From positions 1-64,000 of the forward strand of contig JAJCYT010000021.1 of the NCBI GenBank assembly GCA_029262795.1: DNA of 64,000 nt, in the 5' to 3' direction. Made by a program: the position numbers and the translations under genes. How positions within the stretch are numbered: the stretch's first letter is position 1; each line of letters opens with the position of its first letter. The notes under the pieces were generated by a model. The model saw only the letters and a list, made by a program, of their open reading frames with translations. It ran no database searches and was not told the origin of the DNA. The DNA comes from Candidatus Fraserbacteria bacterium. GTDB taxonomy: Bacteria; Bipolaricaulota; Bipolaricaulia; RBG-16-55-9; JAJCYT01. Shown piece after piece: positions 1 to 64,000 of this stretch.

Positions 1-244
1 ATAGCTGTCAACTTAAGCCGCAAGTCCTTGAAATATCCCCGAAGGGGCTTAATGTTAGTAGCTCCGGGTGCAAACCCGGAGGTAAATGGAACACCCGACC
101 CAAATCGCCCTGAAGGGGCGAAACTTTCTTTGTCTCACCCCCTTCAGGGGGATTTTGGGACTTAATACATCCCATGGGTTGGAAACCCATGGGATGTATT
201 AACCCCCTTCGAGGAAATAACTTGTGGCTTAGCTTGACAGCTAT
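1..244. repeat. MITE-like element with terminal inverted repeats
   Basis: The first 11 bases (ATAGCTGTCAA) recur in inverted form at 234-244, and the similarity continues inward for about 25 bases with mismatches, so the stretch has terminal inverted repeats. Inside are stacked palindromes: a 17-bp perfect stem at 164-200 with a 3-base loop, and smaller ones near 107-121 and 137-152 built on CCTGAAGGGG/CCCCTTCAGG. No coding frame of note is present. This is the form of a non-autonomous miniature element or a composite of REP-type palindromes. It lies just downstream of the secA stop. It may extend left of the window, since the repeat starts at base 1. Confidence 0.7.
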
Positions 245-276
245 GCGCAGGGAAGGCGGGAATCACAATGCGGAAG

Positions 277-3093
277 TTAGCGACCACAGCACTTCTTGAA
301 TTTCTTGCCGCTGCCACAGGAGCAAGGGTCATTGCGACCGACTTTGGGTAAGTCGCGCTTAATTGTTTTGGGAACTTGTTGGGCTTGGGCGGCCATTTGC
401 GCTTGCACTTCTGGAGGAACATTGCCAATAGGAGCTTGGTGGGCTTGGTCATGACTAAAATTTTGGGGATTCCAGATTTCGTTCAAGAGATCCAAGTCAC
501 TCTTCTCAATGGTCAGCTTGAAGATACAATCGGTAACTTCTTCTTGGATAGCAGAGAGAAGTTCATCAAACAAATGGTAGCCTTCTCGTTTATATTCTAT
601 TTTTGGGTCTTTTTGCCCCATAGCGACCAAGTTAATGCCTGACTTTAGCACATCCATAGCATAGAGGTGATCTTTCCATTTAGAGTCGATGTTACTCAAA
701 AGAAGATAGCTTTCTAGCTCTCTCATGGCTTCGCTACTCATTTCTTTCTCTCGTTTATCGTACTCTTTTTTTGTTGCATCCAGAAGTATTTCTTGCACTT
801 CTTTGTAGTTTTTTCCTTCGAGTTCTTGCGGTTTTTTATGGATAAGAAACTTGCTTGCGAGCCAATCACATAGTCCCGAATAATCCCACTCATTTTCCGC
901 ACGATCAGGTAAGTAAATGTCAAGAGCGACATCTATTCTATCTTCGATCATTCGGGTAACGGTTTTTCGCAGTTCCTTGCGATTCAAAACGCTTTGTCGG
1001 TTATCATAGATTAATTTTCTTTGCTCGTTCATCACTTCATCATATTCGAGGAGTGATTTCCGGATATCAAAGTTATATCCTTCGACGCGTTTCTGGGCTT
1101 TTCCAATACCTCGGTTTAGCATGGGGTGACGGATATCTTGTCCCTCTTGCATTCCCATACCTTGCATGAGTTTAATCATGGCAGGAGGAGCGAATTTTCT
1201 CAGGAGGTCATCTTCAAAAGAGAGAAAAAAGCGAGAGCTCCCGGGATCTCCTTGGCGTCCACAACGTCCTCTTAGTTGGTTATCAATTCGGCGAGAATCA
1301 TGTCGTTCTGTTCCGAGAACATGTAGTCCTCCAAGACTTTGAACGGACTCGCATAGTTGGACAGGAGACATTTGGACTTCCTCCCAGTAGTCTTCCAGTT
1401 TGCTTTTGATTTCATCTAAGCTAAGTTCTTCTAGCGACTTCTTCATCGGCTGATCTTTCAAGAAAACCTTTGCCCAGTGTTGGTAAAGTTTTTCTTCGAA
1501 TTGAGAATCGTCTAATGATAATTTCTTGGGAGCAAGTCGATTCTCTTTCCAGTGATCTAAGAGCTGCTTCTTGGTGAAAGTCCCCAGTTTAATATCAGTA
1601 CCACGACCTGCCATGTTGGTTGCTACAGTTACTGCTCCTAAGTGCCCCGCTTTGGCCACAACCCCCGCTTCTTTTTCATGGTACTTCGCATTCAAAACTT
1701 GATGAGGAATTTCTCGAGCAGTGAGTATTTTTGAAATTAGCTCTGATTTTTCTACCGTAATCGTACCGACGAGCACAGGTCGGCCACATCGGTGGTAAAG
1801 AGTTATTTCTTGAGCGATCGCCTGATATTTTTCGGAGTCCGTTCCATAAATAGCGTCATCGTGAGAGAGACGTTTGAGAGGACGATTTGTCGGAACACAA
1901 AGAACATCTAGGTTGTAAATTTTATCAAATTCACCAGCTTCAGTTACCGCAGTACCAGTCATACCAGAGAGTTTATTGAAAAGGCGGAAGTAATTTTGAA
2001 AAGTGATGCTGGCCAAAGTTTGGTTTTCTTCTCGAATTTTTAGTTTTTCTTTGGCTTCTATGGCTTGATGAAGCCCATCACTCCAGCGTCTTCCGGGTTG
2101 AGGTCGTCCGGTGTGTTCATCAATGATGACAATCTGGCCTTCCTTTACCATGTATTCTTTGTCATTTTTAAAGAACTCTTGAGCTCGGAGAGCCTGGCTA
2201 ATATGGTGAGGCCAAACCATATTTTTTCCCTTATAGAAGGAATCTACTCCTATTAATTTCTCGGCATACTCGATACCTTCTTCTGTTAAAAGAGCCAATT
2301 GTTCTTTTTCTTTTAATTCGAAGTGAACCCCTTCTTTGAGTTTTTTTACTAGGCCGCAAGCAGTGTAGTAGCGATCTGTAGATTCTTCTGCGGGACCGGC
2401 GATGATTAAAGGGGTTCGGGCTTCGTCGATAAGTACTGAGTCAACCTCGTCAATAATGGCGTAGTTTAGAACACGTTGGCATTGCTCTTCGCGCGACATT
2501 TTCATGTTGTCGCGAAGATAGTCAAAACCGTATTCATTATTGGTTCCGTAAGTGATATCACAACGGTATTGGCGTAATCTCTCTTGAGGAAACATTTCTG
2601 ATTGAATACACCCAACGGTAAGACCCAAAAATTCAAAGATAGGTCTCATCCAGTCGCAGTCACGCTGCGCAAGATAGTCATTTACTGTTACAACTGCAAC
2701 GTGACCTTGGAGTGCGTTGAGATAGGCTGGACAAGTTGAAACGAGGGTCTTTCCTTCCCCGGTTGTCATTTCTGCAATTTTCCCTTGGTGGAGAACCATT
2801 CCACCGATCATTTGCACGTCAAAGTGACGCATTCCTAGAACTCTCCGAGAAGTTTCTCGGACAACGGCAAATGCTTCTGGCAATATTTTGTCTAAGGTTT
2901 CCCCTTTTCCTAAACGATCTTTAAATTCATTTGTCTTTTCTTTTAGTTGCTTGTCGGAAAGCTCTCTCAGCCCTCCCTCTAAACTATTAATTTTCTCTAC
3001 GACAGGTAAAGTATCTTTCAAGGAACGATCGTTGTGAGAACCAAAGACTTTAACCAAACCTTTGACAAATACTTCTCCGACTCTATCCATCAT
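277..3093 (-). CDS. secA: Preprotein translocase ATPase SecA
   Basis: SecA is the ATPase motor that drives unfolded preproteins through the SecYEG channel. The 938-residue product carries the family in full: Walker A GEGKT at residues 112-116, a Walker B/DEAD-like stretch DEVDSVLIDEARTPL near residue 215, the MAGRGTDIKLG helicase motif, the GTERHDSRRIDNQLRGR motif and a C-terminal zinc-binding SEC-C tail (CSCGSGKKFKKCC). The segment between the MAGRGTD motif and the GTERH motif is long and charged. The start is supported by AAAGGAG upstream of two adjacent ATG codons; the first is used here. It is transcribed alone on the minus strand, and the 272-bp gap upstream presumably holds its promoter. 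Confidence 0.98.
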   Translation of the reverse strand: MMDRVGEVFVKGLVKVFGSHNDRSLKDTLPVVEKINSLEGGLRELSDKQLKEKTNEFKDRLGKGETLDKILPEAFAVVRETSRRVLGMRHFDVQMIGGMVLHQGKIAEMTTGEGKTLVSTCPAYLNALQGHVAVVTVNDYLAQRDCDWMRPIFEFLGLTVGCIQSEMFPQERLRQYRCDITYGTNNEYGFDYLRDNMKMSREEQCQRVLNYAIIDEVDSVLIDEARTPLIIAGPAEESTDRYYTACGLVKKLKEGVHFELKEKEQLALLTEEGIEYAEKLIGVDSFYKGKNMVWPHHISQALRAQEFFKNDKEYMVKEGQIVIIDEHTGRPQPGRRWSDGLHQAIEAKEKLKIREENQTLASITFQNYFRLFNKLSGMTGTAVTEAGEFDKIYNLDVLCVPTNRPLKRLSHDDAIYGTDSEKYQAIAQEITLYHRCGRPVLVGTITVEKSELISKILTAREIPHQVLNAKYHEKEAGVVAKAGHLGAVTVATNMAGRGTDIKLGTFTKKQLLDHWKENRLAPKKLSLDDSQFEEKLYQHWAKVFLKDQPMKKSLEELSLDEIKSKLEDYWEEVQMSPVQLCESVQSLGGLHVLGTERHDSRRIDNQLRGRCGRQGDPGSSRFFLSFEDDLLRKFAPPAMIKLMQGMGMQEGQDIRHPMLNRGIGKAQKRVEGYNFDIRKSLLEYDEVMNEQRKLIYDNRQSVLNRKELRKTVTRMIEDRIDVALDIYLPDRAENEWDYSGLCDWLASKFLIHKKPQELEGKNYKEVQEILLDATKKEYDKREKEMSSEAMRELESYLLLSNIDSKWKDHLYAMDVLKSGINLVAMGQKDPKIEYKREGYHLFDELLSAIQEEVTDCIFKLTIEKSDLDLLNEIWNPQNFSHDQAHQAPIGNVPPEVQAQMAAQAQQVPKTIKRDLPKVGRNDPCSCGSGKKFKKCCGR

Positions 3094-3365
3094 AACAAGC
3101 GTCTCCTTTATTCGGCTGGCATAATATGTTGTTTTGCTTTTACCAGGCCAATTTGACAGACTTATTATGAAGTCTGTTTACTAAAATATTCTCCGTTTAG
3201 ACGCTTACAACATGGATAACTGGTAGCCAGACGCCTTTTCGGAAATTCAAAATTATTTAAACTATCTCAATATATATTCTTTTTCTCTTCAAGAATGATG
3301 CCAAAAAACAGATACACCAAATTTTTTTTGATAAATTTGATTTTTCTACTCTGTCAAATATAGAT

Positions 3366-3785
3366 TTAACGAGGAAGGTAGGGAGCAAATTTTTCTAGGA
3401 GAAGGGGCGGTATGGCTATACTTTTCATTTTCCCTTGTTCCAGTAGGCAGCAAACCATTTTAGAAGTTCCATGAGCAATGGCTTCCTCTTCAAGCAAAAT
3501 ATCTACAGTATAGGTAAGTGATTTGGCTCCCACCTTCGTAATAGTTAAAACTAGATCTACTTCATCTTCAAAACGTATAGGACGTTTGTACTCGAAAGAA
3601 CAGGAAACTCTTGGCCAAGAGAGCATTGCTTCATTGAAAGGCATATAAACAGACAGACCAAGAGAGCGAAAAAAGGCATGTTCGACAACTTCCATATAAC
3701 GAAAATAGTTACTAAAGTGAACGATTCCAGCCATATCTGTCTCAGCAAACTCTGCTCTTTTACTAACTCTAAACTTTGAAGTCAC
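3366..3785 (-). CDS. YbgC/FadM-like acyl-CoA thioesterase (hotdog fold)
   Basis: This 139-residue product matches the single-hotdog 4HBT thioesterase family. Near the N-terminus is the active-site pattern ETDMAGIVHFSNYFRYME, with the Asp corresponding to the catalytic residue of YbgC. Such enzymes hydrolyse acyl-CoA thioesters in the cytoplasm; the substrate cannot be told from sequence. The start is GTG, and it overlaps the stop of the upstream repeat-protein gene in a GTGA arrangement, so the two are translationally coupled. Length is normal for the family. Confidence 0.85.
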   Translation of the reverse strand: MTSKFRVSKRAEFAETDMAGIVHFSNYFRYMEVVEHAFFRSLGLSVYMPFNEAMLSWPRVSCSFEYKRPIRFEDEVDLVLTITKVGAKSLTYTVDILLEEEAIAHGTSKMVCCLLEQGKMKSIAIPPLLLEKFAPYLPR

Positions 3786-4555
3786 TTAGGATTCCTTAAT
3801 TGCAAACTTTCTTTTTCTTTGTTTAACTGGCCTAAGGCCGTTTGAGAGACATAACTATCTAAATCATTGGCTAATTTTTTTAGTACCTCTAGAGGTGTAT
3901 TTTTATTTTTTGCGACAGCCCTACGAATGCCAGGTTCATCACTTTGTGCTAAGTCTGCTAGCTCTGTAGTGGACGTTTTTAAATGGCGAGCTTTTGCTAT
4001 TCCTTGAATAATGGGATCTTGGTCTACTAGTAAAAAATCGAGAACTTCAGACGAAGCTGTCGGGTTTTCTACAATAATGGATCGAATTCTCCTTTTTCTA
4101 TCCTGAGCTAAAGTTTTCAGTAAATCTAGAGAGATACCTGGATTTGCCGCTACTTCCTCTCGAATTTCAACATCTTCTTGAAAAGCTAGCTTATCAAGGA
4201 TAGTTGTAGGAGTTTGCGGGTTGCGAGCAAGGGCCCACCTAACAGCAAAATCAGTATCTTGGGCAAGAGCTTGCAGAGTTCTTTGACTGACATTTGGATG
4301 ACTTGCTATCAGTTGTCGAACAAATGGATCTTGCTCCGTTTGCAAAAGAAGAAAGAGTTCCTGATCGAGACTTTTTTCATTGGATGCAATTTCTACAGAG
4401 TCGGCTCTTTTTTCCTCTTTTTTCAGAGTATCTGTACTTACATAGCCATTACCTGTAACAAATTTATATAAGATGGGGTATTTCGAATAAACTTGGCAGA
4501 TCAAAATACCCAAAGCTATGATTAAGATAAAGGATGATATCTTTTTTCGATCCAT
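3782..4555 (-). CDS. Membrane-anchored leucine-rich-repeat-variant (LRV) protein
   Basis: This 257-residue protein has an N-terminal hydrophobic segment (SFILIIALGILICQVY, about residues 7-22) followed by an acidic linker. About six alpha-helical repeats of roughly 24 residues then follow, with the pattern D..VR..IA.NP..P...L..LA. This is the LRV/HEAT-like solenoid, a protein-interaction scaffold rather than an enzyme. The anchor predicts that the repeats face the periplasm. The gene overlaps the thioesterase downstream and ends 6 bases from the beta-propeller gene upstream, so the three look like one operon. The binding partner is unknown. Confidence 0.75.
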   Translation of the reverse strand: MDRKKISSFILIIALGILICQVYSKYPILYKFVTGNGYVSTDTLKKEEKRADSVEIASNEKSLDQELFLLLQTEQDPFVRQLIASHPNVSQRTLQALAQDTDFAVRWALARNPQTPTTILDKLAFQEDVEIREEVAANPGISLDLLKTLAQDRKRRIRSIIVENPTASSEVLDFLLVDQDPIIQGIAKARHLKTSTTELADLAQSDEPGIRRAVAKNKNTPLEVLKKLANDLDSYVSQTALGQLNKEKESLQLRNPK

Positions 4556-4561
4556 TGTTTT

Positions 4562-5785
4562 CTATTTTCCAGTGATATCTAAGCAAACCATTTCTTGTTC
4601 ATTGCGGGCAAAAAGACGACCATTAGCAACCGTAGGAACAGTCCAGCACTTAGTTCGAGGAAAAATGCTGGTTTTACTTTTTTCCCGATATTCGTTGGGG
4701 TTGAGTTCGACTAAAGCAAGTTTGCCTCTTTCTCCTAAAACAATCATGTGTCCATCAATTCCCAGAAGAGAACCCTTGTTGAAACCTGCTTGGCTCCACT
4801 GGGTTTTACCTTTTTTAAAATCCATACAAACAAGGCGAGTATTATTAAAACCGTAGAAATGGCCTTCGTAAAAAATGGAAGAAGAGAAATGGTTTTTCAT
4901 TTCTCGAGTTTTCCATACTTCTTTTACGCTGTAGCTGCCCCCTCTTTTACTTATTTTTATTAAGGCTGCGCCTGAATTATAACCGGAGGATAAAAAAACA
5001 TAATCGCCTTGTACAATAGGAGTTGCTGCATTAACATCGTGGGCCGTTTTCCATCCATAGCGCCAAAGAACCTTACCGTTTTTGGGAATAACAGATACAA
5101 TTCCTTTGGCAGTAAAAAAAATAAGTTGTTCTTTCCCTCCTATTTTGGCGGAAACAGCTGTGGAGTAGGCTCCTTTATCGTTTGTGGAACGCCAGATTAA
5201 TTTCCCATTGCTCTTATCTAAAGCAATGATACCGTGCCCTGTTCCACCAACGTTACAAACAAGCATACCATCGTAGATATAGGGAGAGGAGGAAAAACCC
5301 CAAGTTACATTTGATGCACTATATTTTCGTAGGAGATCCTGACCCCAAATTTTGTCTCCTGTTTTAGCATCGAGGCAATTGATTATGCCTTGTCCGCTGA
5401 TAGCATAGACTTTTCCTTCATCTACTGTGGGAGTAGAGCGAGGGCCATCTCCAAAGCCATTGCGAAAAATAGAGGACAGGTAGGTTCGCCAAACTTTTTT
5501 TCCGGTCTTTTCATTTAAAGCTATGCAATACTCATCTCCTCTAGTTCCATAAATTGTATAGACTAATCCTTCAGAGACAACAATGCCCGAATAACCAGCT
5601 CCCAGAGGAATACGCCAGACTTGTTTTGGACCACGATTAGGCCATTTTTTCAAAATACCTGTTTCCGAAGAAATTCCATCGGAAACAGGTCCTCGCCATT
5701 GTTCCCAATCATTGGCAAAAAGAACTGTACAGAAATTAAGTAAAATGAAAAATAAAGTTATTTTTTTGAGTTTGTAGTTTTGCAT
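4562..5785 (-). CDS. Secreted PQQ-like beta-propeller protein
   Basis: The 407-residue product starts with a classical signal peptide (KKITLFFILLNFCTVLFAND) and then EQWRGPVSDGIS, a motif typical of planctomycete-type PQQ-like propeller proteins. Blades repeat as GKVYAISGQGIINCLDAKTGDK and LALDKSNGKLIWRS-type units, with W at regular spacing as in quinoprotein dehydrogenase and BamB propellers. No catalytic quinoprotein residues were identified, so the role is probably binding or scaffolding in the periplasm. It is upstream in the probable operon with the LRV protein and the thioesterase. Confidence 0.8.
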   Translation of the reverse strand: MQNYKLKKITLFFILLNFCTVLFANDWEQWRGPVSDGISSETGILKKWPNRGPKQVWRIPLGAGYSGIVVSEGLVYTIYGTRGDEYCIALNEKTGKKVWRTYLSSIFRNGFGDGPRSTPTVDEGKVYAISGQGIINCLDAKTGDKIWGQDLLRKYSASNVTWGFSSSPYIYDGMLVCNVGGTGHGIIALDKSNGKLIWRSTNDKGAYSTAVSAKIGGKEQLIFFTAKGIVSVIPKNGKVLWRYGWKTAHDVNAATPIVQGDYVFLSSGYNSGAALIKISKRGGSYSVKEVWKTREMKNHFSSSIFYEGHFYGFNNTRLVCMDFKKGKTQWSQAGFNKGSLLGIDGHMIVLGERGKLALVELNPNEYREKSKTSIFPRTKCWTVPTVANGRLFARNEQEMVCLDITGK

Positions 5786-5882
5786 AGAAAAACTCCGATT
5801 AACTGTTTCGTCGAAAAGATCAATTTTGGAAAAATTCTTGGTACATTTTAAGTCTTTTCCTGCTTAGGGGAAAGGAAAAACT

Positions 5883-7196
5883 TCAGTTTTTCCTTTCTCC
5901 TAAGTGAGATTTTGAATTTGAGCTGTTGAATTCCTTTTCTTTTTCTTCAAAGTATTTAGATATGGAGTCGTGGTAGTGTTGAGGCCACCATCCCTTAGTC
6001 ATATCATTACTCCAATGAGAAAATTTTTCAGGAGAAGAGAATTCAGAAACGATTTTTTCATGAGGGAAAGAAAAGGAATTCGTGCTAACAGAAGGAAAAG
6101 AATTGTTAAGGGAAAAAAAATTTTGCTGTAGAGAAGGAAAACTCTCCGAGAAGGAAGGCCACTGTAGGCGAAGTGCCATTTTATCATATCCTTGGCGTAT
6201 TCTAGCAATGCTTTGTTTCTTTGTTTTCCTCTCTTCTTCTCGTAAACTTTGCTCTAATTTTTTCCATGCTCGGATGATTTCTGATTTTTCTTGTACAGCG
6301 ATAACTTTTTCCCAGGCAATTTTATCTAGTTTGCTTATTTTACCTATTCCATCTGTTTTGTTTACTAAAGAAGAAAGCTCATGGGAGATATATTTTTCTA
6401 AAGAATGAAGTTTTTCGGGAGAAAGTTCACTAATTTTTTGAGCAATTTGTTCTATTTTACTATTTTTTGGTAATCCTAAATGCTGCTCGATTTGCGAAGA
6501 AATTTTTTGAGATAGAGGATTTTGATTTTCAAGACTGGCTTGTTCCAAGATCTTTTGAAATACTTCTTGAATCTCTTTTCTCACAACGAATTTCTTCTGA
6601 GAAATCTCTCGGAGTTCTTCTACTGAATCAGGAATGACAAAAGAGGACTTGCTATTTTCTGCGAGTATAGATATTTCATCGCTTAGGGCTCTTACTATTT
6701 TTTTTTCTGAAGAAGATAGGGGAGGAGGTAAAGAAGAACATAAAAATAATTTAGTTAGGACGAGAAAAAGACAAGAAATACTATAATGTTTTCTTAAAAC
6801 ATGAAGGGCCTTCTTGATTTTTTGCTCTGACCAGACAGAGCAGAGTTTTTCCTCGGTATCTTTCCATAAATTTTCCCGAAAAGGAGATTTCTTTTTTTCG
6901 AGAAAAACATAATGGGAAGTTCTTACTCTGGAGGATAGTTGATAAAACTGGTCGAGGTAAGAAGCAGTGGTTTCTCTTGAGGGGGGAGAAAAAGGAGAGT
7001 ATTTTAGGTGAAGAATGATGAATAAACTTGTAAAAAAAACAAAGAAAATCCAAAAAGAGGTAAAAAAAATTTGCCCAAGAATAGAGGATAGTAAACAAGT
7101 TAAAATCAGCTGCCAAAAGAATTTTTCGTAGTATTGCCAGGTTAAGAGAAATAAAGTTTTTTGAAGATATTTTTCGATCAAAGTAAATGAGCTCAT
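5883..7196 (-). CDS. Membrane protein with long coiled-coil region, unknown function
   Basis: I do not recognise this 437-residue protein. Two or three hydrophobic helices lie within the first about 70 residues (LILTCLLSSILGQIF and FWIFFVFFTSLFIILH), and another near residues 145-160 (SCLFLVLTKLFLCSSL). Beyond that it is rich in Glu, Lys, Ser and Gln, with heptad-like stretches suggesting coiled coil. The start has AAGGAA 7 bases upstream of ATG. Low GC and many Phe/Lys codons match the left half of the window. A membrane-anchored structural role is likely, but no function is assigned. Confidence 0.6.
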   Translation of the reverse strand: MSSFTLIEKYLQKTLFLLTWQYYEKFFWQLILTCLLSSILGQIFFTSFWIFFVFFTSLFIILHLKYSPFSPPSRETTASYLDQFYQLSSRVRTSHYVFLEKKKSPFRENLWKDTEEKLCSVWSEQKIKKALHVLRKHYSISCLFLVLTKLFLCSSLPPPLSSSEKKIVRALSDEISILAENSKSSFVIPDSVEELREISQKKFVVRKEIQEVFQKILEQASLENQNPLSQKISSQIEQHLGLPKNSKIEQIAQKISELSPEKLHSLEKYISHELSSLVNKTDGIGKISKLDKIAWEKVIAVQEKSEIIRAWKKLEQSLREEERKTKKQSIARIRQGYDKMALRLQWPSFSESFPSLQQNFFSLNNSFPSVSTNSFSFPHEKIVSEFSSPEKFSHWSNDMTKGWWPQHYHDSISKYFEEKEKEFNSSNSKSHLGERKN

Positions 7197-7225
7197 GGAT
7201 CATTCCTTACTGGATCTGGCGGTTG

Positions 7226-7774
7226 CTACTCAGAGAAACTTTGCGCCGTAAAAATCTTTAATTCAATATCTTTTTCTTGCCAAGAATTTTTAGGAAGAGA
7301 AGCTTTTTGGGCAAGATGCTCCAGTGTTTCTTCTCGAGTCCAACCTTGTTCAAGAGCAACTTGAGGTAAGAAAACAGCTTGTCGGTGGTCTTTTTTTAGA
7401 ATTACTCCATGTTTACCAGGATGAAATTCTAGGGGAGAGTTGATTGAGGTCGCAGAGGAAAGGACAGTAATTGATATTTGGATATCAGAAAGTTCTTTTA
7501 GAGTAATAGGAGAAAAACGTCTATCATGGATGGCTGCTTGAATGCTTTTTTCCATCACTTCTTGAAAAAGGGGATTTTGGGCTTGTAATGATCCTACACA
7601 TCCTCGCAAACGTCCCTTTTTTTTGTACGTGACAAAGCATGGATGTTTTTCCCGTAAAATATCAGAAAATGTATCCGGACAAGGTTTGGGCTTTATTTGA
7701 TCCTTTAAATACTCTGAAAGAGTTTTTCGGGCTATTTTGATGAGTGCATCTTTTTGCAACTCGTTGAATTGCAT
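7226..7774 (-). CDS. AMMECR1-domain protein (AmmeMemoRadiSam system A-like)
   Basis: The 182-residue product from the ATG at 7774 matches the AMMECR1 family, including the signature LRGCVGSL and the motif DRRFSPIT. The family's biochemical role is unsettled; members often sit beside Memo-like and radical-SAM genes, neither of which is seen here. The frame stays open upstream to 7912, but those 46 residues come from two copies of a short direct repeat (7815-7842 and 7887-7914). They look like repeat-derived sequence, so the internal Met, which begins the conserved domain, is preferred. The gene ends 30 bases before the coiled-coil membrane gene. Confidence 0.82.
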   Translation of the reverse strand: MQFNELQKDALIKIARKTLSEYLKDQIKPKPCPDTFSDILREKHPCFVTYKKKGRLRGCVGSLQAQNPLFQEVMEKSIQAAIHDRRFSPITLKELSDIQISITVLSSATSINSPLEFHPGKHGVILKKDHRQAVFLPQVALEQGWTREETLEHLAQKASLPKNSWQEKDIELKIFTAQSFSE

Positions 7775-7814
7775 AATAGGGCGTATCCTAATTTTGTTTT
7801 TGGGAGGATATAAT

Positions 7815-8011
7815 TTATCTAAAACGACCCTAAATACTATGCAAGATGGGGGCTTTGGCTTATCTGAAACCGTTTTTTGAAAAAGATTATCTAAAACCGC
7901 TCTAAATACCATGTTCGCTGGAGGGGGAGGCTCCTGTCGAACAGGGGATGTGATTGGCTCTTAATATTTTTATGCCAGCACAACCCCGGCGCGGCAGGAG
8001 CCTTGCCCTCC
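7815..8011. repeat. Inverted and direct repeat cluster between pnp and the AMMECR1 gene
   Basis: Two imperfect 28-bp inverted arms lie at 7920-7947 and 7984-8011 (GGAGG..GGCTCCTG..), separated by 36 bases. Next to them are two direct copies of a roughly 28-bp segment starting TTATCTAAAAC at 7815 and 7887. This looks like a small intergenic repeat family member. The direct copies extend the AMMECR1 reading frame artificially. Confidence 0.65.
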
Positions 8012-8025
8012 ATTTAAAACCTTTT

Positions 8026-8062
8026 ACAGAGTAAGGCTTATAGATAATAAGCCTTACTCTGT
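8026..8062 (-). terminator. Perfect 16-bp hairpin downstream of pnp
   Basis: ACAGAGTAAGGCTTAT and its exact reverse complement flank a 5-base loop, beginning 16 bases past the pnp stop. There is no clean U-tract on the minus strand, so it may act mainly as a 3'-end stabilising hairpin for the rpsO-pnp transcript rather than as a classical terminator. Confidence 0.6.
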
Positions 8063-8077
8063 ATAAGCCTTAAGACT

Positions 8078-10348
8078 TTATCGTCGCTTAGAACGCTCAA
8101 AGTTTCTTTCTGGTCGATCGCGGTCTGGTCGGTCACTGCGTTCTGGTCGGTCACTGCGTTCTGGTCGATCACTGCGTTCTGGTCGATCGCTGCGTTCTGG
8201 TCGATCGCTATCCCCTGCTCGGTCAACGGCTCGTTTACTTAGTTTAATGCGGTTTTGATCATCGACGGCCAAAACTTTTACAGAAATGGTTTCACCGATC
8301 TTAACCACATCACTCACATTTTGAACATAGTTTTTCTCTAGTTCTGAAACGTGAACTAAGCCTTCTAGGCCAGGAGCTATTTCAACAAAAGCGCCAAAAT
8401 CTTTTACGGCAGTTACCTTACCATCGTAAATTTTACCAACTTTAACCTCTTCTGTTAATCTTTCGATCATTTCTTGAGCTTTTTGAGCCCCTTCTTGGTT
8501 AACACTGTAGATTGTGATGGTTCCATCGTCTTCTACATCGAGTTGGGCTTTGGTTGTTTGCTGGATATTGCGGATAGATTTTCCTCCAGGTCCAATCACT
8601 ACGGATATTTTATCTTGAGGAACTTTTATCTTAACAATGCGAGGCGCATAAGCTGAAATTTCTTTACGAGGGCGATCTAAAGCCAGCATCATTTGACGAA
8701 GAATGTGAATACGACCTTCTTTTGCTTGCTCAAGAGCCTTGGCCAAAATATCACGGCTAATCCCGTCGATTTTGATGTCCATTTGAAGAGCAGTTACTCC
8801 TCGTTGGCTTCCTGCGACTTTGAAGTCCATATCTCCAAACTTATCTTCGTCTCCTAAGATGTCGGAAAGGATGTAGAAATTATCCCCATCTTTAACTAAT
8901 CCCATAGCAATCCCGCCTACGGGCTTCTTGATAGGAACTCCCGCATCCATCAATGCTAATGTTCCCCCACTTACAGCAGCCATAGAACTGGAGCCATTAG
9001 AAGCTAAAGTTTCGGAAACGATTCGGATGGTGTAGGGAAATCGAGTTACTTCTGGAGTAACCATTTGGAGAGCACTTTCGGCTAAATTTCCGTGTCCGAT
9101 TTCACGGCGAGAAACCCCTCGTAAAGGACGTACTTCTCCTACAGAAAAAGGAGGAAAATTATAGTGCAAGATAAATTTCTTTTTATACTCCTCTGCTAAG
9201 CCATCGACAATTTGCTCATCTCGTGAAGTTCCTAAGGTGGCGGTAACCAACGCTTGAGTTTCTCCTCTTGTGAAGAGAGCAGAGCCGTGAACACGAGGTA
9301 GTAATCCGACTTCGCAGTTAATAGGACGAATGTCTTTTAATCCTCGTCCATCTATTCTTTTATTTTTAGCAATCATTTCCTGGAAAATTTCTTTTTGGAC
9401 TTTTTCATATCCGGCCCGAAGATGTTTTTCGTTTAAAGCTTCTTCTTTGGCTTTTTCTTTGGCTTTGGTTTTGGCTTTGACTTTGGCTTTTTCATCTGTT
9501 TCGGTAAGATACTTTTCTTTTAGTTGCTTCCAGATTTCTTTATTTTTTAAGCTTCGATCTTGTTTTCTTTTAACCTGAAGCCCTTCAGCGATAAGATTTC
9601 GATCTTCTTTGTTATTTAGTATTTTGTAAGCTTTGTCTCCCATGGAAGACACTTGAGGAAGATCTTTTTTCTGAACACCAGATTTCTCGACAATTTCTTT
9701 CACTAACTCGACAATTTCTTTTACCTGTTCATGTCCCCACAGAATAGCATCAATAACATCAGATTCTTTTGCTTCATTGGCTGATCCTTCAACCATGACA
9801 ACAGCCTTTTCTGTTCCTGAAACAACGATTTCGATGTCGCTTTCTTCAAGTTGGCTGTAAGTGGGATTTAAAATGAGTTTGCCGTCGATGCGTCCCACTC
9901 GAACTGTACCAGTCGGCCCGGTAATAGGAATACCTGCCAAACATACCGCCGCAGACGCCCCTACCATAGCAGCAATATCAGGATTATTTTGCTGATCAGC
10001 AGAAAGAACCTGTGCCATGACTTGTACTTCGGATGAGTATCCTTTGGGAAAAAGTGGTCGCAATGGGCGATCAATCAAACGCATAGTCAAGATTTCTTTT
10101 GTTGTAGGGCGTCCTTCTCGTTTGAAAAATCCACCAGGAAACTTTCCTGCAGCAAAAGTTTTTTCTCTATATTCTATGGTTAGAGGAAGAAAACCTCTAT
10201 CTTCTTCTAGCTCTGCCGTCACTACCGTAACAAGGACAGCGGCATCATCGTATCGGACTAAGGCTGCACCATCTGCAAGGTTGGCCATGTTGCCTGTCTC
10301 GATGCTTAGCGTATGTCCACCAATTTTTCTTTCTACTTTGAAACTCAC
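8078..10348 (-). CDS. pnp: Polyribonucleotide nucleotidyltransferase (PNPase)
   Basis: PNPase is the phosphorolytic 3'-5' exoribonuclease of RNA decay. The 756-residue protein shows two RNase PH-like cores (GGFFKREGRPTTKEILTMRL in the first; the second contains FPPFSVGEVRPLRG), then a KH domain with VVIGPGGKSIRNI and an S1 domain starting VGKIYDGKVTAVKDFGAFVEI. Two features lengthen it beyond the usual about 700 residues: a Lys/Ala/Glu-rich insert in the linker between the cores (KAKVKAKTKAKEKAKEEA), and a C-terminal tail of RPERSD repeats encoded by an 18-bp tandem repeat (about 8109-8205). It lies directly downstream of rpsO, the classic arrangement. Confidence 0.97.
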   Translation of the reverse strand: MSFKVERKIGGHTLSIETGNMANLADGAALVRYDDAAVLVTVVTAELEEDRGFLPLTIEYREKTFAAGKFPGGFFKREGRPTTKEILTMRLIDRPLRPLFPKGYSSEVQVMAQVLSADQQNNPDIAAMVGASAAVCLAGIPITGPTGTVRVGRIDGKLILNPTYSQLEESDIEIVVSGTEKAVVMVEGSANEAKESDVIDAILWGHEQVKEIVELVKEIVEKSGVQKKDLPQVSSMGDKAYKILNNKEDRNLIAEGLQVKRKQDRSLKNKEIWKQLKEKYLTETDEKAKVKAKTKAKEKAKEEALNEKHLRAGYEKVQKEIFQEMIAKNKRIDGRGLKDIRPINCEVGLLPRVHGSALFTRGETQALVTATLGTSRDEQIVDGLAEEYKKKFILHYNFPPFSVGEVRPLRGVSRREIGHGNLAESALQMVTPEVTRFPYTIRIVSETLASNGSSSMAAVSGGTLALMDAGVPIKKPVGGIAMGLVKDGDNFYILSDILGDEDKFGDMDFKVAGSQRGVTALQMDIKIDGISRDILAKALEQAKEGRIHILRQMMLALDRPRKEISAYAPRIVKIKVPQDKISVVIGPGGKSIRNIQQTTKAQLDVEDDGTITIYSVNQEGAQKAQEMIERLTEEVKVGKIYDGKVTAVKDFGAFVEIAPGLEGLVHVSELEKNYVQNVSDVVKIGETISVKVLAVDDQNRIKLSKRAVDRAGDSDRPERSDRPERSDRPERSDRPERSDRPDRDRPERNFERSKRR

Positions 10349-10393
10349 GTAAGTTCCTACTTTCTTTAAATTTTAAATTGATAACATTCATGT

Positions 10394-10436
10394 AGGCTTT
10401 TCCTTGAGATTATTAAAAAAATCTAAGGAAAAGCTT
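10394..10436 (-). promoter_or_regulatory. Hairpin in the rpsO-pnp intergenic region
   Basis: A 12-bp stem (AGGCTTTTCCTT pairing with AAGGAAAAGCTT) with an additional AGA/TCT pairing and an A/T-rich loop lies between the rpsO stop and the pnp start. In Escherichia coli this interval contains the rpsO attenuator and an RNase III processing hairpin that controls pnp. By position, this stem may do the same here, which is an inference. Confidence 0.6.
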
Positions 10437-10446
10437 TAGTAGGAAA

Positions 10447-10716
10447 CTACTTCCGAATACCAAGGCTAGCAATGAGCTCTTGGTATCTCTTAACATTTTT
10501 CTTCTTCAAATAGCGAAGAAGAGAAGTACGTTTCCCTACTAGCATCAATAAACCGCGACGAGAAGCAAAGTCCTTACGGTGTATTTTTAAATGATCTGTC
10601 ATGTTCTTAATGCGTGTAGTTAAGATAGCAATTTGAACTTCGGGAGAGCCAGTATCTTGCTCGTGTGTTTTATATTCTTCTATCAACTCTTGTTTTTTTT
10701 CTGCCGTAATGGACAT
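10447..10716 (-). CDS. rpsO: 30S ribosomal protein S15
   Basis: The 89-residue product is a normal-length uS15, a primary binder of the 16S rRNA central domain. Diagnostic stretches are [29 protein letters not shown] and [17 protein letters not shown]. It heads the rpsO-pnp unit. The 237-bp gap between it and the reverse-transcriptase stop should hold its promoter and leader. Confidence 0.98.
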
Positions 10717-10953
10717 ATTCTAACCTTTTCTTTCGTACATTTTAACACAAAGTTTGAGTCTCAAATGGGAGATTAAAGTCTTTGTATTTGTTAAAGTGTT
10801 AAATTTTGAGGCTGCCTAAAAATTATTTCTCAGACAACCCATTAAGTGATGGTTTGTTCAGGGATAAACTACCTGAACCCTTTTGACAGAAGAATGACGA
10901 ATCTCAGAAGCCGTTGCTTCCTAAGCCGTGTTCTCCAGTCAAGTTTAAAAATT

Positions 10954-12159
10954 TTATTTTGGATACTGTTCCCATTGAGGTCGGGCTGAGGTTTTAGGAA
11001 ACTGTATTTTGTGTTTTTCTAAATATTTCTTGTAGGGAATCCATAATCGGTAAGGAATGCGTTGGTAAACCATTTTAATGAAGGCTACTACGCTCTGAAT
11101 TTCCAGTTTCTTTTTGTCATCAAGTTCTTCAGGAGCCAAAAGCGATGCTTGATGAAACATTGTTCGAAAGGCTTCTAGTTTTGGCGATGGAATCCTGATT
11201 TTATCTTTTTCTAGAATTAATCCTGTTACTTCCAGCTTTTGTCCTCTTGTTCTCTCTGCATAAGAGATTTTCTTAGGATTTGCTTGGAAACCACAATCTA
11301 AGATAACTTTTAGAATTTTCTCCCGAAGATCTTCATGTATTGGCATGGGAGATGAAATTGTTATATCGTCGGCATATCTCGTGTACTGATAAACAGAGCC
11401 ATGTTGACTAAGCAAACGATAGAGATTTTTATCTAAAGTTATACAGGCTATATTTAAAAGATAACCAGAAGCAGGACTTCCTTGAGGTAAAGCATTTTGG
11501 TAAGTAGTTAGCTTTACAAGAAGCTCGATGACTTGATCTAGCACTGGATGAGGAATATCACCTCCCAAGTGCTTCAAAGGAATTTTTAAATACCGAACAA
11601 ATAAATGTTTGATTCTGGTCGCATCTACAGAAGGAAAAGCGGATTTTAAATCGACATTAAATATTGCCCGAGCTGTTTTTAAATGTTTCGCAGCATTAGT
11701 AACAATGGAACGTCCTTGGACAAATCCATGAACAGCATTGGAAACTGGTATGCGATACAAAAGACGATCTAGTATTCTTCTTTGGATGTTTTTTAAAACT
11801 GGTTCGGGAGAAGAAATTTCGCGGAAGGAGTAACCTCCCTCTCCCTTAGGTATTTTCCAAACATGATAAGCTTTATCTTGCTCAAGTAAATCCAAAGCTT
11901 TTTTTACATCTTGAGAGGGGACATCTAACCAACTTGCAAGATGCAAAGAGGCTGCATTGACCAACTGTTCAATGTCGTCTCCTGTGAAGACTTGAGGACC
12001 AGGAGTGGGGGGGACAATAGGGCTTCGTTTTTCCGCTCTAACTTGAAAGTCTAGAATAGTGATACCAGTACACTGAGGGCATTGAATACGACTACCGGGA
12101 AATACATCCACTATTTTCAAAGCCGCACTACAATGAGGACATTGAATATCTACAGCCAT
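10954..12159 (-). CDS. Retron-type reverse transcriptase with N-terminal zinc ribbon
   Basis: The 401-residue protein combines an N-terminal MJ0042-like zinc ribbon (CPHC at 7-10 and CPQC at 27-30) with a reverse transcriptase. RT landmarks are the first catalytic Asp in NVDLKSAFPS (D170), LPQGSPAS (224-231) and the YADD box (Y262-D265). Two motifs point specifically to retron RTs: NAxxH (NAAKH, 155-159, after HGFVQGRSIV) and VTGL (311-314). There is no intron maturase or endonuclease domain. RBS AGGA lies about 11 bases before ATG. A structured RNA with its own terminator lies just upstream on the same strand (12345-12695), the position expected for msr-msd. Retrons are anti-phage reverse-transcription systems; no separate effector gene is adjacent, so the zinc ribbon is the only candidate accessory part. 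An orphan group-II-like or Abi-type RT is the alternative. Confidence 0.85.
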   Translation of the reverse strand: MAVDIQCPHCSAALKIVDVFPGSRIQCPQCTGITILDFQVRAEKRSPIVPPTPGPQVFTGDDIEQLVNAASLHLASWLDVPSQDVKKALDLLEQDKAYHVWKIPKGEGGYSFREISSPEPVLKNIQRRILDRLLYRIPVSNAVHGFVQGRSIVTNAAKHLKTARAIFNVDLKSAFPSVDATRIKHLFVRYLKIPLKHLGGDIPHPVLDQVIELLVKLTTYQNALPQGSPASGYLLNIACITLDKNLYRLLSQHGSVYQYTRYADDITISSPMPIHEDLREKILKVILDCGFQANPKKISYAERTRGQKLEVTGLILEKDKIRIPSPKLEAFRTMFHQASLLAPEELDDKKKLEIQSVVAFIKMVYQRIPYRLWIPYKKYLEKHKIQFPKTSARPQWEQYPK

Positions 12160-12183
12160 ACGAAATTATTCCTAATGAAAATG

Positions 12184-12228
12184 TCTAGGCGTATTTAAAA
12201 ATATTTTTTTGGGATGAAAAGCGCCTAA
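12184..12228 (-). promoter_or_regulatory. Leader stem in front of the reverse transcriptase
   Basis: TAGGCG and CGCCTA (12184-12189 and 12223-12228) form a 6-bp stem around an AT-rich loop just upstream of the RT ribosome-binding site. It could modulate RT expression. Apart from this and the two hairpins at 12260-12285 and 12312-12342, I see nothing else in 12160-12344. Confidence 0.35.
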
Positions 12229-12344
12229 AATAAAGAGGGATAATCATGATTTTTGGGAAGTGAGAGCTGATTTAAACACTCTCTAAAAAATAAGAAGAAA
12301 TAACAAAAAGAATTAAGTAAGAAATTTTTGATTTCTTGCTTAAC

Positions 12345-12372
12345 TAAAAAAACGCCCGGATAATCCGGGCGT
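12345..12372 (-). terminator. Rho-independent terminator of the structured RNA
   Basis: ACGCCCGGAT/TCCGGGCGT forms a near-perfect GC stem followed on the minus strand by seven U residues. It separates the structured RNA from the reverse transcriptase start 190 bases further on. A second AT-rich hairpin (12312-12342) follows immediately. The RT must therefore rely on read-through or its own promoter. Confidence 0.85.
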
Positions 12373-12695
12373 GTGCTCATTTCATAACTGCGCGATGAAG
12401 TTTGAGAGGCCTTCAAGTACTACTGCGAACATAGTTGTACATGCCCCCTGCTGAGAGCTCCATTATATGGGCATTAGCAGAGCACACTAGTAGTACGCAT
12501 ACCCGCATTACAGTTCCGGCATAGTCACCGGACACCTGCACGGGGTGGTACCCGTATAGGGGTATATCCTGCTCATCACTTACAGAAAACCTTACCTCTC
12601 CCCATCGGATACCGATGGCTACACGGCAAAGCCGCACGAGGGACACCAACTAAATTGGTTAGGTAGCCAGTTTATAGAGCGAATTTGTTATAAAC
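12345..12695 (-). ncRNA. Dense structured RNA upstream of the RT, candidate msr-msd
   Basis: Read on the minus strand, this non-coding stretch is full of pairing. GTTTATA/TATAAAC (12689-12695 with 12670-12676); GGCTAC/GTAGCC (12663-12668 with 12617-12622) enclosing ACCAA/TTGGT and CGGC/GCCG hairpins; CATCGG/CCGATG (12612-12617 with 12603-12608); TCCGG/CCGGA (12528-12532 with 12515-12519); the 8-bp GTACTACT/AGTAGTAC (12489-12496 with 12417-12424); and long-range GAGAGG/CCTCTC (12595-12600 with 12404-12409). It ends at a textbook terminator (12345-12372). GC is much higher than in flanking DNA. A TAGC sits right after the first domain and before the CATCGG hairpin, as the branch-site context does in retron msr, but I could not find convincing long a1/a2 repeats. 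It did not resemble tmRNA, RNase P or SRP RNA. Confidence 0.6.
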
Positions 12696-12839
12696 TTATT
12701 TTTTCTAAAATATATTTTTTATTTTCATTTTTATATTAGAAGCATAAAAAATAATCTTAGAAGACATTGTTATTTTCACTAAATGCCTTCGACGCAGTTT
12801 ATAAGGAAGCAAAAAGTTTGTCAAGAGAAAAATCAGGAA

Positions 12840-13985
12840 TTATTCTTGAGTTCTTCGTAAATAACGTTGCCCCGGAAAAGCAATGATTTGCTTACGAATC
12901 TCCATTATCATTAGGCTTCGGATGACCAGAGGAGCTTCTAGTCCTGTTTGTATCGTAATATGTTCTATAGAAAGAGGCATATCTCCTAAGCACAACCAGA
13001 TTTTTTTTTCTTCTAAACTCAAAGAAGGAGGTGGGATTTCTTGGTATTTTAAGAATGTTTTAGAGTGTGTTTTGGGAGAAATCTTGGAGGGGATTTTAAG
13101 ATTAGCAAAAGTAACATTAGAGAGCGAGAGTTGAGAAAAAACGTCATCTATAGAATGAAGGAGATGGGCTCCTTCTTGAATGAGTTTGTGAGGCCCCTCA
13201 GAGACTAGACTTGTAACAGGACCTGGCACAGCAAATACTTCTCTACCATACTCCATAGCAAGGCGAGCTGTAATTAAAGATCCACTTCGAGTAGCTGCTT
13301 CGATAACAATAACGGCTTGAGATAAACCAGCAATGATTCGATTACGACGAGGAAAGTTACCAGGATAAGTGGGGTGCCCGGCAGGGTATTCTGAGAGAAC
13401 TGCTCCTTGAGAGAAAATCTGATGAGCAACGGAAGTGTTTCTGGGGGGAGTAATTTTGTCTAAGGAACTTCCTAGGACAGCCAAAGTTCTTCCCTGAGTA
13501 GAAATCGATCCCCTATGAGCAGAAACATCTATACCTAAGGCTAGCCCAGAAACGACAGTAATTTTTCTTTCTGCAAACTGAGAGGCTAAACGGTAAGCAA
13601 TTTTTTTTCCATAGTCGCTGCAATTTCTAGTTCCGACTATAGCCACAGCATTTTTGTCTTCCAAAGACAGGTCTCCTTTATAATATAATAAAGGAGGAGG
13701 GTCTGGTAAAAGGAACAAAGAAGCAGGGTAGTTACTTTGTCCGAAACAAACACTTTTCATTTGATATTTTTTTATATTTTCATATTCGGTTCGAATTAAC
13801 TCCCAATTTATCTTCTGGAAATCTTGGGCTTGTTCTTTGCTAACCAAAAGCTCAGAAGGGATATGGTTAGAGAACTGCTCTTTAATTTGGAGAAGATCTT
13901 TAGACCACTCAAAGATTTTCTTTACTTTTGATGGACCAAAACCCTGAACCTTCATTAAACCTATAATTGCTTCTTCTATATGCAT
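12840..13985 (-). CDS. dprA: DNA-processing protein DprA (Smf)
   Basis: DprA binds incoming single-stranded DNA and loads RecA during transformation. The 381-residue product has the Rossmann-like core with VAIVGTRNCSDYGKK, VVSGLALGIDVSAHRGS, LAVLGSSLDKITPPRN and GNFPRRNRIIAGLSQAV followed by ARSGSLITA-like TRSGSLITARLAMEYG. An N-terminal helix-hairpin-helix-like region (VQGFGPSKVKKIFEW) and a C-terminal winged-helix-like end (PLSIEHITIQTGL) flank it. The length is normal. It is transcribed toward the structured RNA and RT; the intervening 140 bases are very AT-rich. Confidence 0.95.
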   Translation of the reverse strand: MHIEEAIIGLMKVQGFGPSKVKKIFEWSKDLLQIKEQFSNHIPSELLVSKEQAQDFQKINWELIRTEYENIKKYQMKSVCFGQSNYPASLFLLPDPPPLLYYKGDLSLEDKNAVAIVGTRNCSDYGKKIAYRLASQFAERKITVVSGLALGIDVSAHRGSISTQGRTLAVLGSSLDKITPPRNTSVAHQIFSQGAVLSEYPAGHPTYPGNFPRRNRIIAGLSQAVIVIEAATRSGSLITARLAMEYGREVFAVPGPVTSLVSEGPHKLIQEGAHLLHSIDDVFSQLSLSNVTFANLKIPSKISPKTHSKTFLKYQEIPPPSLSLEEKKIWLCLGDMPLSIEHITIQTGLEAPLVIRSLMIMEIRKQIIAFPGQRYLRRTQE

Positions 13986-14125
13986 TTTAGGGATTCTCTT
14001 TCTCGAATAAAGTTTTTCTTGCTCGGCTATCTTTCTTCATGTATACTCGGCAAATTTACTAGTTTACCTAAGTCTTTTAGTCTAACCAATGGATGGACAA
14101 AACACGGCCCCTGAGAGGAAAATGT

Positions 14126-16441
14126 ATGAGAATTTTGGGTGGTGATGCTCGCGGAATGAAGCTACTGAGTCCTAAAGGAATGAAAACTCGTCCGATGAAT
14201 GCTCGAGTCAAAGAGGCTCTTTTTAATATTTTAGGTAGCTCTATTGAAGATGCTGTTGTTTTAGATCTTTTTGCCGGCAGTGGTTCTTTAGGCCTAGAAG
14301 CTTTATCTAGGGGAGCAAAAGAGTGTCATTTTGTAGAAAGAGGTTCTCATGCTTTACCTGTTTTACAAGCTAACCTAGAGAAGATAGGCTACCAGGACAA
14401 AGGACGAATTATAAAAGCGGACGCTTTTTCTATTAGCCCTCTTCTGGGAGAAAAAAAGTTTGATCTTTTTATTTTAGATCCACCTTATCATTATATTGAT
14501 AAACCCATTAGTCGTCGTAAATTTCTTGAATTTCTAGCTCGTCTTACTCAAAAAAATGCTTCTCGTGATGTTATGATGGTACTGCATTATCGTCACAACA
14601 GTATGTCAGGAGCTCCTTTGCCTGCTGGTTTAGAGCTTGAAAGCCGGCGTGTTTACGGAAGTACAGAACTTATGTTTATCACCCAAAAAGATCATTCCGT
14701 TAAAAAATCTAATCACGGAAAGGACTTAACCTTGTCAAAACTTCGAGAACTCTTTGAGGAAGCTTGGGAGTATAAACTCTCAAATAACCCTATATTAGCA
14801 ACATTTCATGGAGATCATCGCTATAACGACTCTCTTCCCTCTTTGAGCCTAGAGAACTTAGAACGACTAGATCGCCAAGCTCATCATTTTTTAGAAAAAC
14901 TTCATGAATTTTCCCGGGCCGACCTCTCTTCTTCTGAACAAACAAACTATGATATCTTTGAACAGATGCTAAAAGACGAAATTGCGGAATACAAATTTCA
15001 GACTCATCTTATGCCTGTCAGTCAAATGGAGGGGTTTCATGTCTACTTACCTGAGCTAGCAAGTCGAACTCCCTTTCGAGAAGCAGAAGATTATCGTCGA
15101 TACGCAAGACGTTTAGAGGCGGTAGAACAATATTTGGAAGAGCATATCACTTTAATGAGAAAGGGAATGGAGAAAGGTTACACTGTCGTCCGAGGAACCT
15201 TACATCTCTGTGTGGGTTCTATTGAAGCTCAAATTACTGTTGCTGAAAAAACTCCTTTCTTTAAACCTTTTCTTTCTTTTCCAGATCATTTTTCTTCCTC
15301 TTTGCAAGAGGAGCTCAAAGAGCTTGGGAAAAAAGCGATTGATAAAGTTATGACAAATTACAAAAACTTTGCTCAATTTGTGAAAGAAGAGTACACTCCA
15401 GCCGCGAGAGTAGAAACGGCGACTTCTGCTCTTCCCAACGGTAAAGCTTATTACGAGCACTTAGTTCGCCATTTTACGACTCTTTCGATTACTCCTGAGG
15501 AAGTCCACAAAATAGGTCATGATGAAGTAAAACGTCTGCGAGAAGAGATGGAAAATATCATCACCGAGCTTGATTTTGAAGGAGGCTGGGATGAGTTTAT
15601 GGATTTTTTACGGGAAGACCCTCGTTTTTATTGCGAGACTCCTCATGAATTGATGGCCGAAATTAGTCTAATCATGAAAAAAATGGATGGAGAACTTCCT
15701 CGTCTTTTTAATAAGCTCCCTCGCACTCCTTATGGTATCAAGCCCGTTCCTGAAGCTATTGCTCCTCGTATGCCAAAAGCCTATTATATGCCCTCTGTTG
15801 GGGATGGCACTACGGCAGGTTTCTATTATATAAATACCGACGATTTAAAGAGTCGTCCTCTTTATGAAATGGAAGCTTTATCTTTGCACGAAGCGGTTCC
15901 AGGACATCATCTGCAAATAGCCCTTCAACAAGAACTAGAAAATATCCCGACCTTTCGACGCTTTCACCATGTAACTGCATATATTGAGGGATGGGCTCTT
16001 TACTCAGAACGTTTGGGGCTAGAAGTGGGCTTTTACGAAGACCCTTACCATAACTTTGGTCGTCTCATCTATGAAATTTGGCGAGCCTGTCGCTTGGTTG
16101 TCGATACAGGTCTTCATTATCTCGGATGGACTCGGGAAGAATCCATTGAGTTCATGTCGAAGAACTCTTCTTTAAGTATGAACGATGTTAGTATAGAAGT
16201 GGATCGTTACATTAATCTTCCAGGACAAGCGATATCTTATAAAATGGGCGAGCTCAAAATCACTGCTTTGCGAAAACTGGCAGAAGAAAGCCTTGGGCCA
16301 AAATTTGATATTCGAGAATTCCATGAAGTTCTTTTGGGAGAGGGAGCAATTCCCTTAGAGGTTCTCGAAACTAAAGTCAAAGAGTATATTGAAGATAAAA
16401 TGGAAGACAAAAATAACTCTGAAGAAGGAGAAAAAAGTTAA
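14126..16441 (+). CDS. Fusion of RsmD rRNA methyltransferase and DUF885 metallopeptidase
   Basis: One uninterrupted frame encodes two enzymes. Residues about 1-185 are RsmD, the 16S rRNA guanine-N2 (G966) methyltransferase: MRILGGDARGMKL start, MNARVKEALFNILG, SAM loop LDLFAGSGSLGLEALSRGA and catalytic DPPY. Residues about 195-760 are a DUF885 protein, a zinc metallopeptidase-like family, with HEAVPGHHLQIAL carrying the HExxH-like metal site. The frame is open from 14093, but the ATG at 14126 follows GAGAGGA at good spacing and starts exactly where RsmD proteins do. Both domains look intact. The stop overlaps the ade start (TAATG). The fusion is unusual; a missing stop from sequencing error is possible. 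Confidence 0.85.
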   Translation: MRILGGDARGMKLLSPKGMKTRPMNARVKEALFNILGSSIEDAVVLDLFAGSGSLGLEALSRGAKECHFVERGSHALPVLQANLEKIGYQDKGRIIKADAFSISPLLGEKKFDLFILDPPYHYIDKPISRRKFLEFLARLTQKNASRDVMMVLHYRHNSMSGAPLPAGLELESRRVYGSTELMFITQKDHSVKKSNHGKDLTLSKLRELFEEAWEYKLSNNPILATFHGDHRYNDSLPSLSLENLERLDRQAHHFLEKLHEFSRADLSSSEQTNYDIFEQMLKDEIAEYKFQTHLMPVSQMEGFHVYLPELASRTPFREAEDYRRYARRLEAVEQYLEEHITLMRKGMEKGYTVVRGTLHLCVGSIEAQITVAEKTPFFKPFLSFPDHFSSSLQEELKELGKKAIDKVMTNYKNFAQFVKEEYTPAARVETATSALPNGKAYYEHLVRHFTTLSITPEEVHKIGHDEVKRLREEMENIITELDFEGGWDEFMDFLREDPRFYCETPHELMAEISLIMKKMDGELPRLFNKLPRTPYGIKPVPEAIAPRMPKAYYMPSVGDGTTAGFYYINTDDLKSRPLYEMEALSLHEAVPGHHLQIALQQELENIPTFRRFHHVTAYIEGWALYSERLGLEVGFYEDPYHNFGRLIYEIWRACRLVVDTGLHYLGWTREESIEFMSKNSSLSMNDVSIEVDRYINLPGQAISYKMGELKITALRKLAEESLGPKFDIREFHEVLLGEGAIPLEVLETKVKEYIEDKMEDKNNSEEGEKS

Positions 16442-18171
16442 TGCAGAGTAAAGAAGATTTAAAGCACTGCATTTCTGTAGCGATGGGAGAGAAGCCAGCC
16501 GATCTTCTTTTAGTCGGAGGAAAAGTAGTCTCGACTTTCTCGGAAGAAATCATAGAGACGAGTGTGGCCGTTAGTAGAGGAAGAATCGTTGCTCTGGACC
16601 ATGTCGAAAAAGCAGACGAAGTAGTCGATTTAGAGGGAGCTTATCTTTGTCCTTCTTTTATCGATGCTCATATTCACGTGGAGTCTTCGATGTTAAGTCC
16701 AGAAGGGTTTGCCGAAATAGCGGTTCCTCGAGCGACAGGAACAGTCATTAGTGATCCTCATGAAATTGCTAATGTCTTTGGTATTGCCGGAATTGAGTAC
16801 ATGCAAAAGGCTGCTCAGAATTTACCTCTGGATATTCGCTACTCAATACCTTCTTGCGTTCCTGCTACTCGAATGGAAACAGCAGGAGGAAATTTGGGAA
16901 GCGAGGAAATTGAAAAAATTTACCAACTCAATCCCTCTACTCCTGGTCTTAGTGAGCTCATGAACTACCCGGGAGTTTACTTCCAAGATGAAGAAGTTCT
17001 CGATAAGGTGATGATGGCACGTTCTTTGGGATTACAAATTGATGGCCACTCTCCGATGCTGAGAGGGAAAGAGCTAAATGCGTATTTGAATGCTAATATC
17101 GCCACAGACCACGAATGCACAACTCCCGAAGAAGCTTGGGATAAACTGCGTCGAGGTATGTATATTTTGATGCGAGAAGGTTCGGCCGCTCGTAATCTAA
17201 AAGATCTTTTGCCTATTTTAAACGATGGCACCGCCCATCGTATTTGCATCGCCTCAGATGATCGTCATCCTGATCAGATCATAGAGCATGGCTATTTAGA
17301 TAGGATTTGGCGCCAATTGATCCGGTGGGGAGTGGAGCCTATACGGGCTTTACGTCTCATGACTTTGAATCCAGCAACTGCTTATAATCTAAGAGATCGA
17401 GGAGGTTTGGGAGTTGGTTATCGGGCAGACTTTTTTACGACTCTAGATTTAAATAAACCTATCGTTGAGAGTGTTTACTTCCAAGGCAAAAAGGTCGCAG
17501 AAAAAGAGCAGATGGTAGTTTCTTTGCCTCGCTATGATACAAGTAAAGTTCTCTCTTCTGTTCGTTTACCCGAAGACTTAGAAGAAAAACTCCAGGCTTA
17601 TCCTCAAAGTGGTAAAGCTCGGGTGATAGGAGTTCTTCCAGGGCAGTTGGTCACAGAAAATCTCTCCGAGGAAATTTTAGGATTAGAAAATGATCTTTGC
17701 TATCTTGCGGTTGTCGAGCGGCATGGTAAAAATGGGCAAGTGGGATTAGGTTTTGTCAAAGGTTTAGGCTTAAAAGAAGGTGCTTTAGGCTCGACTGTGG
17801 CTCATGATCATCACAATTTGATTTTAGTGGGAAAAAGTATTTCTGATATGGTAGTTGCAGCAAAAACTATCCAAGAAATGGGCGGAGGTTTTATCGCTAT
17901 CCACGAAGGAAAGACTTTGTCTTCTTTAGCTCTTCCTATTGCCGGCTTAATGTCACCAGAAAAAGGAACCTTTATCGCAAAGAAAATCGCTCACTTAGAC
18001 CAAGCAACTAAAAAACTAGGTATCTCTATAGAGTCTCCCTTTATGGTACTATCTTTTTTAGCTCTTTCGGTGATTCCTCATTTAAAGTTGACTGATATGG
18101 GATTAGTGGACGTAGATCGGTTTTCTTTGGTTCCCCTAAAAGTAGAGAATGATCACCCTGGTGGAATTTAG
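16441..18171 (+). CDS. ade: Adenine deaminase
   Basis: Adenine deaminase converts adenine to hypoxanthine and ammonia in purine salvage. The 576-residue protein has the amidohydrolase metal motif DAHIHVESSML, the second-sphere GHSPMLRGKELNAYL, ATDHECTTPEEA, SDDRHPDQI and a C-terminal domain with STVAHDHHNLILVG. Length and motif order match bacterial Ade. Translation is coupled to the preceding fusion gene by a one-base TAATG overlap, and the M50 protease gene follows after 15 bases. Confidence 0.96.
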   Translation: MQSKEDLKHCISVAMGEKPADLLLVGGKVVSTFSEEIIETSVAVSRGRIVALDHVEKADEVVDLEGAYLCPSFIDAHIHVESSMLSPEGFAEIAVPRATGTVISDPHEIANVFGIAGIEYMQKAAQNLPLDIRYSIPSCVPATRMETAGGNLGSEEIEKIYQLNPSTPGLSELMNYPGVYFQDEEVLDKVMMARSLGLQIDGHSPMLRGKELNAYLNANIATDHECTTPEEAWDKLRRGMYILMREGSAARNLKDLLPILNDGTAHRICIASDDRHPDQIIEHGYLDRIWRQLIRWGVEPIRALRLMTLNPATAYNLRDRGGLGVGYRADFFTTLDLNKPIVESVYFQGKKVAEKEQMVVSLPRYDTSKVLSSVRLPEDLEEKLQAYPQSGKARVIGVLPGQLVTENLSEEILGLENDLCYLAVVERHGKNGQVGLGFVKGLGLKEGALGSTVAHDHHNLILVGKSISDMVVAAKTIQEMGGGFIAIHEGKTLSSLALPIAGLMSPEKGTFIAKKIAHLDQATKKLGISIESPFMVLSFLALSVIPHLKLTDMGLVDVDRFSLVPLKVENDHPGGI

Positions 18172-18186
18172 TTTAAGGAGATAAAA

Positions 18187-18897
18187 TTGGAAACGGGCTT
18201 TGTTCTTATGGGTTTAATTTGGTTCTTTATCATGGCCTTTTCTACGGTTTGCCATGAAGCAGCGCATGCCTATGCTGCTTGGAAATTAGGGGATTCTACT
18301 GCCTACCAAGGAGGCCAGGTTACTTTAGATCCTAGCCCTCACTTTGAGCGAGAGCCTGTGGGAATGATTTTGATTCCGTGGATATCTTACCTCTACAATG
18401 GATGGATGATGGGGTGGGCTAGTTGCCCGTATGATCCTTTTTGGGCTCGCTTGTATCCCAAAAAATCAGCATTAATGTCCTTAGCAGGTCCTATTGCTAA
18501 CCTTATTCTTGCTATTGGCGCTGGGGTTTGTATTCATATAGGCATTGAAGGGGGTTTTTTCACGAATCCTCCAGAGGCTGATATGACCCACATGGTGGTT
18601 TCTGCTGTGGAAGGTAATGTTGTCGCAGAGGCTTTTGCCCTAGGTTTAAGCATAGCTTTTTTTCTCAATTTTATTTTTTTCTTTTTTAACCTAATCCCCA
18701 TACCTCCTCTGGACGGAAGTGTTGTTCTAATCATTCTATTGCCAAATCACTTAGCGAATAAATATCAAGATTTTGTTCAGCAACCTGGTTTTTCTGTGAT
18801 GGGAGTTGTTTTGGCTTGGTATGTTTTTAATCTCATTTTTCCGAGTATTTTTCACTTGAGTCTAAGTCTACTTTACCCCAACATTATTTATAGCTAG
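18187..18897 (+). CDS. Site-2-protease-like M50 membrane metalloprotease
   Basis: The 236-residue integral membrane protein carries the zinc motif HEAAH (residues 23-27) in its first transmembrane helix and the second metal-ligand motif NLIPIPPLDGS in a later helix. This is the layout of minimal M50 (rhomboid-unrelated) intramembrane proteases. Four or more hydrophobic helices are visible. The start is TTG, chosen because AAGGAG sits 6 bases upstream and the frame has no better start. It is the third gene of a plus-strand run leading to gatCAB. The substrate is unknown. Confidence 0.88.
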   Translation: METGFVLMGLIWFFIMAFSTVCHEAAHAYAAWKLGDSTAYQGGQVTLDPSPHFEREPVGMILIPWISYLYNGWMMGWASCPYDPFWARLYPKKSALMSLAGPIANLILAIGAGVCIHIGIEGGFFTNPPEADMTHMVVSAVEGNVVAEAFALGLSIAFFLNFIFFFFNLIPIPPLDGSVVLIILLPNHLANKYQDFVQQPGFSVMGVVLAWYVFNLIFPSIFHLSLSLLYPNIIYS

Positions 18898-18934
18898 AAA
18901 CCGTTATGTCTAGAAACTATTAATGGGAGAAAAA

Positions 18935-19219
18935 ATGATCGAAAAAAAAGAAGTGCAACATATTGCTAATCTAGCACGGCTAAGACTTTCTGAAGAAGAG
19001 GAAGAAGCTATGACCCAGCACTTGGGACAAATGATTACTTACATAAATAAGTTAAAGGAGTTAGACACCACAGGTGTGCCTCCTACTGTCCATGCTGTCG
19101 AAATGCCTAATGTTTGGCGCGAAGATACACCTTGTTCTGGACTTAGTTCTTCCGAGGTTTTTCAAAACTCTCCTGCGATGCAGGATAATTTTTTTACTGT
19201 TCCTAAGGTTGTTAAGTAA
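18935..19219 (+). CDS. gatC: Asp-tRNA(Asn)/Glu-tRNA(Gln) amidotransferase subunit C
   Basis: GatC stabilises GatA-GatB in the amidotransferase that makes Gln-tRNA(Gln) and Asn-tRNA(Asn) from the misacylated forms. Diagnostic stretches are HIANLARLRLSEEE, INKLKELDTTGVPPTVH and a C-terminal VPKVVK. The frame is open from an ATG at 18923, but GGGAG six bases before the ATG at 18935 favours that start. gatA begins 26 bases after the stop. Confidence 0.95.
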   Translation: MIEKKEVQHIANLARLRLSEEEEEAMTQHLGQMITYINKLKELDTTGVPPTVHAVEMPNVWREDTPCSGLSSSEVFQNSPAMQDNFFTVPKVVK

Positions 19220-19245
19220 CGAGTCAAACTCCTAAGAGATTACGT

Positions 19246-20727
19246 ATGTCTATACCTGAATATTCTGCTGTAAAACTGAAAGAGCTTTTAGAAACAAAAC
19301 AAATTTCTGCATTAGAAATTGCCCGTGCTCTTTTAGATCGTATAAAAAAACATGATGCTGAGGTAAAGAGTTTTCTTTACATTGACGAAGACCTTCTCCT
19401 TAAAGAAGCACAGGCTTCTGATCAACGCCGCTCCCAAGGTAAGGTTAGAGGAATCCTAGAAGGAATTCCTGTTGCTCTCAAAGATAATATTTGTACAAAA
19501 GGACAAAGAACCACTTGTGCTTCACAAATTTTGCCTCGTTTTTTTCCTCCTTACAATGCTCACGTTGTCGAAAAAATCCAAGCCAGCGGAGGAAGTATTC
19601 TGGGAAAAACGAACATGGATGAATTTGCTATGGGTTCTTCTTGCGAAAATTCTTCTTTCTTTAATACCCATAATCCCTGGAATTTAAATTGCATTCCCGG
19701 AGGTTCTAGTGGAGGGTCCGCTGCCGCAGTTACCGCGGGTTTTACGCCACTAGCTTTAGGTTCGGATACGGGAGGGTCCGTGCGTCAACCAGCCGGACTT
19801 TGCGGAGTTTTTGGTTTGAAGCCAACCTATGGTCGAGTGAGTCGCTTTGGCTTAATTGCTTATGGGAGTAGCTTAGATCAAATAGGTACCTTCTCTCGCT
19901 CAGCGAGAGATGCTGCTTTACTTCTGGAAGTTATAGCGGGAAGAGACCAACGCGACAGTACTTCTGTTGATCAACCAGTTAGCTCTTATCAAGAAAAACT
20001 ATTATCTTCTCTAAAAGGTAAAAAAATAGGTCTTCCTCAGGAGTATTTTGAAAACTTGGATGAAGAAATGAAAGCTTCTATCATGGCTGCAGTGGAAGTT
20101 TTTCGAAGCTTGGGAGTAGAGGTTGAAGAGGTGTCTTTGCCTCATACTCAATATGCAGTTGCTGCGTATTACATTATTGCTACAGCAGAGGCGAGTGCTA
20201 ATTTGGCTCGCTATGATGGAATACATTATGGATATAGAGCCGAAATCAATGCTCAAAATACAAAAGTAGAAGATCTACAGGAAATTTACCATGAAAGCAG
20301 AGCCCAAGGTTTTGGCAATGAAGTGAAGCGTCGAATTCTTCTTGGAACCTATGCTCTTTCGAGTGGATATTATGATGCTTACTATGTAAAGGCTTTGCAA
20401 GTTAGGACATTAATTAAGAGAGATATCGAAAAAGCATTGGAAAAATTTGATGTTCTTTTAACCCCTACTTCTCCAGTGAGCGCATTTCCTCTGGGAGAAA
20501 AAATAGAAGACCCCTTGTCCATGTATCTTTGTGATATTTATACTGTCACTTTTAATTTGAGTGGAAATCCCGCTCTCTCCGTACCTTGTGGGCATGATAA
20601 AAAGGATTTGCCTGTTGGTTTTCAACTGGTGGGGAAGCTTTTTAAAGAAGAAGAAATACTTGCTTTTGCTCATCAATATGAAAAAGAAACATTAGTCAAT
20701 ACCCTCGCTCCGATCAAAAAAGCGTAA
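19246..20727 (+). CDS. gatA: Asp-tRNA(Asn)/Glu-tRNA(Gln) amidotransferase subunit A
   Basis: GatA is the glutaminase/amidase subunit that releases ammonia for tRNA-bound Glu or Asp. The 493-residue protein shows the amidase signature: catalytic Lys in VALKDNICT, GGSSGGSAAAV with the cis-Ser, and the nucleophile region GSDTGGSVRQPAGLCGV. NMDEFAMGSS and FGLKPTYGRVSRFG are also typical of GatA. It is the middle gene of gatC-gatA-gatB. Confidence 0.97.
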   Translation: MSIPEYSAVKLKELLETKQISALEIARALLDRIKKHDAEVKSFLYIDEDLLLKEAQASDQRRSQGKVRGILEGIPVALKDNICTKGQRTTCASQILPRFFPPYNAHVVEKIQASGGSILGKTNMDEFAMGSSCENSSFFNTHNPWNLNCIPGGSSGGSAAAVTAGFTPLALGSDTGGSVRQPAGLCGVFGLKPTYGRVSRFGLIAYGSSLDQIGTFSRSARDAALLLEVIAGRDQRDSTSVDQPVSSYQEKLLSSLKGKKIGLPQEYFENLDEEMKASIMAAVEVFRSLGVEVEEVSLPHTQYAVAAYYIIATAEASANLARYDGIHYGYRAEINAQNTKVEDLQEIYHESRAQGFGNEVKRRILLGTYALSSGYYDAYYVKALQVRTLIKRDIEKALEKFDVLLTPTSPVSAFPLGEKIEDPLSMYLCDIYTVTFNLSGNPALSVPCGHDKKDLPVGFQLVGKLFKEEEILAFAHQYEKETLVNTLAPIKKA

Positions 20728-20747
20728 TTAGAAAGGATTTCATCTAG

Positions 20748-22172
20748 ATGACTGAATTTGAAATCATCATGGGATTGGAGGTTCATGTACAATTACTGAC
20801 TTCAACAAAGATGTTTTGCTCCTGCTCAACAACCTTTGGATCTCCTCCTAACAGCCAAGTTTGTTCTATTTGTTTGGGACTTCCTGGCACATTGCCTGTA
20901 GTCAATAAAAAAGCAGTAGAATTAGCATTAAAAGTCGCTCATGCTTTAAACTGCCAAGTGGCCGAAGTTACCAAGTTTGATCGGAAAAACTACTTTTACC
21001 CTGATCTTCCTAAGGGCTATCAAATATCCCAATTTGACCAACCCATTTTGCATAGTGGTCATATCATGATTCCCACTCCCAAGGAAGACAAAAAAATACG
21101 TATCACCCGAGCCCATATGGAAGAAGATGCGGGAAAAATGATCCACCAAGAAGGAACTCCTTATAGCTTTATTGATCTCAACCGGGTAGGAACACCTCTT
21201 TTGGAGATTGTTTCTGCTCCCGATATTGAAAGTCCGGATGAGGCCTATAGTTACCTTAAAGAACTCAAGGCTATCTTAGAGTACCTGGAAATCTCAGATT
21301 GCAATATGCAAGAAGGTAGCCTGCGCTGTGATGTCAACCTATCTATTCGCCCTAAGGGACAAAAGACAATGGGAACACGTACAGAGATAAAAAATTTGAA
21401 CTCCTTTAATTTTGTTCGTTTAGCAGCTTCTTACGAAGCAGAGAGACAAAAACAAGTGGTTCTAAGGGGAGGAAAAATTGAGCAGGGAACCTACCTCTGG
21501 GACGAAAATGAGCAAAAAACAAAGCTCATGCGCAGCAAAGAAGATGCCCATGACTATCGTTACTTTCCTGAGCCAGACCTAGGTTCTTTTCTCATTAGTA
21601 AGGATCTCCAAGAAAAAATTCACTCGCAGCTTCCTGAACTTCCACGAATTCGCAGCAAACGTATGCAAGAAGAGTACAAAATCAGCGAAAAAGACTGTGC
21701 CTTTTTGATAGAACAGAAAGTGGTGGCAGATTACTTTGAAGCTTGTCTAAAAAAATTCTCTGAGCCTCAAGAATTATTAAACTGGATGAAAGGACAGGTT
21801 CGTACTTATCTTAATGAACACGACTTAGCAATGGTGGATTTTCCGATACCACCAAAAAATTTCATAGAGTTACTTGAGCTTCTCCAGAAAAAAACAATCA
21901 ATCGCAACGCAGCCAAAGAAATTTTTGAGCAAATGGCAAAAACAGGTAAACGAGCCAAAGAGTTTTCTCAGCAAAAACAAAAAATTACCGATGAAAATGA
22001 ACTTCGTCAAATTTGCCAAGAGGTAATCAAAGCAGTTCCTCAAATTGCAGAAGACTGTCGAACCAATCCCAAAGCGATGAATGCTTTAGTTGGACAGTTA
22101 ATGAAAAGAAGTAAAGGAAGAGCTGATGTGGATATAGCTCGGAGAATTTTTGGGGAGTTGATTGGAGAGTAA
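20748..22172 (+). CDS. gatB: Asp-tRNA(Asn)/Glu-tRNA(Gln) amidotransferase subunit B
   Basis: GatB binds the misacylated tRNA and carries out kinase and transamidase steps. The 474-residue protein has GLEVHVQLLTSTKMFCSC with the zinc cysteines, PNSQVCSICLGLPGTLPVVN, FDRKNYFYPDLPKGYQISQ, the GTRTEIKNLNSF stretch and a C-terminal YqeY-like tail (ALVGQLMKRSKGRAD). It is complete and ends the operon. A hairpin shared with the convergent downstream gene follows. Confidence 0.97.
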   Translation: MTEFEIIMGLEVHVQLLTSTKMFCSCSTTFGSPPNSQVCSICLGLPGTLPVVNKKAVELALKVAHALNCQVAEVTKFDRKNYFYPDLPKGYQISQFDQPILHSGHIMIPTPKEDKKIRITRAHMEEDAGKMIHQEGTPYSFIDLNRVGTPLLEIVSAPDIESPDEAYSYLKELKAILEYLEISDCNMQEGSLRCDVNLSIRPKGQKTMGTRTEIKNLNSFNFVRLAASYEAERQKQVVLRGGKIEQGTYLWDENEQKTKLMRSKEDAHDYRYFPEPDLGSFLISKDLQEKIHSQLPELPRIRSKRMQEEYKISEKDCAFLIEQKVVADYFEACLKKFSEPQELLNWMKGQVRTYLNEHDLAMVDFPIPPKNFIELLELLQKKTINRNAAKEIFEQMAKTGKRAKEFSQQKQKITDENELRQICQEVIKAVPQIAEDCRTNPKAMNALVGQLMKRSKGRADVDIARRIFGELIGE

Positions 22173-22185
22173 CTCGTAAAGCAGA

Positions 22186-22223
22186 AACTCTCTCCGTTCT
22201 AGTTATTAAGGATGGAGAGAGTT
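22186..22223. terminator. Bidirectional hairpin between gatB and a convergent gene
   Basis: AACTCTCTCC and GGAGAGAGTT form a perfect 10-bp stem between the gatB stop and the minus-strand cyclic-nucleotide-binding gene. There is no strong U-tract on either side. It is likely a shared 3'-end structure. Confidence 0.5.
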
Positions 22224-22235
22224 ACTAAGAATTTT

Positions 22236-22658
22236 CTAAATATTTTTCCGTAAGTTTTCATTGAATCGCTTTAAAAATTCATTGCTTATTTTGGATGCCA
22301 TACTCGAGTCTTTGTTAAAAAGAGCCATAAAATGCTCTTTTTTTATTTCGATTAACTTAGTTTGCTCTACAGCAACAGCAGATGCACTACGGGGTTGTTC
22401 GGAAACAAGAGCCATTTCTCCAAAAAAACTTTTCTCAGCAAGAGTTGCCAGCTCAATAGTATTACCACCTTGAGTAACAAAAATACTTACTTTCCCAGAA
22501 ACAATAACATAGAGAGCATCTCCCACATCACCTTCTCTGAAAATAATTTCTCCTGCCACGGCATCTTTTTGAATGATGTTTTGAAGAAGTTGGTTTTGTT
22601 CTTCTTCTGTAAAGTCACTTAATGCAAGTATTTCTTTTATATGTAAAAGAATATCCAT
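22236..22658 (-). CDS. Stand-alone cyclic-nucleotide-binding domain protein
   Basis: The 140-residue protein is essentially one cNMP-binding fold. It has GEIIFREGDVGDALYVIVSG and the phosphate-binding cassette FFGEMALVSEQPRSASAVA, which keeps the Glu and Arg that contact cyclic nucleotide in CRP and PKA. No DNA-binding or catalytic domain is attached, so it may act as a cyclic-nucleotide sensor with a protein partner. An upstream paralogue (22696-23100) is transcribed the same way 37 bases earlier. GAGGAGAGG precedes the start. Confidence 0.88.
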   Translation of the reverse strand: MDILLHIKEILALSDFTEEEQNQLLQNIIQKDAVAGEIIFREGDVGDALYVIVSGKVSIFVTQGGNTIELATLAEKSFFGEMALVSEQPRSASAVAVEQTKLIEIKKEHFMALFNKDSSMASKISNEFLKRFNENLRKNI

Positions 22659-22695
22659 CCACCTCTCCTCTTGAAATGAAAACTATTAATTTGGG

Positions 22696-23100
22696 TTACC
22701 AAAGGCGGTTTAGATACTCATCAGAAATTCGCTGAACAACATCGGGATTATGTTGGAAGAGTTGATCAAAATCTTTCTTACTCAAGGTTAAAAGAGTCGA
22801 GTCTTGAGAAGTCATAGCATTTGCACTTCTTCTGTCCTCGGAAATTAGAGACATTTCTCCAAAAAAACTTCCTTCTTTTAAGAGAGCAACGTCCTCTGTT
22901 CCTCCATTTGCTAAAGAACGAAAAATTTTTACCCCCCCTGAAGCGATAATGTACAATGTATCTCCTCGGTCTCCTTGGGAAAAAACTCTTGTTTCTGAGG
23001 AGTAATGCTGGATGGACATGTTTTCTGCAATTCTCCTTTGCTCTTCTTCTTTAAGAGACTCTAACATTGATACTTTTTTGATGTAAGATAAAATATCCAT
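22696..23100 (-). CDS. Second stand-alone cyclic-nucleotide-binding domain protein
   Basis: This 134-residue paralogue of the next gene downstream shares the start M-D-I-L-x-x-I-K and the cassette FFGEMSLISEDRRSANAM. The Pro before the key Arg in the consensus is Arg here, so ligand affinity may differ. It starts the two-gene minus-strand unit and is clearly a tandem duplication product. The body has no output domain. Confidence 0.87.
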   Translation of the reverse strand: MDILSYIKKVSMLESLKEEEQRRIAENMSIQHYSSETRVFSQGDRGDTLYIIASGGVKIFRSLANGGTEDVALLKEGSFFGEMSLISEDRRSANAMTSQDSTLLTLSKKDFDQLFQHNPDVVQRISDEYLNRLW

Positions 23101-23357
23101 CTTGCTCCTCTTTAACTAAGGGGATAATAAACGACACTTTAATACTCATCTTATTATATTTTTTTAGGGAAATCAATAAGTTTGGACTTTTCGAGAAAAA
23201 ATTTTCTCTTTACCATGAAAAAAGAGGAAAAAGTTTTTTCTCGGAAAAACCTAGGAGTTTTGGTAATATTCTGAAATATTATCATGTTAACTAATTTTTA
23301 ATAGACTGATTAGAATTCCCTTAGGTTTTCTCAACAGCTTTGTAAGGATATTCAATT

Positions 23358-23678
23358 ATGCATGCTATTGTAAGCAAAGAAGAATTTGATGAAAAGGTTT
23401 TAAAGAATGCTCTCCCCGTTTTAGTTGATTTTTATACGGAATGGTGTGGCCCTTGTCGTATGCTTGCTCCCATTTTGGATCAAGTGGAAACTGTAAAAAA
23501 AGATCAAGTATTTTTTTGCAAGCTAGATGGGGATAAGTTTCCCGAAATACTCTCAGAGTATAATGTTTCTGCTTTTCCTACATTACTCTTTTTTAAAGAA
23601 GGACAGGTTGTTAGTCAAAAATTAGGAGTATCTTCAAAAGATGCGATTTCCTCTTGGTTGGACAGTCACTTATCCTAA
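23358..23678 (+). CDS. Thioredoxin
   Basis: The 106-residue protein has the thioredoxin fold with the redox motif WCGPC (29-33), the cis-Pro stretch SAFPTLLFF and the D-F-Y-T-E-W approach. It lacks a signal peptide, so it acts in the cytoplasm as a disulfide reductant. A start with TAAGGATA upstream fits. The next gene begins 31 bases downstream, suggesting co-transcription. Confidence 0.93.
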   Translation: MHAIVSKEEFDEKVLKNALPVLVDFYTEWCGPCRMLAPILDQVETVKKDQVFFCKLDGDKFPEILSEYNVSAFPTLLFFKEGQVVSQKLGVSSKDAISSWLDSHLS

Positions 23679-23709
23679 GAATTAAAAATCTTAATATAAA
23701 GGAAAAAAA

Positions 23710-26298
23710 ATGAGATCTAGGATTCTATCATACTCATTTCTAATTTTCATTTCTCTTGTGCTTTCTCCTCTTAGCTTTTCTCAAGAAAAATCTTTTTCTC
23801 TCTTATCTCGTTTGCCCGGGAAAACTCTTGCTGTAGCTAGTTTTCCTAATGTTGCTCAACTCAGACAAGATTTTCCCCAAACTTCTTTTGGTCGTTTTTG
23901 CCAAGAGCCTGAAATTCGAGCCCTGCTGGATAGTCTTTTGACTCCTTACCGCCCGCAAATTGAGATGGGGATATCTCAAGCAGAGCAGCACATAGGGATG
24001 TCTCTAAGCGACGCTTTGGGAATTTTCTCTGGAGAAGTTTCTTTGGCTATTGTAGAATTTGATCCTCACAATGGACAAATGCCCCTGGGAGCTGTTTTTA
24101 GCCTACACTACGGTTCTCATAAAAAGCAAATGGATCATTTTCTACAAATGTTCCAAGAACTTGAGGATATATCTTTCACTTCCAGTGACGGTTCTATTTA
24201 CACGAGCGACCAAGTACCTGTTTGCTATACATTAATCGATGGCTCTTTAGTTATTTCAACAAGGGTCGAGTTACTTCAAAGTATTGTTGATGAAAACTTT
24301 TCTTCGCAAGACCTTTTAGTTGCTTCAGAAAACTTTCAGAAAGCTCAAGAAAGAGTACAGACGAGTAAAACACCGGTTTTCTTTTTCTATCTAAGTACGA
24401 CTCAAGTCTACCAACAACTTCCTATTCCTCCTCAAGCACACGGAATGATGGATGCCTTGGGGCTTCTGGAGATTCAGTCTTTGGCTTTGGGAATGGATGT
24501 TGATGATGAACATATAGGCTCTCACCTTTGGCTGCAAACTTCTGAAAATCGGCATGGGCTTTTAAACTTAGCGGACTTAGGAAGCCTCCCTTCGGATTTA
24601 GCCAAAGAAGTTCCTGCTTCGGCAGTAACCTTCTCTGCGATTAATTTTGATTTTGGTGACTTCTTAAATAAGCTAGAGTTTACCTTGAAGGCAACTATGC
24701 CTCCTGCCGCACAACAGCTTGAACAAGGGATGGAGCAAGTAAGCCAAATCTTAGGTTTTTCCTTACGCAACGATTTTTTTGCTTCCTTAGGAAGTCTAGC
24801 TTACTCTTTTAGCTACATGCCTCCACAAGGAGGCCTTATTCCTCGTTCTGCCAGTGTTTTGCACTTACGAGATGCCCAACTTTTTGCCTCTTGTCTAGAT
24901 AAATTGATTGCTCGAATAGGAATGGAAAAGAAGCAGATTTCTTTTTTTGAGCAAGAAGTCACTTACCTTTTGACTCCTCTAGGACAGTTAGGAAGTAATC
25001 CCTTTGGGGAAATGGAAAACGGCAGTAACCCTATACAAGGAATTCTTAGTGTTCTCACTATTGGTTACTCGGGAACGGCTTTCCTTTTTGAAAATGATAA
25101 ATTTTATTTTTTTCCTAGTCTTCAAGAGGCAAAAGGATTTCTAAGAGAAAGAAAAGGGGGGACGGAAAACCTTACCCAAAATCCAGATTTCCAAAACCTG
25201 CAAGCTCGGATTTCTAGTCAAAGCTCTATTCTGTTCTATTTTGATGGCAGAAAGATTTTTAGCTCTTGGTGGAATACTTTATTTCCCGTACTGCGATCTT
25301 TCGAAGGGTTTATAAGAAAAGCAGGTATTCCTTTAGAAACCGCTCTTATACCGGAAACGGAAACCCTAAGCAAATACCTTCCTCCTAGTTGCCTAACCTA
25401 TAGCTCCGATGCTCAGGGAATTTATTTTTCGTCCTACTCTTCCATGATCATAGGGCCACCAACCTTAGTTGCAGTGGTGGGCATTGTTTCCGCTATCGCA
25501 ATACCTTCGTTTTTAAAAGCCCGGGGTCAGGCCCAAGAAAGTGCCACTTTGGCAACCTTGCGTGCTCTCTCTACCTCCCAAGTAATGGCTCAGCAAAGTT
25601 TAGTGGTAGACCAAGACTCTGATGGCTACGGAGAGTACTGCTTTATTCAAGAACTGGCAGGGCTAGTAACTCCTAGAAATGGTGAGCCTCTAGACTATCC
25701 ATTTATTGATTTCGATAAAGTTTTACCAAATGGGGTTTTTGAAAAAAATGGCTATTATTTTTATTGCTATTTACCAGGAGACCCTGACCAAGGAGAAAGC
25801 GCGGGAGAAATTCCTGTAACAACAGATGCAGACATGATCGATGCGCAAGAACAATGTTATGTCATCTATGCTTGGCCTGTAAAGTTTGGTGAAACGGGAA
25901 CAAAAGCTTTTGTTATCAATCAGGTAGGAGAGATATTGGTAACAGATGACCATTACTATGATGGCTCGAATATTCCATCTTCTACTGCTGCTTACAATGA
26001 TTACTCTATTGCAGCAGGAGATTTTGCCGATAATGATTATGGCAATGACGGAAATTTCTGGTACATTTATGGCCAAGATTATGATCGAGAGTATGGTGAT
26101 TCTATGTCTAAGGAACCGGCTGAGTACGATGAAAAGTACGAAGAGTCTCAAGAGGCCGAATATTACGATGATGCCAAAGAGGCTGAAGCCGAATATGCCA
26201 AAGACTACGATACTAAAGAGACTGAAGCCGAGTATCTCGAAGATGGCGAAGATGGCGAAGATGGCGATGAAGATGAGGATGAAGAAGACGAAGACTAA
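23710..26298 (+). CDS. Large secreted protein with internal pilin-like segment and acidic tail
   Basis: The 862-residue product begins with a signal peptide (ILSYSFLIFISLVLSPLSFS). Residues about 30-570 resemble long planctomycete-type secreted proteins of unknown role, with repeated LFFFYLSTTQVYQQL-like alpha/beta stretches. Near residue 583 is a pilin/pseudopilin-like hydrophobic segment (TLVAVVGIVSAIAIPSFLKA) followed by RGQAQESATLATLRALSTSQ, as in type II secretion pseudopilins but placed internally and without the usual Glu at position 5. The last about 80 residues are extremely acidic, with EDGEDGEDGDEDEDEEDED-type sequence. I assign no function. Confidence 0.65.
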   Translation: MRSRILSYSFLIFISLVLSPLSFSQEKSFSLLSRLPGKTLAVASFPNVAQLRQDFPQTSFGRFCQEPEIRALLDSLLTPYRPQIEMGISQAEQHIGMSLSDALGIFSGEVSLAIVEFDPHNGQMPLGAVFSLHYGSHKKQMDHFLQMFQELEDISFTSSDGSIYTSDQVPVCYTLIDGSLVISTRVELLQSIVDENFSSQDLLVASENFQKAQERVQTSKTPVFFFYLSTTQVYQQLPIPPQAHGMMDALGLLEIQSLALGMDVDDEHIGSHLWLQTSENRHGLLNLADLGSLPSDLAKEVPASAVTFSAINFDFGDFLNKLEFTLKATMPPAAQQLEQGMEQVSQILGFSLRNDFFASLGSLAYSFSYMPPQGGLIPRSASVLHLRDAQLFASCLDKLIARIGMEKKQISFFEQEVTYLLTPLGQLGSNPFGEMENGSNPIQGILSVLTIGYSGTAFLFENDKFYFFPSLQEAKGFLRERKGGTENLTQNPDFQNLQARISSQSSILFYFDGRKIFSSWWNTLFPVLRSFEGFIRKAGIPLETALIPETETLSKYLPPSCLTYSSDAQGIYFSSYSSMIIGPPTLVAVVGIVSAIAIPSFLKARGQAQESATLATLRALSTSQVMAQQSLVVDQDSDGYGEYCFIQELAGLVTPRNGEPLDYPFIDFDKVLPNGVFEKNGYYFYCYLPGDPDQGESAGEIPVTTDADMIDAQEQCYVIYAWPVKFGETGTKAFVINQVGEILVTDDHYYDGSNIPSSTAAYNDYSIAAGDFADNDYGNDGNFWYIYGQDYDREYGDSMSKEPAEYDEKYEESQEAEYYDDAKEAEAEYAKDYDTKETEAEYLEDGEDGEDGDEDEDEEDED

Positions 26299-26327
26299 TT
26301 CCTCATTCATTGCGAACAAAGCACTTC

Positions 26328-26364
26328 AAAGGGGCGCGCCTAGGGCGTGCCCCTTTGTTTTTTT
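26328..26364 (+). terminator. Strong terminator at the composition boundary
   Basis: AAAGGGGCGCG pairs with CGTGCCCCTTT across a short loop and is followed by seven T. It terminates the long secreted-protein gene. Base composition and gene style change on its right side. Confidence 0.9.
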
Positions 26365-26514
26365 CAAAAACCTTCCATCAAAGTTGCGTGAAGGGCAAAG
26401 GGTTGGTATCTTGTGGTACGGTATGTTGCTAAGGGTTTGCTAAATGCCTTTGACAAAGTGCCACAAAATCAAGCCCAAAAAGGGGTTAAAGAAATGGAGC
26501 TTTTTAAATAAATT

Positions 26515-26805
26515 ATGTCTTTTAATTGTCAGGTTTGCGGAAAACACTTTGGCTACTCTCCCACCAAAAAAGTGCAGCACACGCGCGTGGTTAAATACGA
26601 CACACAGGTGATGACCGACAAAGGCAAGCGCCTTAACAGTCTCAACACCGAAGGTTTTGAAATTGCTTCCGAACTCAACTGCTGCAACGAGTGCGCCAAT
26701 ACGGTTCAACAGACGGTTACCAAAGAACCTGAACTCAAAGTGATCAAAAGCACTTCAATCAAGAAAAAGCGCCCGAGCTTCCGCCGCAATCGAGACGACG
26801 ATTAA
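26515..26805 (+). CDS. Small zinc-ribbon protein, unknown
   Basis: This 96-residue protein has a CQVCG...CCNEC pattern forming a likely four-Cys zinc site and ends in a basic then acidic tail (KKKRPSFRRNRDDD). It is the first gene of the GC-richer half. The ribosome-binding site is weak (GGAG about 15 bases upstream). I do not recognise the family. Confidence 0.55.
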   Translation: MSFNCQVCGKHFGYSPTKKVQHTRVVKYDTQVMTDKGKRLNSLNTEGFEIASELNCCNECANTVQQTVTKEPELKVIKSTSIKKKRPSFRRNRDDD

Positions 26806-26857
26806 CGATTGCGCCCGATACGCTAAACTTTAATCCATTCATCCAACCATTTTGAAT

Positions 26858-26892
26858 CAACACCCTCTTTAATCATAGGGGTGGTGTTGCTT
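26858..26892. terminator. Hairpin between convergent small zinc-ribbon genes
   Basis: AACACC and GGTGTT form a stem around 26858-26889, followed by GCTTTT on the plus strand. The position between convergent genes fits a weak bidirectional terminator. Confidence 0.4.
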
Positions 26893-26906
26893 TTGGGTGG
26901 GTCGAA

Positions 26907-27152
26907 TCATACATCTTGCCTCAGTTCATGTTGAAGAAACTTATGGAATTTCTTCTCCATAAACGCTGCAACATAACCGCATTCCAGGCAAACATGAGGA
27001 AGCACTTTGCCATAGGAGCGCTTTTTAAAAATTTTTCTTGCAGATTGTTTTTCATAGCTCAATCGATTGCCATTTTGTGCGTGAGAGTAATCATTCACAA
27101 AACAAAGCTGCTCACTGGATCTCAATTCATTACGACAAATAGGACATTTCAT
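26907..27152 (-). CDS. Small zinc-ribbon protein, unknown
   Basis: The product from the ATG at 27152 is about 81 residues. It has CPIC near the start and CLEC about 50 residues later, a plausible zinc ribbon, and is otherwise basic. The frame is open upstream to a GTG at 27170, but the conserved-looking CPIC motif right after the internal Met favours the shorter form. Function unknown; the partner across the hairpin at 26858 is another small zinc-ribbon gene. Confidence 0.5.
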   Translation of the reverse strand: MKCPICRNELRSSEQLCFVNDYSHAQNGNRLSYEKQSARKIFKKRSYGKVLPHVCLECGYVAAFMEKKFHKFLQHELRQDV

Positions 27153-27634
27153 CTTTTCTTTGTACCCCACCAGATCTGTTGAAACAACCTGGCTGAAAAG
27201 TCAAAGCAGCGTTCCAGAAATTTGACATCGCGTTAAAAAGTATTTTATATTAGAAAGACACTGTATGATATCTCATTGTACAGTAATGGAGGATATTTTC
27301 TAGACCGAGAGGCTCATGCCACAACCTCCAGCAGACGACAGCGTCGATATTGAACCAAGCAACACGCCGTGGAAACGGACGCTGTCGCAATGGTGAGGGG
27401 GGACAGATTAAAAGATTGCCTCAGGGCAACCTTTCTTAACCAGACGGGTGGCTGTTGAACCTGACACCAGCAGCCGCCCGTCCAATTTATCATCGTCACC
27501 ATAAGATCTGATCATGACACCAACATCCCTTGAAATGGCGGATATCGCCAATAATAAGTGCTTTAACCAAGCTTCTATAGTTTTTCTACGGCCTCAAAAC
27601 CTAAGCTGGAAGCAACTTGAACAAGGAGGCACCG
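27153..27634. other. Intergenic stretch with nested inverted repeats
   Basis: Gene-free. It contains a 9-bp stem (GACAGCGTC at 27337-27345 with GACGCTGTC at 27378-27386), a TTGCC/GGCAA hairpin (27416-27429) and an 11-bp stem with one G-U pair (27444-27454 with 27471-27481). Together they could be a structured leader or small RNA of the secreted-protein gene at 27635. No known riboswitch consensus was recognised. Confidence 0.4.
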
Positions 27635-28408
27635 ATGAAACAATCACTCAGGGGATTTTTTCATTTATTGCTGGGAGTTTTTCTTTTGCTCATTCCATTT
27701 TCGACAGCGGTGGAAGGGATACAAACACAGTCTGGGCCAGCATTAGACTTTCACGGCATCAGCCACACCGCACTTGGACGAGCTGAGCTTGAACTGGTCG
27801 ATGACAATTTGATCGTCTCAAACATCGGCCCTGGGGGTTTGGATGGTGTGTTTGTGGATCTGAGCCAAATCACCAGCTTTCGCATGGAATGGCAGGATCT
27901 GATTGAATCCGGCGCATCAACCACCACGTTATTGAACTTTGTCACCTTCGGCTCAGTCCGAGGCACAGATGAAATCCTCAGTGCCATGTTCATCGAAGCT
28001 ACCCAACGAGATGTGCGAACGCCCACTCTGTTTATTGAAACCGACTTCAATAACATCGGGGCGAGAGGCGATTCGATAGAAGTGTATAACAATGGCAATC
28101 TGGTCGAGAAGATCAATGGCGAAGTGGCCTTCGCATTGGCACAACCCACCCGAGGCACTCATGCCGCCTGGCCTTCAGCCATCACTATCATGGGCGGTCT
28201 TGACCAACCCCTAACCTACGTGCTGGAATGGGATGACTCGATGGGCGATGTCAACTTTATCTTCCGCATCCGCGACAACTTCCAACGCTTCGGAAACGAA
28301 CTGCGCTTGATCGCCGCCAACGCCCTGCCCATCCTCAACCTAAGCGGCACCGAAGTTCGAGTCGGAGATTTGCCAGAATTTACAATCTTGAGTGAAGAAA
28401 CAGAATGA
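27635..28408 (+). CDS. Secreted protein of unknown function
   Basis: The 257-residue product begins MKQSLRGFFHLLLGVFLLL, a signal peptide, after AAGGAGG at good spacing. The frame is open from a TTG at 27617 but this ATG is clearly better. The mature part is beta-rich and Gly/Asn/Thr-rich (FRMEWQDLIESGASTTTLL and MGGLDQPLTYVLEWDDSMGD), suggesting an extracellular or periplasmic domain. No catalytic motif is evident. It converges with the next gene over a shared hairpin. Confidence 0.6.
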   Translation: MKQSLRGFFHLLLGVFLLLIPFSTAVEGIQTQSGPALDFHGISHTALGRAELELVDDNLIVSNIGPGGLDGVFVDLSQITSFRMEWQDLIESGASTTTLLNFVTFGSVRGTDEILSAMFIEATQRDVRTPTLFIETDFNNIGARGDSIEVYNNGNLVEKINGEVAFALAQPTRGTHAAWPSAITIMGGLDQPLTYVLEWDDSMGDVNFIFRIRDNFQRFGNELRLIAANALPILNLSGTEVRVGDLPEFTILSEETE

Positions 28409-28433
28409 GCCTAAAACATAAACCCTAATTCAG

Positions 28434-28467
28434 CCAATGGTAAGATCAATGCCAAGCTTACCATTGG
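28434..28467. terminator. Shared hairpin of convergent genes
   Basis: CCAATGGTAAG and CTTACCATTGG form a perfect 11-bp stem spanning the stop of the minus-strand gene at 28458 and the end of the plus-strand gene. The U-tract is weak. Confidence 0.5.
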
Positions 28468-29354
28468 TTTGCACCAGCGGAACTACGAAGCATCATTCCA
28501 TTTATTTGGCTTTGTAATTCCGCACGTGCAACAGGATCATTTCGACTATCAGTAGCTTGTTGACGCAAAAGGCCTTGCAATGCTACAGCAGCCATAATGT
28601 TTCCATTATTTGCTTGGATTTCTAATTCTTGAATTGTGCCTATTTTCAAGTTGAAACATTGCTCGTTTTCAAAACTTGAAGTATTTAGTCCGTTTTCTAA
28701 TCGTTCGATCCTATCTTTTAGATTACTCAAGGCGAAGAATGAAAGGAACCTAAACTCTAGGGTTAAACCTAAACTAATTCTTTCAAACAAACTTTGACAA
28801 ATTTCTCTTTTCAACAACTCTAGGTTAGGTTTTCTAGAGCTGTTCAAAGTTTCAACAACTTTACGAACATCTTCCAAATAAGTATTTAAAAGGATGAAGA
28901 TTGAAATAAACCTCACTGGGCCTTTACGGCCATCGAAAGAGTTATCACAATGCTCAAATTCATTTCCTTTTATTACAGACTCAAAGGGAGTATCTTCTCC
29001 AAATGCCTCAATAGTATTACCCATTCCATCAACGCAAACCATTAACTCAACAATTAAAAATTGTACCTTATTTAGCAATATTAGAACATCTTCTGGGGGC
29101 CGTAACCCTCCAAGGTTATTAATCCAAGTTAAAGTAGGGATATCATCAATTTCCATCTCACTAAGTGCAATTGCTTCAAATAACATCTCGCGTTCATCAC
29201 CACTAGGGAAATCTAAAAAGATGTCCAATGATCTTGCCAACTGAACCTCTGGAAGAAAGAATAATAATTCTTCACCTTGGGTGGAATCGGACGAAAACCC
29301 TGATGTGACCATGATGGAGATGAGCAGGATAAGTGCGATGGATTTCAATTTCAT
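28458..29354 (-). CDS. Exported protein of unknown function
   Basis: From the ATG at 29354 the product is 298 residues, beginning MKLKSIALILLISIMVTSGF as a signal peptide; AAGGAG is about 14 bases upstream. The body is helical and acidic, and some Cys occur (CVDG, CDNSF, CQSLF, QCFNL). Its GC is below that of neighbours. No family was recognised. Confidence 0.55.
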   Translation of the reverse strand: MKLKSIALILLISIMVTSGFSSDSTQGEELLFFLPEVQLARSLDIFLDFPSGDEREMLFEAIALSEMEIDDIPTLTWINNLGGLRPPEDVLILLNKVQFLIVELMVCVDGMGNTIEAFGEDTPFESVIKGNEFEHCDNSFDGRKGPVRFISIFILLNTYLEDVRKVVETLNSSRKPNLELLKREICQSLFERISLGLTLEFRFLSFFALSNLKDRIERLENGLNTSSFENEQCFNLKIGTIQELEIQANNGNIMAAVALQGLLRQQATDSRNDPVARAELQSQINGMMLRSSAGANQW

Positions 29355-29429
29355 AATAGGCCATTTTCTCCTTACATTTTCTTTCAATGTAGGATAACAC
29401 AAATGACCTTCATCTTACGAACCGGAACA

Positions 29430-30758
29430 TCAAACCTGTGAAAGATATCGCCCGCCGAGCAAGACGTCATGAAGGTCTTGGGCGAATTGGGTGGCTTCTT
29501 CGGGGGTGATGGTGGCGGTGGTGACGCGGATGGCGGGGGGGCTTGAGATACGAAAACGTTCGCCTGCACTGACGGCCCAGCCTTTTTGGGCCAAGGCGTT
29601 GACCACGGACACTTCTTCAGGCACGGGAATCCACACGTTGAAAGAAGATCGGCCCATCGCTTCGATGCCTTGGGCTTTCAGTGCATCGAGCAAGGAAATG
29701 CGGCGCTGTTTGTAGGTGTTTGTGACTTTATCAAGATAGGCCAGCACGCCTGCATCTGAGATCATTTCAAGCACCATGCGTTGCAACAGATGGCTGACCC
29801 AGCGTTCGCCAGTGATGAGGCGTTCACGCACACGTGAAATGCTGGCATCGTCACCCGTCATGAAAGCAATGCGTAAATCAGGGTTCAGTGCTTTGGCCAG
29901 GGAGTGAATATAAACCCATTTGTCTCGGTCAGGCGAATGGAGTGGGTACAGTTTGGCATCGGTGATCCAACTGGCATGGTCGTCTTCAATTAAAAAGATG
30001 TCTGGATATTTTTTCAGAACCGCTTTGAGTTGTTCGGCTCGTTCGGCGGATAGTGCTGCACCTGTCGGGCTTTGAGCGCGGGGGGTAATCACGATGGCTT
30101 CGGCCCCGCTGTGACAGGCTTTTTCGAGTGCATCGGGCAACATGCCTTCCTGATCAATTTCAACGGGCATGAACACCAACCCCATTGAAGTGGCCAAGTG
30201 AAACACGTTGACAAAACCAGGGTCTTCGACCAGCACGCGATCGCCTGGGCGTAAAAATTCTTTGAACACACGCTCCATGCCATCGAGTGCGCCGTTGACC
30301 ACGCAATAGTCGCCCACGGAAACATCTTCCTCGCGCCATCGTTTTTCCAACAATGCCATTAAATCTTCATTCCGATCGGGCACACCATAAAGCACAGGGG
30401 AAGGGTCGATCTTTTCCAGGATGGGTTTGAGGGGTGGAAACAATTCAGGATCAGGATTGCCGTCAGCCAAGTTGCGGAGTTGCTGATTGACTGGCATCCC
30501 ACGCGGCAAAAGCGGTAGTGGATGCGGGCTGATAAACGTGCCACCCCGTCCACGCGAGTACACAATGCCTCGCGCATTGAGCTTTTTATACACCGCCGAC
30601 ACTGTGGCCGGACTGACATTGAGATCTTTGGCCAGTTCGCGGACGCTTGGCAATCGGTCTCCTGGCCTGAGTTTTCCAGCTTTGACAAGATTCTCGACTT
30701 CCTCAGCCATCTTGACAGCTGTACGTTCATGGATATAATTATGTAATAGCTCAATCAT
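29430..30758 (-). CDS. MocR/GntR-type transcription factor with PLP aminotransferase domain
   Basis: The 442-residue protein fuses an N-terminal GntR winged helix (LRPGDRLPSVRELAKDLNVS, about 31-52) to a fold-type I aminotransferase domain with VEDPGFVNV and PLP Lys in IHSLAKALNPDLRI. This is the MocR/PdxR family, whose members regulate genes such as GABA or vitamin B6 pathways. The first Met follows no good RBS; the GntR alignment nevertheless needs those residues. Upstream lies a direct repeat of ATAATTATGTA that could be its operator. The regulated genes are not identified. Confidence 0.9.
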   Translation of the reverse strand: MIELLHNYIHERTAVKMAEEVENLVKAGKLRPGDRLPSVRELAKDLNVSPATVSAVYKKLNARGIVYSRGRGGTFISPHPLPLLPRGMPVNQQLRNLADGNPDPELFPPLKPILEKIDPSPVLYGVPDRNEDLMALLEKRWREEDVSVGDYCVVNGALDGMERVFKEFLRPGDRVLVEDPGFVNVFHLATSMGLVFMPVEIDQEGMLPDALEKACHSGAEAIVITPRAQSPTGAALSAERAEQLKAVLKKYPDIFLIEDDHASWITDAKLYPLHSPDRDKWVYIHSLAKALNPDLRIAFMTGDDASISRVRERLITGERWVSHLLQRMVLEMISDAGVLAYLDKVTNTYKQRRISLLDALKAQGIEAMGRSSFNVWIPVPEEVSVVNALAQKGWAVSAGERFRISSPPAIRVTTATITPEEATQFAQDLHDVLLGGRYLSQV

Positions 30759-30767
30759 AATTATGTA
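30735..30767. promoter_or_regulatory. Direct repeat ATAATTATGTA, candidate MocR operator
   Basis: ATAATTATGTA occurs at 30735-30745 and 30757-30767, spaced by 22 bases, i.e. about two helical turns. MocR-family regulators bind direct repeats. One copy overlaps the start of the gene, which would suit autoregulation; this is inference. Confidence 0.4.
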
Positions 30768-30827
30768 CTATAACACAATTATCTACTTAGATCAAACCAA
30801 GCAAAACAGAATACCCATTCGCAGTCC

Positions 30828-30868
30828 AATCGTAGCCCCTTTGAGATCAAAGGGGTTGGGGATTTGAA
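30828..30868. repeat. REP-like hairpin repeat, copy 1
   Basis: A 7-bp palindrome (CCCCTTT, six-base spacer, AAAGGGG, 30836-30855) is preceded by ATCGTAGCCC and followed by TTGGGGATTTGAA. Nearly the same block occurs at 48711-48780. After it comes a TTG-initiated 9-residue frame ending at TAA. Confidence 0.65.
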
Positions 30869-30902
30869 AGCTTTTCATCATAAAATTATTTAAGGAGGCT
30901 TT

Positions 30903-31382
30903 ATGTCTACAGAGGCCAAAGGCCGTTATGAATTCGATTTTATGCTTGGGGAATGGAAGATCAACAACCGCAGGCTTAAAGAGCGTTTGAACAATTGTGA
31001 AGAGTGGGAGGAGTTTCCTGCCGATTATGTCAACCGTCCGTTGTTGTTGGGGTACGGCAACATGGATCAATTTAACACAACAATCAAAGGTAAGGAATTT
31101 GAAGGATTTTCCCTGCGCCTGCTCAACCCTGAAACGGGCGAATGGAAAATTTATTGGATTGCCACCAACTCGCTCGAAGTGACTGACCCTGTGGTTGGCA
31201 AATTTGTAGACGGACGTGGTGAGTTTTTCTCCACCACCAAATGGAAAGACAAAGATATGATCGTCCGATTTTTGTGGTTGGATATTGAAACAGAAACACC
31301 CCGATGGGAACAGGCGTTCTCACTTGATGATGGAAAAACCTGGGAAACCAACTGGATCATGGAGTTTTCACGAAAAAATTAA
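30903..31382 (+). CDS. DUF1579-like small protein
   Basis: The 159-residue protein has the pattern FDFMLGEWKINN...WKIYWIATNS...WE...WETNWIMEFSRKN, typical of DUF1579-like proteins of unknown function. Repeated Trp and Tyr suggest a beta-barrel or lipocalin-like pocket. AAGGAGG is six bases before ATG. There is no signal peptide, so it is cytoplasmic. Confidence 0.7.
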   Translation: MSTEAKGRYEFDFMLGEWKINNRRLKERLNNCEEWEEFPADYVNRPLLLGYGNMDQFNTTIKGKEFEGFSLRLLNPETGEWKIYWIATNSLEVTDPVVGKFVDGRGEFFSTTKWKDKDMIVRFLWLDIETETPRWEQAFSLDDGKTWETNWIMEFSRKN

Positions 31383-31433
31383 TATTGTGTGATATACTTA
31401 CTTCCAAGAGTAATGGATGGAGTGTATTACAAC

Positions 31434-32606
31434 ATGAAGCGTCGTCAATTGTTAAAAATGTTGACTGGAGGAGCGGGGTTTGCACTGGCTCAAAGCTCAT
31501 TTTTTTCTGACGTATCATTCGGAGCGCAACAGCAAGCTTTATTAAATGCAGTTCGCCTTGTTCGATCACAGCACAATGTGCCTGCGCTGGCTGGCGCTTT
31601 TATCCGTGGTGACACCATTGAAGCCATCGCTGCCACAGGTCTGCGCGTCAATGAAGGCACAGAATCTGCAACATCTGAGGATACCTTCCATCTCGGTTCC
31701 TGCACCAAATCGATGACTGCCACAGTGATGGGCCAACTGGTTGAAGAAGGCTTGATCGATTGGGACACTGAGCTTGGCGATGTGTTGTCCATTTTGGACG
31801 GCAGTATTCTGGACGAATACAAACCGCTTACACCCGATTTACTACTCTCTCATCGCTCCGGCATGACAGGCACTGAAACACCAGACAGTTACAATCCATT
31901 TCAAACAGAATTGGGTTTTGAATTTCGCACATCCGAACAGCTCAGTAAGCCTCTCAATGAACAACGGTTGGCTTTTTCCGAGCGTGTACTTTCCCGCGAG
32001 CCTGTCACTGTTCCAGGATCAAGCCACAATTATTCCAACTTTAACTATGTGGTCGCGGGTGCCCTCATTGATGCGGTGACCGGACAAATGTGGGAAGAGG
32101 TTATTCGGGAACGGTTGTTTCAGCCGTTGAACATGACTTCCGCAGGGTTTGGTGCACCTGGATCGCCTGACTCACAAAGTCAACCTTGGGGACATTCAAC
32201 CAATGCCTGTCTCCCTGTGGCCCCTGGGCCCGATGCAGACAATCCTGTGGTTTACGGTCCAACTGGGCTGGTTCATGCCAACCTCAATGATTGGGCACAA
32301 TATGCGATATTGCATTTACAGGGCGCACGTGGTGAATCCGATTTACTCCTACAACCAGAAACTTTTGTGAAATTACAACAAGACGAATTTCAACAGAATT
32401 ATTCTTTGGGATGGGTGGTGGCTTCTCAACCCTGGACAAGTGGCCCTGCCTTGATTCATACAGGCAGCAATACCTTGTGGATGGCTGTGATCTGGGTAGT
32501 TCCAGGTCGCAATGCTGCAATGTTAGCCGTCACCAACTGCGGTTCAGACAACGCCTTCCCTGCCGTCAACGATGTCATTATATCGATGATTCAACAACTT
32601 TTATAA
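31434..32606 (+). CDS. Tat-exported serine hydrolase (class C beta-lactamase-like)
   Basis: From the ATG at 31434 the product starts MKRRQLLKMLTGGAGFALA, a twin-arginine signal. The catalytic nucleophile is in SCTKSMT (SxxK) and the second motif YSN occurs in NYSNFNYVV, so this is the penicillin-binding/beta-lactamase serine-hydrolase family. A KTG-like third motif was not identified. Members are often peptidases or esterases acting in the periplasm. The exact role is unknown. Confidence 0.85.
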   Translation: MKRRQLLKMLTGGAGFALAQSSFFSDVSFGAQQQALLNAVRLVRSQHNVPALAGAFIRGDTIEAIAATGLRVNEGTESATSEDTFHLGSCTKSMTATVMGQLVEEGLIDWDTELGDVLSILDGSILDEYKPLTPDLLLSHRSGMTGTETPDSYNPFQTELGFEFRTSEQLSKPLNEQRLAFSERVLSREPVTVPGSSHNYSNFNYVVAGALIDAVTGQMWEEVIRERLFQPLNMTSAGFGAPGSPDSQSQPWGHSTNACLPVAPGPDADNPVVYGPTGLVHANLNDWAQYAILHLQGARGESDLLLQPETFVKLQQDEFQQNYSLGWVVASQPWTSGPALIHTGSNTLWMAVIWVVPGRNAAMLAVTNCGSDNAFPAVNDVIISMIQQLL

Positions 32607-32616
32607 ATCCATCTTT

Positions 32617-33177
32617 CTAAGTTTGTGGCAATGATTTGATGACTCGAGCCGGATTGCCAGCTACCACGGTAAACGGATCGACATCTTTTGTGACGACCGC
32701 CCCTGCACCCACCACGGCATTGTCGCCGACGGTGATGCCGGGGAGGATGACGGCGGCTCCACCAATCCAAACGTTATTGCCGATGATGATGGGTTCGGCG
32801 GTTTCCTGAAGCTTGTTGCGGGTTTCGGCATCGAGTGGGTGGACGGCAGTGTAGAGTTGAACCGCAGGGCCGAGCATGGTGTTTTTGCCAATGTGGACGT
32901 GGTTGTTGTCCAACACCACGCAGTTGTAGTTGATATATGAAAAATCGTTCATGAAGATGTGCTCACCGTAGTTGCACAGGAAGGGCGGTTCGATGTAGCT
33001 GTTTTTCCCAAATTTTCCCAGCATTCCTTTAAGAATGTCCAGGCGCTGTTCGATGCCTTCGGCCTGATTGAATTGAAGGGTTTTGCGTTTGGTGGCAAAA
33101 CGCATGGCCATGAGATCCTCATCGAGTGAATAATACCATTCCCCTGCCAGCATTTTTTCCAGTTCAGATTTTTCCAT
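32617..33177 (-). CDS. Maltose O-acetyltransferase-like hexapeptide enzyme
   Basis: The 186-residue product has the left-handed beta-helix repeats of Maa/NodL/LacA acetyltransferases, with MLAGEWYYSLDEDL at the N-terminus, CNYGEHIFMNDFSYINYNCV, the active-site His in TAVHPLDAETR and ending in VVAGNPARVIKSL. It transfers acetyl from acetyl-CoA to a sugar or similar acceptor; the acceptor cannot be assigned. It runs opposite to the serine hydrolase gene with a 10-base gap. Confidence 0.92.
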   Translation of the reverse strand: MEKSELEKMLAGEWYYSLDEDLMAMRFATKRKTLQFNQAEGIEQRLDILKGMLGKFGKNSYIEPPFLCNYGEHIFMNDFSYINYNCVVLDNNHVHIGKNTMLGPAVQLYTAVHPLDAETRNKLQETAEPIIIGNNVWIGGAAVILPGITVGDNAVVGAGAVVTKDVDPFTVVAGNPARVIKSLPQT

Positions 33178-33426
33178 AATTTCCCCCTCATCAGCCCATT
33201 CGATGCCACCAAGATATCGTTCTCAGCTTCGTGATACAACGTGAGACCAGGAATCTCATTTTTCATTTTCACCTCGATTGAAATTCCCATCAAAAGTTTT
33301 CCATATCCGCCTACCAAACATCGTTTCAGCGATGATAAATTAATGATATTTGACCATTACACTCAGTCCATGAGTCACACAAAACAAAAACAAATAACGA
33401 ATATTTTTCAATTTAAAGGAGAAAAA

Positions 33427-34374
33427 ATGTTGAATACGAAATGTTTCAGAAGTTGGCGAGTTTACTTGGTGATGTTTGCAATGTTGTCCGCATTGGTCCC
33501 AACGTTGAATGTACAGGCAGATTTCCCCGCGTTGCCTCAAATCAATGCCACGTCCTCACCCAGTGTGGCGGTGGCCCCTGGTGGGGCTGCTTATGTGTTT
33601 GTACGCGGCGACGACAATGCCTTATGGTGGTCTGTGCGTAGTGGCAACCAGTGGACCGAATGGTCCTCATTGGCTGGCATGTTGACCTCTGCACCCGATT
33701 GCGTGGCCCCCGTCAGTAGCATGATCACTTGTGTGGTGCGCGGACCGGACAATGGCATGTGGGTCAAAACAGCCACCGTCACCGGCAACGGCATCCTCTG
33801 GGGTGACTGGCAGGCCCAGGGTGGTGTGCTTTCTTCCGGCCCATCCATTGCAGCCGTGGTCGGTTCCAACGGCAACATCGAATTGCAAGCATTTGTTAAG
33901 GGCCCAAGTGAAGCCCTTTGGTCCAAACGATTCAACGGCACCGTATGGGGCAACTGGTTCCAGAGCCCGAACGTGAGTTTCTTCCAAAGTGATCCCGATT
34001 GCACCTGGCGTGGCACAGGCGAATTCGACTGCGTGGTGCTCAGCGCCGGTGACGATGTGATGCACAACGACGGCTGCTGCCTCAACACCGGTGGCGCATT
34101 GTGGGAAAACCTCGGTGGGGATTTCATCTCCGGCCCATCCATCGCCAGCCGAACCCAGAACAGTTTTGATGTGTTTGTGCACGGACCCAACGACAACCTC
34201 TGGTGGCGCACCGAAGGCGGCAACAGTCGTTTGCCAAGCTGGGTGGAAATTGATCTTTCTGGAAACGTGGCTTCTGGCCCCGATTGCGCAGCCCTCAACG
34301 CAGACGTGGTATTGTGCGTTTTCTTATCGCCTAACAACGCGGTGCAGTCTGCCGATTTGTTCTTGGGCAATTAA
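33427..34374 (+). CDS. Secreted PLL-like beta-propeller lectin
   Basis: From the ATG at 33427 (AAAGGAG upstream) the 315-residue product has a signal peptide (VYLVMFAMLSALVPTLNVQA) and then about six repeats with SPSVAVAPGG..YVFVRG.DNALWW..R...W..W..L and SAPDC, the PLL/PLL2-like fucose-binding lectin or sialidase-repeat fold. Trp-rich repeats suggest carbohydrate binding on the cell surface or outside. The frame is open to 33241, but that extension is unsupported. A very strong terminator follows. Confidence 0.75.
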   Translation: MLNTKCFRSWRVYLVMFAMLSALVPTLNVQADFPALPQINATSSPSVAVAPGGAAYVFVRGDDNALWWSVRSGNQWTEWSSLAGMLTSAPDCVAPVSSMITCVVRGPDNGMWVKTATVTGNGILWGDWQAQGGVLSSGPSIAAVVGSNGNIELQAFVKGPSEALWSKRFNGTVWGNWFQSPNVSFFQSDPDCTWRGTGEFDCVVLSAGDDVMHNDGCCLNTGGALWENLGGDFISGPSIASRTQNSFDVFVHGPNDNLWWRTEGGNSRLPSWVEIDLSGNVASGPDCAALNADVVLCVFLSPNNAVQSADLFLGN

Positions 34375-34403
34375 ATTTAACTCGAAAACCCAAAATGGTT
34401 TAT

Positions 34404-34453
34404 GCCGACCTGTGTGCGTTTGTTCAATGAACACACACAGGTCGGCTTTTTTT
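34404..34453 (+). terminator. Strong terminator after the PLL-like gene
   Basis: GCCGACCTGTGTG...CACACAGGTCGGC forms a long stem and is followed by seven T. Confidence 0.93.
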
Positions 34454-34513
34454 ATCAAAATCATTTCAAATAAAATTTATCAGGAACAGGTTTTATTTTC
34501 TTAGCAACGCCTT

Positions 34514-36412
34514 TTACTCGCCCGCATCCAGCTTGAGTTCCAGGTTGGAATACTCCACTTCAATCGGCGCATCTTTGATCTCATTTTTACGCAGATTGAG
34601 GTGAGCCGTGGCGCTGACGCGCATCTGCTGGATCAGGTTGAGCGTAATCATGGTGTTAAGCGCGCGCAGGTTGCTGCTGGAGCCAATCAGATCGAGGGTG
34701 GCCGTGCCGCTCACATTGTCGCCGGTGGGGATGAGGCGATCACAGTTTTCCATCATGCTGTTTTCCTGCGTTTGCAGGGTGCAGTGCCACACCGTGTTGG
34801 GAAACACGTCGTTTCCCTGGTCGTCCAAAAAGGTGACAGACACAGCCATGTAGGATGTGGCACTCAACTTATCCAATTCATTCTGGCGGAAAGGAAATTG
34901 CTTGTAGCGGAAGTCGAACGAAAAACTTACGCCATCCAGCCTGTCATCCAAATCGAGCACTGCGTTCATCAAAGTGATGCCACAGGGCGTTTCTTCCGTT
35001 TCAGCGAAACAACCGGCCTCGGCCAACTGTAGCGTGGCACTGACGTCTTCTGTCACCGTGACATCACTGGGGCGGCCATTGTCATCAACCGGCGGTTCAA
35101 CCTTTTGTGGATCAGGCAGATTCACGCTGGCGGCGGCCACGTCGATAATGTGCTCCACCACACATTTGGTTTCCAGGCGACGCAAATTGCCAGGACAAAC
35201 CCCCGGCGAACTGCGATCATAGTTGACTGTAAAGGTGGCTGTGTAAGTGTCCGGCAACGTGTAGGTATGATTCACCACCACCATGTCGCGGGCGTTGCCA
35301 ATCACCGGCTCGCTGCCGTCGCCAAAATCCCAGGAGTACGTTACACCCAATGACTGACCGGGTTCAAAACGGACGACCTGTCCCACCAGGGGAAAAGCAG
35401 GCGTCATCGAAAACTGAGCCACACCGCGAGGCAGCGCTTCCAGCTCGACACACACCTGGACAATGCCATCGCCTTCCACCTCAATTTTGTTGCCGCGCTT
35501 GGCCGACTCGGGCAGGGTGTAAACCGGCGTGGTCGAGCCCTGGTAGCGATGGGGCAATGAGACAAACACCGTGCGCCTGCCTGCTTCCACATTGAGAAAC
35601 TGATACGCCGGCTGTGCCGTGGCGCTGGTGGCGGACGGATCACTTAAGTTGATGGGGTGGTTTGCCCCGTCAACATAGACTTGAGCATTGTAAATTTTTG
35701 CAGAATCAGAAATGACGCCATCGGCTTTGCATGTGCCTGTTTCGGCCACCAGCACTTTGAGCTTGCCGCTGCTGGTGTCGCTGGGCAGGGCGTCGACGGC
35801 AGATGCTGCTGTATCACGTGAGACCTCAGCATCACTGGATCTGCCAAATGCGACAAGGTAGGTGGCCCAACTGCTCGACCAAGCCGAGTTGCTGAGGCCT
35901 CTTGTGGCAATGTTTTCCAACATCGCCTGCTTTGCGCCGTCAGGTGTGAGCGTGGCGTCGTCTTCCCAATGGTCGCTGGCAGACAGGGGGCGAGTGGATG
36001 CCACCGCCTGTAAGTGGCCGGTGCCTTCACTAAACGGTGCATGGAAGCTGAACTTGCCGGAGTCGCCGTAATTCAACGGGTGGCTGCTGGAAGGGAACAA
36101 CAATCGCACAAAGCGTTTGCCATCGTCTTCAGGCTCAACGGCCCAGATGTAAACGTAGGCCGGACGGTTCAATTCAAAATCAACAAACACCAGATCCCCA
36201 GGCACATAGCTGCGGCGTTCGCTGGACAGTTCCAGGTCAAACGCACTGTTGCCACGACGCTCAATGAGGAAGTCCGGCAATGCCTGCGCCGTGGCTTCAT
36301 CATCTAACTGCACGCTGGATTCGTAAAATGATTCCAGCACCACAAACACCACCACCACTGCAATCACACCAACGGCAAGTAACAGTGGCAGCCATTTTTT
36401 CAAATTCTTCAT
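34514..36412 (-). CDS. Membrane-anchored protein with DUF4384 and PKD-like domains
   Basis: The 632-residue protein starts with MKNLKKWLPLLLAVGVIAVV, a signal or anchor segment. Residues about 60-230 match DUF4384 (SYVPGDLVFVDFELNRPAYV, PSSSHPLNYGDSG), a domain often found with caspase-like or kinase partners; none is adjacent. A PKD domain follows near residue 350 (TYSWDFGDGSEPVIG). The C-terminal part is beta-rich with several Cys. It is extracytoplasmic; precise role unknown. Confidence 0.75.
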   Translation of the reverse strand: MKNLKKWLPLLLAVGVIAVVVVFVVLESFYESSVQLDDEATAQALPDFLIERRGNSAFDLELSSERRSYVPGDLVFVDFELNRPAYVYIWAVEPEDDGKRFVRLLFPSSSHPLNYGDSGKFSFHAPFSEGTGHLQAVASTRPLSASDHWEDDATLTPDGAKQAMLENIATRGLSNSAWSSSWATYLVAFGRSSDAEVSRDTAASAVDALPSDTSSGKLKVLVAETGTCKADGVISDSAKIYNAQVYVDGANHPINLSDPSATSATAQPAYQFLNVEAGRRTVFVSLPHRYQGSTTPVYTLPESAKRGNKIEVEGDGIVQVCVELEALPRGVAQFSMTPAFPLVGQVVRFEPGQSLGVTYSWDFGDGSEPVIGNARDMVVVNHTYTLPDTYTATFTVNYDRSSPGVCPGNLRRLETKCVVEHIIDVAAASVNLPDPQKVEPPVDDNGRPSDVTVTEDVSATLQLAEAGCFAETEETPCGITLMNAVLDLDDRLDGVSFSFDFRYKQFPFRQNELDKLSATSYMAVSVTFLDDQGNDVFPNTVWHCTLQTQENSMMENCDRLIPTGDNVSGTATLDLIGSSSNLRALNTMITLNLIQQMRVSATAHLNLRKNEIKDAPIEVEYSNLELKLDAGE

Positions 36413-36815
36413 GATAAAATCTCCTCCATCCCTAACGGTTCAGCAAGTTTAAATCCTATCAGCTTTTGATTGAATGAATCTGTTTTATATAAAACAACAC
36501 GCTCTCACACCCAGAGATTCATGATAATCCAAACGGGTTCGAGAGTTAAGTGATGCCTGATGTAAAACTTTCTCCTACAAGTAAAGACGATCATGATCAA
36601 AGAATGTTCCGTTGTCATTGATTGATCCAAGGCGGTATTTTGCAATTTCTATTATTGGCAATGTCCACAGAAAATCCAAAATTCGCCTTCTGTTCGCATC
36701 AACAAATGCAAAATTTACCTTTTAGGTGATAACTTGACAAACGAATGTGATGCAGACTACAATGGCTAAAAAAGTTTTTTTGCAGGTGTTTCTCATGCCC
36801 AATAGGAGGTTGGCC

Positions 36816-36881
36816 ATGAAGAAAGTGCAGCAGGCAGGCTGTGAATGCACTGTTTTAATTCGACACCAGCACATTCAATAA
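36816..36881 (+). CDS. Possible 21-residue peptide with good ribosome-binding site
   Basis: AGGAGG precedes an ATG by 6 bases; the frame encodes MKKVQQAGCECTVLIRHQHI plus Gln. It has CEC. No homologue was recognised, and such frames occur by chance. Confidence 0.25.
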   Translation: MKKVQQAGCECTVLIRHQHIQ

Positions 36882-36987
36882 TTTTTAATTTAATAACGAA
36901 ATGATAAAAATTGGTAAGGGATAGGTGTGCGAAAAATCCTTAAGCCGAATCGTGATAAACGATCACGACATCTTGAACTTCCAATTT

Positions 36988-37025
36988 GCGCCCACAACAT
37001 TGAGAGTGTTGTGGGCGCTCTTTTT
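36988..37025 (+). terminator. Strong terminator in the gene-poor stretch
   Basis: GCGCCCACAACA and TGTTGTGGGCGC form a perfect 12-bp stem with a U-rich tail. It terminates some transcript starting upstream, although no gene is visible there, which supports a small RNA. Confidence 0.85.
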
Positions 37026-37551
37026 AGTATATCGATAATTTTTTAAAGTGTCTTTAAAAAGAGCACTGTTTTATGCTGATATCTTCCAAGGAGTAATGGA
37101 TTTGGCAAATTTACCACTTCAGCTAAAAACACTTAAAAGCACATCATTTCACCAATTGACAGGTGGTCATGACATATGCTATGTTGGATTTTACTGGCGC
37201 ATTGGCGTCAAAAAAACACCGGCCTCTGGGGGGAGACCGGTGTACGCTTTGTTTCCGCGGGGGCAGAAACAACTGAATAGTTGATAGGTGTGCGTAAGTT
37301 TTATTATACCTATACCCAACAGAAGCAAGCGTAATGCAAACGACAACTTAAATCTGTTGTTGGGTAGGGGCTTTCGGACGGAGCGATGATCTTTTTCCAA
37401 AGCCCCTTTGCATTTTCTAGCACCCAACAGCCAAAACACCCTGCCCAAAGGCACAGACAGAAACTTCATTTGGCAGCGCGCTCGCAAAATCAACACCTCA
37501 ATTTGCTAGACATCAACTGCATGACACTTTATCCTGTTAAATAAGGATGCT

Positions 37552-38466
37552 ATGAACACCTTCAGAAGAGAAGACTATTTGAGCCTGTTGAAATCAACGC
37601 TAAGGTTCCTGGGAACGCTGGCGTTGTTTGAGTGGTTTGTGTTCAATGAAGGCTTCGCTTCGATCCTCAATTGCTTCGATGGGCCTTGTTGGAGAGAAAA
37701 CGCTTTGACGTTCGTCCTGATGGAATCACACCTTTTGCCTATTATAGCCACTTGCACGACACTGGTGCTTTTTAAATACAAAACGTTTCACAGGTTTGGA
37801 ATTGCGCTGAACAAGGCCATGTGGCGTCATCTGATATATGGCTTGATTTGCGGTGCGGGAATGATGGTCTTATTTTATGCAATCACCCACAGGTTGGAAC
37901 CAAGCAGTATTGATTGGTTTAGCGAAGACATTGTCTGGAATTTCTCAGGCGCTCAGTCATGGAACCGCATGGCACAACCTGGCATCATCATGCTGTTGTT
38001 CATGGTGGCCCTTGGCATTTCGCAGGAGATCTTTTTTCGCGGTTTTCTGTTTTCCACTCTCACCCGTTTTGCCGGTGCTGGCAGAGCCATGTGGATCACT
38101 GCCATTGCTTTTGCCTTTTATTCATTGTTGCTGCCCGAAACAAATTCCCTGTTTAGGAGTTGGGCGGATGCAAGCACTGTGCTTGCCTTTGGTGCCTTCG
38201 GCCTGCTGGTCTGTGTGCTGGCCTTGCGCACCCGTATGATCTGGATGAGCATCGGCCTCAATGTGGGGTTCATGGCACTGTGGTTTTATCCAAACTTATT
38301 TGGCTACAAAACGTATTACAGATATGGTCGGGAGATTTACCCAGAACTCCTGCTGACCCTGATATGCCTGAGTGTGGCCGCCATCATTTATTTCCGCGCA
38401 AACTGGTTCACCAAACTGTCAAAGCTGGTGAGACATCAACGCGCCGCAGTTTCTGACGAATCGTGA
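37552..38466 (+). CDS. CPBP-like intramembrane protein, copy 1
   Basis: The 304-residue integral membrane protein has about eight hydrophobic helices. It carries the CPBP (Abi/CAAX-protease) motif region SQEIFFRGFLFS: the second Glu and the Arg are present, but the first Glu of EExxxR is Gln. The later metal-ligand positions are also altered (N in SIGLNVGF). I infer a CPBP-fold protein that may lack protease activity. Two relatives lie nearby. Confidence 0.8.
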   Translation: MNTFRREDYLSLLKSTLRFLGTLALFEWFVFNEGFASILNCFDGPCWRENALTFVLMESHLLPIIATCTTLVLFKYKTFHRFGIALNKAMWRHLIYGLICGAGMMVLFYAITHRLEPSSIDWFSEDIVWNFSGAQSWNRMAQPGIIMLLFMVALGISQEIFFRGFLFSTLTRFAGAGRAMWITAIAFAFYSLLLPETNSLFRSWADASTVLAFGAFGLLVCVLALRTRMIWMSIGLNVGFMALWFYPNLFGYKTYYRYGREIYPELLLTLICLSVAAIIYFRANWFTKLSKLVRHQRAAVSDES

Positions 38467-38571
38467 GTGTCATTGACGATAAACATCAATGTAGCACGAT
38501 CATTGATACAACACGAATGTAAAGATGACATTGACTTTGCTTTTGCGGACAATGTATCATGAATTGTAACA

Positions 38572-39411
38572 ATGAATGATTATCGACTGTCGGCTTTCAA
38601 AGATCCTGCTTTAGTTTTTGGCGCTTTTGTTGCTGCCTCTGTTCTCTGGTATTTCATCGGCCTGCCATTGTGTAGTGGCTATTGTGTCAATGTTTATTCA
38701 TTACAGAAACCTTATCAAGCAGCGCTTTTTCTACCTGCCCTCTTGGTTTGTTGGGCTTATATCGGCAGATATAGGGCCCCCATGCAACGCTTTGGGATTG
38801 CGCCCACTGGACACTGGAAGCGTTATTTTTGCTTCGGGTTGTTGGTTGGTCTGAGCATTTACTCAATTTATCACCTGGTGCTGGTCGTACAGGGCAGGAC
38901 AATTGAATGGCTACTTTTTATACCGTTTGAACTTTGGACAAGTGGGTGGGTGTGGTTGCATTTACTCATTTATATCCTCAATGCCATCGTGCTGGAATTT
39001 CTGTTTCGCGGCCTCATTTTGTCCATGTGGGCTGAACAAAAAACGCCGATCTTTGGCATTGGAATATCATCCGTTTTCTTCGGCATATCCATGAGCATGT
39101 GGACTTTGGGCATGTCTTTTTCATGGGATCAAGCCTTTGTATGGAGCAGCTTCGGCCTACTCGCAGGCAGCATGGCCTGGATAACGCGATCACTGTGGAC
39201 GTCCATCGGTCTGCACTTAATGTTTTATCTGTTGTTTTTTTATGGCCAGTTTTTCGGCATCTTCATAGCCGACAATTTGCCTGTCATATTTCAATTATGG
39301 ATCGGAATGTTTTGCTTGGGATTGGCGATAATTATTTTATTACGCCCTCAGGCATTTCTACACCTCACACACCAGCTTCTTAAAATCCGACCTAATCCCA
39401 ACATCACATAG
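38572..39411 (+). CDS. CPBP-like intramembrane protein, copy 2
   Basis: This 279-residue relative of the gene 105 bases upstream has the same topology and the motif NAIVLEFLFRGLILSMW, with the first Glu of the EExxxR motif replaced by Leu. A later His is kept in SIGLHLMF. It is likely a paralogue by tandem duplication. The substrate or partner is unknown. Confidence 0.8.
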   Translation: MNDYRLSAFKDPALVFGAFVAASVLWYFIGLPLCSGYCVNVYSLQKPYQAALFLPALLVCWAYIGRYRAPMQRFGIAPTGHWKRYFCFGLLVGLSIYSIYHLVLVVQGRTIEWLLFIPFELWTSGWVWLHLLIYILNAIVLEFLFRGLILSMWAEQKTPIFGIGISSVFFGISMSMWTLGMSFSWDQAFVWSSFGLLAGSMAWITRSLWTSIGLHLMFYLLFFYGQFFGIFIADNLPVIFQLWIGMFCLGLAIIILLRPQAFLHLTHQLLKIRPNPNIT

Positions 39412-39446
39412 TGTCAGCCTCATTTGATCCTTACATGGGCGTCACC

Positions 39447-39659
39447 TTAAAAGTTCAACACGGCGCTGTTGGCGATGTGGTGCAGCACGCGCATCAGTTC
39501 GTACATTAGGGTGGCAGGCCAGAACAGGCCGAGGAAAACAGCGCCAAAGAAATTGGTCCAACCGCCGGCTGCCAGGCCCACCGCAAATGCAAACATCAAA
39601 TAGGTGCCACCGCCGACGCCAATGGTCGTGGCATTGGCTAACTTTTTGGCTTCTTTCAT
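39447..39659 (-). CDS. Small membrane protein, unknown
   Basis: From the ATG at 39659 (AGGGAGG six bases upstream) the 70-residue product has two hydrophobic helices (GGTYLMFAFAVGLAAGGW and FFGAVFLGLFWPATLMYEL). It resembles small inner-membrane proteins. The function is unknown. Confidence 0.6.
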   Translation of the reverse strand: MKEAKKLANATTIGVGGGTYLMFAFAVGLAAGGWTNFFGAVFLGLFWPATLMYELMRVLHHIANSAVLNF

Positions 39660-39747
39660 AAAAACCCTCCCTTGCAAATTGATTCAACATTATCTTAAAA
39701 TAAAAACTCCCCCCAAATCAAAAGAGGTGTGATTTTAGGAGGCCCGC

Positions 39748-40074
39748 ATGATTGCCCGAACCTGGAGTGCCATCACGTCGCAGGAGAAGGAAGCCGGTTA
39801 TCTAAAAACCGTCCGCTCGTTGGTGTTGCCTCACTTTGACGAAGCCCAAGGCTTTAAAGGTTCTTTATTTCTGAAACAATCCCATGACGACGGCTGGAAA
39901 TATGTGGTGATCACTTTCTGGGAATCGCTCGATGCCGCATACGCATTGAGCAATGGACAGGATCCCAAGGTGGCTTACATCCCTGACGAGATTTCAGACA
40001 CGCTGAATGAATTCGACAAAACAGTTGAGTATTACGAAAGCGTCATCGAACACGGCGTTCAGTTTCAACAGTAA
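39748..40074 (+). CDS. ABM-domain protein (antibiotic biosynthesis monooxygenase family)
   Basis: The 108-residue protein has the dimeric alpha-beta-barrel layout: MIARTWSAITSQ, then an FKGSLFLKQ..YVVITFWES strand. These small oxygenases or heme-handling proteins act on varied substrates. AGGAGG precedes the ATG. It sits beside a GNAT gene and an MBL gene, without an obvious pathway. Confidence 0.78.
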   Translation: MIARTWSAITSQEKEAGYLKTVRSLVLPHFDEAQGFKGSLFLKQSHDDGWKYVVITFWESLDAAYALSNGQDPKVAYIPDEISDTLNEFDKTVEYYESVIEHGVQFQQ

Positions 40075-40081
40075 ATTTACA

Positions 40082-40606
40082 TCAAAGTTTCAAGCGAAAG
40101 CCAAACACGGGCAGATTGTCCTGGTTGAAGTCGTATTCCGGGGCGGACTCAAAGCCCATGCGCTCGTACAGACCCCAGGCCACTTTCATCAACTCGGTGG
40201 AGTGTAACAGCACTTCGGCATGACCGTGTTCTTTGGCGCGGTAGATGCAGGCTTGGGTCAGCGCTCTGCCCACCCCCTTGCCCGTGGCTAGAGGATCGAC
40301 CGCCAGCAGTCGGATGCCTGATGCGTTTTCCGCCTCTGTCACAGAACTTCTTGAGCCGTACGATTCCATGTCGGAGAAATAGACCACCCCGCCCAGCAAT
40401 GTTTCCTCTTCATCAACCGCAATCAGCAGATGGGTGCCAGGCCGTTCGGTGAGTGTGCCAACGTTGGCGAGCATCTCATAGTAGGAAGGCATTTCGTCTA
40501 TCCCCGGAAAGCCTGCAAGATTGGAATAAACTTTGACCATCAACTGCCCCAAGGGCTGATGTTCTTTCGGCTTCGCTTCGCGGATGGTGACTTGCGTGTT
40601 TGACAT
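40082..40606 (-). CDS. GNAT-family N-acetyltransferase
   Basis: The 174-residue protein has the GNAT core: MVKVYSNLAG... near the N-terminus and the acetyl-CoA loop region AVDPLATGKGVGRALTQAC with the R/Q-x-x-G-x-G/A pattern (GKGVGRA). The acceptor is unknown. It converges with the ABM gene. Confidence 0.9.
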   Translation of the reverse strand: MSNTQVTIREAKPKEHQPLGQLMVKVYSNLAGFPGIDEMPSYYEMLANVGTLTERPGTHLLIAVDEEETLLGGVVYFSDMESYGSRSSVTEAENASGIRLLAVDPLATGKGVGRALTQACIYRAKEHGHAEVLLHSTELMKVAWGLYERMGFESAPEYDFNQDNLPVFGFRLKL

Positions 40607-40727
40607 AAATTCAATTTTCGTTCATTCGGCCCTCATTCGCAAGGGTGTCAGTTGAAGGATTTCCATCCGTAATATATGATGATTAACCACCACCATACAA
40701 TCATCTGAATTCACGAAGGAGACTTAA

Positions 40728-41582
40728 ATGTCCAAGCAGATAGGGGCGTTCGCATTGGGACAGGCACAGGTCAATATTATCAATATTGGAGATATCACCC
40801 TGCCCATGGCCAAGCACCTGACCATTCCTGAAGATGAATTAAACACACGCACTGACTTGTATGGCTTGAAAGACCAACAGATCGCACCGATCCAAAATTG
40901 TCTGGTGCGTCTGCCCACCGCCACTGTTTTGATTGATGCCGGACATTACGGGCTGGCCAGCACGGACCCTGACTATCACATCGAAGGCTACACCCCGCCG
41001 CCAAGTTTGGTGGATCAGTTGAGCGCTCTGGGCGTTGGCACCGAAGCGTTGGATCATGTGATCATCACGCACCGGCACTGGGATCATTTCAATGCGACCA
41101 CGCACGAAGTCAATGAAAAATATGTGCCGCAGTTCCCCAACGCAACCTACTACCTGAGTGAAGCTGACTGGGCCAAGGCCGAAATCGCGATGTCGGGCAA
41201 CGAAAACGCCATCGAGCATCACACGCTCAACGTGCTGCATCAGGCAGGTGTTTTGACCTTGGTTGAGGATGATTTGGACCTGGGCCACGGCGTGCAGATT
41301 CTTTCCGCCCCTGGCGAAACGGTGGGCCATCAGGTCGTCAAAATTCAGTCCGACGAAAAAACCCTGTACTGCCTGGGCGATCTGTACCACCACCCCGCCG
41401 AGTTTCACGACATCGGCTGGCACACCGCCTGGGCCAACCCCGACCTCACCCGCAACAGCCGCAACAAACTGCTGCCCAACATCCTGAGTGAGAGCGCCCT
41501 CATCTTCGCCACCCACATCCCCGAGATAGGCAAGCTCAAGCAACAAGGAGATCAACTTCTTTGGGAAGCAACTTCAATTTAA
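40728..41582 (+). CDS. MBL-fold metallo-hydrolase
   Basis: The 284-residue protein has the metallo-beta-lactamase motif THRHWDHF and further metal ligands in PGETVGHQVV and LGDLYHHPAEF. Family members include lactonases and hydrolases; the N-terminus resembles quorum-quenching-type or related MBL proteins only generally. GAAGGAGA precedes the start. It is just upstream of a toxin-antitoxin operator. Confidence 0.9.
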   Translation: MSKQIGAFALGQAQVNIINIGDITLPMAKHLTIPEDELNTRTDLYGLKDQQIAPIQNCLVRLPTATVLIDAGHYGLASTDPDYHIEGYTPPPSLVDQLSALGVGTEALDHVIITHRHWDHFNATTHEVNEKYVPQFPNATYYLSEADWAKAEIAMSGNENAIEHHTLNVLHQAGVLTLVEDDLDLGHGVQILSAPGETVGHQVVKIQSDEKTLYCLGDLYHHPAEFHDIGWHTAWANPDLTRNSRNKLLPNILSESALIFATHIPEIGKLKQQGDQLLWEATSI

Positions 41583-41593
41583 AGATTGACCTT

Positions 41594-41613
41594 GTGTACA
41601 AATAATTGTACAC
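41594..41613 (+). promoter_or_regulatory. Perfect palindromic operator of the HigBA pair
   Basis: GTGTACAA and TTGTACAC, separated by four bases, lie directly upstream of the toxin start. A perfect dyad here is the typical binding site of the antitoxin. Confidence 0.75.
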
Positions 41614-41619
41614 TTGATT

Positions 41620-41970
41620 ATGGCCAAGATGAAAAGAGTGCCAGCTAGGTTTTATCAATCCTCATCAGGTCGCGAGCCTGTCAGGGATTGGTTGAAATCT
41701 CTCAGCATCATTGATCGAAAAATCATTGGTGACGATATTCAAACGCTTGAATTTGGTTGGCCCATTGGAATGCCTTTGTGTCGCAACCTTGGCCAAGGGC
41801 TTTGGGAAGTACGAAGCAATTTAACAAATGGCATTGGTCGCGTGATCTTTTGTATCCATGAAAGTGAATTGATGTTGTTGCACTGCTTCATAAAGAAAAC
41901 TCAGAAAACACCGAAGATTGATTTAGACTTGGCCAGAAAAAGACAACAAAGTTTGGAGTCTCCATCATGA
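41620..41970 (+). CDS. RelE/HigB-family toxin
   Basis: The product from the ATG at 41620 is about 116 residues and matches Gp49/HigB toxins: R..VRDWLKSLS..DRKIIGDDIQTLE..WPIGMPLCR.LG.GLWEVRSNL and HCFIKKTQKTPKID. Such toxins cleave mRNA in ribosomes. Its stop overlaps the antitoxin start (ATGA), the standard higBA order. Confidence 0.9.
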   Translation: MAKMKRVPARFYQSSSGREPVRDWLKSLSIIDRKIIGDDIQTLEFGWPIGMPLCRNLGQGLWEVRSNLTNGIGRVIFCIHESELMLLHCFIKKTQKTPKIDLDLARKRQQSLESPS

Positions 41971-42263
41971 CGAAAAAATCGAGCAACCCACACGTCGGTT
42001 CATCCTTTGAAGATTTTTTGAAAGAAGAAGGTTTTTACGAAGAAGCCACCGCTACCGCCATCAAGCGCATACTAGCCTGGCAAATTGAACAAGCCATGCA
42101 GGAACAAAACCTGACCAAATCCCAAATGGCCCAACTGATGAACACCAGCAGATCATCATTGGATAATCTGCTCAATCCAGACAATCCATCCGTAACATTA
42201 CAAACGCTACAACGAGCCGCATCCGTTTTAGGAAAACAATTGAGAGTCGAAATAGTCGATTAA
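41967..42263 (+). CDS. HigA-family XRE antitoxin
   Basis: The 98-residue protein carries an XRE helix-turn-helix (LTKSQMAQLMNTSRSSLDNLL) after a short N-terminal region. It neutralises the adjacent toxin and represses the operon through the palindrome at 41594-41613. Overlap with the toxin gene is four bases. Confidence 0.92.
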   Translation: MTKKSSNPHVGSSFEDFLKEEGFYEEATATAIKRILAWQIEQAMQEQNLTKSQMAQLMNTSRSSLDNLLNPDNPSVTLQTLQRAASVLGKQLRVEIVD

Positions 42264-42317
42264 GCCTAGCCTAGAAACTTCTCTTTCCCCTCTAAACATC
42301 ATATACTGTCTTATAAT

Positions 42318-43358
42318 ATGGCACGCCCTATCTTTTCAAAGCATCAACAAATGTGGTATCGCTTGCTACGAATGGCTATTGTTTTTTGCCTTCTCTTTGC
42401 CATAAATGTTGCTTTGTTTTTGTTATTCGACTGTTACAGCATAGGACATTGTTTTGGATTGGATAAAGGTAATTGGGTTCACTTTATATTTGGAAACACT
42501 CTTTTTTGGCCAACTATTCTTACTTGTTTATTGGAGTTATTCTTTTCAAATCAATCCTTTAAAGATTATGGTTTGAAGTCAAACAAAATGGGATTGAAGC
42601 ATTTCGCATTTGGTATTGGATTTGCCTTTGCACTATTTGTAGGTTTTGAAATCGTTGAAGTAACTTTGGGTCCGTACAAAGTAGGCTGGTCTCTTGATAA
42701 CACTAAAGAATATATCGCTTATCAGATCGATCATTTTCAATTAGAGCCTATCTTCTTATTCAGTCTAATATTAATTACTCCAATCATTTTCACTTTCTTT
42801 TCAGAATTCTTGTTTCGAGGTTTAATTTTATCTATGTGGTCTTCAAGCTATGGTATTATTTCAGCCATAATCGTAACCAATATTTTATTTAGTTTATATA
42901 GCAGTTATAGATTTGATCAAACATTTCTAGATGTTATATCTTTATATTCTGTTCTATCTATGGACAACCTCATTTGGCACTTTAGTCTTGGGATTCTTTC
43001 GAGCTTGCTCGTCTTGAAAACCAGACAACTTTGGTTAAGCATGGGCTTGGTACTTGGGTTGCAAATGCTGCCAATGATGAGCGGTTATCTTGGGTATTAT
43101 TACCGATCATCAGATACTGGTTACATAATGAATTGGCGGTTATTAGATACATCAGTGCTTATTCTAGCAACTATTATTTTTTACGTTAAGTCTGGGCTAT
43201 TCCGACAACATTTCCCCAAAAAACCTAAGAAGATAAAGGTTATTGAGCCTCCACCTACCCAACTTCAGCAAATGCAGTCTGAAATTGAAACTTTGTCTGA
43301 GGAAGAAAAAATCAAACTTCGTCACATGCTTGATGACAATGACGAAACAGTAAATTGA
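42318..43358 (+). CDS. CPBP-like intramembrane protein, copy 3
   Basis: The 346-residue protein is the third CPBP-like member and is AT-richer than neighbours, suggesting separate origin. It shows the motif TFFSEFLFRGLILSMW, with the first Glu replaced by Ser. A hydrophilic C-terminal tail (PTQLQQMQSEIETLSEEEK) is extra relative to copies 1 and 2. Catalytic activity is doubtful. Confidence 0.8.
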   Translation: MARPIFSKHQQMWYRLLRMAIVFCLLFAINVALFLLFDCYSIGHCFGLDKGNWVHFIFGNTLFWPTILTCLLELFFSNQSFKDYGLKSNKMGLKHFAFGIGFAFALFVGFEIVEVTLGPYKVGWSLDNTKEYIAYQIDHFQLEPIFLFSLILITPIIFTFFSEFLFRGLILSMWSSSYGIISAIIVTNILFSLYSSYRFDQTFLDVISLYSVLSMDNLIWHFSLGILSSLLVLKTRQLWLSMGLVLGLQMLPMMSGYLGYYYRSSDTGYIMNWRLLDTSVLILATIIFYVKSGLFRQHFPKKPKKIKVIEPPPTQLQQMQSEIETLSEEEKIKLRHMLDDNDETVN

Positions 43359-43388
43359 AAGAGAGGAAGCAATGCCCCCTCTCTTTCA
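43356..43388. terminator. Shared hairpin terminator of convergent genes
   Basis: TGAAAGAGAGG and CCTCTCTTTCA form a perfect 11-bp stem between the CPBP copy 3 and the convergent haloperoxidase-like gene. It overlaps the CPBP stop. Confidence 0.6.
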
Positions 43389-43417
43389 GGTCATCAATTT
43401 TTAAAACTACTTTTCTT

Positions 43418-45106
43418 TTACACAGTCACTCGCGTCCCATCGAATTTCGTCAATGTGAATCCGTCGAAGGGTTCGGCGAAGGTGAGGCGTAATTCTGCCA
43501 AAATGCCCAAAGCGACTTGTTCTCCCAGCAAAAGACCCTGGATGCCGTCGGAACGGTAGTGGACGCCTGCGAAGTCGCGGCCCAGGGAAATGTTTGCGCC
43601 GAGTTTGTTGACTTCGTTTTTGAGCGTCAGTGCAGGGCCGTTGTAGGCGCTTAAGCTGGTGCCATCGCTGTTGGGAACCACTGTGTTTTGCAGCACGTAG
43701 TCTTCATCGAAAAGCGCCTTCAACACAGTGCAACATGCACCAGACAGCGTCGCATGACCTGCGGGATAACTGGGGTGCGTGGGCGATCCTTCGGGATACG
43801 CCTGAGGCATCAGGTACGTGCCGTTTTGCTCGAAAGCCAATTCCACTGCGCCGGACACCAACACATCGTTGTGGATGATGTAACCCTTCGCGCCGGTGAG
43901 ATGGTTGTGGATCAAGCCGCCCACAGCTTCGGGTCGGGCGCGTCGGTTGACCAGCCACTTGTGGAACCAGGCGTGCTTGAGCGCACAACTGACCACGCCG
44001 GACACCAGATTCATCACCTGAGTGATGTTGAAGGTCACAAACCCTTCCTGCGTTCTGGAATTGAGATACGGATTGTTTTCATCAAACGGCGCACCCTGAC
44101 TCATTAAGATGAGGGCCGCGTTGTAAAACGCCTGGCCTGGATAATCGCGATGCACGAATTCTCCAAGATCGCGTCCGTTGCGGATATAGCGCAAGGTGTC
44201 ATCGTATTGATTACTTCCAGACACGGTGCCGTTTTGCACGCCCAACCACTCATTGTAATTCACCATGTGGTCCGATCCGGGCACGGTGGTCTGGTTGCGT
44301 TGTTCAATCTGCTGCACCCCGTGCGGCACAGGCTGATACAGGAATTGAGAAATATACGGCCCCACCACATCTCCTGGGGTGTTGCCACGGAACAGCGTGC
44401 CTGGGGTAACGTGGTTGCTGAGCTTCGGCCCACGGAAATTGGCCATGTCCGAAAGTTCATTGGCAGCCTGATTCACAAGCTGATTGCCTTCGTATTCGTC
44501 AAAATTCAGATCGCGCAATAAGGCGTGCCAGTACACTTCCACCATTTCGGCGGCTGTTTCCGGTGACGCCAAACTCGGCGCTGATGGCGCGGCCAACTGA
44601 AACGGGTCCGGCCCTATTAGATCGTAGGAAAACGCCGCCTGCGGGTTGGCCAGATTTAATGAACCAGCCATCGGCACGCGCTCGAAATCTCGATTGGCCC
44701 CCGTGGTCAACGCCAGCAACAGGGCGTCAAACGCTTGCGGGTCCACTTCACCCAATGCGTTATGCGGCAAGGACTTTGAAAAATTGCCGACCTTCTCAGG
44801 AAAGAAATTCTCGTCCCCGTTGGTCAGGTGTTCAACCGTGCCTTGATCCAACTCCATCTGCGCCGCATCGACACGCACCTGAAACGCTTCCTGTGCGCGT
44901 TCTTCCATTGTGGTGGCGGCCAGATCACCTGAGTTTTCAACCTGAGCCTGATTGCCATTGCGCCCTCTGGGGCCACGTCCATTGCCGGGGCCACCGTTGG
45001 GTGGCTGCGCCAAGGCGTTGCCGCCCATCACCGTCAGTGCGCCTAACCCCGTTAAACCGGAACGCACCAAAAACTGCCGTCGATTGAGATTGACTGGTTT
45101 GGCCAT
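43418..45106 (-). CDS. Vanadium-dependent haloperoxidase / PAP2-like secreted protein
   Basis: From the ATG at 45106 (GGGGAG upstream) the 562-residue product begins with a Tat-type signal (NRRQFLVRSGLTGLGALTV) and a Gly/Asn/Arg-rich linker. The vanadate-binding motifs occur as SYPAGHATLSGA and GRDFAGVHYRSDGI. Such enzymes oxidise halides with peroxide or, in the PAP2 branch, hydrolyse phosphates. Extra N-terminal residues to 45187 are in frame but less supported. Confidence 0.88.
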   Translation of the reverse strand: MAKPVNLNRRQFLVRSGLTGLGALTVMGGNALAQPPNGGPGNGRGPRGRNGNQAQVENSGDLAATTMEERAQEAFQVRVDAAQMELDQGTVEHLTNGDENFFPEKVGNFSKSLPHNALGEVDPQAFDALLLALTTGANRDFERVPMAGSLNLANPQAAFSYDLIGPDPFQLAAPSAPSLASPETAAEMVEVYWHALLRDLNFDEYEGNQLVNQAANELSDMANFRGPKLSNHVTPGTLFRGNTPGDVVGPYISQFLYQPVPHGVQQIEQRNQTTVPGSDHMVNYNEWLGVQNGTVSGSNQYDDTLRYIRNGRDLGEFVHRDYPGQAFYNAALILMSQGAPFDENNPYLNSRTQEGFVTFNITQVMNLVSGVVSCALKHAWFHKWLVNRRARPEAVGGLIHNHLTGAKGYIIHNDVLVSGAVELAFEQNGTYLMPQAYPEGSPTHPSYPAGHATLSGACCTVLKALFDEDYVLQNTVVPNSDGTSLSAYNGPALTLKNEVNKLGANISLGRDFAGVHYRSDGIQGLLLGEQVALGILAELRLTFAEPFDGFTLTKFDGTRVTV

Positions 45107-45380
45107 AGAATCTCCCCTTCGTTGTGTGCATGAGATTTGTTTTTTGGAGACCGACACATCCCTCTCCAAGCCTACAATAAAAAACAACTGAGTTGCAAAA
45201 AGCTTTCCCTCACACTGTGAGGAAATGCCGTAGACTTTGTGAGGATTCTGTGAAGTATCACAATTTCCATACGAACAGTATGAAATTTCCTTCCCCCTTG
45301 AACGCGTCTTTCACGAAGCAGGGAATTTCAGAATTTATTACAGTTTGCACTGTTAGCCATAGATAAATACACTTTTCTTT

Positions 45381-46016
45381 ATGACAAAGTATATTCCTCC
45401 AACATATACTGACGATTCAAAAAATGCCTTTAACTGTCCATATTGTGAGGCATATTCGCATCAATCATGGTTCTCCATAAATACAGTCGGTAATCCAGTA
45501 AGACCCTTGCGTAATTTGAGAGTTTCTTTTTGTTCTTTGTGCAATGAATATACTTACTGATTTCAACAGCAAATGATTGTTCCAAGCTCAGGTAATGCCC
45601 CTTTGCCAAACTCTGATTTGCCACAAGATATCAAGAATGATTTTGAAGAAGCCCGCTCGATCCTAAACAAATCGCCAAGAGGAGCTGCTGCTTTGTTACG
45701 ATTGGCAATCCAAAAATTATGTGAAGAGCTCGGTGAAAAGGGCGAACACATTAATGCTGATATAGCTAGTTTAGTTAGTAAAGGTTTACCCCTTGAAATT
45801 CAACAAGCATTAGACATTGTTCGTGTTGTAGGTAATAATGCCGTTCATCCTGGCGAAATAAACTTAAATGACACACCTGAAATAGCATCTAAACTTTTCG
45901 AGTTAATTAATGTAATTGCAAATGTCATGATCACTCAGAAAAAAGAAATTAAGGAGCTTTTTGAATCATTACCTGATTCTCAAATAGAAGCAATTGAAAG
46001 GCGAGATAACTCTTAG
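45381..46016 (+). pseudogene. DUF4145-family gene interrupted by an in-frame TGA
   Basis: From the ATG at 45381 a zinc-ribbon N-terminus is encoded (CPYC...CSLC). TGA at 45558-45560 then breaks the frame, and 4 codons later an ATG in the same frame continues into the DUF4145 core ([34 protein letters not shown]). The downstream fragment alone is 147 residues. DUF4145 proteins normally carry a zinc-ribbon N-terminus and a hydrophobic residue, often Trp, near this position. The TGA is thus a nonsense mutation, a read-through site or an error. The rest of the half uses TGA as a normal stop. Confidence 0.7.
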
Positions 46017-46057
46017 TTCAACCTCTAAATGTTATAATGTAGAAACAAGGAGTCAAA

Positions 46058-46258
46058 ATGTTTTCACTTCAGGAAATTGAAACGGCTGTGTCAAAACTCT
46101 CTCAGGAAGAACTGGCTCAGTTTCGTGAGTGGTTTGCTGAATTTGATGCTCAGTTGTGGGACAAACAATTTGAAGCTGATGTCAAGGCAGGCAAACTGGA
46201 GCATCTGGCACAGCAAGCCCTTCAAGATTATAAGAATGGAAACACCACAGAGCTATGA
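46058..46258 (+). CDS. Antitoxin of a RelE-type pair
   Basis: The 66-residue product resembles small antitoxins with the pattern L..EIE.AV..L...E...FR.WFAEFDAQLWDKQFEADV..GKLE. AAGGAG precedes it. It overlaps the next gene by four bases, with the toxin downstream. Confidence 0.8.
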   Translation: MFSLQEIETAVSKLSQEELAQFREWFAEFDAQLWDKQFEADVKAGKLEHLAQQALQDYKNGNTTEL

Positions 46259-46509
46259 TCCATCGGGCCAGTCCTTTCTTTTGGGAAGCCTATAACGCCC
46301 TGCCTAATCATGTACGGCAATTGGCAGATGAAAAGTTTGATTTGCTCAAACCCAATCCCAATCATCCCTCACTCAAACTCAAAAAGGTAAATCAATATTG
46401 GTCCGTGAGAATCGGACTGAAGCATCGTGCATTGGGTGTCGATATTCCCGATGGTATTCTCTGGTTCTGGATTGGCTCGCACGACAAGTACGATCAAATC
46501 GTCTCCTAA
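46255..46509 (+). CDS. RelE/ParE-type toxin
   Basis: The 84-residue product has the RelE/ParE fold pattern: FWEAYNALPNHVRQLADEKF, HPSLKLKKV, WSVRIGLKHRALGV and LWFWIGSHDKYDQIV. It is coupled to the antitoxin by an ATGA overlap. Toxins of this group usually cleave mRNA or inhibit gyrase; which is uncertain. Confidence 0.85.
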   Translation: MIHRASPFFWEAYNALPNHVRQLADEKFDLLKPNPNHPSLKLKKVNQYWSVRIGLKHRALGVDIPDGILWFWIGSHDKYDQIVS

Positions 46510-46552
46510 ACTTTGCCAGCAATTTTTATTAAAATCGTAAAATGCGATTTTT

Positions 46553-47047
46553 ATGAGTAAAGCGCAATCATTGATTTCTGGGATGACGTATTGGTTTGAA
46601 GCCGATCAGGGGCAGCACGAAACGTTGATGGATGTGATTGGCGATCTCACTGCCGAGCAGGCCGCGTGGTCACCGCAGGATTCGATCCGTTCGACATGGG
46701 AGATGATCAATCACATCACGTTTTGGAAAAGGATGTTTGTTCATTTCCTGAGTCAGGGACATTGGCCCGATGCCTTGCCCGATCACGAAGGCTGGCCGCC
46801 CGTCCCCGCCGAGGCATCCGATGAAGACTGGCAGGCCACCATTCAAGTATTGCGAGACACACACCAGGAATTGCTCGACAGCTTTGCCAAGCTCGATGAC
46901 GCCACCCTTGCCAAGCAAAACCCCAACGCGCTTCATCCATTGGAATTCTACCCCTACGGCCTGATGGGCCACGACGGCTACCACGCCGGCCAAATCATGA
47001 CCCTGAGGGAACTTCAGGGAATTCCGTTTGAGAAGCAAGTCAGCTAG
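46553..47047 (+). CDS. DinB-family protein
   Basis: The 164-residue helical-bundle protein has the three metal-ligand His pattern of DinB/YfiT proteins: INHITFW, and HDGYHAGQI at the C-terminus. The N-terminal part contains EQAAWSPQDSIRSTWEMI. Members often act as small thiol- or metal-dependent enzymes. It ends next to a convergent RelE-type gene. Confidence 0.85.
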   Translation: MSKAQSLISGMTYWFEADQGQHETLMDVIGDLTAEQAAWSPQDSIRSTWEMINHITFWKRMFVHFLSQGHWPDALPDHEGWPPVPAEASDEDWQATIQVLRDTHQELLDSFAKLDDATLAKQNPNALHPLEFYPYGLMGHDGYHAGQIMTLRELQGIPFEKQVS

Positions 47048-47388
47048 GATTGAAGTTCTGTCTTGATGCGGCTTTTGATTTCATCCAATCGCTGTGAATG
47101 ATTGAGGCGTGCATCATCTTTTTTCGTCAGCAGCCATAGCGTGTAAACAATTTGATCTTCTGGTTTTGGCAAGGTCCACATCCGAAAGCCGCCACTGCCT
47201 CCACTTTGCATATCCTGGCTTGGCACATCCACTTTGCGAAACTTACCGACTGAATCACCTTGATTGGGATGTTCGGCCAAACTTTCCCAGATAGGCTCAA
47301 GATCTTCTTTTAGTTTTTTGTACCGCTTGCGAAGTTGTTTCAGATCTCGAACGAAAGATTTAGTGACTCTTACTTGGTATCGGTCCAC
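47044..47388 (-). CDS. RelE-family toxin-like protein
   Basis: The 114-residue product resembles RelE toxins: YQVRVTKSFVRDLKQLRKR at the N-terminus, then GGSGGFRMWTLPKPEDQIVYTLWLLTKKDDAR. It overlaps the upstream coiled-coil gene by 19 bases, so the two are a probable pair, but the partner is unusual for an antitoxin. Confidence 0.75.
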   Translation of the reverse strand: MDRYQVRVTKSFVRDLKQLRKRYKKLKEDLEPIWESLAEHPNQGDSVGKFRKVDVPSQDMQSGGSGGFRMWTLPKPEDQIVYTLWLLTKKDDARLNHSQRLDEIKSRIKTELQS

Positions 47389-47939
47389 ATTTCATCCCAA
47401 GTATATGTTTTTGCAGTTATGTTATTGGCAAGCTCTTCTACGCGTCGATTTAGTTCTGGCAATATGGATAAAGTTTCTATGAAATCCAGAAGATTTTGAT
47501 TGAGTTTCACCACTTCATCGTAAAGTTCTTGAATGCCTTCATACAATATAGGCACCGATGTTTTTAGAAAACTATCGTTTGTTTTCTCTACAATTTCTTT
47601 AAACTTGGCTTTGATATCGTAACTCTCTTTTTCCATATGTTGCAAAGACTCAGAGGTTGGAATCAGATTTTCTGCAAAGAACAAAGCTTGGTCTGATGAA
47701 ATACCTTCATCACTTAAAACCTTATTTAATTCATCCAATGCCAACTTTTGTTTCTCTACCCGTTGTTTCAATCGCTTAATAACCTTATGGGTATTCACAG
47801 TTGAAAAGATTGTCTCAACTATTTTTGGATCAAGGGAAGAAAACAATTCAAACATAGCGAGATATTCAGCATCAAATTGAATGGTTACATTCTCTTTAAA
47901 TTCTTCAATGCCTTTTTCAAGCTGACTTACAGATGCCAT
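47370..47939 (-). CDS. Coiled-coil partner of the RelE-like protein
   Basis: The 189-residue protein is nearly all helical, with heptad-like stretches such as KRLKQRVEKQKLALDELNKVL. It has no signal or known domain. Genetic overlap with the RelE-like gene points to an antitoxin or scaffold role. Its size is much larger than standard antitoxins. Confidence 0.55.
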   Translation of the reverse strand: MASVSQLEKGIEEFKENVTIQFDAEYLAMFELFSSLDPKIVETIFSTVNTHKVIKRLKQRVEKQKLALDELNKVLSDEGISSDQALFFAENLIPTSESLQHMEKESYDIKAKFKEIVEKTNDSFLKTSVPILYEGIQELYDEVVKLNQNLLDFIETLSILPELNRRVEELANNITAKTYTWDEMWTDTK

Positions 47940-47989
47940 AACGAACTCCTTATATTAAGTAAAAGTATACATATCCATCGACTTTCTGT

Positions 47990-48541
47990 CTAAGACATCT
48001 GAGACACTTCTTGTTCAGATGGAGCTTCATCTTTGTCAGGGTTGTCCTCGTCGAACTGCAACAGGAAATCGCCGTGTTGTTTGAAGTAGGGGTCTGCGCT
48101 GTCTTTTAGTAGTCGGGATGCTAAACCTTGTGGGTATTTGCCTTCGAGGATGGCGCATCTGAACAGCTTCAATGCAATGTTGCCGGAGACGGGCAGGGTG
48201 ATCTTAACTGTGGTTTCGTCGAGTTGGTCGTAGCGACTGACGCAGGTTCGGGAGCAACAGAAATATTGGCGGCGGCCCAAAGGTTTTAAACAATAGGTAC
48301 AGAACTTTCCTTCCACTTTGAAATAGGCGAGAATAAAATCGACGCGATAAAAACGTTTTTCGTTTTCCTCGATGAAGGGGAGGGGGAATAGGCATTTTTT
48401 CAAACGCTTCTCGACCAGCTCCAATGACAGTTCTGGTCTGAGGTCTTGGGCGATGGCTTCAGGGGCGACCCAAGTGAGGTGGTCGTGAAAAATCATGGTG
48501 TCCGTGTTTGGCGGCAACGGCAGTCTCGGTTTCTTCCCCAT
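47990..48541 (-). CDS. Zinc-knuckle protein of the replication-like module
   Basis: From the ATG at 48541 (AAGGAA upstream) the 183-residue product has a four-Cys site (CTYC...CCSRTC) in the middle and an acidic tail. The frame upstream to 48706 is not supported. It follows the two phage-like replication genes and is likely part of the same mobile module. No family was recognised. Confidence 0.5.
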   Translation of the reverse strand: MGKKPRLPLPPNTDTMIFHDHLTWVAPEAIAQDLRPELSLELVEKRLKKCLFPLPFIEENEKRFYRVDFILAYFKVEGKFCTYCLKPLGRRQYFCCSRTCVSRYDQLDETTVKITLPVSGNIALKLFRCAILEGKYPQGLASRLLKDSADPYFKQHGDFLLQFDEDNPDKDEAPSEQEVSQMS

Positions 48542-48710
48542 TATTATTATATTCCTTTCTGTGAGTTTGATTCTTTGGGTGTAGGCAAGTCCTCTCAATT
48601 TGTATCTATGGCTTTCGATACTTGGGCTTTTTATTTCCAAGACAATCTGTTCTCTATTTGTTTTATTCCTCTCAATAAGAATCCCGATTCGTATTTCAGA
48701 ACCCACTCAC

Positions 48711-48780
48711 GCAGGCAAATCGTAGCCCGCTTCTTCAAGAAGCGTCCCCTTTTGAGATCAAAGGGGTTGGGGATTTGAAG
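48711..48780. repeat. REP-like hairpin repeat, copy 2
   Basis: Shares the AATCGTAGCCC...GAGATCAAAGGGGTTGGGGATTTGAA block with 30828-30868. It has an extra palindrome (CGCTTCTT/AAGAAGCG, about 48728-48744) inserted between the halves. Both copies are followed by a TTG-initiated short frame; here that frame is a signal-peptide-like 20-mer. Confidence 0.65.
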
Positions 48781-48837
48781 TTTTTTTTATTTTTATGTTC
48801 TCTGATTTTTTCACCCCTGTCGTTTGCCGTTTCATAA
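48775..48837 (+). CDS. Possible 20-residue signal-peptide-like product downstream of REP-like copy 2
   Basis: TTG at 48775 follows GATCAAAGGGGTTGGGGAT, close to the AAGGGGT signal seen before the exported-protein family. The product is LKFFLFLCSLIFSPLSFAVS then TAA, i.e. a complete signal-peptide-like sequence with no body. It may be a relic of an exported-protein gene. The stop region touches the end of the minus-strand loader gene. Confidence 0.3.
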   Translation: MKFFLFLCSLIFSPLSFAVS

Positions 48838-49404
48838 AAGCGCCTTTCCTTCTGTATCCGAGAGCATCAACTGAGATTCCTCCACAGGTTCGAGTTCGAT
48901 TTCATCCATGCGTTGATCGAGGCAGACGTCGGTAAAGATGCGATCGAAGCGGGCGATGCTTTGGTGGGTTAGGCGTTTGTCGAGTTGATCGTGGCCGAAG
49001 CGTTTGGCGACTTCTTCGACCAGGGCTTTGACGGCATCGGGCAAATCGGCTTTGTCGAGTTTGAGGCCATAGGCGTAGCCACGGGGATTGTAGGCCAGGT
49101 GATCCTGGGCGAGGTTGAGGGCTTCGGTGGCGGTGATCCATTTGCCCTCCAGCTTTTCGGCGGTCTTTCTAAACAGGCCGATGCCTGGGAGGGTGGGGTA
49201 TTCCGAGTTGAGCAGCAGCACTTTTCCAGTCTTCAAAATGGTTTCGGGTTGCAGGTCCGATAGGAAAGACGTCCATGCGCTGGCAGTGTCGCGGGTGAGG
49301 TCGATGTTGGGATACATCTGCTTGAAGCGCAGCAGCACGGAGGACACTGCCGATTTCAACGCGCGTTCATTTGATGAGGTGGACTGCGTTTTAGTTTGCG
49401 GCAT
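48832..49404 (-). CDS. Phage G39P-like replicative helicase loader
   Basis: From the ATG at 49404 the 190-residue product has the pattern VLLRFKQMYPNIDLTRDTAS and WTSFLSDLQPETILKTGKVL, followed by YPTLPGIGLFRKTAEKLEGK. This resembles the N-terminal region of phage G39P-type helicase loaders. GGAGG lies 9 bases upstream. It overlaps the upstream initiator-like gene by 14 bases, as in phage replication operons. Assignment is by resemblance only. Confidence 0.55.
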   Translation of the reverse strand: MPQTKTQSTSSNERALKSAVSSVLLRFKQMYPNIDLTRDTASAWTSFLSDLQPETILKTGKVLLLNSEYPTLPGIGLFRKTAEKLEGKWITATEALNLAQDHLAYNPRGYAYGLKLDKADLPDAVKALVEEVAKRFGHDQLDKRLTHQSIARFDRIFTDVCLDQRMDEIELEPVEESQLMLSDTEGKALL

Positions 49405-50362
49405 GAGACACCGCCTCGGCGTCCGCATCGACTTCGACGTCCAGATCGATATCCATGTGCGGGTCGGAATGGGTTTGAGATTCCCCATTCACAAACGCTT
49501 GCAGATCGTCCTTGGCATCAGAGACAGATTGTTTGGTGCGGCCTTTTGACTTGTTCTGAATTTGTTCTGGGGATTGCAATTGGCCGGACCTCCACTCGGC
49601 AATGCGCATGCGGATGGTGCTCAGTCGCCAGTTGGGCCAGCGTTCGTTGTTGAGCCACCACATCATGCCGGTGACTTCGGTGAGGTGATAGCCAGCCAGG
49701 AAGATGCTTTTCAATTCGTGGTACAACGGATCGAACTCTGGACCAGATAGCGCTAGCCCTTTCAGATGTTGGTAGATGGACAACGATTGTTTGTACCAAT
49801 TGGCGGGAAATTTATTGGCGGCACGAATTTCGGGGGTGCTGTAAAAATCATCAAGCGTGGGGGGTTTCAATTCATCCTGGGCCGAATTTATTTCGGACCT
49901 AGAAGAAGTACCTTCTTTCTCCAATACCTCCGTTTCTCTAAAACCTCCTTTACTACCCTGCTGATTTTCCGACTGAGGTTTTCCCAACTGGGGTTTTTCC
50001 AACTGAGAATTTTCCGCCTCAAGTTTTTCAGCATGGTGCCTGCCTGCCAGTGGCAATTCACTGGGCGATTCGGTCACGGTCCAACTGACGTGATGGTACT
50101 TGCCCGATTTGGTACGGCGACGGTGGATGTCCACGTAGCGGTGTTTTTTTAATTCATCGATTGCAGTGTTGACCGCACTGCGTTGATCGGTGGAGCGATT
50201 GACCAGATCGGCGTAATTAAGCTTCCAGCCGTCGGGCCTGGACATGAGATAGATGTGAAGCGCTTTGGCTTTCCAGGAGAGGTTGTTGTCGTGGAGGCTT
50301 TCCAGATTGATGGTTTTAAACAGCTTGCGGCGTTGCAGCGTGAGTTGAATGAGTTGGCCCAC
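49391..50362 (-). CDS. Winged-helix replication-initiator-like protein
   Basis: The 323-residue protein begins with a winged-helix-like domain (SWKAKALHIYLMSRPDGWKL and SAVNTAIDELKKHRYVDI), like phage replication O or plasmid Rep proteins. The middle is a low-complexity QLEKPQLGKPQSENQQ spacer. A second domain follows at about residues 170-270 (WYKQSLSIYQHLKGLALSG and GMMWWLNNERWPNWRLSTI), and the tail is acidic. GTG start with AAGGA five bases upstream. It heads the minus-strand trio. A plasmid or prophage remnant is the inference. Confidence 0.65.
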   Translation of the reverse strand: MGQLIQLTLQRRKLFKTINLESLHDNNLSWKAKALHIYLMSRPDGWKLNYADLVNRSTDQRSAVNTAIDELKKHRYVDIHRRRTKSGKYHHVSWTVTESPSELPLAGRHHAEKLEAENSQLEKPQLGKPQSENQQGSKGGFRETEVLEKEGTSSRSEINSAQDELKPPTLDDFYSTPEIRAANKFPANWYKQSLSIYQHLKGLALSGPEFDPLYHELKSIFLAGYHLTEVTGMMWWLNNERWPNWRLSTIRMRIAEWRSGQLQSPEQIQNKSKGRTKQSVSDAKDDLQAFVNGESQTHSDPHMDIDLDVEVDADAEAVSHAAN

Positions 50363-50708
50363 AGATGTCCTTTCTCAACATTGAAGTTTCTTCCTTGACC
50401 TTCTGTTGAGACCTTCGGATCATCCAGGCAACGAGAGATGATGCTATTTCTCCGGCGGTCCTCCTCCATTTACAAGTACAGTATATTATGTAATTGTGTA
50501 TCTGTCAACACGAATAAAACCTAATTATTAATAAAAATAATTCATAAAGTGAATGATGCAATCTAGAGGGTGAATTGCTTTGAAGCATCTGTTGATTCAT
50601 CACTTTTTTGATTTCAATCGGGTGTAACAAATCTGTAACCTTCCTCGCTGTACAATGTTGTGGAAGCCATTACAAAATGTGGGTACCTCATCAGGGAAAG
50701 GGGCGTCC
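50363..50708. other. Divergent intergenic region of the replication-like module
   Basis: Contains the presumed promoter of the minus-strand trio (AT-rich segment near 50470-50560, with TACAGTATATTATGTAATTG) and the start region of the plus-strand DUF4405 gene. No strong palindromic iteron array or origin is evident. Confidence 0.4.
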
Positions 50709-51485
50709 ATGGCTCGGATCAGTCGCAAACAAGTGAGATTAATCACCGCCATCGTGCTGTTCATCGGCATGGTGATTGTGTTGCTGGCGCCGTATACCAC
50801 GGGGATTCCGTTGCATGAGTGGTTGGGATTTTTGATTCTCATTCCTTGGTTCATTCATATGATTGTGGACTGGAAGTGGATTGTGTCCACGACCCGTACC
50901 TTTTTTAAGAAGGGGACGGGGCGGTCGAAGTTCAATTATGTGTTGGATTGGCTTTTGTTCTTTTTGCTGACGGTGATGATTGTGTCCGGCGTGTTGATTT
51001 CGGAAGCTGCTTTGCCGACCATCGGCATCCACATTGACGTTGATCCATTCTGGTTCGTGATGCACACCATTGCGTCTCGCTTTTTCATGATGTTGTTGGG
51101 CGTTCACATGGCCATGCATCTGATTTGGATTTTCCTTGCGCTCAAGCGCTCGTCTGCTGGAATGGTGGATCAGGAATTGAACAGCGAGCCCACCATCTCT
51201 AGGAAACGAGGTTCGTTTTCACATCACGCGATTCGACCCATCCTGATCATCGGGCTGGCGGCTGGGATGATTGCCATTGTGGTGCTGCCCCTGGGCCTGA
51301 CGGATTGGGCGCAAGAGATCCGGCCTGCCGGCATCGAAGCCTCAGAAGAAGCCAGAGCACGACCCATGGGCATTGAAACCACCCTGATTGATTTGTATTG
51401 GGGCGGCATCATTATGGGCATTCCAGCATTGATCACGCTGAGTGTGTTGGGCCTCTTTCGCCTTTTCAAACTGATGAGAAAATAA
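50709..51485 (+). CDS. Membrane protein with DUF4405 (cytochrome-b-like helices)
   Basis: From the ATG at 50709 (AAAGGGG upstream) the 258-residue protein has about five transmembrane helices. LHEWLGFLILIPWFIHMIVDW matches the DUF4405 type in which paired His on helices may bind heme. The C-terminal half has further helices (PILIIGLAAGMIAIVVLPLG). Role in electron transport is an inference. Confidence 0.7.
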   Translation: MARISRKQVRLITAIVLFIGMVIVLLAPYTTGIPLHEWLGFLILIPWFIHMIVDWKWIVSTTRTFFKKGTGRSKFNYVLDWLLFFLLTVMIVSGVLISEAALPTIGIHIDVDPFWFVMHTIASRFFMMLLGVHMAMHLIWIFLALKRSSAGMVDQELNSEPTISRKRGSFSHHAIRPILIIGLAAGMIAIVVLPLGLTDWAQEIRPAGIEASEEARARPMGIETTLIDLYWGGIIMGIPALITLSVLGLFRLFKLMRK

Positions 51486-51566
51486 ACGCTCGCCGCTGAA
51501 GATCGCCCCAACCAACGATGCGCTGGTTTAAGGCCCGACGGTCCATGCGGCCTGATAACGCAAGAC

Positions 51567-52382
51567 TTATCGGGTGAAAATCGCGATGGCTCGGGGGTTA
51601 TCCCCCACGGGGATGTTGGTCCCGAGATTGGTGTTGGTGGCAACATCGATCACCGATACGTCATTGTCAAGAAAATTGACCACGTAGGCGGTGGTGCCAT
51701 CCGGCGTGATGGCTATGGCTATGGGCGCATCCCCCACGGCGATGTCGGGGCCGATGTTGGTATTCGTGGCAACATCGATGACAGACACATCATTGTCAAA
51801 GTTATTGACCACGTAGGCGGTGGTGCCATCAGGCGTAATGGCTATGGCTATGGGCGCATCCCCCACGGCGATGTCGGGGCCGATGTTGGTATTCGTGGCA
51901 ATATCGATGACAGACACATCATTGTCATTGTTATTGACCACGTAGGCGGTGGTGCCATCAGGCGTGATGGCTATGGCTACGGGCGCATCCCCCACGGCGA
52001 TGTCGGGGCCGATGTTGGTATTCGTGGCAATATCGATCACCGATGCATCATTGTCATTCCCATTTGTCACGTAGGCGGTGGTGCCATCCGGCGTGATGGC
52101 TATGGCTATGGGCAAAACCCCAACGGCGATGTCGGGGCCGATGTTGGTGTTCGTGGCAATATCGATGACAGACACATCATTGTCAAGGTTATTGACCACG
52201 TAAGCAGTGGTGCCATCCGGCGTGATGGCTATGAATGAGGGATCAGTCCCAACGGCGATGTCGGGGCCGATGTTGGCCTGGGTGAGGGCGTCTACCGTTC
52301 CAGCACCAAATTGCAACAACATGATCCCCGAAAGGAACGCAACAACAACGCGATATCGCAAGAAATAAAAGAATGATTTCAA
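51567..52382 (-). CDS. Exported YVTN-type beta-propeller with near-identical repeats
   Basis: TTG start preceded by GGTCAAGGGGT. The leader (MKSFFYFLRYRVVVAFLSGI) is related to the exported-protein family at 57-62 kb, but without a lipobox Cys. The body is five tandem 43-residue YVTN blades of type NIGPDIAVGDAPIAIAITPD with GTTAYVVNN.DNDVSVID, encoded by 129-bp units (starts at 51675, 51804, 51933, 52062, 52191). Unit identity is very high, indicating recent expansion or gene conversion. It would form a binding scaffold. Confidence 0.8.
   Translation of the reverse strand: MKSFFYFLRYRVVVAFLSGIMLLQFGAGTVDALTQANIGPDIAVGTDPSFIAITPDGTTAYVVNNLDNDVSVIDIATNTNIGPDIAVGVLPIAIAITPDGTTAYVTNGNDNDASVIDIATNTNIGPDIAVGDAPVAIAITPDGTTAYVVNNNDNDVSVIDIATNTNIGPDIAVGDAPIAIAITPDGTTAYVVNNFDNDVSVIDVATNTNIGPDIAVGDAPIAIAITPDGTTAYVVNFLDNDVSVIDVATNTNLGTNIPVGDNPRAIAIFTR
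51675..52319. repeat. Five tandem 129-bp coding repeats
   Basis: ATTGACCACGTAGGCGGTGG-type units recur every 129 bases; differences between neighbours are few. Copy number may vary between strains. Confidence 0.85.
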
Positions 52383-52482
52383 CCTAACCCCTTGACCAGA
52401 TTTCTGATTTACGCATAGTTTAATACAAATGAAGAAAACAAGTCAATCTCAGTATCCTTTTCGTGAACTGCCCTTATAAAAA

Positions 52483-52612
52483 GCCCTATGGACCAATGGC
52501 GACGCCAAAGGGATCACTGTGATTACCACCGGAGGAGATGAGCGTTTGCGCGCCCGCAGCACACAGGATCCACAATCCAAATATCGCCATTGAGTGCGAT
52601 GGCCTAGCGTCG
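52483..52612 (-). pseudogene. Frameshifted relic of a beta-propeller or NHL-like gene
   Basis: On the minus strand, AIALNGDIWIVDP continues in another frame as GAQTLISSGGNHSDPFGVA plus IGP then a stop. The pattern resembles propeller repeats with DPVTGAQTLVSSGG-type blades. Only about 130 bp remains and the frames do not join. It sits between the YVTN gene and the exported protein at 52614. Confidence 0.5.
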
Positions 52613-52613
52613 A

Positions 52614-53585
52614 TCATTCTCCTAACAACAGTGGGTCGAAAAACTCCAATGGAAAATCTGTGACCTCGATGTCTTTGATCTGGATGGTGGTGAAGTTTCC
52701 GGGAATAATATGATTTTCGATCATGTATTCCTTGATAAATGTGCTGTTGAAAATTCTGGTGGTGGTGCCATTGCTATCCGTATATTCAAACGGTTCGTAG
52801 TTGCGCCAGTCATAATGGTGGGTGTGGATCAAATCGCCATCGGCATCCATGAATTCCAGCTTGTTCAAAAAGCCGTTGACAAAGGCCACCGCCCTGATTC
52901 TTGGAAACGGTTCGGACTCTCGGCGGGCTTCGATGGCTTCCACAAAGAACTCGGCCAGCGGCGCTTCCTTGGTCACTTCAACAAACTTAAAGGTTCCATT
53001 TTCATTGCGGACCCGGAAATCCAGCGTGTATTCCGGGGCAGGCACGCCTGGATCTTCATTCAAAAAAGCACGATCCCCAATAAAGTATTTGCCTTCAATG
53101 CCGCGCACCAGCAGCCCCATGGCTTCGTAGACGTTGGCATCGCCAAACACCTCGAACTGCCCTTCCACTTTGATGGGGGTGATCAGCGAGGGATTCCAGA
53201 AAAAGATATCAAACTCGCGGCGCTCGTCCTCATTTTTGCGAATGATAAAGGTGTCTCCGGCCAGTTCTTCAGGGGCCAGATATTCAATTCGGGTCAACGT
53301 GAGCAGGCTGTCATCTGGAAATTTGTTCGACACGCGGATGGTGGCCTGCTGCCTGGAATCGCTGCGGATGGCCTCAATGTCCATCACCACGCTGGAACCC
53401 GGAATGCCGCCATTGGCAAATGCCTGAAAACCATCGTTCCAGAAGGGGCGCGTTACCCCGCCCAAATTTGCTCTTTCCCTTTGCGCGATGTCTTCATCAG
53501 TGGGTTCACTTGTTAAAATCTGACCCAACATCGTCATGGACGCCAAACTCACCAACAACAAATACACAGATATTTTTCTGAACAC
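52614..53585 (-). CDS. Exported protein of unknown function
   Basis: GTG start with GAGGAGG upstream. The 323-residue product has a signal peptide (FRKISVYLLLVSLASMTMLG) and a beta-rich body with pairs such as DIFFWNPSLITPIKVEGQFE, YTLDFRVRNENGTFKF and LIHTHHYDWRNYEPFEY. It may be related to outer-membrane lipoprotein-sorting proteins, but I am not confident. Function unknown. Confidence 0.55.
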   Translation of the reverse strand: MFRKISVYLLLVSLASMTMLGQILTSEPTDEDIAQRERANLGGVTRPFWNDGFQAFANGGIPGSSVVMDIEAIRSDSRQQATIRVSNKFPDDSLLTLTRIEYLAPEELAGDTFIIRKNEDERREFDIFFWNPSLITPIKVEGQFEVFGDANVYEAMGLLVRGIEGKYFIGDRAFLNEDPGVPAPEYTLDFRVRNENGTFKFVEVTKEAPLAEFFVEAIEARRESEPFPRIRAVAFVNGFLNKLEFMDADGDLIHTHHYDWRNYEPFEYTDSNGTTTRIFNSTFIKEYMIENHIIPGNFTTIQIKDIEVTDFPLEFFDPLLLGE

Positions 53586-53739
53586 AGACCATCCTCCTCA
53601 ATGTGCTAGTCAATACCACTTTAACACAGATTCGCCGAGTTGACGAAAAGTCAATACCATCATATAAGCTGTCACGCTGGCTTTGACTCACAATTAAATC
53701 GCTGACGCCGTATAAAAAAATCATTCAAGGGGTGTATCC

Positions 53740-54126
53740 ATGTTTACAGAAAAAGAATTGGAATATCTGCATTCACAGCCATTGGCCAGAATCGCCACCG
53801 TGTCTGACGACGGGCAAGTGGATGTGGCCGCTGTGGCCTTCGATTTCGATGGAAAATATTTTTACATCAGCGGACTGCGAATGGTGAAAACGCTCAAATA
53901 CAAAAACACACTGACCAACGGCAAAGCGGCACTGGTGGTCGATGATCTGGTGGAGGGCAACCCGCGCGCACCACGCGGCATCAAGATGCACGGCATTGGA
54001 AAGATTGTGGAATGGGATGGTTACGCCGGTCAAAAGGAATACATCCAGTTTGAATCCACCGGCCACTGGAGCTGGGGCATCCATGACACCGAACAACGCA
54101 CGGTGGTCGAGAAAACAATTTATTGA
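53740..54126 (+). CDS. PPOX-class oxidoreductase (pyridoxamine-oxidase-like fold)
   Basis: The 128-residue protein has the PPOX split-barrel layout: MFTEKELEYLHSQPLARIAT and VSDDGQVDVAAVAF, then ISGLRMVKTLKYKNTLTNGK. Such proteins bind flavin (FMN or F420). AAGGGG precedes the ATG, similar to the signal of the exported family. The substrate is unknown. Confidence 0.8.
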   Translation: MFTEKELEYLHSQPLARIATVSDDGQVDVAAVAFDFDGKYFYISGLRMVKTLKYKNTLTNGKAALVVDDLVEGNPRAPRGIKMHGIGKIVEWDGYAGQKEYIQFESTGHWSWGIHDTEQRTVVEKTIY

Positions 54127-54171
54127 TGTGGTTGTTAAAGAAATGCTGATTGTATCAAAGAGTCAGAACAA

Positions 54172-54198
54172 ATGATTTCATTCAAAAACCCCTTGACC
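54172..54198 (-). pseudogene. Relic leader of the exported-protein family
   Basis: Minus-strand GGTCAAGGGGT lies just upstream of ATGAAATCATTT, the start signature of the exported family, but the frame stops within nine codons. This is a solitary remnant of the leader cassette. Confidence 0.5.
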
Positions 54199-54437
54199 TG
54201 CTCTCTCTGTTTACATCAGTTTAATGTAGTGGCGTTGTTGAATAACTCCCTAAAGAGTGAAATCAATAATTTGCATTTGCAAAGTCCATTCTTGGTTGCT
54301 GGGCTTGAAAAAGAAACAGTTGTTATGATGATGGCTAAGAGTTGGAACCAAGGACATTTCGAGAGAGGAAACTGTTCCAAAGAGGAGAACGCAAGAAACA
54401 ATCTTGTCCTCAATACAAGAACCGGAGGTTTAAGAAG

Positions 54438-54806
54438 ATGCAAAACGAACATGTAACAGTTGTTTACAAGTGGACGGCGAAACCCGGAAAACTAGAAGAA
54501 CTAGCCTCAATCTACGCTGATGTAACCGATGCGATGGAGAAGAATGAGCCGGGTGCAGAGTCGGTTCACTGTTATGTCTCGGAAAAAGATGGTGCTCTGT
54601 ACGTGCGCGATGAATTCAAGGACGCTGCCGCTTTAGGCTTTCATTTGCAGACCACCGCGCAAAACCATTTCCCTCAACTGCTTTCTATTGCGACACCTGG
54701 CCCCTTCTTCTTCTTTGGAGAGGTTCCTCAGGAACTGAAGGACGCCACTGAACAAATGCGACTTGGTGCTGAATTTGCGACACATACGTCAGGATTCGAT
54801 CGCTGA
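54438..54806 (+). CDS. ABM-domain monooxygenase-like protein
   Basis: From the ATG at 54438 (GGAGG nine bases upstream) the 122-residue product has the dimeric alpha/beta barrel pattern VTVVYKWTAKPGKLEELASI and SVHCYVSEKDGALYVRDEF. The open frame upstream is not needed. It is of the same broad class as the gene at 39748. A terminator follows. Confidence 0.78.
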   Translation: MQNEHVTVVYKWTAKPGKLEELASIYADVTDAMEKNEPGAESVHCYVSEKDGALYVRDEFKDAAALGFHLQTTAQNHFPQLLSIATPGPFFFFGEVPQELKDATEQMRLGAEFATHTSGFDR

Positions 54807-54841
54807 TTGCCATCCTGGCAGTTTCCTGAAGTATTGGATGG

Positions 54842-54880
54842 CACCCGATCAAGATATCGGATCGGGTGTCTTCATTTTTT
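54842..54880 (+). terminator. Terminator after the ABM-domain gene
   Basis: CACCCGATC and GATCGGGTG form a 9-bp stem followed by a T-rich run (TCTTCATTTTTT). Confidence 0.8.
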
Positions 54881-54909
54881 CATAAGAGAGTTATTCAACA
54901 CCGCCCCAT

Positions 54910-55545
54910 TCAAGGGAGAAAAGTCGCCAAACAGTTGAGATCCGAATTCATGGTGCGATTGAAAGGGTTGGCCGTGCTAGGGCCAACTGGTATCCCGCAA
55001 TCTGTCCACATTGAAAAATCACCTGCGGGTGCTGCTGTAAGGGCCACCACTGTGCCTGCTGGGAAAGTTGCGCTGCAAACCCCTGGACAACTAATGCCAC
55101 CTATATTGGTTGTGACCAAACCAGGACCCGACAAAACCACCGTGAGTGTAAACATCTGCACAAAGTTGGCCGTAATCGTCGCTGCTTCGGTCATCCCGTG
55201 ATTGCACACATTGCCGGAAGGATTGCTGCAATTGACCCAACTGTCGAAATCAAAGCCGGAAGCTGGCGTGGCGGTCAGCGTTTGGGTCGTGCCCAGGCCA
55301 ACCGAGTCAGTACAAGTGCCACTGATGGAGCCGCTTGAGATGGAGCAATTGATGTTGTTGTCCGCACCCACAACCGTGCCACTACCTGTACCGTTGACGG
55401 TGAGGTCCCCAGACCCGCCTCCCAACAGCAACAACAGAAGCAGCAGGATGATGCCAAGGTTATCGCTCTGTGTACAGCCTTGTACAAACGTGAAGAGGGA
55501 TGCAAAGAAAACGCCTAACCCCGAAAAGCGCACCAACTTCCTCAC
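54910..55545 (-). CDS. Exported lipoprotein with divergent InlB-like repeats
   Basis: The 211-residue product has a leader (MRKLVRFSGLGVFFASLFTF) with the lipobox VQGC, a second hydrophobic run (IILLLLLLLLGGG), then repeats of type GSGTVVGADNNINC...LTATPASGFDFDSW resembling divergent InlB B-repeats. It is similar to the truncated gene at the right edge. AGGAGG precedes the start. A cell-surface adhesion role is an inference. Confidence 0.7.
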   Translation of the reverse strand: MRKLVRFSGLGVFFASLFTFVQGCTQSDNLGIILLLLLLLLGGGSGDLTVNGTGSGTVVGADNNINCSISSGSISGTCTDSVGLGTTQTLTATPASGFDFDSWVNCSNPSGNVCNHGMTEAATITANFVQMFTLTVVLSGPGLVTTNIGGISCPGVCSATFPAGTVVALTAAPAGDFSMWTDCGIPVGPSTANPFNRTMNSDLNCLATFLP

Positions 55546-55754
55546 ATCAGCCTCCTAGACAATGCCAACCTTTATGAAACTTAATGATAACCTATATTGA
55601 GATCACAAGTCAATTGCAGTGCTGTTTGACCGAACTCAAAAGGCAAACCCTGTCGAGGCACGCTGATTGTTGGGAAAAATCAAAACGCTGGTTGGACGAA
55701 ATCACGACCCTGAGATTGGCGATATGGTTTGATTAGATTTTGACTGAAAACCCG

Positions 55755-56303
55755 TTAATGAACTTGCGTTTGAAGTCGGCGTAGATCAGGCGGGTCTTTC
55801 AAAGTAAAACCTGACGCACAAACCTGACCAAGACATGTGAGCCGATGCCCAGGATCAAAGCGCTGATTGGATGCAGTCAGGACACTGAAGTTGACGGTGA
55901 TGATCAGGTCATCATCGGGTGAATCAATGGTGCAGGTGCTGAGGACAGGGTTTGGACAATTTTTCCAACTGTCGAAGGCAAATCCAAGTGCGGGTGTCGC
56001 CACCAATATCACAGTGTTGCCGCCGCTCAAGATCACATTGCTGTCTTTACATCCCCCACCAGCAACGCCATCGGTAATGGTGCAATCAATTAAGGCAACT
56101 TTATTTGCGTCCGTCACATGGCCACTGCCCGTACCTTGAATTTCCAGCGAGAATTCACATCCCTGCACGAGTATCATCAACAAGAGGAAAAACGCAGCCA
56201 GTGTGCCTTCCTTGGATTGGAACCCCGAAAGCAGGCCAACCAGCAATACACCAACCGATGCCATTCCCGAATATTTAAGAAACTTCCCCAACCTGGCCTC
56301 CAT
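55755..56303 (-). CDS. Exported lipoprotein-like protein related to 54910-55545
   Basis: The 182-residue product has a leader (SGMASVGVLLVGLLSGFQSK) and a lipoprotein-like LVQGC, then one repeat with GSGHVTDANKVALIDCT and PALGFAFDSW. The C-terminal 30 residues after VNFSVL lack the pattern of relatives and may result from a frameshift or 3' drift. The start follows a degenerate GGGTAAGGGAT. Confidence 0.55.
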   Translation of the reverse strand: MEARLGKFLKYSGMASVGVLLVGLLSGFQSKEGTLAAFFLLLMILVQGCEFSLEIQGTGSGHVTDANKVALIDCTITDGVAGGGCKDSNVILSGGNTVILVATPALGFAFDSWKNCPNPVLSTCTIDSPDDDLIITVNFSVLTASNQRFDPGHRLTCLGQVCASGFTLKDPPDLRRLQTQVH

Positions 56304-56339
56304 GAACCAAACAAATCCCTTACCCGAATACTAACAAAG

Positions 56340-56984
56340 ATGAGTATATCCGATACTGAATCATTGAAGCAATTTTGCATGATAGGGCAACAACACGCTT
56401 TCTTTGTTAAACTACAAACCATCATGGGCGATCTATCCGGCGCGGGTGTTTTTTTTATTGTGTTTTCATTTTTAATTCTGCTGGTGGCCTATCCTGTGCT
56501 GCAACGGTGGAAGGTGATTCGAAAGGAACGCAACATTGCAAAAGACCTGACCCAGTGGGCAAGCGCTCACAATTGCCAGTACCTAAACGGTCGGGTGCGC
56601 TGGAACAAAAGGAATTTTCCCACCTTCGATTATTTTTTCAAGTTCTGTTCCGGCATGTGGTACGACCTCAATCAGAGTCATCGTATTCAAGGCAACTGGC
56701 AAGGATTCGACTTTTTCGCCTGCACCGTGGATTTTACCCAAATCACCGAAAGCGAGTACTTGAGATCCAACCACACCCGCGTGATTATTTTACATGCAGG
56801 AAAACAGGACGGCGCTCGCAAACGACCCAAACTACCATCCGACTGGCACATGGAAATGAAGGACGATTATGTGCTGCTGGCCCACGAAGGTAAAATCACC
56901 TGGAGCGCCGACAGCCTCACTTACGGCCTCAACCTGATCACGGATATGCTTGCCAAACGGGAAAGCAATCTCAACGTTTCCTAG
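56340..56984 (+). CDS. Membrane-anchored protein, unknown
   Basis: From the ATG at 56340 the 214-residue product has one strong transmembrane helix near residues 34-52 (GVFFIVFSFLILLVAYPVL) followed by a soluble domain with no family recognised. Neither this nor a later ATG (56424) has a good RBS, so the start is uncertain. Confidence 0.5.
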   Translation: MSISDTESLKQFCMIGQQHAFFVKLQTIMGDLSGAGVFFIVFSFLILLVAYPVLQRWKVIRKERNIAKDLTQWASAHNCQYLNGRVRWNKRNFPTFDYFFKFCSGMWYDLNQSHRIQGNWQGFDFFACTVDFTQITESEYLRSNHTRVIILHAGKQDGARKRPKLPSDWHMEMKDDYVLLAHEGKITWSADSLTYGLNLITDMLAKRESNLNVS

Positions 56985-57080
56985 CTCTGACAAGCCCTAT
57001 TTGGTGATTTGATATGAGGCGAGGGTGATGTAACGTCCGCAAAGCTTCGATGATCCTGGCGTTGCGCTGCCTGGATTCAC

Positions 57081-58058
57081 TCAGGGCAATAGTAGATGAA
57101 CGTCCATAACGCCTCCAGGGGAGACGCCAAAGCCGCCTAAATTAACTGCATTGTTGCCATTGAGGTCTGATCGCAACACGCGGTTGTTGGCTCGGTCTGC
57201 AAAATAAATCCTGCCTGCATTGGGATCAATCGCCACGCTAAAAGCGCCTGAATCAAGCAACCCACCCAAGTTACCAAGGTCTTCAGGATTTGTTCCATTT
57301 AAGTCAGCACGCACCAACGGAGCAGCGCTTTGATCGGTCACATACATCTTGCCAGCGGCGGTATCCAGCGCTATTCCCATAGGGGCTGTAATTAAACCAC
57401 CCAGATTGCCAAGGTCTTCAGGTGTTGTTCCATTCAGGTCGGCCCGAATGACGTTCCCAGCAGAAGAATTGGTGATGTACATTTTGCCTGCAGCGGTATC
57501 AAGCGCAATTCTAAAAGCACCACTTAACAACCCACCCGGATTGCCAAGATCTTCAGGGTTGCCTCCATCCAGGTCAGTCCGCACCACGCCTCTAGCGCCA
57601 CCGTTGAGGATATACATTTTGCCTGCACTTGAGTCAATGGCCACGTCGACGGGGATGCTTAAAAAACCACCTGGATTTCCCAGGTCAATGGCATCGCCTC
57701 CGTTGAGGTTGGCACTGCCAACAATGTCGTTGACTGTCCCTGCGATGTAAATCCGCTTCCCTACAGGGTCCAGGCCAAAGCCCGCGGGAATTTCAAAGAA
57801 ATTGCCCGGCTCTCCCAGGTTCAGGGGATTGGAACCATCCAACTCAGCCCGAAAAACTTCCCCATTGTCATGATGCACAAATAGGTTTCGCACAATTTCT
57901 TCAGGGGCGTCCTGCCCGCCACCAGACAGCATCAACAGCAAAAACAGAATCAATGCCCGAAGCTGATCTTCGTTGGAACAGCCAACGATGGTGGTAAAGA
58001 TGCCTGCAAGAAATATGCCTACCGAACTGTATCGAATGGCCCGAAACAATGACTTCAT
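57081..58058 (-). CDS. Exported lipoprotein with YWTD/NHL-like propeller
   Basis: The leader is MKSLFRAIRYSSVGIFLAGI with lipobox IVGC (Cys 27), then a hydrophobic run (ALILFLLLMLSGGG). The body is a propeller of units like VRADLNGTTPEDLGNLGG and IALDTAAGKMYITNSS (about 43 residues each). GGTCAAGGGGT lies at 58064-58074. It is one of three members with the CSNEDQL leader subtype. Confidence 0.75.
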   Translation of the reverse strand: MKSLFRAIRYSSVGIFLAGIFTTIVGCSNEDQLRALILFLLLMLSGGGQDAPEEIVRNLFVHHDNGEVFRAELDGSNPLNLGEPGNFFEIPAGFGLDPVGKRIYIAGTVNDIVGSANLNGGDAIDLGNPGGFLSIPVDVAIDSSAGKMYILNGGARGVVRTDLDGGNPEDLGNPGGLLSGAFRIALDTAAGKMYITNSSAGNVIRADLNGTTPEDLGNLGGLITAPMGIALDTAAGKMYVTDQSAAPLVRADLNGTNPEDLGNLGGLLDSGAFSVAIDPNAGRIYFADRANNRVLRSDLNGNNAVNLGGFGVSPGGVMDVHLLLP

Positions 58059-58135
58059 GAAAGACCCCTTGACCTATTTCAGAGCGACTTGTCTCAACTT
58101 TGAGTGTAAACAATGCAATGCGGCTCAGTCAATTG

Positions 58136-58750
58136 TCAGTTTGAAATGGCTTTGGCTTGCAGCGAGATGCCTCCGGAAGGCGCTAACACAAACAGAGTAA
58201 TCGGGGTTCCAGGCGCGACATTGCCATCCAAGCTGCATGCTGCACTGGTCGTTACGGCTGAACTGGCCTCCACGGTTTCGGGCGTTCCAATCCAGACGCC
58301 GATGAAGTCGCCCACCTCAACGCCTGGGATGTTTGTGCTGAACGTGTTTAATCCAGCAACGCCATTGACCAAGGCGGATTCCGCCACGACCCGTATATCA
58401 GCGCCTCCAAAATCGCGAACCACTTTGAGCTGCAATTGCGTGGGGGCATCAAGAAAAATCTGCCACTCGGTAATGGTGCCATCCAATGAGGCGGGATTTA
58501 AAAGGTCAACACATAAATTAAACGCAGCGAACGTCGGGGGCAGCAACACATCCCCATCAATGGCCGGATTGCCGAACTGAAACGGCACGGGGTCCGGCAT
58601 CGCTGCGGGACCTGAGCAAAATTGCAGCAACACCAACAGCAATATGCCAAGCACGCCCTCGCGCTCGGTACAGCCTGCCAGCACGGAGATGATGCCTGCA
58701 AAGAAAACACCGACGGAACTGTAGCGAATGGCCCGAAACAATGATTTCAT
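58136..58750 (-). CDS. Exported lipoprotein, paralogue with CTEREG leader
   Basis: The 204-residue product has MKSLFRAIRYSSVGVFFAGI, lipobox LAGC, and CTEREGVLGILLLVLLQFCS. The body is a beta-rich domain (LDAPTQLQLKVVRDFGGADI) different from its neighbours. GGTCAAGGGGT at 58762-58772. Same leader as the next gene, so the body has been exchanged or diverged. Confidence 0.7.
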   Translation of the reverse strand: MKSLFRAIRYSSVGVFFAGIISVLAGCTEREGVLGILLLVLLQFCSGPAAMPDPVPFQFGNPAIDGDVLLPPTFAAFNLCVDLLNPASLDGTITEWQIFLDAPTQLQLKVVRDFGGADIRVVAESALVNGVAGLNTFSTNIPGVEVGDFIGVWIGTPETVEASSAVTTSAACSLDGNVAPGTPITLFVLAPSGGISLQAKAISN

Positions 58751-58851
58751 TAAAATAGAAAACCCCTTGACCAGATGATTTTATCTTGCAATTGAGTATA
58801 ACTCATGCACCGTTGCCCGGTCAATACAGATGACGCTTCTCATCGAATCGG

Positions 58852-60123
58852 CTACGGAAGCACATGAGGCGGCAGGATCTGTAGCGAGTCGTTGGCGCTA
58901 AAGCTACAGCCATAGAGTGTGAACGCATTGGCTGCTGCCAGGGCGGGCGCACCGGAGAGCGGAAGAATGATTTCATTGAAACCACCCGCAGACGGTGCGG
59001 TCAGCACAAACGGTCCAGCGGATTCGATGATCGTGCCCGCGCTGTCATGAACAGCAAGGAAACAGTCCGTTACGGAACCAATCAGGGAGTTGTAGGCAAT
59101 TCGCACGCTGTCCACTTGAGAAAAGTCTGTGTTGTCATCATTGCCATCGTCATACCAGGTCACCATCGCTCCTTGTGTTACATCGTTTGGATAGTCACAG
59201 CCTGTCCCGCTTCCCGAGGAGAATCTGATGGTGGGGAAGCCGTTAAACATCTGGAAGCTCATGTTGGAGGTTCCCGTTGCCGTGGGGCTGCCTGCGGTGA
59301 GGGTGCGGCGGTCAATGTCCTGAAAATAATTGGTGATAGAGGCATCGCGGGTGTTGCCAGACTGACAGGATTGATTGTTGAGCGAGTTATTCACAGAATG
59401 ATCATCAATCAGTGTGCCTACCAGTTTTACATCTCGAACTTCAACGGCCTCACCTGGATCAAGCTGACAAACAAATCGCATCGAGGTGGTGTCTGCTGGC
59501 AGCGGATAAAAGTTAAATCCAAGGTAATGCGTGCCATTCGTATTAAAGCTCAAGCCATTAAGGTAAGCGGTCCCCGATTTGGTGCCATCCACCGTCGCCT
59601 GGCAGATGACTGTGCCATTGACCTGAGTGTGGCTGACCACGTCGAACTGTAGGCGAGCAAAGCTGCTGGCATCAAAGGCGGGGCCTTCCGCACCAAGCCC
59701 CGGATAGTCAAAGATAACCTGACAAAAATTGCCATTGGGGTTCAAGGCCAGACTAAAGGACATCGTGCCACCGCCGACGGTGACATCCATTTGATTGGAG
59801 TCCCCAAAAAAACCGTTGCTGGTAATTTCCCTGGTGTTAAAGGCCGCACTGTCGGTGTTCGTAATGCCACGACTGGTCACATCGTCCACGCATGGCACGC
59901 TGAAGGATGCAGGAGCGGTGAACAAATCAAGGATGGGCATTGTCCCTGTGGGGACTGGCCCAGGGTCTGTATCTGCCACCGGCCCGGAACAGAACTGAAG
60001 CAGGATCAACAAGACCAGCCCCAAGATGCCCTCACGCTCGGTACAGCCTGCCAATACGGAAAGGATGCCTGCAAAGAAAACCCCAACAGAACTATATCGA
60101 ATCACCCGAAATATTGATTTCAT
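58852..60123 (-). CDS. Exported lipoprotein, longest paralogue
   Basis: The 423-residue product has the same leader type as the gene at 58136 (MKSIFRVIRYSSVG, VLAGC, CTEREGILGLVLLILLQFCS). The body is two halves with similar patterns (TMSFSLALNPNGNFC..FDYPG and NMSFQMFNGFPTIRFSSGSG). A related but variant GGTCAAAGGGT signal lies at 60129-60139. Function unknown; beta-sandwich likely. Confidence 0.7.
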   Translation of the reverse strand: MKSIFRVIRYSSVGVFFAGILSVLAGCTEREGILGLVLLILLQFCSGPVADTDPGPVPTGTMPILDLFTAPASFSVPCVDDVTSRGITNTDSAAFNTREITSNGFFGDSNQMDVTVGGGTMSFSLALNPNGNFCQVIFDYPGLGAEGPAFDASSFARLQFDVVSHTQVNGTVICQATVDGTKSGTAYLNGLSFNTNGTHYLGFNFYPLPADTTSMRFVCQLDPGEAVEVRDVKLVGTLIDDHSVNNSLNNQSCQSGNTRDASITNYFQDIDRRTLTAGSPTATGTSNMSFQMFNGFPTIRFSSGSGTGCDYPNDVTQGAMVTWYDDGNDDNTDFSQVDSVRIAYNSLIGSVTDCFLAVHDSAGTIIESAGPFVLTAPSAGGFNEIILPLSGAPALAAANAFTLYGCSFSANDSLQILPPHVLP

Positions 60124-60182
60124 CCATAACCCTTTGACCAGATCAAATTTTCTACTCTTTTAAAAGTAACAGTATTTGGCTA

Positions 60183-60857
60183 TCACTGCGTGCCAAAATC
60201 CCACATGTGCCTTACATTTCCAGTCCCATAGGCATTTGTACCTGCAGGGTCTGACAACAAAGTCCGCCTCGCCGCACTGCCTGTAGGCTGAGAGCGCGAT
60301 CCCATTTGGCCCGCTGGCAGGGGCACATAAAAACCAACAAAATTCGTAGCGGACACAGCAATGCCAGGCTCAAAATGCACAATGCACATCACGCGGGCAG
60401 TGCAATCCGCATCCGTAACCGTCATCGTTTCTGTTCTGGCCTTTAATGTAAGGTTGGGCGGGGTTCCCTCGACCACAATCACTTGCATCTCATCGGTGGC
60501 TGCCAGGGTTCTACAATACCTAAACGCATTGATGGTGACATTCACACTGGCGGTATCTATATCCACCAAGGTGACATTCGCAGGATGAAAATTATCGGCC
60601 CCTCCATCCGTACAGGCGGTGGTGTTTTCGCCAAATGCCTGATTGAAGGAAAGCGCAGGACCAGCGGAAAACGTAAATGAAACCAGACTGGACGTCTCCT
60701 CTTCACCGCTTCCCCCGCCGCCGCTAAGCAGAAGAAGAATAAACAAAATGAGTGCCCGAAGCTGATCTTCGTTGGAACACCCAACAATGGTGGTAAAGAT
60801 CCCCGCAAGGAAAATACCGACAGAACTGTATCGAATCACCCGAAATAATGATTTCAT
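60183..60857 (-). CDS. Exported lipoprotein, paralogue with CSNEDQL leader
   Basis: From the ATG at 60857 the 224-residue product has MKSLFRVIRYSSVGIFLAGI, IVGC and the CSNEDQLRALILFILLLLSG run; the body is beta-rich with four or five Cys. GGTCAAGGGGT is at 60866-60876. The longer frame to 60881 is unnecessary. Confidence 0.72.
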   Translation of the reverse strand: MKSLFRVIRYSSVGIFLAGIFTTIVGCSNEDQLRALILFILLLLSGGGGSGEEETSSLVSFTFSAGPALSFNQAFGENTTACTDGGADNFHPANVTLVDIDTASVNVTINAFRYCRTLAATDEMQVIVVEGTPPNLTLKARTETMTVTDADCTARVMCIVHFEPGIAVSATNFVGFYVPLPAGQMGSRSQPTGSAARRTLLSDPAGTNAYGTGNVRHMWDFGTQ

Positions 60858-60929
60858 AAATGAAAACCCCTTGACCAGCACAACGCTGACTTCAGTATAA
60901 AGAATCTATTCTTATAACATCAACTTTGA

Positions 60930-61625
60930 CTATGGCAAGAACAAAATAGGCGTGATGGTAAAAGAAGTGTTGGCTCTCAGAACACAGCCTAATAATGCAA
61001 TGGAAGTAATATCTATACCGGATGTGTTTACCTTACTTAGGGGGATGGTCTTGATGCCTGTGGTGTTTAAATCCAGGTTTATGAAATCCGCCACCGAACC
61101 ATCACTCATTACAAAGAGACAGCTTGTCAAAAAAGAACCGGTTGTTTGCAACACTTCGTATCGAATTGAATTGATTGACGAAAAATCCACTGTTGTCCCT
61201 GAACTCAACGGATCAAAATAATCAACAACAACCGGCCCGCAAAGATCGACAGCACTGTTGTTTGACATGGTCAATACACCGCCTCCAATATCTAAAGTGA
61301 AGGGGGCATTAGATAATCCGCCAGCCACCACACTTCTCCGATGATCAAACGCTGTATTGGGAGCTGTGCTGTCCTCATCCAAAGTTGTATTGCAAGTCCC
61401 AGAAATAGATGTTTCGACAACGAAGGGATCTAAACATTCGGGGAAAGCACAAACCGTTGGCCCTTCTTCTACCTCGCCACCGCCACCAGACAGCATCAAT
61501 AGCAAAAACAGAATCAATGCCCGAAGCTGATCTTCGTTGGAACACCCGACGATGGTGGTAAAAATACCTGCAAGAAATATTCCTACCGAACTGTAGCGAA
61601 TCACCCGAAATAATGATTTCAACAT
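60930..61625 (-). CDS. Exported lipoprotein, paralogue with CSNEDQL leader
   Basis: The 231-residue product has MLKSLFRVIRYSSVGIFLAG, IVGC and CSNEDQLRALILFLLLMLSG; the body contains CAFPECLDPFVVETSISGTC. A variant signal (GGTCAGGGGT) precedes it. The body shares a beta-sandwich-like pattern with the long paralogue at 58852. Confidence 0.72.
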   Translation of the reverse strand: MLKSLFRVIRYSSVGIFLAGIFTTIVGCSNEDQLRALILFLLLMLSGGGGEVEEGPTVCAFPECLDPFVVETSISGTCNTTLDEDSTAPNTAFDHRRSVVAGGLSNAPFTLDIGGGVLTMSNNSAVDLCGPVVVDYFDPLSSGTTVDFSSINSIRYEVLQTTGSFLTSCLFVMSDGSVADFINLDLNTTGIKTIPLSKVNTSGIDITSIALLGCVLRANTSFTITPILFLP

Positions 61626-61738
61626 AAACCCCTGACCCTAAACAATTTGTATGAGAGTAATTCTAACAACATGGATTTGAGTTTGTCAATTTTGAATACG
61701 GTTTCTTCTTCAGGTGACAGAGACGATGATGTCATGCA

Positions 61739-62869
61739 TTAGGGGTTCCCAAACGTTACGTCGAAGGATGAATTGGTTTCGCTGTTCAGATCAGTGCAAT
61801 CAAACTCGCCAGCTGTGTTTAAACAGATTTGATTGGCTTGGTCACGGTTTGCAAACACAATATCCAACAACCCATTGCCATCCACATCTCCCAAGGCCAC
61901 ACCGATACTGACTCTGCTATTTTCACTGACATTGACACACGAAAATTCTCCATCATTGTTCAAGCACACCTGACTGGCTCGCCCCACATTGGCAAACACC
62001 GTATCCATTGTGCCATCAGCATTCACATCTCCCAGTGCCACATCCAGAGTTAAGCGAAGTTCCGTATTGATAGGCCTGCAGGCAAACGCCCCATCATTGT
62101 TGCGACAGACTTGATTTGGCTCAGCTTCTCTCGCAAAAACGGCATCCAGGGTGCCATTGTCATCAACATCCCCCAACGCCACTCGAATACTGTCGCTGAG
62201 CCTTCCACTCACATTGCGACAAACAAAGGTGTTTTCCATGTTTAGGCAGAACCGATCCGCTTGCAATCCATTTGCAAAAATCACGTCCAGGGTGCCATTC
62301 CCGTCCATATCGCCCAATGCCACTCCATTGCTGAGGTTGGTGGTCATTTCAATGTCGGTACAGGTAAACATTGCACTGTTATTTCGGCAGATCCGATTGG
62401 CCTGTCCCGCATTGGCAAACACGGCATCCAGTGTGCCATTGCCATCCACATCTCCCAAGGCCACATCATGACTATCATTGGATATATTGTCTATATCAGC
62501 ACAGGAAAAACTTCCTCCTCGATTCAAGCACACCTGGTTCGGCTGACCTTCATTGGCAAATACCACATCTAATGTGCCATTGCCGTCCACATCTCCAAGC
62601 GCGATGCCCCAACTTTCCTGGGAACCAGCACTGATGTTGATACAGGTAAACATCGCGCTGCTGTTCAAGCAGGCCCGATTTGCTTGCCCCACATTGGCAA
62701 ACACAATGTCACAGTGATTCTCAGACGCAGCACAAACACTTGGCGAAACAGCCGTCAAAGCGGCAATCACTCCCACACTATCATTGCCAAGGCCGATCAC
62801 TGTGACCATGAGAAACAAAAACATGCAGACCGTGCGTGTTCGATTATTTGACACTGACTTGCCAACCAT
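61739..62869 (-). CDS. Exported FG-GAP/VCBS-like repeat protein with Ca-binding loops
   Basis: From the ATG at 62869 (GAGGAGGG upstream) the 376-residue product has a signal-like leader (VCMFLFLMVTVIGLGND) and about seven repeats of ALGDVDGNGTLDVVFANEGQ with the Ca-binding DxDxNGxxD loop, and C at constant positions (NQVCLNRGGSFSCADI). Such repeats form integrin-like propellers. Function unknown; cell-surface role likely. Confidence 0.8.
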   Translation of the reverse strand: MVGKSVSNNRTRTVCMFLFLMVTVIGLGNDSVGVIAALTAVSPSVCAASENHCDIVFANVGQANRACLNSSAMFTCINISAGSQESWGIALGDVDGNGTLDVVFANEGQPNQVCLNRGGSFSCADIDNISNDSHDVALGDVDGNGTLDAVFANAGQANRICRNNSAMFTCTDIEMTTNLSNGVALGDMDGNGTLDVIFANGLQADRFCLNMENTFVCRNVSGRLSDSIRVALGDVDDNGTLDAVFAREAEPNQVCRNNDGAFACRPINTELRLTLDVALGDVNADGTMDTVFANVGRASQVCLNNDGEFSCVNVSENSRVSIGVALGDVDGNGLLDIVFANRDQANQICLNTAGEFDCTDLNSETNSSFDVTFGNP

Positions 62870-63033
62870 AGATGGTTCCCTCCTCAACCAATTTATGTCT
62901 TTATATGAAACCTCAGTATAAACACACCCTCTTTCATCCGTCAAAAAACAAACCTCTTCTGTTAAACAATACCAACATTTGAAAAAGAACCAGAAACATT
63001 TTATAACTCAAAATTCAATAGAAAGGAGCATTT

Positions 63034-63471
63034 ATGAACGACAACCCAGAAGAATATCAAGGATCGTGTTTGTGTGGCGGCGTCAAAGTGACGGTGAGTG
63101 GCGCGCCTGCGGCCTCTGGTTATTGTCACTGTGAAACATGCCGAAAGTGGCATGCAGCCCCAGTCAATGCCTGGGTGGCCTGGCCGGATGCGGCAGTGAC
63201 GGTGACCGAAGGTGAAGATTTGTTACAATCTTTCCGACTCAGTGAAATGAGCCATCGACACTGGTGTTCCACTTGCGGCACGGGTATTTTGAATGTAACC
63301 AATAAAGGCTTGACCATTGTCTATGCCATGATGCTGGATGGGTCCGAGTTTGTAAACGAACCTAGCTTACACGTCAACTACGGCAAACGGGTTATGGATG
63401 TGCCAGACACACTGCCAAAATTCAAGGACTTCCCCAGCGAGTTTGGCGGAACGGGTGAAATAGTTACCTAA
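63034..63471 (+). CDS. GFA/CENP-V-family glutathione-dependent enzyme
   Basis: The 145-residue product has the zinc pattern CLCGGVKVTV, YCHCETCRKWHAAP and HWCSTCGTGI, diagnostic of the GFA fold (S-hydroxymethylglutathione synthase-like). The exact reaction is uncertain. AAAGGAG precedes the start. Confidence 0.9.
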   Translation: MNDNPEEYQGSCLCGGVKVTVSGAPAASGYCHCETCRKWHAAPVNAWVAWPDAAVTVTEGEDLLQSFRLSEMSHRHWCSTCGTGILNVTNKGLTIVYAMMLDGSEFVNEPSLHVNYGKRVMDVPDTLPKFKDFPSEFGGTGEIVT

Positions 63472-63571
63472 TGCAGAGACACCGACTTTTTAAGAATTTG
63501 TATTATCGGACCTCTTGAGGGTAAACTACCCAAAGAAATCTCGGGTGATGTACTGGTTAAGGGGTCTTGAT

Positions 63572-64000
63572 TTGAAAAAGTTCTTGAATGTCATTCGTTA
63601 CAGTGTCATTGGAACGGCCTGCGTCGGTGTGTTCAGCGCCATCACAGGGTTTTTCCAGGGCAGCACCGAACAGATCACCGCCATAATTATATTGCTGTTA
63701 CTGTTGCTTCCGGGCTGCGGCATCCTGATTACGGTGGAAGGGGAGGGGTCTGGCACCGTCACCGGAAATGGCATCGGTGTGGGCGCAGACATCAACTGCA
63801 TCATCACCAACAGCGTTGCTTCTGGGGAATGCACGACATTTGTATCGAACACATCTGAGAACCTCAGTCTAATTGCTGCACCAGCCGTCGGTTTTACCAT
63901 TGACCGCTGGGAAGGTTGCGACCAAACCACTAACCTTGGTGGCACTGCCGATGATACTTGTATCGTGGAATTCCCGAAGCCAGACGACCTCACTGTGCGC
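63572..64000 (+). CDS. Exported protein with InlB-like repeats, cut off by the window edge
   Basis: TTG start preceded by GGTTAAGGGGTC, the family signal. The product starts LKKFLNVIRYSVIGTACVGV, has a lipobox-like LLPGCG and then GEGSGTVTGNGIGVGADINC and SLIAAPAVGFTIDRWEGC, similar to 54910-55545. It runs off the end, so the full length is unknown. Confidence 0.7.
   Translation, partial: MKKFLNVIRYSVIGTACVGVFSAITGFFQGSTEQITAIIILLLLLLPGCGILITVEGEGSGTVTGNGIGVGADINCIITNSVASGECTTFVSNTSENLSLIAAPAVGFTIDRWEGCDQTTNLGGTADDTCIVEFPKPDDLTVR

Follow-up and report, generated by a model that had tools for sequence, protein, structure and literature searches.

A retron-type reverse transcriptase with a built-in zinc ribbon and its own RNA gene, probably a new and domesticated retron lineage

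Introduction

Classic retrons combine an msr-msd RNA and a reverse transcriptase (RT) in one cassette, and retrons are tripartite systems whose effector gene is the basis of the 13 types. To our knowledge, nearly all studied retrons are accessory, effector-bearing systems of phage defence. What, then, is a retron-like RT that begins with a zinc ribbon, has a structured RNA gene just upstream and lies beside rpsO and pnp? The 64,000-nucleotide stretch analysed here (the window) carries such a locus, for which the sequence-only reading had offered two alternatives: a new retron type in which the ribbon is the partner, or a diverged RT settled beside housekeeping genes. Our results support both together. 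We consider it likely (probability about 0.8) that the RT and its cognate noncoding RNA (ncRNA) form a new retron-type lineage, in which the RNA is a gene of its own, the RT would prime after the a1 repeat and single-stranded DNA (ssDNA) would be joined to the RNA; the lineage is probably domesticated. This retron-like pair, an RT with an integral zinc-binding domain plus a structured RNA gene, appears previously undescribed: no paper found in the open-access literature describes a retron with a zinc ribbon or places an RT next to rpsO-pnp, although a supplementary table may mention one.

A retron-type RT with an N-terminal zinc ribbon

The protein and its motifs, all on the reverse strand, are as follows.

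10954–12159 (−), retron-type RT with N-terminal zinc ribbon, 401 aa (open reading frame and translation, RVT_1, retron profiles, relatives)
12052–12159 (−), four-Cys zinc ribbon, residues 1–36, with C7, C10, C27 and C30 (invariant residues, AlphaFold2 model)
11683–11697 (−), region X motif NAAKH, residues 155–159 (translation, family alignment)
11365–11376 (−), catalytic YADD, residues 262–265 (Y262, A263, D264 and D265 invariant in the nine-member alignment)
11221–11229 (−), VTG motif opening region Y, residues 311–313 (translation, alignment)

The retron-type RT portion spans residues 72–380 and matches Pfam RVT_1 (3e-18). NAAKH, VTG and YADD, which had been claimed from the letters, were all located in the translation, giving the complete retron signature of NAxxH, VTG and YxDD. 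Among PADLOC profiles, RT_XIII scored best (201 bits, 6.8e-60), with III-A at 186 bits, and the NCBIfam retron St85 model scored 173 bits; the group II maturase model TIGR04416, in comparison, reached 32 bits against a cut-off of 300 and Drt2 46 bits against a cut-off of 390. A grouping with group II intron or Abi RTs had been named as evidence to the contrary, and the scores point the other way, with 121–201 bits for retron profiles and chains versus about 36 bits for the top group II or DRT2 chains. Retrons Ec67 and Ec86 were the top PDB structures both by sequence profile and by fold, the latter from a middling AlphaFold2 model (pLDDT 69, pTM 0.45). By these comparisons of sequence, the window RT belongs to the retron RT group. 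Counting against the retron reading, the N of NAxxH is replaced by G in two of the nine ribbon RTs described below (L207 and L209); VTG becomes ITG in another (L205).

The predicted ribbon proved to be a family trait: its four cysteines, spaced as C7-x2-C10 and C27-x2-C30, are present in all nine RTs, and C7, P8, C10, G22, C27 and C30 are invariant in the alignment. It scores weakly in Pfam when searched alone (E 0.003), no Pfam architecture describes a ribbon-RT, and in the AlphaFold2 model it is well formed, with four strands and a pLDDT of about 80. The ribbon is under strong constraint and is the sole candidate for a partner function.

A structured RNA gene with a retron layout

Upstream of the RT, on the same strand, lies the RNA gene, with these parts.

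12346–12690 (−), independent ncRNA gene, msr-msd-like, with a predicted 5' end (kept beside all nine RTs, covariance model match)
12796–12824 (−), promoter-like site of the RNA, TTGACA-17-TAAACT (sequence scan)
12668–12672 (−), a1 repeat core AACUG (a2 pairing, covariation across 11 RNAs)
12667 (−), candidate priming G directly 3' of a1, in UGGC (retron architecture, invariant G)
12589–12664 (−), conserved msr-like domain with P0 ACCU/AGGU, P1, inner CCUC/GAGG helix, P2 and P3 (26 pairs, covariation)
12395–12588 (−), variable msd-like domain of about 194 nt, predicted template (little sequence common to relatives, similar length, strong hairpins)
12386–12390 (−), a2 repeat CAGUU, preceded by a conserved GCG at 12391–12393 (end pairing, conserved motif in relatives)
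12346–12373 (−), intrinsic terminator of the RNA, with its hairpin at 12372–12352 (terminator scan)

An RNA with its own terminator had been proposed at this position, and the scan recovered the hairpin. Terminator hairpins also occur 3' of a2 in most relatives, and TTGACA-type sites lie 17–24 nt ahead of a1 in four. Across the family, the RNA runs from RAYUG-GCYNCCUA on the 5' side through a hairpin with GGUAUCC or a variant to an AAGGUUU-like end of the conserved domain, followed by the variable domain, YGCGCARU and usually a terminator. The conserved 5' domain measures about 85 nt and the a1-to-a2 core 262–297 nt across ribbon-RT loci; the variable domain takes up 160–210 nt at the nine ribbon RTs, and the msd-like domain 160–264 nt across the relatives compared. 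Our covariance model, R1, matches window positions 12580–12686 at 107.9 bits. No Rfam family matched the RNA above its gathering score, and a permissive search gave chance-level matches only.

The RNA had been described as strongly folded. Its folding energy is only modestly low (z = −2.8 for 12330–12700 (−) and −1.5 for the core), and the claim of structure therefore rests on covariation, which bears it out. The conserved domain forms a five-helix structure in which 97.6% of cells are paired (five sequences, 26 pairs); 12 of the 26 pairs show two-sided changes, a level reached in 0 of 500 shuffles, and pairing falls to 27–47% when partner columns are slid by 1–3. In each of the 11 RNAs, the 5' and 3' ends (a1 and a2) form 4–10 uninterrupted base pairs in a single register, and when partners were swapped among the RNAs, 0 of 100000 permutations reached the observed pairing sum. 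As a separate observation, the opposite strand, 12330–12700 (+), folds better still (z = −4.1, against −2.8 for the RNA).

A conserved msr fold followed by a variable msd, as expected of a retron, was thus found by covariation and by comparison of the variable domains, and by sequence and pairing the succession a1, msr, msd and a2 is the layout of retron RNAs (PMC6868368; PMC8989520). Two features count against the retron reading: the G directly 3' of a1, invariant in all family RNAs, stands in UGGC rather than the usual priming context (T)AGC (PMC6868368), and a terminator-like hairpin separates the RNA from the RT.

RNA and RT occur together in one clade

Nine ribbon RTs were found: that of the window and those of eight Planctomycetota genomes, the latter 46–61% identical to it. 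One of these, a full-length relative in a Planctomycetota metagenome-assembled genome (L011, 56% identical), came from an alignment-based profile scan. Among 392 Planctomycetota genomes searched, the eight ribbon RTs scored 437–606 bits, and other retron RTs remained below 182 bits except in a double-RT genome (G166, 275 bits). A further candidate, L094, was rejected: it aligned from residue 9, lacks the ribbon and belongs to a retron on a phage-like contig.

A maximum-likelihood tree unites the ribbon RTs in one clade (support 96/95), which together with a sister group of double RTs makes up a larger clade (support 100/100), set off by a long branch from all other sampled retrons; being without an outgroup, the tree does not tell basal from nested placement. 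The retrons compared include loci that we assigned, by partner or fusion domain, to types I-A, I-C, III-A, XI, XII and XIII.

Conservation of the RNA next to RT homologues, which had been put forward as a check, held throughout: the same RNA lies upstream on the same strand at all nine ribbon RTs. Searched alone over the 392 genomes, R1 clearly matched seven of the eight genomes with the RT and none that lack it; in the eighth (G266), the RNA was found by a local R1 search (30 bits). Over 97 loci, mostly other retrons, R1 matched ribbon-RT loci only, plus a weak match at L210 (17.9 bits). A contig break divides the RNA of one genome (G208), the two contig ends overlapping by 99 bases. Weak R1 matches on G221, contig C83 of G127 and contig C28 of G000, the window's own assembly, lack the 5' and 3' motifs and were set aside as chance.

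One genome (G190) carries a second complete RNA copy (L242, 5530–5910) that has a1/a2 ends and a terminator of its own; it is flanked by a helicase gene and leuS, with no adjacent RT. This RNA, if functional, would have to be used by the RT in trans.

Genomic position, inheritance and host

Two downstream neighbours of the RT are conserved.

10447–10716 (−), rpsO, ribosomal protein S15 (Pfam, synteny in six loci)
8078–10348 (−), pnp, PNPase (Pfam, synteny in six loci)

Together with dprA, these are the housekeeping neighbours named from the sequence, and Pfam identified all three. The order RNA-RT-rpsO-pnp recurs in six loci (the window, L011, L203, L204, L205 and L206), where mean pairwise identities are similar for the RT (58.9%), S15 (57.9%) and PNPase (61.2%). 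The RT thus diverges at the pace of core genes, and its inheritance looks vertical. Pairwise identities of RT and pnp show no significant correlation (Spearman 0.35, p 0.2), since all pairs are about equally distant; vertical descent is accordingly argued from the conserved gene order, the similar rates and the presence across the class. The RT was found in five of six genomes examined from one class (that of G127), whereas the sixth (G152) is an outlier, with a PNPase of only 46% identity and with pnp apart from rpsO. In three relatives (L207, L208 and L209), the RNA-RT pair lies away from rpsO-pnp with the RNA still beside the RT, and the pair rather than the neighbourhood is therefore the unit.

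The absence of a separate adjacent effector, also suggested earlier, was borne out across the family neighbourhoods: no neighbour family was common to more than one locus pair except the RT, rpsO, pnp and AMMECR1. With no further family widely shared, no effector was identified, and the pair departs from other retrons in this respect; a defence function finds no support here.

We had assumed at first that the host belongs to the phylum of the assembly (G000), and rejected this because the window pnp and rpsO group with planctomycete loci. The window PNPase shares 58–60% identity with these but only 42–48% with PNPases from the order of the assembly, one fragment reaching 50%; the assembly has a second rpsO-pnp on contig C23 (38094–40151), distinct from the window's contig C21, and that copy groups with the order. 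As the two rpsO-pnp loci differ in origin, the assembly is probably a mixed bin; judged from these sequence identities, the window contig is planctomycete-like and probably mis-binned. Neither the RT nor the RNA was found in 99 other genomes of the assembly's phylum, which such mis-binning would explain.

Two minor features were seen nearby. The window PNPase (8078–10348, −) ends in a repetitive charged tail with SDRPER repeats, and that of L011 likewise in an Arg/Asp/Ser-rich tail. At 14093–16441 (+), one 782-aa open reading frame joins an RsmD-like 16S rRNA methyltransferase domain (Cons_hypoth95) to DUF885.

A proposed mechanism and its alternatives

From the family conservation and retron architecture, we propose that the RNA, whose ends pair as a1/a2, is expressed as a gene in its own right. 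The RT would bind the conserved 5' domain (msr) and prime at the conserved G just 3' of a1, and part of the variable 3' domain (msd) would be copied to ssDNA joined to the RNA (msDNA). Going further, the fused ribbon may itself make, in cis, the contact with nucleic acid or protein for which other retrons rely on a separate partner, and the lineage may have domesticated the system as a resident element passed on vertically. Throughout one lineage of Planctomycetota the pair keeps the same neighbours, genes for a ribosomal protein and for RNA decay, which suggests that it has a resident role in the cell and is not a transient element of phage defence; vertical descent and the lack of an effector also speak against a simple defence module that sequesters a toxin. 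A role linked to RNA metabolism, with pnp next to the pair, is possible.

Among studied systems, retron Eco2 (Ec67), a single-gene RT-TOPRIM retron and the top solved structure, shares a fused second domain and the lack of a separate effector gene, but its fused domain is a C-terminal nuclease, whereas that of the window RT is a 36-residue N-terminal ribbon. Vertical inheritance within a lineage has a precedent in the myxobacterial retrons Mx162 and Sa163, which also share a long msd; these differ in forming one cassette with the RT, with no ribbon described and no rpsO-pnp link mentioned (PMC6868368).

The main alternative is that the pair regulates the downstream rpsO-pnp operon, the RT or RNA acting in cis on S15 or PNPase expression or on RNA decay. 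Its position ahead of rpsO-pnp is fixed in six loci, where no more than 24–237 nt separate the RT from rpsO, so co-transcription is plausible; we nevertheless think such regulation unlikely, given the three relatives elsewhere and RT catalytic residues whose retention a purely cis-regulatory role would not require.

Less probable still is a defence relic, a known-type retron (closest to XIII) whose effector genes were lost or displaced, and no new lineage. Of the PADLOC profiles, RT_XIII fits the window RT best and also ranks first by E-value over the nine members, and the type XIII retron of Methylobacterium bullatum (L003) likewise has YADD, NAxxH and VTG. L003, however, has upstream partner genes, which we take to be the HEAT/ARM-like and SWIM-like partners of type XIII. 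Pfam found no such genes in the window, whose RT has the fused ribbon instead and falls on a long stem in the separate 100/100 clade, with the Methylobacterium type-XIII-like RT elsewhere. Effector-less 'lone' retron RTs are known (PMC12548924), but a ribbon, active site and RNA that stay intact in nine lineages without an effector are not decaying.

It is very improbable that the RNA is an independent small RNA that neighbours the RT by chance in a conserved synteny block: the three pairs away from rpsO-pnp keep the RNA beside the RT, both occur in the same genomes among the 392, and a diverged RNA copy precedes the double-RT genes of L210, although the RNA comes with a promoter-like site and a terminator of its own and one genome holds a copy lacking an adjacent RT. 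Another defence RT, making concatemeric cDNA or a hidden open reading frame from the RNA, is hardly credible, for while DRT2 and DRT9 likewise pair an RT with a structured ncRNA and no separate effector, their similarity to the window RT is much weaker (46 bits for the DRT2 profile versus 173 for the retron model), their RNA architecture differs, the a1/a2 pairing, VTG and NAxxH are retron features, and no stop-free concatemer frame is common to the RNAs, which led us to reject a DRT2-like concatemer product.

A new retron-type lineage thus remains our preferred reading, and an effector-less one that keeps RT, RNA and position at the rate of ribosomal genes makes a non-defence role of retrons directly testable. 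Its unusual built-in domain, and an RNA that seemingly works from a separate gene, could make the pair useful for ssDNA production. We offer a fuller version of this reading only tentatively, in which the retron would have a housekeeping role: its RT, part of the core gene set of a planctomycete class and inherited vertically there, would make RNA-linked ssDNA from at least one RNA gene, some in trans (as in G190), would rely on the ribbon in place of an effector, would work together with the neighbouring PNPase and S15 functions and would have a tandem double-RT sister in another phylum.

Double RTs of the sister group

The sister group includes fusions of about 720 aa (L211/L012, L261, L262, L255 and L263) that join two tandem retron-type RT domains (YIDD/YLDD plus YADD). 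Both active sites are kept, and the fusion occurs in all five genomes examined of one phylum (that of G101). The R1 search found no R1-type RNA above chance beside the fused double RTs; L210 is the exception among double-RT loci. There (contig C1089 of G166, 1503–3843), two adjacent, separate sister-group RT genes follow a diverged RNA copy, the one matched by R1 at 17.9 bits, which has matching a1/a2 ends and a terminator.

Follow-up and report, generated by a model that had tools for sequence, protein, structure and literature searches.

The densely folded RNA encoded in the window (the whole stretch of 64,000 nucleotides that was analysed, from a Candidatus Fraserbacteria assembly) is very probably the msr-msd of a distinct retron lineage, whose reverse transcriptase (RT) carries an N-terminal zinc ribbon. 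Sequence comparison shows conservation of the RNA, covariation of its structure and of its ends, its association with an RT that has the motifs of retrons and a zinc ribbon, and terminators after its 3' arm, a2. The RT probably copies part of this RNA into DNA.

The RNA gene runs on the minus strand from the 5' arm, a1, to the end of the terminator (approximately positions 12346 to 12673) and is kept in nine genomes, in ten copies. The original prediction of a GC-rich, densely folded RNA with a terminator was borne out: the GC content is 0.50-0.55 over positions 12350 to 12650, compared to 0.23-0.33 in the flanking intergenic DNA, and the folding energy of the minus strand (-126.1 kcal/mol, z = -3.3) was reached by none of 100 shuffled sequences. 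The plus strand folds equally strongly relative to shuffles (z = -3.6), and folding energy alone therefore cannot tell the RNA strand, which is set as the minus strand by the terminator and the homologues. The intrinsic terminator, CGCCCGGATTATCCGGGCG-TTTTTTT (12346 to 12372, minus strand), was read in the sequence directly after a2. The RNA had also been described as unlike the common housekeeping RNAs, and a database scan agreed: no Rfam family was matched at the gathering score (best permissive match E = 0.13), and no tRNA or tmRNA was found in the region. A possible sigma-70 promoter, TTGACA-17-TAAACT (12796 to 12824, minus strand), matches at 10 of 12 positions, which is not above chance in the window; -35/-10-like elements (TTGACA/TATAAT-like) that are clearer than this one lie shortly upstream of a1 in several relatives. 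Hairpins with a U-tract, similar to the terminator, follow a2 in all nine of the copies examined on their 3' side (by eye in L087). In these copies the terminator-like hairpins precede the RT gene, which argues against the single msr-msd-RT transcript usual in retrons (PMC8867640), a trait that is not obligatory. The RNA seems to form a gene apart from the RT, with a terminator of its own and with the RT made separately; some read-through from the RNA into the RT gene may occur.

The next minus-strand gene after the RNA (10957 to 12159) encodes a retron-type RT of 401 amino acids, with a zinc ribbon formed by C7, C10, C27 and C30 and with the motifs NAxxH (TNAAKH), YADD and VTG. It matches Pfam RVT_1 with an E value of 3e-18, its best PDB matches by sequence are the RTs of retrons Ec86 and Ec67 (E values of 1e-22 to 3e-21), and the top PDB matches of its predicted fold are likewise retron RTs (best matches by sequence and fold: Ec86/Ec67/Eco2). 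Among nine aligned RTs all four cysteines of the zinc ribbon are invariant, and the three motifs are kept except for a change of NA to GA in G103 and G141 and of VTG to ITG in G193; departures at the NAxxH and VTG positions also occur among validated retron RTs (PMC6868368). In the predicted model the zinc ribbon consists of four short strands, with a moderate mean pLDDT of 74. The best PADLOC model for the RT was RT_XIII, with 201 bits, whereas a genuine member of type XIII reaches 490 bits. A phylogeny that included other retron-type RTs, from 42 loci, placed the zinc-ribbon RTs together with the Myxococcota tandem-RT proteins in a clade of their own (support 100/100, branch length 1.42), the deeper order being unsure because of long branches elsewhere. 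Membership in retron type XIII was rejected, as the RT lies outside both the model and the clade of this type. The Myxococcota proteins, from loci L092, L093 and L094, have tandem retron-like RT domains, the first of the IDD and the second of the ADD type, and in L094 the tandem domains and a Ser/Thr kinase-like region lie in a single open frame.

A genome scan and a search of 392 Planctomycetota genomes yielded eight full-length relatives of the RT (48-63% identity), and a homologous RNA was present upstream of the RT in all eight, although the G100 copy is interrupted by a contig break and lies in two overlapping pieces. The link to a retron, about which the original prediction was doubtful, is thus supported, since all nine genomes pair the RNA with the same retron-type RT. 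When the DNA sequence and the RT were searched in 100 genomes of the bin's phylum, matches were confined to its own genome, and a single-protein scan of viral contigs gave no match. A covariance model of the 5' module, built from eight sequences, matched exactly the 8 of the 392 Planctomycetota genomes that have a full-length RT and none of the 384 others. As seven of these eight genomes had contributed to the training set, and match by construction, the results that carry weight are those for G100, which was held out, for the 384 negatives and for a second match in Candidatus Uabimicrobium amorphum. Among 62 further loci, which mostly surround other retron-type RTs, the model had no match at E < 0.01, and there was no significant match near the double-RT loci of Myxococcota or near other retrons; L138, L183 and L212 gave chance-level scores only.

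Common to the copies are a start of the ACUGGC or AUUGGC type, a CCUA, the hairpins, an msr module whose end contains AGG, a middle that varies, and a GCGCAGU or GCGCAAU. All parts of the window copy are on the minus strand. The conserved helices are a1/a2, P1, H1, P2, H2 and H3. The 5' arm a1, AAACUG (12668 to 12673), pairs with a2 to form a covarying closing stem, which has only five contiguous pairs in the window. It overlaps a UGGC (12666 to 12669) that is invariant in ten of ten copies, and in which the G at the third position, G12667, is a candidate for the priming guanosine. P1 pairs ACCU (12664 to 12661) with AGGU (12592 to 12589) in the model structure and closes the msr module. P2, CCUC (12641 to 12638) with GAGG (12598 to 12595), encloses the hairpins H2, GCGGC-UUU-GCCGU (12623 to 12635), and H3, CAUCGG-UAU-CCGAUG (12603 to 12617); the hairpin H1, ACCAA-UUUAG-UUGGU, is at 12645 to 12659. 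Next comes a structured middle of about 190 nucleotides (12394 to 12585), presumed to be the msd template, which is poorly conserved in sequence and measures 158-263 nucleotides in the homologues. It is followed by GCGCAGU(UA) (12385 to 12393), found in all copies, which comprises a2 and a GC able to pair with the GC of UGGC. No single conserved 6-mer was found in the msd, the best-shared 6-mers being within the shuffle range. AGTAGT/ACTACT-type 6-mers recur in the ten variable regions (22 occurrences, compared to a shuffled mean of 6.4 and a maximum of 18 in 1000 shuffles), a weak signal in a motif chosen post hoc.

When the ten copies were aligned to the covariance model, a procedure that favours the pairing count, 94.4% of the cells were paired and 20 of 29 pairs had changed on both sides. 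Compensatory cells numbered 54, compared to a mean of 17 in shuffled alignments, none of 500 of which reached the observed value, and sliding the partners by 1-3 columns lowered the pairing to 37-54%. Compensatory changes were found in four of five pairs of H1, four of five of P2, six of seven of H3 (100% of cells paired) and six of six of H2, the latter with 10% unpaired cells in an alignment fitted to the model; P1 had 96.7% of its cells paired and no compensatory change. A hand count over eight sequences, with helices picked by eye, was in agreement, giving 35/35 paired cells for H1, 48/48 for H3, 38/40 for P2 and 45/48 for a1/a2. The end-to-end a1/a2 stem is outside the model and is supported separately: beyond the anchor, the two arms of the stem match each other better than arms swapped between copies do (permutation p ~5e-5, ten copies), as exemplified by GAUAGGAUUG/CAAUCCUAUC in G102, and unguided folding of most copies also gives this stem. 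It is weakest in G103 and in the window, the latter ranking second-weakest of the ten, and the unconstrained minimum free energy of the window RNA favours another fold, the consensus fold being 3.3 kcal/mol worse. Support from covariation across relatives, which the original prediction called for, was thus obtained, but in helices other than the two stems that it had singled out. The long-range GAGAGG/CCTCTC pair is absent from all nine homologous copies, and the GTACTACT/AGTAGTAC stem lies in the variable middle, where it is peculiar to the window copy and not conserved.

The genomic setting of the locus differs among the relatives. Within the class Uabimicrobiia the RT is present in five of the six genomes examined, and each of the five, like the window, has pnp just downstream of it; rpsO was read between the two genes in the window, G104, G101 and G100, giving the order ncRNA-RT-rpsO-pnp. 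In the window, rpsO, the first gene of this conserved neighbourhood, is at 10447 to 10716 and pnp, encoding a PNPase 59-61% identical to the Uabimicrobiia copies, at 8078 to 10348, both on the minus strand. G102 and G103 have the ncRNA-RT pair in other, mutually different neighbourhoods without rpsO-pnp, and in G141 the RT is near a contig end. Identity between the window and Uabimicrobiia is 0.56-0.63 for the RT and 0.59-0.61 for PNPase, and the RT tree broadly matches that of pnp. This shared rate of divergence and the agreement of the trees suggest that the RT locus has been inherited vertically with pnp in Uabimicrobiia. In addition, two divergent pnp matches each were noted in the Planctomycetota genomes G104, G101, G155, G193, G102 and G121. 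Ca. U. amorphum has a second complete RNA copy with an intact msr module (L232:1501-1860), flanked by a helicase gene and a leuS-like gene and having a variable region of 263 nucleotides and its own terminator. No RT lies within this 3-kb locus, one is encoded elsewhere in the genome, and the second RNA would be served by it in trans.

No recurring neighbour other than rpsO-pnp, and hence no candidate for a linked or fused effector, was found across G102, G103 and Uabimicrobiia. An effector unlinked to the RT locus may exist, and some retrons lack clear proximal effectors (PMC8867640). Given the lack of a conserved effector and the inheritance with pnp, a domesticated function of the housekeeping type, or defence through the zinc ribbon of the RT or an unlinked partner, seems more likely than a standard toxin-paired cassette. 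A more specific proposal, still tentative and rather doubtful, is that of a domesticated, effector-free lineage, in which the RT is fixed beside rpsO-pnp in Uabimicrobiia and serves separately transcribed template RNAs in trans; one RT in U. amorphum would then give two different msDNAs, and the role would be cellular instead of toxin-antitoxin.

The host of the retron block is uncertain. Composition and gene affinity shift at ~24-26 kb of the window. The first part (1-24 kb, with secA, pnp, rpsO, dprA and gatAB) is unlike the rest of the window's genome, G000, in composition and closer to U. amorphum, whereas the contig from 24 to 104 kb resembles G000. G000 has a second pnp (on C23), which groups with its own phylum, while the pnp of the window groups with U. 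amorphum, and dprA is likewise duplicated (second copy on C26). The pnp grouping, the duplicated dprA and the composition indicate that the first ~24 kb are probably derived from Uabimicrobiia, and this block may be a large transfer into the genome or part of a chimeric contig.

According to the mechanism that we propose, the RNA would be transcribed from its own putative promoter and released at its own terminator, and a recognition module of ~90 nucleotides would fold from P1, H1, P2, H2 and H3. Pairing of the a1 and a2 ends would present the UGGC guanosine beside GCG|CAGU, and the separately expressed RT would bind the msr module and copy the variable middle into single-stranded msDNA, presumably primed from that guanosine. 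The most serious of the competing explanations, although an improbable one, is that of a DRT-type, non-retron RNA serving as template for a protein-primed or repetitive cDNA instead of a branched msDNA. DRT systems also have a structured ncRNA beside the RT gene (PMC12039810), and the window RT is far from every PADLOC retron type, but its motifs and fold are retron-like, its scores of 46 bits with Drt2 and 29 bits with Drt3a are far weaker than the 173 bits with the St85 retron RT, and covarying a1/a2 ends that surround an invariant G are characteristic of retrons. The inactive remnant of a decayed retron, to which the weak a1/a2 stem of the window might point, is hardly to be expected where the RT is intact with all catalytic and zinc residues; moreover, the RT identity tracks the PNPase identity in the same genomes, implying purifying selection.

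Two other readings set the RNA apart from the RT or tie it to the genes downstream. That the RNA is an independent regulator merely neighbouring the RT seems quite unlikely: it has its own terminator and a copy that stands alone in U. amorphum, yet its presence tracks the RT in the 392 genomes and in several unrelated gene neighbourhoods. The self-standing regulatory RNA of the original prediction is thus matched physically by the U. amorphum copy, but independence from the retron is not favoured, as the 384 genomes without a full-length RT also lack the RNA. Least credible of all is a 5' leader regulating an RT-rpsO-pnp operon by r-protein or PNPase autoregulation. The order ncRNA-RT-rpsO-pnp in Uabimicrobiia would fit such a leader, but the RNA and the RT gene have a terminator between them, G102 and G103 have the pair without rpsO-pnp, and one copy lies between the helicase and leuS-like genes; the r-protein leader was rejected because of these other contexts.

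Retrons are mostly seen as toxin-bearing defence cassettes that are often mobile, and most described ones have an effector. New here, as far as the compared genomes tell, is a previously unassigned retron lineage with a zinc ribbon, a self-terminated RNA, a core-gene setting and no obvious toxin partner. The lineage retains both RT and RNA but lacks a linked toxin; it is apparently passed on together with core genes, and its template RNA is separate from the RT gene, a second one being located elsewhere in one genome. Uabimicrobiia are phagocytosis-like bacteria, and the long-standing question of the role of effector-free retrons can be put to the test in Ca. U. amorphum, whose genome is complete. 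The RNA model can be used to find further members.

Compared to known systems, the locus has the retron RT motifs, an adjoining RNA with covarying complementary ends, and conserved msr hairpins with a variable msd; the linked or fused effector of tripartite retron defence systems was not seen. DRT2 and DRT9 resemble it, by their descriptions, in having a short structured ncRNA beside the RT, but their RT family is clearly different. Retrons Eco1 (Ec86) and Eco2 (Ec67) are the nearest solved relatives by sequence and fold and share NAxxH, YADD and VTG, although identity in the fold comparison is 24-29% and the window has no linked effector or fused Toprim. Type XIII provides the best-scoring PADLOC model, but its true member scores far higher and the zinc-ribbon clade is separate. 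In retrons the priming guanosine directly follows a1, usually within TAGC; the candidate UGGC context is outside the described TAGC/CAGC/GAGC/CAGA/ACGC set, of which TAGC, CAGC, GAGC and ACGC are known retron contexts (PMC6868368). Myxobacterial retrons have an N-terminally extended RT, a large msd, vertical inheritance and a family of RT-less msr-msd copies, Ne160, and Mx162 has a 241-nucleotide transcript with an msr of 71 and an msd of 162 nucleotides (PMC6868368), compared to an msr module of ~90 and a variable part of ~190 nucleotides here. The window system differs from them in its zinc-ribbon extension, a candidate priming context of UGGC instead of CAGC or GAGC, the ncRNA's own terminator, another neighbourhood and a different phylum. 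Nevertheless, with the Mx162 RT likened by its published description, the myxobacterial retrons (Mxa1/Mx162, Sau1/Sa163 and Nex2/Ne144) share the N-terminal RT extension, vertical inheritance and an RT-less copy, and are the closest in organisation.
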